Virus record (IMG/VR): IMGVR_UViG_3300045970_000120
Location: 1 to 28,860 of that record
Source of the DNA: a virus
Reading direction: 5' to 3' (one strand)
DNA: 28,860 bases
The notes beneath the pieces were generated by a model that worked only from the letters and a program-made list of their open reading frames with translations, searched no databases and had not been told where the DNA came from. Numbering within the stretch: the stretch's first letter is position 1; the number at the start of each line of letters is the position of its first letter. Below are positions 1 through 28,860 of this stretch, piece after piece. The position numbers and the translations under genes were made by a program.

Positions 1-426
1 CGCCTTAGGATACATCTTGGTGTAGTATTTCTTCATGTCAGTGATATTGGCGTTCTCTTGAAGATTGACAACCTTCCCGCTGACATGGGGAATCCATTGA
101 TGGAATTGCTTACCAACACCTGGACTTGAAGCGCACAGCATCAGCCATATAAGCTCAGGGTGCTTCATGATTTTCTCGTTGAAGAGGTGCGTGTTGGCGT
201 AGTCATTGACTGCCCGCAGATAGTACGCGGCAAGCTCACCGTTTGACTTGATTGCCGAGGCCCAATGGACCATGATGAACAACGCCATCTTCCGTTGTTG
301 TTCCGGGGTCAGTCTGGAATAGTATCCATAATCCTTACGATCAATCGCAGCAGTCACATCAAAGATGTCAATGTCGTAATTGGTGAATTTCTCGTCTGTA
401 GGGACCTTAGCCTTCTTCGTTGCCAT
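1..426 (-). CDS. 62: Probable clamp-loader small subunit (gp62-like), partial
   Basis: The gene starts at the ATG at 426 and runs off the left edge; 142 residues are visible (MATKKAKVPTDEKF...KKYYTKMYPKA). The stretch RKDYGYYSRLTPEQQRKMA followed by a helical region (LFIMVHWASAI) resembles the phage clamp-loader A subunit family (T4 gp62), whose members hold the gp44 ATPase ring that loads the sliding clamp on DNA. The assignment is from recall of the family pattern, without alignment. It begins one base after the stop of the upstream gene, with no strong ribosome-binding site, so translation is probably coupled. The position downstream of uvsW fits a replication cluster. The missing C-terminus prevents a length check. 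An unrelated helical phage protein remains possible. Confidence 0.55.
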   Translation of the reverse strand, partial: MATKKAKVPTDEKFTNYDIDIFDVTAAIDRKDYGYYSRLTPEQQRKMALFIMVHWASAIKSNGELAAYYLRAVNDYANTHLFNEKIMKHPELIWLMLCASSPGVGKQFHQWIPHVSGKVVNLQENANITDMKKYYTKMYPKA

Positions 427-427
427 A

Positions 428-931
428 TCAAAACGCCTGGTTGAAATCAATTACCTCACATGCCCGACTTACTTCCTTGATGAAGTACGCACACCGTGGT
501 TTCGGACCGTCTTCAAGAGGAACACATAGATACTGACCGTTCTTTAGTCGCGGAGCATACCATGTCACATCGCTGTATATATCAAGTATCTCAATGGGTA
601 GGAAATCCGGCTTGAAGGATGACAGCGGATTGAATATGAAGGCGTTGAAACCACGGTCATTGATTGATGTCATCGGCAGTGTTTCAAGATCGCCATGTTC
701 CTTTTCACCAATGACAATCTGCCAGTCCACCGGCATCTTGATGATGTTAGTCCCTATTCGCAACACCAGTGCCGGTGAGTTGAAGGTCTCCAGGAAGATC
801 AATGGTATGTAGTAATAATCCATTGAGGCCGGGTTGCTGTTGTCTAGTATTGCGAACCGTAGTTCGTCAATTTCTTCGGGAAGGGTTTCAAGGTTGTATC
901 TTGAATTTGTGTCTAGTTGCAGGATGTACAT
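428..931 (-). CDS. Conserved-looking phage protein of unknown function
   Basis: This is a 167-residue, mildly acidic, beta-rich protein (MYILQLDTNSRYNLETLPEE...) with no recognised catalytic motif and no signal peptide or membrane segment. The block PIEILDIYSDVTWYAPRLKN and the ending GPKPRCAYFIKEVSR look like those of an uncharacterised protein I recall beside replication genes in T4-like phages, but I cannot assign a role. Its own sigma-70 promoter lies immediately upstream (938-965). The -10 box ends six bases before the ATG and no Shine-Dalgarno sequence is present, so the mRNA is probably leaderless. No internal ATG gives a better start. It is followed after one base by the probable clamp-loader gene, so the two are likely cotranscribed. 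Confidence 0.8.
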   Translation of the reverse strand: MYILQLDTNSRYNLETLPEEIDELRFAILDNSNPASMDYYYIPLIFLETFNSPALVLRIGTNIIKMPVDWQIVIGEKEHGDLETLPMTSINDRGFNAFIFNPLSSFKPDFLPIEILDIYSDVTWYAPRLKNGQYLCVPLEDGPKPRCAYFIKEVSRACEVIDFNQAF

Positions 932-937
932 GTTATT

Positions 938-965
938 ATTATATCACATATTACGGAAATGTCAA
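938..965 (-). promoter_or_regulatory. Sigma-70 promoter (leaderless-type) for the 428-931 gene
   Basis: On the minus strand TTGACA (965-960) and TATAAT (943-938) are both perfect and separated by 16 bases. The TGA stop of uvsW (964-962) lies inside the -35 box. The expected transcription start falls on or one base before the ATG at 931. Confidence 0.85.
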
Positions 966-2446
966 GGCTTATAGTTGATCTTTGTCACATCAAATGGATA
1001 GTTGGCGTCCTTGTAGAACGCCTTTCGTTGGGTAAGATGTCGTTTGGAGAATTTACAACTACTGGTAATGTCGGTGATTTGGACGAAGTCTTTGTCGTCA
1101 GCCATACGAAGCCCACGACCAATGCTCTGTATAGTTCGGACAAACGACTTGCCTGGTTCAATCAGCACCACATTGAATAGTCGTGGTATATTTATACCGA
1201 CCGCCGCCACCCCATATGTCGCAATGATGATCTTGTTCGTTGCCGTGGCCACATCGTCATATTGAACCGTACGGTCATTGGCCTTAGTGCCCCCTGATAC
1301 AAACACAACATCGTCCTTGAGCGTGGAGAAGTTCGTCAGGTTCGCCAGTAGCGCCTGTCCTGCCTCGATCCTATCTACCAGCACCAATGTGTTACCGGTG
1401 CGATTGACTTTAGCAATCTCGCCGGCGATGGCAATCATTCGCTCATCATTGGACACCAAGTATTTTAGCTCCGCTTGGTAGTTGGTGAAGTCCACCTTGT
1501 CCTGCATCTGTAGGATATTCACATGACAGTTTGCCAGGACACCTTGATCCTGTAGGGTGCTTGCCGCCAAGGTTCCCACGATTGGACCAAGCGACACCAG
1601 CAGTGCCTGCGACTCAAACTTCGCCTTGGGTATTGTTCCTGTCAGACCCCATCGGATTGGTATCGTGGACATAACTCCAGTGAGTAGCGTTTTCAGCGCG
1701 TCCGCCTTAGCCTGGTGGACCTCGTCAACAATGACGCATACCACACCTTGAAGGAAGTCACCAATGGACACTTCGCCAACGCCCGCCTTGGTGTTCTTCA
1801 ACAGAATATTCAGTGACTGCCAGGTGCAAATGGTATGCGTCTTGTTGATTTCTTTTCTGCCACCGAAGTAGACACCGACATCAAGGCCCATGTTGATATA
1901 GTCCTTTTCAGTTTGAGTGACAAGGCTGATATTGGGGACAATGACAATGGACCGACCGTATTGTTCCACTCGTTGAGAGAGCGATGCGGTCATGATCGTC
2001 TTGCCGGCACCTGTGGCAATCTCCTGCAGGCACTGTGGATTGCTCAGGAAGTTATTGATGAGAGACACTTGATAGTCTCGCAGCATGATCGGTGTTCCCT
2101 CTACGGGATGACCTTTGGGCCACATCTTGTCAATGAAGCTGTCCTCTTTTACCAGATCAAAAGTGAATGAAGTTTGGTAAGTGCGCTGATCGTCAAGCGT
2201 AATGTCGTATCCACGCTGATCCAGTAACGGTATGATTTCGGGGAGGAGGTTGACATAGGATGAGCCGCCGAGGGAGAAGTAGCTGACCTTTCCGTTCCAT
2301 CTGCCTAACCTAACGCTAGGGAGGTATCGTGCCCCAGGAACATCATACTCAAAAAGCTTCATCAGAGCCTTGCGCTCCGAAAGCTCCACACCGATCAATC
2401 GGACATTGACCTCATCGGTTATTCGTAAAATACACTTGTTAGCCAT
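962..2446 (-). CDS. uvsW: UvsW-like superfamily 2 DNA helicase
   Basis: This 494-residue protein matches the length and layout of T4 UvsW (about 500 residues), an ATP-dependent SF2 helicase that unwinds R-loops and branched DNA and drives the switch to recombination-dependent replication. Visible motifs are Walker A ATGAGKT (residues 144-150), DEVH box (241-244), motif III GLTGT (267-271) and motif VI QSIGRGLR (440-447). The N-terminal 100 residues correspond to the UvsW substrate-binding domain. The start overlaps the end of the upstream GIY-YIG gene by eight bases, and only a weak AGAAAG ribosome-binding site precedes it. The stop codon is embedded in the -35 box of the next promoter. The insertion of a homing endonuclease right upstream may have displaced its original promoter. 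Confidence 0.95.
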   Translation of the reverse strand: MANKCILRITDEVNVRLIGVELSERKALMKLFEYDVPGARYLPSVRLGRWNGKVSYFSLGGSSYVNLLPEIIPLLDQRGYDITLDDQRTYQTSFTFDLVKEDSFIDKMWPKGHPVEGTPIMLRDYQVSLINNFLSNPQCLQEIATGAGKTIMTASLSQRVEQYGRSIVIVPNISLVTQTEKDYINMGLDVGVYFGGRKEINKTHTICTWQSLNILLKNTKAGVGEVSIGDFLQGVVCVIVDEVHQAKADALKTLLTGVMSTIPIRWGLTGTIPKAKFESQALLVSLGPIVGTLAASTLQDQGVLANCHVNILQMQDKVDFTNYQAELKYLVSNDERMIAIAGEIAKVNRTGNTLVLVDRIEAGQALLANLTNFSTLKDDVVFVSGGTKANDRTVQYDDVATATNKIIIATYGVAAVGINIPRLFNVVLIEPGKSFVRTIQSIGRGLRMADDKDFVQITDITSSCKFSKRHLTQRKAFYKDANYPFDVTKINYKP

Positions 2447-3239
2447 TGAATGTTGTTCTTTCTAATCGTTTTATTCGTATCTTTTCTTTAGTCTCGGCGG
2501 AATGTTTTCTGCCCCACATAGGATTGTGATCACCGCTGTTATTTTTTCCAAGCAGCTTGTTATGGATCTCCGCACGAACTCGTAACAGATCCGTGACAAT
2601 AGTTTTGATGTCAATTTCAACAGGGCCAACAAGTTCTCCTGGGCTGCAGGACCAATCACCGCATAAGGTCGACCGATTGGTATTGCGGCTGGCGTTCGCA
2701 AGCATAGCCGAATAACTCAGGTGTCTATCCTTGCAAAAGTCTTTCAAATTTTTGATGACTATCTTTTCAGTAGTTTGATGATTTATGCAGGTGAATATTT
2801 TGCTATGCGCTTGCCCTCGTTTTTTGAGGAATTCAGGATCGCGGTTGAAGGATGCTGACATCTTTTTCTTTGTCTCTTCGGAGTGAGGAGATTGTTTCTT
2901 TCCGAGTTTGCTATCACTTATTTTTTTGTTATGGAGGATCCGAGCCTCGGTCGAAAGCGTTGACCAATAGTGGTCACCACCATCTCCACCTTTACTTATA
3001 TTGTATCCGAACTCATCCAGAGTAGATTTATAGAAATCTATCCAAAATACCTCTCGTTGGTTGACCTCATCGGTCCTGCATTCCTCTATGGTGTCTTTCT
3101 TGAAGATGTCTCTACCATATTTTTTTAGGGCGTAAGTTATCTTTAGTCCTGACCCAAAATATGTTGGACTGTCATACTTTGATTTTCCAATGTAAACTTT
3201 GTTGTTGATCGTGTTTGTTATTTTGTAAATAAATGGCAT
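2439..3239 (-). CDS. GIY-YIG homing endonuclease with NUMOD3 repeats
   Basis: This 266-residue protein opens with a GIY-YIG nuclease domain (FIYKITNTINNKVYIGKS, residues 3-20; YFGSG and YGRDIF follow) and continues with NUMOD3-type DNA-binding segments around SDSKLGKKQSPHSEETKKKM and GDHNPMWGRKHSAETKEKI. The layout matches free-standing seg/mob-type homing endonucleases of T4-like phages, which cut cognate loci lacking the gene and spread by recombination. No intron is evident: the flanking genes are intact. A late-type octamer and a GAGGGAA ribosome-binding site precede the ATG at 3239. Its 3' end overlaps the uvsW start, so the element is neatly fitted between genes. Target site unknown. 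Confidence 0.9.
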   Translation of the reverse strand: MPFIYKITNTINNKVYIGKSKYDSPTYFGSGLKITYALKKYGRDIFKKDTIEECRTDEVNQREVFWIDFYKSTLDEFGYNISKGGDGGDHYWSTLSTEARILHNKKISDSKLGKKQSPHSEETKKKMSASFNRDPEFLKKRGQAHSKIFTCINHQTTEKIVIKNLKDFCKDRHLSYSAMLANASRNTNRSTLCGDWSCSPGELVGPVEIDIKTIVTDLLRVRAEIHNKLLGKNNSGDHNPMWGRKHSAETKEKIRIKRLERTTFNG

Positions 3240-3265
3240 AGTTCTATTCCCTCAAGCTATACATT

Positions 3266-3272
3266 TATTTAG
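3266..3272 (-). promoter_or_regulatory. Late promoter motif CTAAATA
   Basis: GACTAAATAA on the minus strand lies 27 bases upstream of the GIY-YIG start, giving a short leader that contains the GAGGGAA ribosome-binding site. It resembles the T4 late consensus TATAAATA. Confidence 0.6.
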
Positions 3273-3299
3273 TCCATCACGCGCATTTTTCATTTGTTC

Positions 3300-3328
3300 A
3301 GTATACACTAATCTAAAACGAAAAGCAA
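3300..3328 (-). promoter_or_regulatory. Weak sigma-70-like promoter upstream of GIY-YIG gene
   Basis: TTGCTT (3328-3323), 17 bases, TATACT (3305-3300) on the minus strand. The -35 is poor, but AGTGTATACT recurs at the gp32 promoter (13997-14025). It would give the endonuclease a second, earlier promoter. Confidence 0.35.
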
Positions 3329-3343
3329 GGAGTTAGGCAAAGC

Positions 3344-3366
3344 GGAAGGGGCCCGAGTCCCCTTCC
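3344..3366 (-). terminator. GC-rich hairpin, probable terminator
   Basis: Perfect 8-bp arms GGAAGGGG / CCCCTTCC with a 7-base loop. It lies between the end of the 4589-3455 gene run and the promoters of the GIY-YIG gene. No clear U-tract follows. The same GGAAGGGG-type core recurs in hairpins near 14095 and 28820. The rest of the 3240-3454 gap holds only the promoters above and a possible 17-codon ORF (3458-3405, ATGA-coupled to the upstream stop) that I regard as doubtful. Confidence 0.6.
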
Positions 3367-3454
3367 TGTACATTATAATATATGATGCGGGATAGCTGGT
3401 TAGGCTACGCCGCAGGACTTGCTCGTGCTTGAGGGAGGCCGTTTGTTGATGTCC

Positions 3455-3709
3455 TCATTTCAGAGGTTCCTTATTTGGTTCGTTTATCGGGAACAGATGG
3501 AAAGACGGTACCGATACGAACGGGGCCGCTGGGTACATTTCGTGTCTCCAGCTGACTTCCTCGCCATAACGATATGCCCGACGGGACAGTGTTTTCAATG
3601 TCACCCGAGTTTTTGTCAGTTTCTCGGCGATACCAATGAACACAGTGTCTTTGGCAGAGTATCCATATTTCTGCCCAATGATGATTTCGTTTCCAAGTGC
3701 GTCATTCAT
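3455..3709 (-). CDS. Small protein of unknown function
   Basis: I do not recognise this protein. From the ATG at 3709 it has 84 residues (MNDALGNEIIIGQKYGYSAK...), starting with a segment that looks like a small beta-barrel (GNEIIIGQKYGYSAKDTVFIGIAEKLTKTRVTL) and ending in a proline-rich tail. I prefer 3709 to an in-frame ATG at 3724 because it forms an ATGA overlap with the stop of the upstream gene, a junction type used repeatedly in this run. Cotranscribed with the preceding short genes, and followed by a hairpin terminator at 3344-3366. Confidence 0.65.
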   Translation of the reverse strand: MNDALGNEIIIGQKYGYSAKDTVFIGIAEKLTKTRVTLKTLSRRAYRYGEEVSWRHEMYPAAPFVSVPSFHLFPINEPNKEPLK

Positions 3710-3885
3710 TTCTTCATGCTCCATTGGCCTTCACGATAGGCGACAAGCAGTCCGAACGCAGTGAAAAAAGGTGTTATGATGACCAACGACAAAAGCGAAG
3801 CCATCGTCTGTTCTACACCCATTAGGGACTCAAAACCGATGACGAGCCAGTTCATCAAACAAAACGCAATGGCAATATATTTCAT
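3706..3885 (-). CDS. Small two-helix membrane protein
   Basis: A 59-residue protein (MKYIAIAFCLMNWLVIGFES...) with two hydrophobic segments, roughly residues 3-18 and 28-50, and a basic end (YREGQWSMKK). It fits exactly between two neighbours: its ATG follows the stop of the 3886-4083 gene directly, and its TGA overlaps the ATG of the next gene. It is therefore likely translated by coupling. Function unknown; small inner-membrane proteins of this kind in phage early regions often act on the host, but nothing here shows that. Confidence 0.65.
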   Translation of the reverse strand: MKYIAIAFCLMNWLVIGFESLMGVEQTMASLLSLVIITPFFTAFGLLVAYREGQWSMKK

Positions 3886-4083
3886 TTAGTCTACTCCAAT
3901 CACCGCGTCATCCAGGATATCTTCGTCCTCGACCTCAACTGTACCGTGGACATTGAATTCCCACGTGCAGATGTGTTCATATAAGCAGTGGGTTATTCTC
4001 TCAATCGGACACGAATAATTCTCGCATTCTGATACCGGTTCGTCATCAACAAACACGCTGATTGTCATGGTAATCTTTTTCAT
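3886..4083 (-). CDS. Small acidic protein of unknown function
   Basis: A 65-residue protein from the ATG at 4083 (MKKITMTISVFVDDEPVSEC...). This start is preferred over an upstream one at 4116 because it has a strong ribosome-binding site (GAGGTGG) and an ATGA overlap with the upstream stop. The C-terminus is rich in Asp and Glu. Three cysteines (SECENYSCPIERITHC) could bind a metal, but the pattern is not a recognised finger. Function unknown. Confidence 0.65.
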   Translation of the reverse strand: MKKITMTISVFVDDEPVSECENYSCPIERITHCLYEHICTWEFNVHGTVEVEDEDILDDAVIGVD

Positions 4084-4235
4084 TCTTCCACCTCGCAATA
4101 AACAATTCGCTTCCACTTGGAATCATCGCCACGCCAGTCATCGCGTTCTTCCTTAAAAACCCAGTGACCATCATGCTCATCTTCCTGGTCTTCGGACCAG
4201 TCATTTTCCCAATATAACCACGCAAGTTTCATCAT
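4080..4235 (-). CDS. Very small, Trp- and Asp-rich protein
   Basis: A 51-residue reading frame (MMKLAWLYWENDWSEDQEDE...) bounded by ATGA overlaps at both ends, which is the main support for it being translated. Highly charged with six tryptophans and no recognised domain. Part of the short-gene run behind the MoxR-type ATPase. Confidence 0.55.
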   Translation of the reverse strand: MMKLAWLYWENDWSEDQEDEHDGHWVFKEERDDWRGDDSKWKRIVYCEVEE

Positions 4236-4321
4236 GACATTATCCAATGTAAGGCAATGAAAAGGGCGACTATCGGGTGAGCCGAGAACAGCGCCCAGAG
4301 AAAAATTCCGAATAGTATCAT
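4232..4321 (-). CDS. Candidate 29-residue membrane micro-protein
   Basis: The frame MILFGIFLWALFSAHPIVAL... is almost entirely hydrophobic, enough for one transmembrane helix. It has a plausible ribosome-binding site (AAGGATAAGG), starts four bases after the upstream stop, and ends in an ATGA overlap with the next frame. Without it the coupled chain from 4589 to 3455 would have a 90-base hole. Length makes any call uncertain. Confidence 0.45.
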   Translation of the reverse strand: MILFGIFLWALFSAHPIVALFIALHWIMS

Positions 4322-4325
4322 GACC

Positions 4326-4589
4326 TTATCCTTGACACAATTCGTCAATACCAGGAAAGTCAAGAAAGTCGTCGTAATCGGCCATCAGACACGCCAGGTC
4401 CGAAGCGAGTTCTCTGCCATCGGCAGAACTGTCAGCGACCTCAAGTAACACCTCGGCGGCATCCTCAGTAGGCAGTGACCGAAGCTTAGATTCAATGTCG
4501 AGGGTTTCCATATATTTGAGTGAGTAGGTACCGAACTGATTCACTGACACACTCAGGTCACTCAAAATTTCGCGGGTAAGTTGTTTCAT
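4326..4589 (-). CDS. Acidic helical protein of unknown function
   Basis: An 87-residue protein (MKQLTREILSDLSVSVNQFG...), strongly acidic towards the C-terminus (ADYDDFLDFPGIDELCQG) and predicted largely helical. It follows the MoxR-type ATPase gene by six bases with only a weak ribosome-binding site, so it is probably cotranscribed and coupled with it. Acidic helical proteins of this size can be DNA mimics or adaptors, but I see no specific motif. Not recognised. Confidence 0.7.
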   Translation of the reverse strand: MKQLTREILSDLSVSVNQFGTYSLKYMETLDIESKLRSLPTEDAAEVLLEVADSSADGRELASDLACLMADYDDFLDFPGIDELCQG

Positions 4590-4595
4590 TTGGTG

Positions 4596-5630
4596 TTACT
4601 TGCAGCAGGTTACTTTAGCCAACTCTTGCCAGCCTGTGGGACGGATCTTGATCAGATCAGCGATTTTCAGCGCAGCCCTCATGGACACTTCGCGCAACGA
4701 CTTAGCGTTTTCCTTCATGTAGTTCAGGATCTGATCGGCCTCGTCGCCTTCAAAATCGTACTCAGCGAACAAACCACCATCGGCATCCCGATGTACTTGG
4801 TGAATACGCAGCATTTTGTCGCGTTCCGTTTCGATTGCCAGATTCAGAAAGTGGCAACGAGATTGCAGCGCTTCCAGGTGATCCTGCATTTTCTTGGAAC
4901 GGATGTTGTTGAAGTTGACGTTGGTGATGAAGATCACCGAGCCCTTGAATTCAAAACTGTCCGGGATGCCTTCCTTACGGAGCAACGAGCTATCGCTGTT
5001 CCAGCAGATTTTGCGGCGTTTGCCGGAGTCCAAAGCACCCTTCAGAATGTTCAGGGAAAGCTCATCATTCCAAACGTCCAAGTCGTCCATGACAATGACG
5101 TTACCCTTGTCAGAGAAACGATAAAGCAGGGCGTACAGACCAAGTGCTGTCACAGCACCTTTTGCGATTTCAAAGCGGCAACGATTGCCGGTGATCTTGT
5201 CGAACAGACTGGCTTTTTCCAGTTGCTGCTCAACACCAAACGACTTGCCGACTCCAGGAGGGCCAGTGACGATGATTGAGCGAATTGAACCCTCGATACA
5301 AGCTTTGGACATTTCGTCCAGAACTGCGAAACGGGTAGCCATGCGATTCATAACTTCCTCGTCGGATTCAACGACGACAGGAGCCACCTCAGCGACAGCC
5401 TTGGCGACAGCAGTAGGAGCAGAATCGGGATTGCCTTCGGTGAATTCGATTTCCTCGATGCCGTCCACTTTCACACGGATTTCAGTGGCTTCGGAGTCAA
5501 ATTGCCCGTCATTCTTGACAGTGACATAGTGACCGTTCGTTCCCTTGCGGAAACCCTTGACCAATGTAAAGACCTGATTGGTGATTTGTTGTGAACGATA
5601 CGCGCCATTGAGAATTCGAACTGTAGACAT
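4596..5630 (-). CDS. MoxR-type AAA+ ATPase
   Basis: A 344-residue AAA+ protein with Walker A GPPGVGKS (residues 123-130), Walker B VIVMDDLD (178-185), a sensor-1 asparagine in FITNVNF, a candidate arginine finger in LQSRC (Arg258) and a sensor-2 region near SLREVSMR. MoxR-family ATPases act as chaperones, usually with a vWA-domain partner; here the candidate is the metallopeptidase/vWA gene at 27442-28749. The first 60 residues form an extra beta-rich N-terminal region not typical of MoxR. The start at 5630 has AAAGGAAATCA before it. A longer frame from 5684 would run through the promoter, so it is rejected. Expressed from the early promoter at 5656-5684. Confidence 0.85.
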   Translation of the reverse strand: MSTVRILNGAYRSQQITNQVFTLVKGFRKGTNGHYVTVKNDGQFDSEATEIRVKVDGIEEIEFTEGNPDSAPTAVAKAVAEVAPVVVESDEEVMNRMATRFAVLDEMSKACIEGSIRSIIVTGPPGVGKSFGVEQQLEKASLFDKITGNRCRFEIAKGAVTALGLYALLYRFSDKGNVIVMDDLDVWNDELSLNILKGALDSGKRRKICWNSDSSLLRKEGIPDSFEFKGSVIFITNVNFNNIRSKKMQDHLEALQSRCHFLNLAIETERDKMLRIHQVHRDADGGLFAEYDFEGDEADQILNYMKENAKSLREVSMRAALKIADLIKIRPTGWQELAKVTCCK

Positions 5631-5655
5631 TGATTTCCTTTTTGAGTCAGACTGT

Positions 5656-5684
5656 ATTATAGCAGAAACGGGATTTATTGTCAA
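5656..5684 (-). promoter_or_regulatory. Early sigma-70 promoter (cassette copy 1)
   Basis: TTGACA (5684-5679), 17-base spacer, TATAAT (5661-5656). The spacer ATAAATCCCGTTTCTGC recurs in copies 2-5. The TGA stop of the 51-residue gene lies inside the -35 box. It drives the MoxR-type ATPase gene, and its leader closely matches that of the promoter at 28775-28803. Confidence 0.92.
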
Positions 5685-5836
5685 ACTTCGACGCCGATGA
5701 CCAATTGCTCGACCATGTAGTCCACATCTTCAATGGCGACTTCAACGTCAACGTCGGTGTTATCCTGGAAGTCGCGGAGGGCAACCATGAATTCACGGGC
5801 TGCTGCGTTGAGTTTTTGGATTGCTTCTGCGTTCAT
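5681..5836 (-). CDS. Small acidic protein of unknown function
   Basis: A 51-residue protein (MNAEAIQKLNAAAREFMVAL...), helical at the N-terminus and acidic in the middle (TDVDVEVAIEDVDYMVE). It is a single-gene cassette: its promoter is at 5861-5889, it has an AGAAAG-type ribosome-binding site, and its TGA forms part of the -35 box of the next promoter. No recognised domain. Confidence 0.7.
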   Translation of the reverse strand: MNAEAIQKLNAAAREFMVALRDFQDNTDVDVEVAIEDVDYMVEQLVIGVEV

Positions 5837-5860
5837 TCGTTGCTTTCTGAGTAAGTATGT

Positions 5861-5889
5861 ATTATAGCAGAAATGGGATTTATTGTCAA
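5861..5889 (-). promoter_or_regulatory. Early sigma-70 promoter (cassette copy 2)
   Basis: TTGACA (5889-5884), 17 bases, TATAAT (5866-5861). The spacer differs from copy 1 by one base (ATAAATCCCATTTCTGC). The stop of the 63-residue gene overlaps the -35 box. Confidence 0.92.
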
Positions 5890-6077
5890 TCCTGGTCCAT
5901 CAGTTCCTGATCAATTTCGTCGGTTAATTTGTCCAGGTACATATACCATTCATGAAGTTTTAGGCTGAATGTTGCGTCGGCTTTCATATTGGCGCTTTCA
6001 ACTGCCTCGATCAGGTCCTGGGCGGACTGGATCTGCCAGATTGCTTGTTGGAGCACTGAACGCTGGCTGCGCGTCAT
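5886..6077 (-). CDS. Small helical protein of unknown function
   Basis: A 63-residue protein (MTRSQRSVLQQAIWQIQSAQ...), predicted to be nearly all helix, probably a helical hairpin, with an acidic end (DEIDQELMDQD). Start and upstream stop form an ATGA overlap. Last gene of the four-gene run begun by the promoter at 6815-6843. Confidence 0.75.
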   Translation of the reverse strand: MTRSQRSVLQQAIWQIQSAQDLIEAVESANMKADATFSLKLHEWYMYLDKLTDEIDQELMDQD

Positions 6078-6319
6078 AGTCCGAATTCAGCGACAGTTTG
6101 GCGAAGCTTGACCTGTGCCGGGGTATGTGTCAGCACCACGGTAGGACCGGTTTGAGGGTAGAACATCAGAATGTCGTGGGAATACACCGAACCCAGTTCG
6201 TTATAGACGCCCTCAACAGCGCACATGCGAGTGTTGCCTTTGGCGTTGTCCATAACAGTGGCATACCAGCCATTGCGTAGCTTGATGCGGGCACCCTTTT
6301 TCAGTTCATTTGTGAGCAT
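6074..6319 (-). CDS. Small conserved-looking phage protein, beta-rich
   Basis: An 81-residue protein (MLTNELKKGARIKLRNGWYA...). The opening, a basic strand-turn-strand unit followed by TVMDNAKGNTRMCAVEG and YSHDI, looks like a small SH3/KOW-like barrel and resembles hypothetical proteins I recall from other phages of proteobacteria. Good ribosome-binding site (AGGAAACATC). Function unknown. Confidence 0.75.
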   Translation of the reverse strand: MLTNELKKGARIKLRNGWYATVMDNAKGNTRMCAVEGVYNELGSVYSHDILMFYPQTGPTVVLTHTPAQVKLRQTVAEFGL

Positions 6320-6327
6320 GATGTTTC

Positions 6328-6576
6328 CTATTCAATGTCAAGTATACGAGGATTGAGACCGACTTTGTTTGCGGCTTCGGTGAATTTCTCCAGTGAGGAG
6401 AATGTGCGATTGGTGCCCTTGCACCAGTCATAGAAGGTCTGAGGTTGACCTTGCTCTTGTAATCGTTTCCCACGAGCCAGAGCCTCTTTACGAGAATCAG
6501 CGCGGGCCCAGAAATACTCACGGTCACCTGCGCGATACGCATTAGACCAGAAACCGAGGAGATAAAATTCGTTCAT
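6328..6576 (-). CDS. Small protein of unknown function
   Basis: An 82-residue protein (MNEFYLLGFWSNAYRAGDRE...) rich in aromatic residues in its first half, with a basic helix in the middle (SRKEALARGKRLQEQG). The pattern of short strands then a helix is compatible with a small alpha/beta fold, but no family is recognised. Second gene of the run from the promoter at 6815-6843, six bases after the previous stop. Confidence 0.75.
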   Translation of the reverse strand: MNEFYLLGFWSNAYRAGDREYFWARADSRKEALARGKRLQEQGQPQTFYDWCKGTNRTFSSLEKFTEAANKVGLNPRILDIE

Positions 6577-6582
6577 GATGTT

Positions 6583-6783
6583 TTAGTATTGGAGGGAGCC
6601 AGAGTGATTGCGGGCTTCGCTGCGGCCCTGTTCGTAATAGTCGGCGACTTCCCGTTCACGGGCAGAAACGAACCCACGAGCCTTGCGGACCGAGTTGATT
6701 TCGTCATTGAGTTCAAGAATCTTGGCTTCATATGCAGCGCGAAGGGCTGACATTTCAGCTTTGATTTCTTTGATGTTTCTCAT
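6583..6783 (-). CDS. Short coiled-coil protein of unknown function
   Basis: A 66-residue protein whose first 35 residues (MRNIKEIKAEMSALRAAYEA...) show heptad-like spacing of hydrophobic residues, suggesting a coiled coil. Good ribosome-binding site (ACGGAG) in the conserved early leader. First gene after the promoter at 6815-6843. No recognised family. Confidence 0.75.
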   Translation of the reverse strand: MRNIKEIKAEMSALRAAYEAKILELNDEINSVRKARGFVSAREREVADYYEQGRSEARNHSGSLQY

Positions 6784-6814
6784 GATTTTCTCCGTTGTTT
6801 CAACCTATGAATAC

Positions 6815-6843
6815 ATTATAACAGAAACGGGATTTATTGTCAA
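6815..6843 (-). promoter_or_regulatory. Early sigma-70 promoter (cassette copy 3)
   Basis: TTGACA (6843-6838), 17-base spacer ATAAATCCCGTTTCTGT, TATAAT (6820-6815). The stop of the 93-residue gene overlaps the -35 box. Drives the four-gene run 6783-5886. Confidence 0.92.
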
Positions 6844-7121
6844 TCCAGGAAAGTGACTTGTTTGGAGGGCACCATAGCATACTTGCCGGCGCGTTTCAGA
6901 ATTGTGTAACCATGTTCCCGAACATTGCGGCGGGCCCACTCGGGGATTTCACCGGCATCGTCGTTGTAAACACTGACGGCATCCCACACCTCGTGCTTGT
7001 CGTACAGCTTATCTTCCGTGGTCCGATAAGGCCTCCACGGAGCCGTATCCCAGCAGCTTGAGCGAGCCGGAGCTTTGGGCTTTTCAATTTGGATGACAGT
7101 ACCAGCTTTGACGAGAAACAT
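6840..7121 (-). CDS. Small protein of unknown function
   Basis: A 93-residue protein (MFLVKAGTVIQIEKPKAPAR...) with an N-terminal beta segment, a Trp/Pro-rich stretch (WDTAPWRPYRTTEDKLYD) and a C-terminal beta hairpin (GYTILKRAGKYAMV). Single-gene cassette: promoter at 7153-7181, ACGGAG ribosome-binding site, and a TGA stop lying inside the next -35 box. Not recognised. Confidence 0.75.
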   Translation of the reverse strand: MFLVKAGTVIQIEKPKAPARSSCWDTAPWRPYRTTEDKLYDKHEVWDAVSVYNDDAGEIPEWARRNVREHGYTILKRAGKYAMVPSKQVTFLD

Positions 7122-7152
7122 TTGTAACTCCGTTGTTTCGATCTAAGTATGT

Positions 7153-7181
7153 ATTATAGCAGAAACGGGATTTATTGTCAA
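7153..7181 (-). promoter_or_regulatory. Early sigma-70 promoter (cassette copy 4)
   Basis: TTGACA (7181-7176), 17-base spacer identical to copy 1, TATAAT (7158-7153). The upstream gene stops with TAA just before the -35 box. Confidence 0.92.
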
Positions 7182-7182
7182 A

Positions 7183-7455
7183 TTAGCCCAAATCAGCAGT
7201 CACGCGCACGTAACCGGCGGAGTAATAGCCCTTGCTTGCCGAAGTGCGGATGTCGTTTTCGTAGCCGGCTTTTGCAGCGAGAATACGTGCCTCTTTGGCG
7301 ACGACTTTGGCAGTTTCGATGCCGAACTGATAACCGACGTAACGGGTGCGAGTGCCGCGATCAGCGCCTTCAGTCCAGGAACCGGATGAATGTGCGCCGC
7401 AGTTGACAATCGCTTGTTTGATGATCGTGCGAATTTGTTTAGTGTTAGCAAGCAT
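7183..7455 (-). CDS. Small protein of unknown function
   Basis: A 90-residue protein (MLANTKQIRTIIKQAIVNCG...). It opens with an amphipathic helix, has a Gly/Arg/Tyr-rich centre (ADRGTRTRYVGYQFG) and an Ala-rich helix (ETAKVVAKEARILAAKAGYE). Single-gene cassette with promoter at 7485-7513 and the shared ACGGAG leader. Not recognised. Confidence 0.75.
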   Translation of the reverse strand: MLANTKQIRTIIKQAIVNCGAHSSGSWTEGADRGTRTRYVGYQFGIETAKVVAKEARILAAKAGYENDIRTSASKGYYSAGYVRVTADLG

Positions 7456-7484
7456 TTTAACTCCGTTTGTTGATCTAAGAATAG

Positions 7485-7513
7485 ATTATAGCAGAAACGG
7501 GATTTATTGTCAA
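7485..7513 (-). promoter_or_regulatory. Early sigma-70 promoter (cassette copy 5)
   Basis: TTGACA (7513-7508), 17-base spacer identical to copy 1, TATAAT (7490-7485), directly after the stop of the 100-residue gene. Confidence 0.92.
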
Positions 7514-7514
7514 G

Positions 7515-7817
7515 TTACTTAGGCTTGAAACGGTCCCACGGTGACTTGCGCTTGATCGGGTCAACATAGGGTTCTTTGGGCTTGGTGTAGTGCTTCGCTT
7601 CGGGCATGATTTCCAGCTTGGCCGCGGCGTTTATCGCATCGTCTATGAAGGTGATTTGGTCGTCTTGCTCACGTATTGAATTGTTCCATTCATCCCATAG
7701 CTTACCCTGATCGGTGTCGTGTGCTTCGGGCACGGGAATAGGATCATGCACGCCATACGGATGGATTACATGATCTATTGTTTGCTTGAGGTTTTTGAGT
7801 GTATTGGTGAGTGTCAT
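7515..7817 (-). CDS. Protein of unknown function
   Basis: A 100-residue protein (MTLTNTLKNLKQTIDHVIHP...) with an N-terminal helix, a histidine- and proline-rich segment (VIHPYGVHDPIPVPEAHDTD), a second helix and a basic proline-rich tail ending SPWDRFKPK. No recognised domain. A late-type CATAAATA box ends four bases before the ATG and there is no ribosome-binding site, so a leaderless late mRNA is likely. Readthrough from the 8686-7847 gene is also possible. Confidence 0.75.
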   Translation of the reverse strand: MTLTNTLKNLKQTIDHVIHPYGVHDPIPVPEAHDTDQGKLWDEWNNSIREQDDQITFIDDAINAAAKLEIMPEAKHYTKPKEPYVDPIKRKSPWDRFKPK

Positions 7818-7821
7818 CCAT

Positions 7822-7829
7822 TATTTATG
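7822..7829 (-). promoter_or_regulatory. Late promoter motif CATAAATA, leaderless-type
   Basis: Located four bases upstream of the ATG at 7817. By T4 spacing, transcription would begin at or inside the start codon. Confidence 0.6.
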
Positions 7830-7846
7830 ACAGGCTCACCAAAAGG

Positions 7847-8686
7847 TTATGCTACTATTTGTAGCGATGTGCCACAAGAGGCGCAGAAGTTTGAAGTCGC
7901 CTTGTTCACCTTGCCGCAGGTGACGCATTTCGGCTTCGCCTTGACTGTGACTGGGGCGGTGACTTTGGCCGTAGCTGTCTCTCCCAGGATACGCAACACC
8001 ATGACATGCTCCTCGGCCTCGGTCAGGAAGTCGCTCACTGTCTGAAACTTTTGCTCTGAGAGTGACCCAGGGACTGTGATGCCGATATCGGCAGGAGATG
8101 CGTAGCAGTCCATCGTTGCTGAACCTGCGTGACATTCATCCATGGCACCGATGTTGTTCATGGAACAGTATTGTTCAACCGCGGCAGATGCTATGCCCTT
8201 CGAGTACTCGCCCTTGGAATAATCAACCGATCGCAGAGTACCACCGACGTTCATGTTTTGTTGGAAAGAGCGCATACCTGGTGGATACCACGGAAATTTG
8301 TCCCCGTGAATGTTGCTCACCCAGTTGGGTTGAGTGGGCACCACTTTCTCGTACTTGAACGACACCCTGATGATACCGTCTTCCAGCTTGACACCTCTTC
8401 CGGCTTCTACGCCTGCGGTTCGCTCAATGAACTTGAACCTGTTGCCTTGATTCATATCTTTGACAAAGCGTTCCAGATCAATTTCTTGATTGGCATTGAC
8501 TACAAGACCACCGGGAACGGCTTCGGTGCCGTCAATGGTGATATTGACTTTTGCCCTGGTTGAGTTGAGGTTTTTGATTAGAATTGAGTACTCTGATCCG
8601 AAGGGCACATAAACTGTGTCTTTGAACTCGCGCAGTACTTTACCGTTAGCTTTGAGGCAGCAAACCATTTTAGATTGAAACATCAT
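7847..8686 (-). CDS. Phage protein with C-terminal zinc ribbon
   Basis: A 279-residue protein. The N-terminal two-thirds (PFGSEYSILIKNLNSTRAKV..., NRFKFIERTAG) is beta-rich and resembles a protein I recall in many large phages but cannot name; a virion role is possible. After a linker (TATAKVTAPVTVKAKPK) comes a zinc ribbon with Cys254, Cys257, Cys268 and Cys271 (KCVTCGK...FCASCG). Ribosome-binding site AAAGGT before the ATG-ATG at 8686. Two late-type octamers lie upstream, one inside an inverted repeat, so it is probably a late gene. No enzymatic motif is visible. Confidence 0.8.
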   Translation of the reverse strand: MMFQSKMVCCLKANGKVLREFKDTVYVPFGSEYSILIKNLNSTRAKVNITIDGTEAVPGGLVVNANQEIDLERFVKDMNQGNRFKFIERTAGVEAGRGVKLEDGIIRVSFKYEKVVPTQPNWVSNIHGDKFPWYPPGMRSFQQNMNVGGTLRSVDYSKGEYSKGIASAAVEQYCSMNNIGAMDECHAGSATMDCYASPADIGITVPGSLSEQKFQTVSDFLTEAEEHVMVLRILGETATAKVTAPVTVKAKPKCVTCGKVNKATSNFCASCGTSLQIVA

Positions 8687-8703
8687 ATTTACCTTTACTG
8701 GCC

Positions 8704-8733
8704 GCTGTCTAGGACCATATATTTAGAGACAGC
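8704..8733 (-). promoter_or_regulatory. Inverted repeat enclosing a late promoter motif
   Basis: Perfect 7-bp arms (GCTGTCT / AGACAGC) flank a 16-base loop containing CTAAATA (8720-8726). Transcripts from further upstream would carry the whole hairpin 18 bases before the ATG, while transcripts from this promoter would lack the 5' arm. Confidence 0.55.
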
Positions 8734-8775
8734 TATTGTCACCTGCGGAATGCCGATGACAAAATTCGATACAAC

Positions 8776-8782
8776 TATTTAG
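8776..8782 (-). promoter_or_regulatory. Late promoter motif CTAAATA overlapping upstream stop
   Basis: ACTAAATAG on the minus strand contains the TAA stop of the 266-residue gene. It lies about 90 bases before the zinc-ribbon gene. Confidence 0.5.
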
Positions 8783-9579
8783 TCAGCCACATCCCACTTG
8801 ACAATTTTTTTATAGTTCAGGCCGTTCTGTGAACATTTTATTGCCTGTCCCGTGAGTTTGATCGCAGGTCTCTGAAACTCTCGGTCCCAGAGTGACCGCA
8901 GCGAGTTTGTAGGCTCTACCTTGATCAGATAGGCGAACCCAGTGGAGTCATCCTTGAGCCAATATTCGTGCTTGATACCTGACTTCAGCTTCCGCGTGAG
9001 GTACTTCATCGGACGCAGCGTGATGCCGATCGGAGATGTTATGATGGTATGCGCCTCTGTTTCTGGCATACTGGTCATCTGTTGTCGTACTATGTCAAAC
9101 TCCATGTCGTACTTGTAGAACTCAGGAAGACGGAATACCATTGGTTTGGTTGCTTCAGTAAACTTGGTGCCGTCAGACAGGATGAAGGCTCGCAAATCCT
9201 CTCTGAATTTTGTCAGCTTTACCTCGTTGAGTGCCCACATCATGAACTGTTTGGAGTAATGGTCACGGATCTTTGCTGCGTGAATTACATCCTCTTGAAC
9301 CACCAGTGGATATAACTTGGGGTCAGTAATGGAGTTGAACTCACTGAAATTCGCACCTTTGGCTATCCGATATCTGGCGCAGCTCAATACCAAAAGATCA
9401 ATATCGGATTCGAACATTTCAACCTTTCGCAGGTGATGATGGTATGGTTCATCCTCTTCAAGGTTCCATGGATCGTATGAGTTTGTTGCGAGTCCCGATA
9501 GGTTGCCGGCGCGCTGTACCGCAAACTTTGCGCGAAGGTTATCCAGAATTTCCGATGCTGTTTGTGTCGCTACTGTCAT
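8779..9579 (-). CDS. Protein of unknown function
   Basis: A 266-residue protein (MTVATQTASEILDNLRAKFA...). An N-terminal helix is followed by an acidic, histidine-containing stretch (NLEEDEPYHHHLRKVEMFE) and a mixed alpha/beta body. No signal peptide, membrane segment or recognised catalytic motif. A sigma-70 promoter lies just upstream. Its place downstream of uvsY and before late-type genes does not fix its role; a structural or assembly protein is possible but unsupported. Confidence 0.8.
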   Translation of the reverse strand: MTVATQTASEILDNLRAKFAVQRAGNLSGLATNSYDPWNLEEDEPYHHHLRKVEMFESDIDLLVLSCARYRIAKGANFSEFNSITDPKLYPLVVQEDVIHAAKIRDHYSKQFMMWALNEVKLTKFREDLRAFILSDGTKFTEATKPMVFRLPEFYKYDMEFDIVRQQMTSMPETEAHTIITSPIGITLRPMKYLTRKLKSGIKHEYWLKDDSTGFAYLIKVEPTNSLRSLWDREFQRPAIKLTGQAIKCSQNGLNYKKIVKWDVAD

Positions 9580-9606
9580 GAGAGGTCTCTAAAGTTGATA
9601 TGTGCT

Positions 9607-9635
9607 ATTATATCAAGATCGCCGGCGTTTCACAA
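9607..9635 (-). promoter_or_regulatory. Sigma-70 promoter for the 266-residue gene
   Basis: TTGTGA (9635-9630), 17 bases, TATAAT (9612-9607). The -10 is perfect and the -35 matches four of six bases. The expected leader is about 20 bases. Confidence 0.6.
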
Positions 9636-9656
9636 TGCCAGTTTTACCAATTAGAG

Positions 9657-10226
9657 TTATACCTGATGAGAATGAACGACTTCGGGAGTAATGGTTATCA
9701 GTGGCAGGCTCAGGATGGTCTCACCTGGGTTTACGACCATTCGGTAGCGGTCGGTGGGGACATGGAGAAATTCCAAAGTCGGTCTGTTCAACGAGATAAT
9801 GACCTCGCTTTCTTTGGGAGTGTGGCGTAACATGACCCAGGACCTACGGTAACCAAATGGTATGTATCTATTGGCGACTTCTCGTGGTGCCCATGCCATA
9901 ATCCTATTCTGAATGGGCAAGCCACCATTGAATATATCAAGAACCTGTTTGGAGCTGAAGATCATGGCACGATATAGCGTAGGCAGAGAGTGATATGTTT
10001 CAATGACTTCTGGTGGCAGAACTGAGTTGATCAGGTGAAACGCCTGCTCATACATTATCAGTTTGTTCTGTGGAAGATTGAAGGCGCCGTGATATATCCA
10101 ACTTTCAAAATAAGGAAACGCCTCATTGATACCCAACTCCTCAAATCTCTTTGCAGGGGTTTCATACCTCGGGGAGTATCGCGGGAAATCAGGGGCGTGT
10201 TTATAGTTGAATTCAGATAGGCGCAT
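9657..10226 (-). CDS. Unknown protein; weak resemblance to ADP-ribosyltransferase fold
   Basis: A 189-residue protein from the ATG at 10226; a TTG one codon earlier is unnecessary. LYRAM (Arg86), then IMAWAPREVANRYI (109-122) and NPGETILSL (166-174, Glu169) fall in the order of the Arg, Ser-Thr-Ser and catalytic-Glu blocks of ADP-ribosyltransferases such as T4 Alt and ModA. The Ser is replaced by Ala and the first Glu of the ExE motif is absent, so this is only a fold-level guess. The start MRLSEF resembles T4 capsid-targeting sequences, the route by which Alt is packaged. A CATAAATA late box ends four bases before the ATG and no ribosome-binding site is seen. Confidence refers to the gene being real. 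Confidence 0.75.
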   Translation of the reverse strand: MRLSEFNYKHAPDFPRYSPRYETPAKRFEELGINEAFPYFESWIYHGAFNLPQNKLIMYEQAFHLINSVLPPEVIETYHSLPTLYRAMIFSSKQVLDIFNGGLPIQNRIMAWAPREVANRYIPFGYRRSWVMLRHTPKESEVIISLNRPTLEFLHVPTDRYRMVVNPGETILSLPLITITPEVVHSHQV

Positions 10227-10230
10227 CAAC

Positions 10231-10238
10231 TATTTATG
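10231..10238 (-). promoter_or_regulatory. Late promoter motif CATAAATA, leaderless-type
   Basis: Four bases upstream of the ATG at 10226, the same spacing as at 7822-7829. It follows the uvsY stop directly. Confidence 0.6.
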
Positions 10239-10694
10239 CTACAAAGTAATATCTTCCATTCCGGCGGCGCGTAACCTGACGACATGACCAAGCATGAAGT
10301 TCTTTGACTCAAGCCCCTTGATCAGGCCAAGATACTGGTTTCGCAAAAAGGCAACCGAGTTGATGATCGTTTCAAAGTCTACCACCTCGTCCTCGCCATC
10401 TGTGTAGCGTTCGGCATCTCGGCTGGTCAGCACTCGGTTGTATGCTTCCATATATTTCTGGAAGTGTTTCCTACGGATCTTCCGCAGTTGTAGATTGAGA
10501 TAGTTCAGTACCGCTTCCACTTCTTGGAGTTGGTTGAACCGATGCTCAGTGATGCCAGGTAATGCTGCTACGTTCTTCTCGACGTTTCCTTTTATGGTGC
10601 AGTCATATTTGGCAGTGAGTAACTCCGTCTCAAAATGCGAGATGAAGTCTGGTATTGTTGACAGATCCGTTGAGACCTTGGTGTACCAATTCAT
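10239..10694 (-). CDS. uvsY: UvsY-like recombination mediator
   Basis: A 151-residue, mainly helical protein. T4 UvsY (137 residues) loads UvsX recombinase onto gp32-coated single-stranded DNA. Support is the C-terminal segment ESKNFMLGHVVRLRAAG, close to the UvsY ending pattern (helix, GFAIKHIQDMRAF in T4), the LTSRDAERYTDGEDEVV insertion resembling UvsY homologues, and linkage to uvsX two genes upstream. The ATG at 10694 is chosen because it forms a TGATG overlap with the upstream stop; a GTG at 10703 would add three residues. Divergent from T4, so the identification rests partly on context. Confidence 0.72.
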   Translation of the reverse strand: MNWYTKVSTDLSTIPDFISHFETELLTAKYDCTIKGNVEKNVAALPGITEHRFNQLQEVEAVLNYLNLQLRKIRRKHFQKYMEAYNRVLTSRDAERYTDGEDEVVDFETIINSVAFLRNQYLGLIKGLESKNFMLGHVVRLRAAGMEDITL

Positions 10695-10945
10695 CAGTTC
10701 CACTCATCGTCGGATTCTTCATCATCAATGTCGTCGAACTCATCATCCTCTGAATGCTGTTCGGCGTAGAAGGACAGAGCCTTCGACACATCCTTATCAC
10801 CACGAAATGCCTCCTTGATGGTCACCACATCAAAATCGTTGTCGATCAGGATGTTGACCATATCGTCGGCGGCATCTTTACGCTCAGGCGCATCGAGGTG
10901 GCTTCGCATGGCTTCCCATATTAGGGCGACAAGATCAAGACTCAT
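10694..10945 (-). CDS. Small acidic protein between uvsX and uvsY
   Basis: An 83-residue protein (MSLDLVALIWEAMRSHLDAP...). A helical N-terminal two-thirds with PERKDAADDMVNILID is followed by an extremely acidic tail (SEDDEFDDIDDEESDDEWN). Such small acidic proteins accompany uvsX in distant T4-like phages, as I recall, but their role is not established; an acidic tail could compete for ssDNA-binding surfaces, as the gp32 tail does. Strong GGAGG ribosome-binding site. ATGA overlap with uvsX upstream and TGATG overlap with uvsY downstream, so the three are translationally linked. Confidence 0.8.
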   Translation of the reverse strand: MSLDLVALIWEAMRSHLDAPERKDAADDMVNILIDNDFDVVTIKEAFRGDKDVSKALSFYAEQHSEDDEFDDIDDEESDDEWN

Positions 10946-12015
10946 TCTGCCTCCGAAAGCTCAACTTCTTCAATGGCTGTCAGTGGCTTACCTGCCGACT
11001 TGGTCTGAAACTCTTTCATCACCAATTCAAAGATGTTGTCCTCGTTGCGGTTCCATTCCTTGCGGAAGTATTTGTGGACGACACCGTCGAGGTCAACATA
11101 CGCATAGCGATTGCCCTCTTTGGTAAGCATCTTTTGCTTTTCCATCATGTCAAAAAAGCCGCTGTACAGGCTGAGACCAGTTGAATACGGGATATGAAGT
11201 TGGATATCTTCAAATGGTTTGGCGTAGCGTGTTTTCACAACCTTGCAACCGGCTCTGATGCCCAACACTTCGGTGACTTTGTTGCCATCTTCATCTTCCT
11301 TGAGTTTCAGTTTCTTCATGGCGACGACGATTGAGGCAGCATACACGAATCCTTGACCGCCTGAGATTTTGTCGTCGGGGTTGTATGGATCCTGTGAACC
11401 ATAGGTGTGATTTGTACATACCATTCCGACATTGTATGAACCAAACATGTTCACACAGTTACGAACAAGGGCAGTGAGAGCCTTAGGCTTGCGACCCAGA
11501 TCGCCCTTCATGTCACCGGCTTCAAACTGATTCACATCAGTAGGTGTCAAGAGCATACCAAGCGAATCAATCACAAACATAACCTTGGGACGATCTTCGG
11601 CGGCCATGGATTTGTATTCCTTCATGAACTCCGAGATTGTCTTGGCCACATCGTCGATCATAGCCATGTTCAGTTTCAGCAGCTTATCGGTACTGGTGTC
11701 AACACCAAGATCCTTTAGCCATGCTTCATCAAGGGCGTTTTCAGAGTCAACCAACACCACGAAGATGCCTTGTTGCTGTGCGTTCCTGATGATATTGCCG
11801 GAACAGATGTAGGACTTGCCTGAACCTGGTTCTCCGGCGAATACAGTCACCTTACCAAGCGGCACCCCACGATTGAAGTCTCCACTGATAAGGTAATTGA
11901 GGGCGTAGTTGCCCGTGCTGATCCAGTCAGTTGGATCGTTGTAGCCAATGCTCAGTCCTTCGATGGACTTTGTAATAGACTTGCGGAATTTTGAGAGGTC
12001 AAATGGTCGTGCCAT
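10942..12015 (-). CDS. uvsX: UvsX-like RecA-family recombinase
   Basis: A 357-residue strand-exchange recombinase. Walker A GEPGSGKS (residues 61-68), the VFVVLVDSENALDEAWL segment (RecA-like catalytic Glu region), Walker B VMFVIDSLGM (145-154) and the L2-region motif GMVCTNHTYG are present, as in T4 UvsX, which forms filaments on ssDNA with UvsY and gp32. The acidic C-terminus (TAIEEVELSEAE) fits the family. The ATG at 12015 (MARPFDLSKFRKS) is chosen over 12045 because the conserved sequence begins there and AAGAAAG precedes it. It overlaps the end of the upstream gene by 17 bases. Confidence 0.95.
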   Translation of the reverse strand: MARPFDLSKFRKSITKSIEGLSIGYNDPTDWISTGNYALNYLISGDFNRGVPLGKVTVFAGEPGSGKSYICSGNIIRNAQQQGIFVVLVDSENALDEAWLKDLGVDTSTDKLLKLNMAMIDDVAKTISEFMKEYKSMAAEDRPKVMFVIDSLGMLLTPTDVNQFEAGDMKGDLGRKPKALTALVRNCVNMFGSYNVGMVCTNHTYGSQDPYNPDDKISGGQGFVYAASIVVAMKKLKLKEDEDGNKVTEVLGIRAGCKVVKTRYAKPFEDIQLHIPYSTGLSLYSGFFDMMEKQKMLTKEGNRYAYVDLDGVVHKYFRKEWNRNEDNIFELVMKEFQTKSAGKPLTAIEEVELSEAE

Positions 12016-12244
12016 GTGTTTCTTTCTTGATGAATTTTGTTCCAAACGGAATCTTGTCGAGCAGTTCGGGGCTGTTGTCAGCTATCCGATCAAACTCATA
12101 ATCATTGGGATAGTGTCTGAGGGCCGCTCGGGCACGGTCTCGCACACTACCAGGTACTCTTGGTGTCTTGCCTGGATCGCACAGCTCCTCAAGTAGTTTT
12201 TTGCCCAGCTTGAGGGCCTTGTAACGCTCATCAGGGAGTGTCAT
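11999..12244 (-). CDS. BPSL0761-family-like small protein
   Basis: An 81-residue protein from the ATG at 12244 (MTLPDERYKALKLGKKLLEE...). The pattern LLEELCDPGKTPRVPGSVRDRARAALRHYP matches what I recall of the BPSL0761 family, short proteins of unknown function in Pseudomonas, Burkholderia and their prophages. The start has a good ribosome-binding site (AAAGGA); an in-frame ATG at 12331 lies inside the endonuclease gene and is less likely. Its 3' end overlaps uvsX by 17 bases. The match hints at a beta- or gammaproteobacterial host. Confidence 0.7.
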   Translation of the reverse strand: MTLPDERYKALKLGKKLLEELCDPGKTPRVPGSVRDRARAALRHYPNDYEFDRIADNSPELLDKIPFGTKFIKKETHGTTI

Positions 12245-12245
12245 A

Positions 12246-12929
12246 TCATATTCCTTTCTGTTTACAATTGGATCCATGCCATCTTGTATAATTGCTCTTG
12301 ACCACCCGTATACCACAGAATTCACATTCACATCTCGGGGTGTTGTTCATCCAATGATTACTGCCTGATATTTTGGCGGCAATCTCTGGTTTACACATAA
12401 CATTCTTGCTTCCTTCAGCATACGAATGTTTTTTACCTATATGCGACCTGCTTATCTTAGCTGCGTTTTCCGGTTTTTTATTCGGATGCTTGTCACCGGT
12501 AATAGAAGGTCGTTTCTGACCCACCTGCGACCATACAAAATCGGCCGGTTTCTTTTTAGTCCAATGATTATCACCGCTATGCGCTTCACCCATCTTCTTA
12601 GCAATTTCAGGGTTTCGCATGTGATGATCATCACCGAAGCTAACATAGATACCATCTCCATTGTGTTTGTTGTAGCTCAACGGATCATTCTTAGCATCAA
12701 GTGATAATAGCAACGCGGTTTCAAGCGATAAAATGTATTTAGGATCACTAATTACTAGCACTTCCCGGCGCCAATCACTCCTGTTTTCAGTTATCATTGG
12801 TAAGACGAGTTTACTAGAACAAATATATCCGTCCGACGGATGGCATCCCTTAGCAGTGCGCGAACCAACATACCACCTTCCGGTAGGTATGTTGACCCAA
12901 CGATACAGAAATGCTATCCTGTCAGACAT
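12246..12929 (-). CDS. GIY-YIG homing endonuclease with C-terminal zinc motif
   Basis: A 227-residue protein. The N-terminus (FLYRWVNIPTGRWYVGSRTA, residues 7-26) is a GIY-YIG variant, followed by a conserved Arg/Glu region (WRREVLVIS, LSLETALLLS). NUMOD3-like segments with repeated NPEIAKKMGEAHSG, PENAAKISRSHIGKK and KPEIAAKISGSNHW follow, and a Cys/His motif (CECEFCGIRVVKSNYTRWH) closes the protein, typical of phage homing nucleases. It is unlike the 2439-3239 enzyme in sequence, so an independent insertion is likely. It sits between gp32 and uvsX, a place where T4-like phages often carry mobile genes. No clear promoter or ribosome-binding site of its own. Confidence 0.88.
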   Translation of the reverse strand: MSDRIAFLYRWVNIPTGRWYVGSRTAKGCHPSDGYICSSKLVLPMITENRSDWRREVLVISDPKYILSLETALLLSLDAKNDPLSYNKHNGDGIYVSFGDDHHMRNPEIAKKMGEAHSGDNHWTKKKPADFVWSQVGQKRPSITGDKHPNKKPENAAKISRSHIGKKHSYAEGSKNVMCKPEIAAKISGSNHWMNNTPRCECEFCGIRVVKSNYTRWHGSNCKQKGI

Positions 12930-12939
12930 GGAAACAGTC

Positions 12940-13926
12940 TTATGACTTTACTTGTCTTGCTCTAATGAGTGCCAGGATATCCGAAGTCTTGTCGCTTGCC
13001 TTCGGCACAACCACTGGTGCCGTTGCTGCTGCGGGTTCATCTTCCCACGGTTGAACAGTTGCCACTGGAGCACTGGTTGCTGCCGGAGCCGGAGCACTGG
13101 TTGCTGCTGGTGTAGAACCAGCTGGTGCTTCCAGTCCCCATGGACGGTAGTATTGTCCCCAACGGTCGTTGTCGTATGGCTTGCCATCAACGGATGCGTC
13201 AAACATTTCCTTGATGATGCGAAGCTCAGCTTCACCGGGCATCTTCGGCAGGAAGCTTGACAAGTCAAACAGCCCGTGAGTGGCGATTGCGTCCTGTTCA
13301 GCTTGCGTCAGCGGAGTTTCCTTGCGGGCCCATGTGCTGGTGCTGTAGTCAGCGTATCCACCTTTGGATGTTTTCTTGATGTTCAGGTCAAGACCGTGTA
13401 GGTAGTCGGTTGGCAACTCTTCCAGATCAGGATCCATCAAAGATGCCTTGATAACGGCGATCAGTTGTGGGCTGATGATGAAGCGACGAATTGGATTCGC
13501 CGGTGTCTTGTCGTCACCGATCGGATTTGCCCGGACGAAACCTTGAAACAGGTACGAGCGTTTCTTCCAGTACTTGTTCGCCATTTCAGTGAGGGTTGTA
13601 TCCTTGTACCAAGGACGAACCTCTGCCAGAATCGGGCAGTGGTATTCCGGTCCGAACATTTCAATGCAGGGAACCTGAACTTCAATGCGCTTGGAGGTTG
13701 TGTCACCTTTGACGCCGTTGAACGGCAGCTTGATGACATTCTTTTCAACCCAGAAGTATGGGTTATTGGTGTTTCCGTCCGGCAGAAAACGGAGAGAAGC
13801 GGTGGTGCCCTCATCCATGTTCCAATGTGGATACACGGAGTTGTCTGTGTTTCCGGAAGATTTGTTTGTTGATTTTGCCTCGGCTGCTGCGATGCGAGCG
13901 CGAATTTCGGCGAGAGATGTAGCCAT
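12940..13926 (-). CDS. 32: gp32-like single-stranded DNA-binding protein
   Basis: A 328-residue protein matching T4 gp32 layout: a short N-terminal cooperativity segment (SLAEIRARIAAAEAK), a core with ASLRFLPDGN (residues 43-52), CIEMFGPEYHCPI (87-99), KKRSYLFQGFVRANP and RRFIISPQ, and a flexible C-terminal part. It coats ssDNA and organises replication and recombination proteins. Unlike T4 gp32, only Cys87, His96 and Cys97 are available near the zinc site, so metal binding may be lost. The C-terminal third is an Ala/Pro/Thr linker (270-310) with an imperfect repeat, ending in a basic helix (ILALIRARQVKS) instead of the acidic T4 tail. Ribosome-binding site AAGGA; promoter at 13997-14025. Confidence 0.92.
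   Translation of the reverse strand: MATSLAEIRARIAAAEAKSTNKSSGNTDNSVYPHWNMDEGTTASLRFLPDGNTNNPYFWVEKNVIKLPFNGVKGDTTSKRIEVQVPCIEMFGPEYHCPILAEVRPWYKDTTLTEMANKYWKKRSYLFQGFVRANPIGDDKTPANPIRRFIISPQLIAVIKASLMDPDLEELPTDYLHGLDLNIKKTSKGGYADYSTSTWARKETPLTQAEQDAIATHGLFDLSSFLPKMPGEAELRIIKEMFDASVDGKPYDNDRWGQYYRPWGLEAPAGSTPAATSAPAPAATSAPVATVQPWEDEPAAATAPVVVPKASDKTSDILALIRARQVKS
13067..13107. repeat. 17-bp direct repeat in the gp32 linker
   Basis: GGAGCACTGGTTGCTGC occurs at 13067-13083 and 13091-13107 (24-base period), encoding the repeated ATSAP motif of the linker. Probably slippage-prone. Confidence 0.8.
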
Positions 13927-13996
13927 GATGTTTTTCCTTAAATTAAGATGGTCTTTGGTTTATGTCGCCACTCCCAATGAGTGACTAACAGATGCT

Positions 13997-14025
13997 AGTA
14001 TACACTTATACTTCCCACCTGTCAA
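13997..14025 (-). promoter_or_regulatory. Sigma-70 promoter of gp32
   Basis: TTGACA (14025-14020), 17 bases, TATACT (14002-13997). The leader is about 65 bases and holds a small hairpin (CACTC / GAGTG). T4 gp32 regulates its own translation through leader structure; whether this leader does the same cannot be told. Confidence 0.8.
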
Positions 14026-14027
14026 TG

Positions 14028-14034
14028 TATTTAG
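14028..14034 (-). promoter_or_regulatory. Late promoter motif CTAAATA upstream of gp32
   Basis: ACTAAATAC directly precedes the -35 box of the gp32 promoter, giving a tandem late/sigma-70 arrangement. Confidence 0.5.
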
Positions 14035-14082
14035 TCCATGTTCGGAGAATTTGATTTTTTATTTTACCCAAACCCAGGCGTA

Positions 14083-14106
14083 GGAAAAGGGCCGAAGCCC
14101 ATTTCC
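14083..14106 (-). terminator. Hairpin with UUCG tetraloop, probable terminator
   Basis: Minus-strand arms GGAAATGGGC and GCCCTTTTCC (one mismatch) close a TTCG loop, two bases after the stop of the 113-residue gene. No long U-tract follows. The rest of the 13927-14108 gap holds the gp32 promoters and leader. Confidence 0.7.
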
Positions 14107-14108
14107 GT

Positions 14109-14450
14109 TTAGTCCTCGAAATTGTATTTCGCCTTGAGCTGATCCTTGAACCTGGAGAATTGGCCTGCTTTACTGTAATACAACGAGTTGTACGCCGCAT
14201 TCTTACTCTGTCCGAACTGACTCATGGATCCATATATAAGGTATCCGGATTTCAACCTGGCATATTCTTGACGATCTTTCCGATCAGTAACATGACTAAG
14301 GAAGGCAGCTTCCTGTTCTTGGCTGTAATCGTCGAGTTTGGATATGCCGTAGCTGACGGCACCACCGGCACTTATTGCGGCGACCGCGCCTGCTCCCTTG
14401 AGGAATGCTCTACGGTTCAGATCCTCGGTGACGAATTCGGAGATTTTCAT
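14109..14450 (-). CDS. Small protein with Tat-like leader
   Basis: A 113-residue protein from the ATG at 14450 (ribosome-binding site GGGGAT, two bases after the upstream stop). The N-terminus MKISEFVTEDL resembles T4 capsid-targeting peptides (MKxxxEFxxE type). It runs straight into NRRAFLKGAGAVAAISAGG (residues 12-30), a textbook twin-arginine signal: RRxFLK, then a hydrophobic stretch. The remainder is polar and rich in Tyr, Ser and Lys, with no recognised domain. Either the region is a true Tat signal sending the protein to the periplasm, or it is a packaged head protein whose hydrophobic stretch mimics one. The last gene before a strong hairpin. Confidence 0.78.
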   Translation of the reverse strand: MKISEFVTEDLNRRAFLKGAGAVAAISAGGAVSYGISKLDDYSQEQEAAFLSHVTDRKDRQEYARLKSGYLIYGSMSQFGQSKNAAYNSLYYSKAGQFSRFKDQLKAKYNFED

Positions 14451-14451
14451 G

Positions 14452-17400
14452 TTATCCCCGGGCCAGTTTGATGATGTGGGCAAGATGGTCAACTGACTCG
14501 TTCGCACCGACTAGATCACCAACTTTCGCCGGTCCGCCAACTGGTCCAAGTTGACCAGCTTTCTTTTGGTTAGTATCGAGGTCTTCCATCATGTCATCTT
14601 CAGCATCATTCTGTGCCTGGTCGTTGCGTTTATGGCGCATCATCTCGCGTTTCGGAATTTGACCTTCTTCAAAGTCGTCATATGGTCCGCGGATGTCACC
14701 CATTGGTCCTGGGTAGCCTGCGAGATATACAATGACCCGGACACCTGTTGTGTAGTTGTCAATTGCCCATACACCTTTGACCTGTGGATCAGCGAACACC
14801 TTGCAGTTTGGCAAATCCATTTTTCTAACGAACTGTTTGTTAGCGCTCTTGGTGAACGATGCCACGGCACCTTGCTTGGTGTCTGGGAAGTGTGGTGTGT
14901 CGGCAGTTGGATTCGCCTTGCTTGCAGCCTGAGCCGGAGTCAACGGTAATGGTCGTGCTGCCATCCGTTTTCCTGCTTCTGAATCACTTTCTGGGATGCC
15001 TTGAGGATTCAATGCCTCCTGACCTCCATCACCTTCAGCCAAACCGCGTTTTTTCATTTCACGATCTACTACACGCTTTTGCAGGTCTGCCGGGCTATGC
15101 TTAGTCGAACCGCTACGGAATGGAAATCCTAATGGGGTTTTGATCGCGGTGTCCATGCGTGATAAAGTCGCATCGTCGTAGCCTTTGTTGCGATTGACCA
15201 GTGTCTTGGGATCGTCTTGGGGTTCGCCCCATCCCTGTAGACCACGCTTGACGCTCTTGACACCTTTTCGGATGCCCTGCATCATGCTGCCTTCTTCCAT
15301 GTTGTTCTCATGCTCTTCCTGATCGGACCATGGTGTGTTGCGTTTCTTTGCCGGTTTGACGATGTTGTATTCCATCATGAAGTCCAGGTCTTCCTCACCG
15401 TCGAGGAAGCGTATCCAGTCTTCCGAGTCATCCATCCATTTAGCCAAGTCATGTAGCGTTTTACAATTCTTCAACACTGCACCGTCTGTTGCCGTGAAGA
15501 CCAGCGGTTGCTTGGTGACATCAACGCGATAGCCATATCCACCACCGTTGATGGTGATTGGTTGTGCCAGAGTTGATAGCTGAGCGATTGCTTCCGATTC
15601 ATCATTGCCGCCCTCAAAACCTTCCTTCATCAACGGATCAACTACTTCAGAGTGAAGCATGTCCTTGACGGCTTTCTCGTAGTATTTGACGGTGCCCAGA
15701 ATGAATTTGGCGAAGCGTTGCAGGCCAAGTGGAGTCTCGTCCATTGCCTTTACAAAAGCGTAATAGTTGTTTGGGATACTTCCCCATCCGCTATTCATTT
15801 TACCAAGTTCTTTGAGGTAGCGTTCCATGTATGATGGATCTGACCAACTGCCAGTAGAACCACGGACCGTGGATTTCTCAGCGAGCTTTTCCAACATGTT
15901 GGCAATCTCCAACGCTCTTTCTTGGTCAGTAGCACCGTTGTAGTTTTTCTTTTCAGTGCCGAATCTACGCAAATTGGTGAACGCAAATTCAGCAACACGG
16001 CGCATTTCCCCTTTGATTTTCGGACCATAAAGTTGTTCAACATGATCAAGGTAATTGTATGTTTTTGTCTCGGCACTATCAGTTTCAACACCTTGCGGTC
16101 TGAAGTTTTCTGGGTCACGCTTCTGTCTGGTGGTGCCTTGACCACGAGTGCGTGAATAACTTCCGCCACTGAGTGGGATTGCGTAATACTCACCCTTTTC
16201 AATCTGTGCCATGGCTTTAGATGCGACCATGTATTCGTTCTCAACTCGGCCATCACCCTTGTCAATCAGAATATGTGCGCGTGGTTTGTGCCAGCCGCCG
16301 GCATTACCAAGAGAGGCAGCAAATGCCTTACCTGAATTCGTCTTGCTCAGAAACACGAAGTCGCCTAACTCAGATACCAGTGGTTTCTTAGTTTTTTTCT
16401 CAGGGAGTTCTGTGTTGCTGATGCGGAAGCCGCGATACACAGCACTGATGAACTCTTTGGAGAATCCCATTGCTCCTAGCGGGCTGTCCTCGTTGATGGA
16501 TTCCATTGGAGCTGGATCGTCTTGATCATACGGATCTTGACTCCAGTCGGACTGACCTGCGCGATCAAACCAGCCGGAATTTTCGTTTTCGTCCCAACGA
16601 CCAACGACTTCTCCGTCCATGTCCGTGACTTCATATACACCACCACCAACATGTTCGCTGGTGAGGGCGTTGCGTTCTACTTCAGATTTCCATTGTGCCC
16701 AGTCACTGAAAAATTCTTCGGTGAATTGGCCTTCAGCGATTTTTTTAGGCACTTTCAGATTCTTGCCGAGAGCCTCAGCATCTTTCTTACCACGCTTTGG
16801 GGCGTTGATGGACTTTTGTCCTTTCCAATCGGCATAGTTGAATGGTTTCTTGGCGTCAGTCTCGGCTGCTTCAGGTAGTTGTTCTTCAGCCTTATTGACA
16901 AGCTTACCGGTTGCCTTACCGATACCAGACACTCTTTTCTCAATGGCTTTGTCTGCCATGCCTTTCCGTCCAGGATGACCCCAACCACCGGTTTGTTCCG
17001 AATCTTTCCTGACTTCCCTTGTCCCCTTTGTGATATATGAACCTAGTGTTTTCGGAGAGAGTTCGTCTAGTTTTTCAACCCCAAGCGATTCACCGATGAT
17101 ATCATCGGCCCATTTTCCAAGGTCGTCTGTCTCGGTCATCTCGCTCAGGTTCTTGTTGAGCTTGCGTAGGATAGGCATCACTGATTCAATGCGTGGATCA
17201 AGAGTGGCACTGGAGAACATCTCGCTCAGGTCCGTCGTATCTTCGGAATCTTCAGTGAGTGTTGGAGCCCAGCTTTCAAAGTAGGCGTTGTAGCCACGAT
17301 GAGTTGCCAGTTTGTGTAGCGATTCTCTCAGCGACTGGTAGTGATTAGTAGCCTCATTCACCAGTGACTGTGTTGATTCGTTGAAGGTTCCGTTGCGTGT

Positions 17401-18780
17401 AGCACGAACGAACCCAGCCATCTTGGAGTATTCCTCGCACAACGAGGTGATGTGCCTGCCGGCGTCATCGTATGGTGTGCCGCCTTCGGCAATGTGACGG
17501 GCATAAACACGGGCCAGACCCGGCTTGTTTGTCGGAATTGCGAAGCGTTCGCCAGTGGCGTTCTCCACGAAAATCTTCTCAATCGCACGGTAGCGGCGTT
17601 CGCCTTCTTCCAGGGCGCGTGAGTGTTGAAGGATGATCTTCACTTCAGGAATGTTGTCGGAGTAGCTTGACTTACGACCTGTTGGGTAGTAGCCTTCAGC
17701 AACTTCCTTCTTGGCAGGACGACCGTTGTGCATTGCCTTAACAGGTTTGTTTTTGCCGTTCCATTTGTAAGCTGGCTCATCTGCTGGAACCCTTGCATCA
17801 CGGCGCTCATCTCGTTCGTCATCCGAATTGCCCTCTGCTATCGCCGGAGTCATTCCCGAGTCGTGTTGCTTCATCAATTTCTTGTCGTCTGCATCAAGCG
17901 CTTTGTCGTAGTATGCCTTCTTATCGTCTTTGGGCTTTACCTTGCCCTTAACAAAATTCTTCACACCCTTGACAACATCGGACAGACCTTCTTCAACCAT
18001 GGTTCCTGTAGGAATCTTGCTGTCACCTGTGTAGCGACGACCGCCAGATGCTTGATCATACCAATCAGCAGGACTTGTAGCAGCCTTGCCAGCTGGTCTT
18101 GGTGCCGTTGCTTTCCCAGCAGGCTTGACCGGTGGCTTGCCTTGACGCACATTGGCGAAGCGAGGAGAACCGTCTTTGTTCTTCATGCCTTTAGCCATGT
18201 CGGCGAAATCGTCACCGAGGCTTTCTTCGACCTTTTTCGTCTTGATAGTGTCGTAGAACTTCTCAGAGCTTGCCACTTTCCACTCGGGATTCTTCTCCAC
18301 ATGTTTCTTGGCACCGTCACGGGTTTTGAATCGTTTGAATTCAGTTCCGGATTTGTAAGATATCCAAGCTCCTGTTGGATCAGCGCGTGATTCATCTACT
18401 TTTTTCATATGAGTCCTTTTTGCCATGTCGTATTTCAAATGGTCTGTGTTTTTTAGCTCAAAACTGAGTTGGTGTTGTTGACTAAATCGTTTCAGGTGAT
18501 TCAACAGGGCATACCAGCTGGTATCCTCAGTGTGACCTTGTTCGCTTGGGCTGTTGGCAACATTGTCGCTGAAATAAACCACCAACTTATGCGTTCCATC
18601 AACCGAGAGGGTGACAGGACCGTAATCCTCACCGTCTTTTACGAACTTGAACTGAAAAACTTCAGCTTCTTCGGGCACCGGAATCTCTTTACCGTCGGTG
18701 CCGAGCATTGTCGGTGAGTAGCCTCTGGATCGGAGAAGTTGAAATAATTTTGTGTTTAGTGATTCAGCGTTTAGTGCCAT
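14452..18780 (-). CDS. Very large probable virion (head-interior) protein
   Basis: A 1442-residue protein, the largest here, just downstream of the terminase gene. Folded-looking blocks (1-130, 375-560, 690-890, 900-1045, 1065-1145, 1300-1375) alternate with Lys/Gly/Pro/Ala-rich linkers. The linkers carry tetrapeptides of the form hydrophobic-x-E-G/S: VEES 184, VEEG 262, IAEG 314, VAEG 360, LEEG 390, IAEG 430, IAEG 681, MEEG 1161 and LAEG 1247. T4-type prohead proteases cut after Glu in similar contexts, so processing is plausible. I recall similar large uncharacterised proteins in T4-like phages of cyanobacteria and others. No enzyme motif seen. A GATAAATA late box and an AGGA ribosome-binding site precede the ATG at 18780. 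Function is not established. Confidence 0.85.
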   Translation of the reverse strand: MALNAESLNTKLFQLLRSRGYSPTMLGTDGKEIPVPEEAEVFQFKFVKDGEDYGPVTLSVDGTHKLVVYFSDNVANSPSEQGHTEDTSWYALLNHLKRFSQQHQLSFELKNTDHLKYDMAKRTHMKKVDESRADPTGAWISYKSGTEFKRFKTRDGAKKHVEKNPEWKVASSEKFYDTIKTKKVEESLGDDFADMAKGMKNKDGSPRFANVRQGKPPVKPAGKATAPRPAGKAATSPADWYDQASGGRRYTGDSKIPTGTMVEEGLSDVVKGVKNFVKGKVKPKDDKKAYYDKALDADDKKLMKQHDSGMTPAIAEGNSDDERDERRDARVPADEPAYKWNGKNKPVKAMHNGRPAKKEVAEGYYPTGRKSSYSDNIPEVKIILQHSRALEEGERRYRAIEKIFVENATGERFAIPTNKPGLARVYARHIAEGGTPYDDAGRHITSLCEEYSKMAGFVRATRNGTFNESTQSLVNEATNHYQSLRESLHKLATHRGYNAYFESWAPTLTEDSEDTTDLSEMFSSATLDPRIESVMPILRKLNKNLSEMTETDDLGKWADDIIGESLGVEKLDELSPKTLGSYITKGTREVRKDSEQTGGWGHPGRKGMADKAIEKRVSGIGKATGKLVNKAEEQLPEAAETDAKKPFNYADWKGQKSINAPKRGKKDAEALGKNLKVPKKIAEGQFTEEFFSDWAQWKSEVERNALTSEHVGGGVYEVTDMDGEVVGRWDENENSGWFDRAGQSDWSQDPYDQDDPAPMESINEDSPLGAMGFSKEFISAVYRGFRISNTELPEKKTKKPLVSELGDFVFLSKTNSGKAFAASLGNAGGWHKPRAHILIDKGDGRVENEYMVASKAMAQIEKGEYYAIPLSGGSYSRTRGQGTTRQKRDPENFRPQGVETDSAETKTYNYLDHVEQLYGPKIKGEMRRVAEFAFTNLRRFGTEKKNYNGATDQERALEIANMLEKLAEKSTVRGSTGSWSDPSYMERYLKELGKMNSGWGSIPNNYYAFVKAMDETPLGLQRFAKFILGTVKYYEKAVKDMLHSEVVDPLMKEGFEGGNDESEAIAQLSTLAQPITINGGGYGYRVDVTKQPLVFTATDGAVLKNCKTLHDLAKWMDDSEDWIRFLDGEEDLDFMMEYNIVKPAKKRNTPWSDQEEHENNMEEGSMMQGIRKGVKSVKRGLQGWGEPQDDPKTLVNRNKGYDDATLSRMDTAIKTPLGFPFRSGSTKHSPADLQKRVVDREMKKRGLAEGDGGQEALNPQGIPESDSEAGKRMAARPLPLTPAQAASKANPTADTPHFPDTKQGAVASFTKSANKQFVRKMDLPNCKVFADPQVKGVWAIDNYTTGVRVIVYLAGYPGPMGDIRGPYDDFEEGQIPKREMMRHKRNDQAQNDAEDDMMEDLDTNQKKAGQLGPVGGPAKVGDLVGANESVDHLAHIIKLARG

Positions 18781-18801
18781 AGGAAATCCTGTTGTATGGA
18801 G

Positions 18802-18809
18802 TATTTATC
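18802..18809 (-). promoter_or_regulatory. Late promoter motif GATAAATA
   Basis: Lies 22 bases upstream of the 1442-residue gene. It is framed by GAGTA / TACTC, a weak 5-bp inverted repeat. It lies past the terminase stop in the 18781-18814 spacer. Confidence 0.7.
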
Positions 18810-18814
18810 ATTAC

Positions 18815-20353
18815 TCAATAACAAACAGAAAAGAAGGGCAATGGCATGATCATATCTTGATGGTCAGAGATGTGGGAGTCAAGATCGTAGTTCAGATCAG
18901 CAAGTTGCTGCAGGACGCGCACCACAAGCAAGCTGGCCATGACTAAATCGTCTGTATCGCCTATTTTAGCAGCGTAGGTATCGCCGTGTGCCACAAATGC
19001 TTTCAGTTCAGATATAAGACCGAAGCTTTTGATGGAGAGTTTCTTGCTTTCAACGAGGGTTTTGAACTTGGCACAAGCAGACAGCTTTGACTTGTGAGTG
19101 GTGTTGAAGCCTTTGCGCTTCTTACCGGGTTCGCTGATGAACGATCCCTTGATGTTTTGTTCGCCGTATTCATTCAATGATATAAGAGCAGCCTCTCCTA
19201 TGGTATTGTTCTCAATGGAATAGTATATGTTGTTGGGTTCGTCGGTGCATTCAGCGATGTATGCTGTGATACTCGCCAGAAGTTTGATCTGACTCGGGAT
19301 ATCAGTCTTGTTGTGCTTCCACTCGCCAATTTGTGTCGTGGTGTTCGCCTCAAAGATTTGAATGGCAGCCGGGTCGGAGCCGGTGCCAAGACTCGGATCA
19401 AGTCCGACGACATAGATACTTCCCTTAGTTGGTTTTTGATACCATCGGACCTGGCCCATACGAGTGATTGGCTCAATACCGTTCATCTCAAACAGGGCGT
19501 TTGGATTGATAAGTGTTTCGTCGGCGATCAAGAAGGCACATTCAATTTCTCGTCTGAACCGGTCTTCACCAAGCTGTTCTCTCATCTCATCAGCATATTT
19601 TTGAGTGCGTTCAGGATGCTCATTCCAGAATGAACGGAATGCCTTGAACCCGTTGACACCAAGCTCTGTCTTGTTGCCGAACTCATCTTCAGTCTTGTTA
19701 GCCTTCTTCCAGATGAGGGCAAACTGATCCTCGTCGGAGTTGGGAGTAGAGGTGATGATACACTTACCGCCGGTTGACAGCGTTGGTGTGATAGAAGTCC
19801 AGAATGCTGTGGCAATACTTGGCGGAACGAATGCGAACTCGTCAAGATACAACAGGGTAATAGACATACCCCGACCAGTTGTTTCTGTTGTCGTTGCTGA
19901 TACAAGACGCGAGCCGTTTTCAAACTCCAGCGAACCCTTGTTGTATGTGGTGACACCTGCCTTGATGTGATCGGGGCAGTTTTCATAAGCATAGCGGATG
20001 CGCTGCATGATTTCGCCGGCGCCGGTGTATTTGTGGGCGGCAATCAGTATCGTGGCGTCCTGAACGAACATGGCATACCATAACAGATACCCTGCGGCTG
20101 ATGTTGTCTTGCCTGTCTGACGAGGCATCAGGGCGATGGAGTATCGGTTGTTGTGATATGTATCAACCAGTCGCTTTTGATATTCGTATGGATGATATGC
20201 GATGGCACCCTGGGTCGGGTGCTGGATCATAAAGAAGTTATCGAGGAAATACAGATACCCAGTGACTGGGTCGCAGCACTTCACGAAGTCGTCCAATTCC
20301 TTTTGGGTCTTGAACTGTGTTTTTACATAGGGATCCTTCACTAAGGAAGGCAT
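18815..20353 (-). CDS. 17: Terminase large subunit (gp17-like)
   Basis: A 512-residue DNA-packaging motor. The ATPase domain has Walker A MPRQTGKT (residues 76-83), Walker B LLYLDE (167-172) and the coupling motif TSTPN. The nuclease domain has the RNase H-like acidic residues in GLDPSLGTGSD (Asp319), YSIENN (Glu391) and IGDTDDLVMA (Asp468/469). It translocates DNA into the prohead and cuts the concatemer. I chose the ATG at 20353 because AAGGGAAC precedes it. An in-frame ATG at 20377 has no ribosome-binding site and lies where the late promoter would start transcription. No small-terminase gene is recognisable nearby. Confidence 0.95.
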   Translation of the reverse strand: MPSLVKDPYVKTQFKTQKELDDFVKCCDPVTGYLYFLDNFFMIQHPTQGAIAYHPYEYQKRLVDTYHNNRYSIALMPRQTGKTTSAAGYLLWYAMFVQDATILIAAHKYTGAGEIMQRIRYAYENCPDHIKAGVTTYNKGSLEFENGSRLVSATTTETTGRGMSITLLYLDEFAFVPPSIATAFWTSITPTLSTGGKCIITSTPNSDEDQFALIWKKANKTEDEFGNKTELGVNGFKAFRSFWNEHPERTQKYADEMREQLGEDRFRREIECAFLIADETLINPNALFEMNGIEPITRMGQVRWYQKPTKGSIYVVGLDPSLGTGSDPAAIQIFEANTTTQIGEWKHNKTDIPSQIKLLASITAYIAECTDEPNNIYYSIENNTIGEAALISLNEYGEQNIKGSFISEPGKKRKGFNTTHKSKLSACAKFKTLVESKKLSIKSFGLISELKAFVAHGDTYAAKIGDTDDLVMASLLVVRVLQQLADLNYDLDSHISDHQDMIMPLPFFSVCY

Positions 20354-20382
20354 GTTCCCTTCATTTTTTTTACTCATACGAG

Positions 20383-20389
20383 TATTTAG
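20383..20389 (-). promoter_or_regulatory. Late promoter motif CTAAATA for terminase
   Basis: GCTAAATAC; T4 spacing puts transcription start near 20377, giving a leader of about 24 bases to the preferred ATG at 20353. Confidence 0.65.
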
Positions 20390-20394
20390 CAGAT

Positions 20395-21087
20395 TTACTT
20401 GATATCCAGCGACTTGAGTTTCGTGGCCACGATACAGTAATACTTTTCACGAGCCGTTATGGCATTTCCGTCCTTGTCCGTGCCCAGATTTAGGTCAAAC
20501 TCAAGGTTGTTGAAGATGTCAATGTTGAAGCCGGTGCGTTGGAGCAGTGCCGCGAGCTGGTGCTCGCCTAGGATTGAGTAATGGTTCAAGTTGAACTCAT
20601 GCCTACGATCTGTGTTTGGCTGTGGCACCTCAATGTAGATTTTCCCACCGCGCTTGAGGATACGGTTGTATTCAATGAGGGAGAAGATCGGATACGGTGA
20701 ATGTTCCAGAGCATGACGCAAAAAGATGAAGTCCACGCTCTCATCGTGATAACCGTCCTTCTGTGGCAGGAAGCTCAGGTCGTATTGTTTGATGGTGTGT
20801 CCCTTGTCCGTGCAAGTTTTCACATCACCAGGTGAGAGAGTAACGCCTACTATCTCAGTATACTCTCTCATTTTCATCTCATCGAGAAAGTAGCCTGGGC
20901 CACAACCCAGATCCAGAATCTTGGCGTTCTTCGGAATGTTCAGTGGGTCAATGTATTGTTTGACAACATCAGTGGTGAGTTGTTTGTGAAAAGGGCTGTC
21001 GCCTTCTTCATATAGGTGAGAACTATACATGTAATCCGTGTAGAAACGGATTTTGAGGGTGTCAATTGTTTGAGCGGCATCTGCCAT
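20395..21087 (-). CDS. Class I SAM-dependent methyltransferase
   Basis: A 230-residue protein with motif I ILDLGCGPGYFL (residues 58-69) binding S-adenosylmethionine, and the later FIFLRHALEHS and ILKRGGKIYIEVP blocks of the methyltransferase type 11/12 superfamily. The acceptor cannot be deduced; it lacks the DPPY or PC motifs of DNA base methyltransferases, so a small molecule, sugar or protein is more likely. The two sugar-type enzymes encoded further upstream (22892-24929) make sugar methylation an option. Its start codon and ribosome-binding site lie in a 9-bp inverted repeat (21085-21113), implying translational control. Confidence 0.88.
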   Translation of the reverse strand: MADAAQTIDTLKIRFYTDYMYSSHLYEEGDSPFHKQLTTDVVKQYIDPLNIPKNAKILDLGCGPGYFLDEMKMREYTEIVGVTLSPGDVKTCTDKGHTIKQYDLSFLPQKDGYHDESVDFIFLRHALEHSPYPIFSLIEYNRILKRGGKIYIEVPQPNTDRRHEFNLNHYSILGEHQLAALLQRTGFNIDIFNNLEFDLNLGTDKDGNAITAREKYYCIVATKLKSLDIK

Positions 21088-21113
21088 AAGTATCTCCTAA
21101 TTCAATACTTATG
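21085..21113 (-). promoter_or_regulatory. Inverted repeat sequestering the methyltransferase start
   Basis: Perfect 9-bp arms CATAAGTAT / ATACTTATG around an 11-base loop. The loop holds the AGGAG ribosome-binding site and the downstream arm ends in the ATG. The upstream arm contains CATAAGTA, a one-base variant of the late octamer. Confidence 0.65.
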
Positions 21114-21132
21114 CGCCAATCTGACTGTGAAT

Positions 21133-21510
21133 TTATTTTCCGTAACCTCTGAAACCAGTTACCGGTGATACCTTATGGGTGTCGTCAGACTCAAGAGACC
21201 GATGATCACTGACGACATTCTTGTGGTCAGTCGGAACCACTTTCATGGCTTGTTTCACCATATTGTGTTCTTCTTTGGTGTATGGATGTATGGTGTTGTA
21301 TTTCTCTGACCATGCTGCGCCGTCCATGCCTTCGGGTTTCTTGGTGCTCTTGCCGTCAGCCTTGGCCATTGCCATCCACATACGGTTCATGTGATAGACA
21401 CGATCATATCCACCAACATCGCGTGTGCGGTGAACACCAGGCATTGCGGCTGCTTGGTCTTTGTGAAGCTTACCAACGGCAGCTTCGTTTATGAATTCAT
21501 GGGCTCTCAT
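21133..21510 (-). CDS. Small protein with capsid-targeting-like N-terminus
   Basis: A 125-residue basic protein. The start MRAHEFINEA is close to the capsid-targeting sequence of T4 internal proteins (IPIII begins MKTYQEFIAEA), which is removed by the prohead protease after Glu. The body (GKLHKDQAAAMPGVHRTRDV, DRVYHMNRMWMAMA, KYNTIHPYTKEEHNMVKQAM, SDHRSLESDDTHKVSPVTGF) resembles a small protein I recall from cyanophages and related T4-like phages, of unknown role. It has an ATGA overlap with the fibre-like gene upstream. A head-interior or assembly protein is the best guess. Confidence 0.8.
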   Translation of the reverse strand: MRAHEFINEAAVGKLHKDQAAAMPGVHRTRDVGGYDRVYHMNRMWMAMAKADGKSTKKPEGMDGAAWSEKYNTIHPYTKEEHNMVKQAMKVVPTDHKNVVSDHRSLESDDTHKVSPVTGFRGYGK

Positions 21511-22040
21511 GGTTCTGTGGTGAGAACCTCACCACTCTCCGTAGTGAAATAACTTCCAGCGGGATAACCAGCAACTGCGAACACCAGACCTGGAAGTGGT
21601 GTCGCCTGGGTAATCTGATACGAGATGTAATGCGAAACGATTGCTGATGTCAACGGTGAGCATAGGATCCTGACATTGCCGGCGTGGACATCCATGTCAT
21701 AGGTGCAGATTGGGTCGCCGTCAAACAGTGTTCCGTAGCCGGTGAAGCTGACGCCTAGACCACCGTGTTTCAACGATGCAGACAGAGTGATATTCTGTGT
21801 GGCAAAGTTGCTCGGATTCGTTGAGTTGATCTGAAACTGCCCTTGAGTGAACGATGCCACTGGAGCTTCAAAAATCGTTTGATTTGGGGTGTTGCCAATG
21901 GTTCGGACATCAACAGTGGTGAAATCAGTGGCGAACAACGAGGTGAAGTTGTCATTGATTTTTCTAAACGCAGTGCGCAACGGATCACCGGTTCCATCGT
22001 TCGGTAATGCCCCAATGATGATTGTTTCTTGTATAGCCAT
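21507..22040 (-). CDS. Fibre-like structural protein
   Basis: A 177-residue protein. The segment GALPNDGTGDPLRTAFRKIN followed by DNFTSLF (residues 10-36) is a recurrent signature at the start of virion fibre and appendage proteins in T4-like phages. The rest is Thr/Ser/Asn/Gly-rich and beta-rich, as expected for a trimeric fibre or spike, and no enzyme motif is present. Late promoter GATAAATA and a good ribosome-binding site (GGAAGAAC) precede it. The short length suggests a single appendage module rather than a long tail fibre. Confidence 0.75.
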   Translation of the reverse strand: MAIQETIIIGALPNDGTGDPLRTAFRKINDNFTSLFATDFTTVDVRTIGNTPNQTIFEAPVASFTQGQFQINSTNPSNFATQNITLSASLKHGGLGVSFTGYGTLFDGDPICTYDMDVHAGNVRILCSPLTSAIVSHYISYQITQATPLPGLVFAVAGYPAGSYFTTESGEVLTTEP

Positions 22041-22059
22041 GTGTTCTTCCAGTATGTAG

Positions 22060-22067
22060 TATTTATC
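22060..22067 (-). promoter_or_regulatory. Late promoter motif GATAAATA
   Basis: Lies 20 bases before the fibre-like gene start, in the 22041-22099 spacer. Confidence 0.7.
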
Positions 22068-22099
22068 ATCCGCCGGAGAAATACCAGATGGAAAACGGT

Positions 22100-22363
22100 C
22101 TACTTATTTGCTTCGTTGAAGATTTTTTTCTGCTCTTGATGCCATTTCAACAGTGAGTCCACCTGTGCCGAGCATTCGTGGTGTAGCCCGTAGTTCTTTG
22201 CGACAATCTCAGTTAGCTTAGACAGCGTGACAGTAGGACCATCCAACAGCAATAGATTCTTACACGGTTGTGATATCTCCGGTGGCAGTTCAGGGAAGGT
22301 CTGTTTCACCGGGACGACGGTTGAACACGCCGAGAGTAGCAGCACGATCAGAAGTTTTTTCAT
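22100..22363 (-). CDS. Probable outer-membrane spanin (Rz1-like lipoprotein)
   Basis: An 87-residue protein with a lipoprotein signal: basic start MKK, hydrophobic LLIVLLL, lipobox LSAC (Cys13). The mature part opens with a proline-rich stretch (VVPVKQTFPELPPEISQPCK) typical of Rz1-like o-spanins. It would sit in the outer membrane and pair across the periplasm with an i-spanin to fuse the two membranes at lysis. Its start overlaps the stop of the probable i-spanin gene by four bases (ATGA), the usual tandem arrangement. No endolysin or holin gene is seen nearby. Confidence 0.75.
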   Translation of the reverse strand: MKKLLIVLLLSACSTVVPVKQTFPELPPEISQPCKNLLLLDGPTVTLSKLTEIVAKNYGLHHECSAQVDSLLKWHQEQKKIFNEANK

Positions 22364-22887
22364 TTCTTTGGCAGTATCATCGCAGGTCGTGCTGCGTTGT
22401 TGAGAGCCTCGGTATGGACGGGAGTGCTTGCCGGTAGGGCAGTCAATGGGGCGGTGTCACCTGATGCCGCGGCGTTGTGGGCCTTGACAACGGATTCGGG
22501 GATAGGGCACGAGGTGTCGTATTTCACAACCTCTCGGTCAATGTATTCAGTGACGGTATCGCCCTTTTGCTTGATGATCTGTTTCTTGGTCACATACTCA
22601 GTGACAATCTCAGTATTCACTTTTGCCTTGAGGGCTTCAGTCTTGGCCAGCTTGACTTCAAGCTCGGAAACCTTGAGCTTCCATCTTTCGTCGTTTGCCA
22701 ATCCACCTTCAAGGTAGATGCCGAAGCACAATATGGTGACGCTGAGGATTTGAATGGGTGCCTTGTATAGAGCAAGACCTGGGACAAGCTTCCAGATGAT
22801 TGGGACAACGGTCAATATAATTCCAGCCAGGCCAACCAACACAATAAGGTGTGTCACGAACGCCGGCAAAAATTGTATAATCCACAT
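22360..22887 (-). CDS. Probable inner-membrane spanin (Rz-like)
   Basis: A 175-residue protein with hydrophobic segments at about residues 4-33 and 40-60, a charged predicted coiled coil (about 65-125, SELEVKLAKTEALKAKVNTE onward), the conserved-looking CPIPESVVKAHN block and an Ala/Pro-rich tail. This fits an i-spanin spanning the periplasm, though classic Rz has a single N-terminal helix, so the extra membrane segments are unusual. The overlapping downstream lipoprotein supports the call. The late box CTAAATA ends five bases before the ATG at 22887 with no ribosome-binding site, so translation may be leaderless. An unrelated membrane protein is the main alternative. Confidence 0.65.
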   Translation of the reverse strand: MWIIQFLPAFVTHLIVLVGLAGIILTVVPIIWKLVPGLALYKAPIQILSVTILCFGIYLEGGLANDERWKLKVSELEVKLAKTEALKAKVNTEIVTEYVTKKQIIKQKGDTVTEYIDREVVKYDTSCPIPESVVKAHNAAASGDTAPLTALPASTPVHTEALNNAARPAMILPKK

Positions 22888-22891
22888 AGAC

Positions 22892-23977
22892 TTATTTAGT
22901 CTTGAAAAAACTGATAACGGTCTTTGCGATGTGTTCTACCTCTGAATCGGTCAGTTCTGGGTAAATGGGCAGGCTCAGCACGCCGCGAGACAGCATCATG
23001 CTCACGCTAAACGCCGTGGGCTTCACCTCAATGGCGGCAGCATACGGCAGTTCGCTTAGGGTGTATGGGTAATTCACCTTCGTTTCAATACCGTGTTCAT
23101 GTAAATACGCAATCAGTTCCGTTCGGGTATCAGTGTAAATGGCATACTTCTGATGAGAATGAGCTTCGACACCGGCCGACAGACACCGAATAGGTAAATC
23201 TGCGAAGCTGTTATTCCAGTATTCGTCAATCTGTTTTCGACGGCCCTGCCACTCATTGAGGTATCGCGTCCTTACCACCAGGTGGGCGCAATCAAGGTCA
23301 CTCATCTTGCTGTTGGTTCCTGGTATGAGAAATGCACCTGAGGCACCCTTTCCGTTGTCACGATACTGTCGGGCCCAGTCATGGAGGGCAGAATTGTTGG
23401 TCGCTATTGCTCCGCCATTCCCCGAGGCCGGTAGGTTCTTTGTCGGATCAAACGATATCGCCATACCATAGCCGAGGTTGCCATTGGACACCAACCAGTG
23501 TTGCGCTCCGTCGATGATACTCGCACTCGTATAGCTATGATACTCCCCGGGTCTGGCCCCATACAGCCCAACTGGACACTCGATCATGTCTAGCGGGCGC
23601 CCCAATCTCCAGACTGGATTTAGCAGCATGATGCCGTTGCTGTCGGTGTCAACGAGTTGAACTTTCCAACCGGTGGTAAGGAATGCGTTCAGGGTAGCGG
23701 GATAGGTAAGGTTCGGCAATACGATGGTTGGCGATATCACCCCAAGATCGGAACACAACAGTCGGCGGTAATACCCTGCAATGATTTCAAGTGCTTGTGT
23801 CCCGCTATGAACGGTGACGACATACTTGGCTCCGGTCCTGCCCTCTAGCCATTCCTCAAAGTTCTGTGTGGCGGCACCATCAACCAGTTGTCCTGAGGCC
23901 AGCACCTGATGCGTGGCTTCAAGTAGCTCATCCTTGAGGGTGATGTATTGCCGATCAAGACCGAAGTTTTTTATCAT
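22892..23977 (-). CDS. DegT/DnrJ/EryC1-type sugar aminotransferase
   Basis: A 361-residue PLP enzyme of the DegT family, which transaminates nucleotide-linked keto-sugars. Landmarks are SGTQALEII (near residue 60, PLP phosphate binding), ASIIDGAQHW (cofactor Asp), SFDPTKNLPASGNGGAI (with the presumed Schiff-base Lys) and NSKMSDLDCAHLVVR. Full length for the family. The start overlaps the end of the epimerase gene by 23 bases, so the two are coupled and probably act in one pathway, making a modified sugar for virion or host-surface glycan. No glycosyltransferase is seen in this window. Confidence 0.9.
   Translation of the reverse strand: MIKNFGLDRQYITLKDELLEATHQVLASGQLVDGAATQNFEEWLEGRTGAKYVVTVHSGTQALEIIAGYYRRLLCSDLGVISPTIVLPNLTYPATLNAFLTTGWKVQLVDTDSNGIMLLNPVWRLGRPLDMIECPVGLYGARPGEYHSYTSASIIDGAQHWLVSNGNLGYGMAISFDPTKNLPASGNGGAIATNNSALHDWARQYRDNGKGASGAFLIPGTNSKMSDLDCAHLVVRTRYLNEWQGRRKQIDEYWNNSFADLPIRCLSAGVEAHSHQKYAIYTDTRTELIAYLHEHGIETKVNYPYTLSELPYAAAIEVKPTAFSVSMMLSRGVLSLPIYPELTDSEVEHIAKTVISFFKTK
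22893..22899 (-). promoter_or_regulatory. Late promoter motif CTAAATA, leaderless-type
   Basis: Sits within AGACT-AAATA-AGTCT, a small inverted repeat that overlaps the TAA stop of the aminotransferase gene. It ends five bases before the i-spanin ATG. Confidence 0.55.
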
Positions 23978-24929
23978 AGTAGGGACAAGTCTTTATCCAG
24001 TCATAATACCGGGCAAGACCATCAGCAAGATCAATCTTCGGAGCATAACCGAAGTCATGCATGGCATTGGTGATACTTAGACGGCCCCTCTTCGGAAACG
24101 ACATGTCACGAGGGGCAATACGCACCGTGCCTCGGCCAGCGAGGTCAACGGACATTGTGGCAGCATCAAGCAGGGTGTGTTTTTCTTTCTCAGCGCGGGT
24201 CAGATTGTAGGTTTGCTGATGGCTGCTCTGACTGAGCGTAGCCTGAACGATACCACGAGCCACATCCTCAACATGGGTGAAGTCAAGCACCTCTTCGTGG
24301 CCATTGACTGCGATGATTTCACCGCGGTGTGCGCCAAGTAGGAACTTACTGACCACACGATCCTCTACATCCAGTTCCCCGTAGACCGCACTCGGTCTTA
24401 TCGTGGTGTAGAATAATCCTGTCCGCGATGAATAGTCCTGGACCAGTTTCTCACCCATGTATTTGAAAATGCCATACTGACCCCGTGGATGACAGTGCGC
24501 CGACTCCCTGACATCTGATGGAAAGTCACCATAGACCATTGAACTGCTGATGTAAACGAACTTCTCAGCGTGATTTCGGTCTGCTGCTTCAAGGAGGTTT
24601 GTCAGCCCACCGCACATCACCTTGGCCGCATAGCCCGGGTTCACAGCCACTGCCTTTTGCCTGGGGAAACTCGCCAGGTGAATGATGATTGTTGGTCGGA
24701 CATGATTGACAACATAATCAACATCGGTGCCATTTACAATGTCAGAGAGATAAACCATCGCCTGATATTTTTTGCGGCGTTCTGCGTATAGGTATTCAAG
24801 CTCGGTCTTAGGTAGAAACCCATAGTCCGTGTGGTTATCAATGATGACGACATCATGACCAAGTGCTTCTAACATCATAACGACATTGTGGCCGATAAAT
24901 CCGCAGCCTCCGGTGACAAGTATCTTCAT
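23955..24929 (-). CDS. NAD-dependent nucleotide-sugar epimerase/dehydratase
   Basis: A 324-residue extended short-chain dehydrogenase. It has the Rossmann motif GGCGFIG (residues 7-13), the acid pair for NAD ribose (IIDNH), HLASF, SSSMVYG and the catalytic YGIFK (YxxxK). GalE-like and dehydratase-like members share this pattern, so the exact reaction on the nucleotide sugar cannot be fixed. Ribosome-binding site GAGG. ATGA overlap with the upstream small gene, and overlap with the downstream aminotransferase, form one translational unit. Confidence 0.92.
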   Translation of the reverse strand: MKILVTGGCGFIGHNVVMMLEALGHDVVIIDNHTDYGFLPKTELEYLYAERRKKYQAMVYLSDIVNGTDVDYVVNHVRPTIIIHLASFPRQKAVAVNPGYAAKVMCGGLTNLLEAADRNHAEKFVYISSSMVYGDFPSDVRESAHCHPRGQYGIFKYMGEKLVQDYSSRTGLFYTTIRPSAVYGELDVEDRVVSKFLLGAHRGEIIAVNGHEEVLDFTHVEDVARGIVQATLSQSSHQQTYNLTRAEKEKHTLLDAATMSVDLAGRGTVRIAPRDMSFPKRGRLSITNAMHDFGYAPKIDLADGLARYYDWIKTCPYYDKKLRS

Positions 24930-25240
24930 AGGAACCTCAGATTGTGTATGATCAGATCATCTTCCCAGAGACGGGCGATCACGGCGACTCTCGTGGTATC
25001 GGTTGGTATATCATCAAATGTTTCCACACGCACTTCTAACGCATGGTCAACAACCCACTGACCGTGTTCGGTGTTTCGCCAGTTGGCAATGGAAGACCTA
25101 TACAAATCGGCAGCACGGGCATAACTATTCTGTGTGGTGACGCGGAATACAACGGTGTTCACATTTATTTTGTGAACGCCGTTGACTACTTTAGACTGCC
25201 ATTTCTGCTGTGATGGCTTCGTGGTGTTTATAGTTGACAA
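24926..25240 (-). CDS. Small protein of unknown function
   Basis: Up to 104 residues. The conserved-looking body (VNTVVFRVTTQNSYARAADL, TEHGQWVVDHALE, then TTRVAVIARLWEDDLIIHN) recalls an uncharacterised small alpha/beta protein of T4-like phages. The start is uncertain. A TTG at 25240 has GGAGG nine bases upstream but overlaps thyA by 50 bases, and that GGAGG is also required thyA coding sequence. A GTG at 25162 begins right at the conserved body but has no ribosome-binding site and lies in a hairpin arm. The stop overlaps the epimerase start. Confidence 0.7.
   Translation of the reverse strand: MSTINTTKPSQQKWQSKVVNGVHKINVNTVVFRVTTQNSYARAADLYRSSIANWRNTEHGQWVVDHALEVRVETFDDIPTDTTRVAVIARLWEDDLIIHNLRFL
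25151..25183 (-). promoter_or_regulatory. Inverted repeat with late-like loop after thyA
   Basis: 12-bp arms with one mismatch (AACGGTGTTCAC / GTGAACGCCGTT on the plus strand) around a 9-base loop that reads AAAATAAAT on the minus strand. It lies 8 bases past the thyA stop. It could be a terminator-like element, an RNA-processing site or a translational control hairpin. Confidence 0.5.
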
Positions 25241-26024
25241 GCTTTATGTCCTCCATGGTGAAGTCAAAAATGCTCTTGACCGCGGGATTCACCCATAGTT
25301 GTGGAGGATCCAACGGCGTCCGTGATAGCTGAAGACCAACTTCATCAATATGATTTTTGTAAATGTGCGTGTCACCGGTGCTGATGATCAACTCACCAAC
25401 ACCAAGGCCGCATACCTGTGCCAGCATATGGGTCAGTATCGCATACGAGGCAATATTGAACGGCAAACCGAGGAAGGTATCCACTGAACGCTGATACATA
25501 TGGCAGCTTAGTTTTCCGGTATTGCTGACAAAATATTGGCTCATGACATGGCATGGTGGTAGAGCCATCTGGACAAGCTCCGACGGCTCCCATGCTGAGA
25601 TGATGTGGCGTCTGCCATATGGATCTTTTTTCAGGCCGGAGACAAGCTCTGTTATCTGATCGGTGCCATTGAAGTCACGCCACTGAACACCGTAGATGCG
25701 ACCGACTTCACCATCAAACAGAGCCTTGGGTTTCCAGTATGGTGACTGTGCGTTGCCAGTCCATATTGTTTTCAGTGAGGGGTCGCGGGAGCCATGGAGG
25801 ATTTCACAGAGTCGGCGTTCGTCGTTTGATCCTTCGAGGAACCAAATAAGTTCGCTAAGCACGGCCTTTTGAGCAAGCTTTTTAGTTGTGACGGCAGGGA
25901 AGGATTTATCAAGGTCAAAGCGAAGCTGGCGTCCAAACACACGAAAAGTGCCTGTACCGGTCCGATCATCACTTTCCTCTCCGTTCACCAATATATCCGA
26001 ATATAGGTTGAGTAGTTGTTTCAT
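25191..26024 (-). CDS. thyA: Thymidylate synthase (ThyA type)
   Basis: A 277-residue enzyme converting dUMP to dTMP with methylenetetrahydrofolate. It shows DRTGTGT near the N-terminus (residues 20-26), the catalytic Cys158 in LPPCHVM, QRSVDTFLGLPFNIASY (dUMP binding) and GDTHIYKNH. The length is usual for ThyA. Unlike T4 td, there is no intron. The start MKQLLNLYSDIL is the standard N-terminus. No ribosome-binding site precedes it and a sigma-70 -10 box ends six bases before the ATG, so the message is probably leaderless. It supplies dTMP for phage DNA synthesis. Confidence 0.97.
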   Translation of the reverse strand: MKQLLNLYSDILVNGEESDDRTGTGTFRVFGRQLRFDLDKSFPAVTTKKLAQKAVLSELIWFLEGSNDERRLCEILHGSRDPSLKTIWTGNAQSPYWKPKALFDGEVGRIYGVQWRDFNGTDQITELVSGLKKDPYGRRHIISAWEPSELVQMALPPCHVMSQYFVSNTGKLSCHMYQRSVDTFLGLPFNIASYAILTHMLAQVCGLGVGELIISTGDTHIYKNHIDEVGLQLSRTPLDPPQLWVNPAVKSIFDFTMEDIKLVNYKHHEAITAEMAV

Positions 26025-26030
26025 AGCACG

Positions 26031-26059
26031 AGTTTAGCATATGGAGGAACAGGTGTCAA
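26031..26059 (-). promoter_or_regulatory. Sigma-70 promoter of thyA (leaderless-type)
   Basis: TTGACA (26059-26054), 17 bases, TAAACT (26036-26031). Predicted start at the A of the thyA ATG. Confidence 0.78.
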
Positions 26060-26084
26060 TCCGTTAGGATAAACACCTGGCTGT

Positions 26085-26381
26085 TCAGAGATTTTTCAGT
26101 AGTCGGTCAGTTTCTGGCTGGACCATGTCTGCTATTGAGGCCACGTTCAGAACGAACTCCACGCTCACTATCATGGCGTCAAGTTCCTCTAGTTTTCGGC
26201 TCATGACCTCTTCCACCTGTTCGGGTTCCAATCCCTGCGATAGCAGTTTCTGGACATTCAGGGTGTGCTGTTTTTTACCTTCGAGGCGAATCACCAGTTT
26301 TTTGATGAACTGGATTGGTATCTTCTGCTTCTCGACATCCTGTAGGATATGCTCCCACTTAGATAGGAATTCAGGCGACAT
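26085..26381 (-). CDS. Helical protein of unknown function
   Basis: A 98-residue, mostly helical protein (MSPEFLSKWEHILQDVEKQK...). The stretch PIQFIKKLVIRLEGKKQHTLN and the ending MVQPETDRLLKNL resemble a protein I recall from T4-like phages of cyanobacteria, whose role is not known to me. Its start overlaps the upstream gene by 11 bases, so the two are probably coupled and may act together. Confidence 0.8.
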   Translation of the reverse strand: MSPEFLSKWEHILQDVEKQKIPIQFIKKLVIRLEGKKQHTLNVQKLLSQGLEPEQVEEVMSRKLEELDAMIVSVEFVLNVASIADMVQPETDRLLKNL

Positions 26382-27045
26382 TTGCTACTTTACGGGTGTA
26401 TTTGCGTTTCACCGTTGTTGCTTCACTTGCGACCGGCTTCGGTGCCAGTGTCGGGTCAAGCGTCTTTGCCTCTTCCATCAGTCGTGCCGATTCAGCAAGC
26501 AAGCCCCGGGCTTCTTCTGCCATCTTGTTTGCCTGAGAAACACGCGATTTAGCAAGTGCGGCGTCACCGAGAACATCTGCCGATGCTGCGACCACTGGTG
26601 TTTGATTGGCCCTCATGCGCTTGGCGATATCACCTGGTGACTGAATGCCGGCGCTCTGGTCCAGTTCAGACATTTTCTTGATGGCATCTTCGCCGAGCTT
26701 CATTTCGTCAAGCATCTTGTTCAGTTCGTCAAGCCGAATTTTTGTGGTCGGGTTGGGAGTCATCAAAATGCTCGTTGTCTGAACTTTTTTCAGTTGACCT
26801 TCACGGTGAAGCACGCCAAGAATTGGCCGACCGTCTTGTAGATAGGTGCGATTCAATGCGTCGGCAAGATTTTCACTTTGCTGTCCGATGTCTGAATCAA
26901 TACACCGGATCAACGGATCGTGGATGTGCTGATTGAGTAGCTCCGTGTAAGTGACAAGGCACATATGCGGCTCGCCCGGAACTTCCCTAAATACTACTGC
27001 GACCTTGCGGTCCCCTTGTTTTCCGACATGGCGGGTAAATGACAT
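26371..27045 (-). CDS. Conserved-looking phage protein, unknown function
   Basis: A 224-residue protein. The first 130 residues (MSFTRHVGKQGDRKVAVVFR..., ADALNRTYLQDGRPILGVLH) form a compact alpha/beta or helical domain like an uncharacterised family I recall in T4-like phages. The second half is an Ala-rich helix (SRVSQANKMAEEARGLLAES...) with coiled-coil character, then a Pro-rich linker and a basic tail (KRKYTRKVANVA), compatible with nucleic-acid contact. The AAGGAGAT ribosome-binding site lies in the 3' arm of a 10-bp hairpin that also encloses a late promoter, indicating late-specific translation. Confidence 0.82.
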   Translation of the reverse strand: MSFTRHVGKQGDRKVAVVFREVPGEPHMCLVTYTELLNQHIHDPLIRCIDSDIGQQSENLADALNRTYLQDGRPILGVLHREGQLKKVQTTSILMTPNPTTKIRLDELNKMLDEMKLGEDAIKKMSELDQSAGIQSPGDIAKRMRANQTPVVAASADVLGDAALAKSRVSQANKMAEEARGLLAESARLMEEAKTLDPTLAPKPVASEATTVKRKYTRKVANVA

Positions 27046-27049
27046 AACT

Positions 27050-27089
27050 ATCTCCTTAGATGAATATATTTAGCGAGTGCTAAGGAGAT
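27050..27089 (-). promoter_or_regulatory. Hairpin with late promoter in loop, hiding ribosome-binding site
   Basis: Perfect 10-bp arms ATCTCCTTAG / CTAAGGAGAT with a 20-base loop containing CTAAATA (27067-27073). On the minus strand the downstream arm is the Shine-Dalgarno sequence of the 27045 gene. Long transcripts from the vWA operon would fold and hide it; transcripts from the loop promoter would not. Confidence 0.75.
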
Positions 27090-27098
27090 GAAAATATT

Positions 27099-27458
27099 TT
27101 AGTTGATGACGTTTTTCTGGCCGGTGTAGCCTGAGTAGATTTTATGTCCGTTCACGCGGATGAAGTCAGCCATGAATTGTGGGCTCTCGGTGAACGCCTC
27201 ACGGACACTCGGCTCGTCAATGTCAGCAGTCTCAAAAATGTAGACTTCGTATCGGCGCTGAGTATTCGCCATTGCCCGGGCCAGGATCGTGTTGAGGCGT
27301 GGTGCTGGAGGAGCATCTGGATGCTTCTGCTCTTTCAGGATATACCAGATTTTTTTCTTTTCCCAGGCCTTAGTGTCTTTTTCCCAACGGGTCAGATCAA
27401 AAAGTGTCTCTAACCCGTTGCAGTCCCAGACTGCAAGGAATTTAGTTTTTTTCGTCAT
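27099..27458 (-). CDS. Small conserved-looking phage protein
   Basis: A 119-residue protein from the ATG at 27458, overlapping the end of the vWA gene by 17 bases. A longer frame reaching 27722 is only the out-of-frame shadow of the vWA gene. The body (FLAVWDCNGLETLFDLTRWE..., RRYEVYIFETADIDEPSVRE, FMADFIRVNGHKIYSG) resembles a hypothetical protein seen in other T4-like phages. Two strands followed by helices, no motif. Translational coupling suggests it works with the metallopeptidase/vWA protein. Confidence 0.8.
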   Translation of the reverse strand: MTKKTKFLAVWDCNGLETLFDLTRWEKDTKAWEKKKIWYILKEQKHPDAPPAPRLNTILARAMANTQRRYEVYIFETADIDEPSVREAFTESPQFMADFIRVNGHKIYSGYTGQKNVIN

Positions 27459-28749
27459 AGAGTGCGAACTGACCGAACGGTGGGTTCGGGTTTTTGTCAC
27501 CATGAATGATCCAAGTCGTGTCGCAAAAATCCGGGTCACCCCAAGATCCGCAGGGGTATCCGTCAGTGAACACGATGAGCCGTTGTGGGTTCCGACCGTT
27601 GTCCTTGAGATATTCAAAGATACAATCAAAGTCAGTGCCGCCACCGCCAGCCACTTTGTACTCGCCAATGTCGTCCATATTTTCACTGGAAAAGTCAGCG
27701 GGGTTATACACCGCAGTGTCAAAACAGAAAACGTGAAGCTTGTAGCCGTCGAATGCGTCGGTCATTCCGCCGATTTCAGCGAGAAACTCACCAGCTTGCT
27801 TTTCGCTGATGGAGCCGGACATGTCGATTGCGATGTCAACGTCAATTTCCTCACCAGGGCGTGATCCGGGCATGATTGCTTCCATATGCCAAGACCGACG
27901 ACTCGGACGCATCCAACTGTAGTCAGTGCGGATTGCGCTTGTCAGGTTCGTCTGGATCAGTTCACGCCAGGGCATGATCGGATTCGTTGTCTGACGGATC
28001 ATGCGCTCAACACCCGCCGGGAGGGTTCCTGCATCCGCGCCTTGTGCGGCACTGATGATAGCTTGCTTGACTTCCTGACGGATGCGTTCCTTTTCAGCTT
28101 CCGACAGTTGAGGGCGCTTGCTCTTGCCTTTGCCGGGCTTGCCGTCTTTGCCTTTACCCTTGCCTTCGTCGTCACCCTCACCCTCGTCGTCACTCTCTTC
28201 GCCATCCATGTGGTCGTCGATCATTTGGTCGATGAGGTCGCCAATGTTGATTTTCTTGGCGTTTTTGTAGAGTTCGTCATAGACTTCCTCAGCCGACTTT
28301 CCGTCGTACTTCGGATCGTAGAGACACGGGACAGTGGTGATTTTCTCACCAATTTTGTGCTTGATCAGGTCAGCGTTGACGCAATAATCGTCAGCGACAT
28401 TCCAAAGTTGAGGATCGCGTGAACCGCGGCGTCCCATGTGATCATACACCACGTGGAGAATTTCATGACCGACCAGAAATTCCACCTCTTTTACGCGCAG
28501 TTTCATAATGAACCTGGAATTGTAATAGAAGTGAACGCCGTCGGTCGCAGCGGTGCCGCACCATTCATCAGCGTTGGTCAGCTTGAGCCGAGTAGCCAGA
28601 TTGCCGAAAAACGAGTGACGCAGGAGGAGCCCGATGCGGGCTGTAATCAGGCGTTCACGGGCAGCATGATCCACCTTCGGATCAGTCGGGCCGATGAGAT
28701 TTTCGTACTTTTCGCTCTTGACCTTGGTCGTTTTTGCTGCGGTAGCCAT
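27442..28749 (-). CDS. Putative metallopeptidase with vWA domain (DUF2201-like)
   Basis: A 435-residue protein. An N-terminal zincin-like domain carries HEILHVVYDH (residues 95-104, HExxH) followed by WNVADDYCVNADL (118-130). A low-complexity linker (183-212) is acidic, then Gly/Lys-rich. The C-terminal vWA domain has a complete metal-ion-dependent adhesion site: DMSGS (309-313), GGGGTDF (Thr372) and FTDGYP (Asp396). This fused layout is known from DUF2201/VWA-like proteins encoded beside MoxR ATPases. Here the ATPase lies at 4596-5630 under a matching promoter. The start at 28749 follows AAAAGGAATCAA; a frame beginning at 28803 would include the promoter. Substrate unknown. Confidence 0.88.
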   Translation of the reverse strand: MATAAKTTKVKSEKYENLIGPTDPKVDHAARERLITARIGLLLRHSFFGNLATRLKLTNADEWCGTAATDGVHFYYNSRFIMKLRVKEVEFLVGHEILHVVYDHMGRRGSRDPQLWNVADDYCVNADLIKHKIGEKITTVPCLYDPKYDGKSAEEVYDELYKNAKKINIGDLIDQMIDDHMDGEESDDEGEGDDEGKGKGKDGKPGKGKSKRPQLSEAEKERIRQEVKQAIISAAQGADAGTLPAGVERMIRQTTNPIMPWRELIQTNLTSAIRTDYSWMRPSRRSWHMEAIMPGSRPGEEIDVDIAIDMSGSISEKQAGEFLAEIGGMTDAFDGYKLHVFCFDTAVYNPADFSSENMDDIGEYKVAGGGGTDFDCIFEYLKDNGRNPQRLIVFTDGYPCGSWGDPDFCDTTWIIHGDKNPNPPFGQFALYDEKN

Positions 28750-28774
28750 TTGATTCCTTTTCAATTCAGCCTGT

Positions 28775-28803
28775 ATTATAGCACAGGAAGGATTTATTGT
28801 CAA
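28775..28803 (-). promoter_or_regulatory. Early sigma-70 promoter of the vWA operon (cassette copy 6)
   Basis: TTGACA (28803-28798), 17-base spacer ATAAATCCTTCCTGTGC, TATAAT (28780-28775). The leader after the -10 (ACAGGCTGA, then AAAAGGAATCAA) matches that of the MoxR ATPase gene. Confidence 0.9.
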
Positions 28804-28811
28804 TCCTGGGA

Positions 28812-28837
28812 GGAAAAGGGCTTTTCAGCCCCTTCCC
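28812..28837 (-). terminator. Hairpin with GAAA tetraloop, probable terminator
   Basis: On the minus strand GGAAGGGGCT and AGCCCTTTTCC close a GAAA loop (about 11 pairs, two G-U). It sits between an upstream stop codon and the vWA promoter. No long U-tract. Confidence 0.65.
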
Positions 28838-28845
28838 GTGTCGTT

Positions 28846-28860
28846 TTAGTTGCCAGCTTC
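28846..28860 (-). CDS. Possible 3' end of an upstream gene
   Basis: The last bases on the minus strand read Glu-Ala-Gly-Asn-TAA, followed within 10 bases by a hairpin. Only four codons are visible, so this is a guess from position. Confidence 0.3.
   Translation of the reverse strand, partial: EAGN

Follow-up and report, generated by a model that had tools for sequence, protein, structure and literature searches.

A late-type promoter nested in a hairpin predicted to sequester a Shine-Dalgarno sequence: a probable timing switch in a virus with T4-superfamily genes

Introduction

In bacteriophage T4, translation of gene e from the long RNA is cut about 100-fold. The genes e, soc, 49 and I-TevI each possess a late promoter placed in a hairpin, in its arms or between them, and this hairpin closes the ribosome-binding site (RBS) (PMC3014915). 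On the long early RNA the RBS is closed by this hairpin, and the late RNA lacks the 5' arm (PMC3014915). A sequence-only reading of the locus studied here had taken this logic as established for e, soc and 49; it is indeed documented for these genes, and for I-TevI as well (PMC3014915). The leaders of I-TevI, I-TevII, I-TevIII, segB and Aeh1 mobE follow this promoter/hairpin logic inside early or middle operons (PMC2988022).

T4 late promoters have been described as being without a -35 element, and in the late-promoter form of Aeromonas phage Aeh1, (A/G)C-TAAATA, the dinucleotide (A/G)C replaces the initial TA (PMC2988020). In the jumbo phages CBB and GAP32, a T4-like late motif, ATAAATA, stands before structural genes (PMC5259590).

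Results

A perfect inverted repeat encloses a late octamer and a Shine-Dalgarno sequence

The window is the whole virus record of 28.86 kb; the main genes read sit on its minus strand. T4-superfamily genes are present, namely those for terminase, UvsX, a gp32-like SSB and thymidylate synthase. The features of the locus, in the direction of transcription, are:

28803-28775, minus strand: sigma70-type promoter TTGACA-17-TATAAT (12/12 match)
27442..28746, minus strand: DUF2201 metallopeptidase/VWA-like gene (Pfam PF13203 and PF09967)
27099..27458, minus strand: upstream gene of 119 aa (ORF), its stop codon abutting the AT-box
27091..27100, minus strand: AT-box AAAATATTTT, at a constant distance 5' of TAAATA; relative to the predicted start it lies at about -38 to -32
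27080..27089, minus strand: 5' arm of the hairpin (anti-SD), ATCTCCTTAG, from the perfect inverted repeat and folding
27074-27067, minus strand: late octamer GCTAAATA in the loop, of the Aeh1-type consensus, its TAAATA conserved in orthologue leaders
27050..27059, minus strand: 3' arm of the hairpin, CTAAGGAGAT, containing the Shine-Dalgarno sequence (SD) AAGGAG of gene 27045-26371, from the repeat and folding
26371..27045, minus strand: gene of 224 aa under the hairpin, phrog_15894, function unknown (PHROGs, orthologues)
26085..26381, minus strand: gene of 98 aa, overlapping the 3' end of the 224-aa gene by 11 nt, no PHROG

The arms at 27050-27059 and 27080-27089 form a perfect 10-bp inverted repeat with a spacer of 20 nt. 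On the minus strand the repeat reads ATCTCCTTAG-CACTCGCTAAATATATTCAT-CTAAGGAGAT-AGTT-ATG, and the region including the AT-box reads AAAATATTTT-CATCTCCTTAGCACTCGCTAAATATATTCATCTAAGGAGATAGTTATG. The initial description of a perfect 10-bp repeat with the octamer in its loop and the SD in its downstream arm is borne out, and its coordinates are exact. Perfect 10-bp inverted repeats with a spacer of 3-40 nt occur only three times in the window, and two of them (27050-27089 and 3226-3271) are located at sites that combine a late octamer with a translation start. When the 50 nt upstream of the SD were shuffled, a perfect SD-covering stem of at least 10 bp arose in 0.13% of the shuffles; none arose when leaders were swapped among 51 orthologues.

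A divergent gene as the cause of the other arm was considered and rejected. The plus strand has no divergent ORF: AAGGAG is directly followed by ATG AAA ATA TTT TAG, that is, by four codons and a stop. Searching Rfam gave nothing but one sub-threshold match to PhrS (E 0.24) on the other strand, which was taken as chance.

The SD is predicted to be closed in read-through RNA and open in late RNA

Predicted accessibility of the SD is 0.02 in the long read-through leader and 0.47 in the predicted late leader. In the long RNA, a predicted helix of 9-10 bp covers the SD, which is the sequestration expected of such a switch, and in RNA beginning at the predicted start 27061 the SD core is predicted to be open. 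The folding energy of the 121-nt leader is modest, with a z-score of only -1.71. The claim that the SD is hidden in read-through RNA and open in late RNA finds support at the level of predicted folding.

The repeat at 3226-3271 (minus strand), TAAATAAATG / CATTTATTTA, is likewise perfect and belongs to a GIY-YIG homing endonuclease gene (phrog_314; 3239-2439). Its 5' arm contains the late octamer ACTAAATA, and the codons following the AUG constitute the 3' arm. The start is predicted to be closed only in read-through RNA, as for I-TevI and segB, and this gene looks like a further homing-endonuclease-leader case. Another repeat, GCTGTCT / AGACAGC at 8708-8740 on the minus strand, surrounds a second CTAAATATA octamer upstream of gene 8686-7847; since it lies about 20 nt upstream of the RBS, it does not close an SD.

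The promoter is conserved among orthologues and the hairpin is not

The loop octamer GCTAAATA differs from the 8-bp T4 consensus box TATAAATA, which this promoter therefore lacks. The promoter is positioned immediately 5' of the RBS, as in a T4-type switch, and from the spacing in T4 the late RNA is predicted to start near 27061. A late octamer in the loop, as first proposed, is present, though as the variant GCTAAATA and not as a plain T4 octamer, and it is accompanied by an AT-box at -35.

The 224-aa gene is encoded by 80 viral contigs. Identity among its orthologues is 60-77%, and the proteins of 26 aligned members share 63-77% identity with that of the window. In the orthologue leaders read, TAAATA is found 5' of the start codon. 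Because the motif stands ahead of the gene in orthologues, the putative promoter is well supported; at the level of sequence, this conservation is strong evidence for it. The window is alone in having a perfect stem of 8 bp or more; the 50 remaining distinct orthologue leaders (51 in total) have none, and weaker pairing is no commoner in these leaders than in permuted ones. Conservation of the hairpin among orthologues was thus rejected, and owing to this absence the hairpin is not a conserved property of the 27045-26371 gene. Judged from these leaders it is lineage-specific, and may have been either gained in the lineage of the window or lost elsewhere. The distant cultured orthologues of PA5oct, 121Q, Munch, Atu_ph07, XaC1 and Vibrio 2.275.O have no TAAATA directly upstream and are for this reason uninformative on the switch.

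The putatively controlled gene and the presumed early operon

For the product of 27045-26371, profile searches against Pfam and the PDB gave no significant match, and the PHROG and Pfam searches gave no endonuclease match. The AlphaFold model of the 224-aa product (mean pLDDT 60) is too poor for a fold search. The overlapping 98-aa gene is probably co-expressed with it and would share its control. The sequence-only reading had named an uncharacterised gene pair as the target; the arrangement is not confined to the 27045-26371 gene.

The gene at 27442-28746 is presumed to be the head of an early operon, and the promoter at 28803-28775 is, from its sequence, the presumed source of early read-through RNA. 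Between this promoter at 28.8 kb and the hairpin, a terminator scan found no convincing terminator; weak terminator-like sites occur inside genes only. Given the 12/12 sigma70-type promoter upstream and only weak intragenic terminator-like sites, early RNA is likely to read into the 27045-26371 gene from upstream. Cultured jumbo phages, 121Q and Munch among them, retain the neighbourhood, which consists of a VWA-type/Zn-hydrolase gene, a small gene, the window gene and, further on, thymidylate synthase.

Near-identical early promoters, TTGACAATAAATCC...TATAAT, precede the genes starting at 5630, 6783, 7121, 7455 and 28746. The family of the 27442-28746 gene is labelled HNH endonuclease in PHROGs (phrog_1314), seemingly in error; Pfam finds domains of the DUF2201 metallopeptidase and VWA-like types.

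The same architecture recurs at other genes of relatives

Two relatives of about 350 kb, G002 and G005, were scanned for perfect SD-covering stems of at least 8 bp, which were compared with a permuted null. Contiguous stem length against this null separated TAAATA genes from others; duplex energy alone did not, and was rejected as a test of SD sequestration. Such stems were found at 5 of the 78 TAAATA genes (null 0.30%), an enrichment of about 20-fold, and at 1 of the 295 other genes (null 0.18%). The enrichment is restricted to TAAATA genes in these genomes. Between orthologous leaders of G002 and G005, the arm sequences differ and the complementarity is kept.

The gene for the Ad2 head-tail adaptor, a neck protein (phrog_211), has a stem of at least 7 bp in 37 of 49 distinct leaders. 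In an alignment of 22 leaders, 93.9% of the cells pair, a percentage that leans upward because the leaders were chosen partly for showing stems. Eight of twelve pairs have changed on both sides, which depends less on this choice, and the covariation score is 0.389, compared to at most 0.066 for slid versions. As far as aligned sequences can tell, the covariation is strong. The co-varying SD hairpin (loci L570-L649) surrounds a late octamer and lies some 45 nt 5' of the matched gene. For the phrog_1574 gene, a stem of at least 7 bp was found in 27 of 48 leaders, a count that includes stems elsewhere in the leader; a MAFFT leader alignment, in which mis-anchored loci were mixed in, was left out of the pair counts.

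Sites of the form TCTCCTT..TAAATA..AAGGAGA in viral contigs were counted if they stood before a gene and were not divergent, so that 16 sites explained by divergent genes were excluded. Among the matches listed, 35 of 48 reach a length of 10 bp or more; for sites with reversed arms as a control, the corresponding number is 6 of 45, also among the matches listed. At G005 215095+ and G002 79261- (in the L544 and G002 blocks), the loop of a like architecture contains an early promoter: CCTATG / CATAGG arms enclose a sigma70-type TATAAT, and the SD lies in the 3' arm.

An AT-box with constant spacing to TAAATA

The promoters of the 27045-26371 gene and its orthologues (L001-L080), of which 53 are distinct, have AAAWWTT at -27..-21 from TAAATA. 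When these promoters are aligned on TAAATA, three positions of the AT-box each have an A in 94% of cases, and the spacing is fixed at about 20 bp upstream. This differs from the T4 late promoter, for which there is no conservation at -35. At the same loci, 39 other TAAATA sites have no AT-box and prefer an A at -1.

The bipartite pattern of AT-box and TAAATA matches 26 times in 12 records, compared to 6 matches for the reversed pattern, and at most six times per record. It is also found at other gene families, among them the phrog_1574 gene and a 222-aa gene. Across the window, G002 and G005, none of the 45 TAAATA sites that have an A at -1 possesses the AT-box, which accompanies 6 of the 38 others (Fisher p = 0.007, an optimistic value since some of the sites are orthologues); on these counts, the AT-box was rejected as a general late element. 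In the 222-aa gene family (L519, L522, L525, L529), the AT-box occurs together with a CTCTATA...TATAGAGAG hairpin; the 5' arm of this hairpin is found after TAAATA and before the predicted start.

As a tentative and somewhat doubtful suggestion, these promoters may represent a subclass of T4-type late promoters of jumbo phages, in which a -35-like AAAWWTTT about 20 bp before TAAATA offsets a non-A preceding base. Each genome would have a handful of them, read by some factor, and certain of the genes concerned, such as the window gene and the phrog_1574 gene, would also have an SD-closing hairpin. One may speculate that the AT-box serves as an UP-like element, or that an A/T-binding protein resembling DsbA occupies it. 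If functional, the AT-box would break the rule by which T4-type late promoters lack a -35 element.

Discussion

The late promoter nested in an SD-sequestering RNA hairpin is probably a timing switch. Early transcription would begin at the sigma70-type promoter near 28.8 kb and run through the VWA-like and the small gene into 27045-26371. In this read-through RNA, AUCUCCUUAG would pair with CUAAGGAGAU, so that the SD is closed and the gene silent. Later, the phage late polymerase would start near 27061 from the loop octamer; the resulting RNA, which has no 5' arm, would leave the SD open, and the gene would be translated. The repeat with its geometry, the conserved promoter, and the recurrence with covariation at other genes of relatives are direct observations, and those features of a switch of the e/soc/49/I-TevI type that can be tested by sequence were found. 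Against the switch count the lack of the hairpin in orthologues, the modest folding z-score of the leader, an octamer other than TATAAATA, and the AT-box, which the description of T4 late promoters does not include.

It is unlikely that, around a functional and conserved promoter, the repeat arose in this lineage by chance complementarity, without a selected role. The absence of the hairpin from all 50 other distinct orthologue leaders is what one would expect in this case. However, such a stem would arise by chance in the window leader in about 0.13% of cases, the geometry of SD and octamer is exact, there is a second case in the same window (3226-3271), and the device is enriched and co-varying at other genes of the phage group. 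Quite improbable is a DNA-level operator, in which the repeat would bind a dimeric repressor or activator controlling the central promoter. The dyad is perfect and centred on the promoter. In T4, DsbA attaches to A/T-rich sites that overlap with late promoters (PMC2988020), and the late promoter of I-TevI is overlain by an operator to which I-TevI itself binds (PMC2988022). An operator would not explain that one arm is exactly the SD, and at the Ad2 gene, which is a different gene from that of the window, the arms change while complementarity stays, which is in keeping with RNA pairing and not with a fixed protein site. Least probable is that the upstream operon ends here in a terminator or attenuator: the stem is indeed just 3' of the stop codon of gene 27458-27099, but it ends 4 nt before a start codon, its 20-nt loop is unlike that of an intrinsic terminator, no U-run follows and the scan made no call, so that an intrinsic terminator, which requires a short-loop GC-rich stem and a U-run, was rejected.

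If the timing switch operates as proposed, a device proven for a few T4 genes would be extended to a large group of T4-superfamily phages, most of which are uncultured. The covariation at the neck-protein gene is evidence that such hairpins are selected as RNA, and the arrangement provides a rule by which genes that would stay silent until late can be found in the sequences of these phages.

With respect to known systems, the ATAAATA of CBB and GAP32 is a T4-like late motif of jumbo phages, for which the available portion of PMC5259590 describes neither SD hairpins nor an upstream AT-box. The window octamer GCTAAATA fits the Aeh1-type variant (A/G)CTAAATA (PMC2988020); the description of these promoters contains no conserved AT-box at -35, whereas the promoters of the window gene and its orthologues have one. 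The leaders of homing endonucleases such as I-TevI follow a promoter/hairpin logic like that of the window, but the product of 27045-26371 is no endonuclease by the searches made. Compared to T4 e, soc and 49, the window gene is of unknown function, GCTAAATA replaces TATAAATA, an AT-box lies upstream, and the hairpin is not common to the orthologues. Judged from sequence, it shares with e (lysozyme), soc and 49 the layout of a promoter within an SD hairpin. The mechanism is already published for e, soc, 49 and I-TevI, and by analogy the window gene would be a further case.
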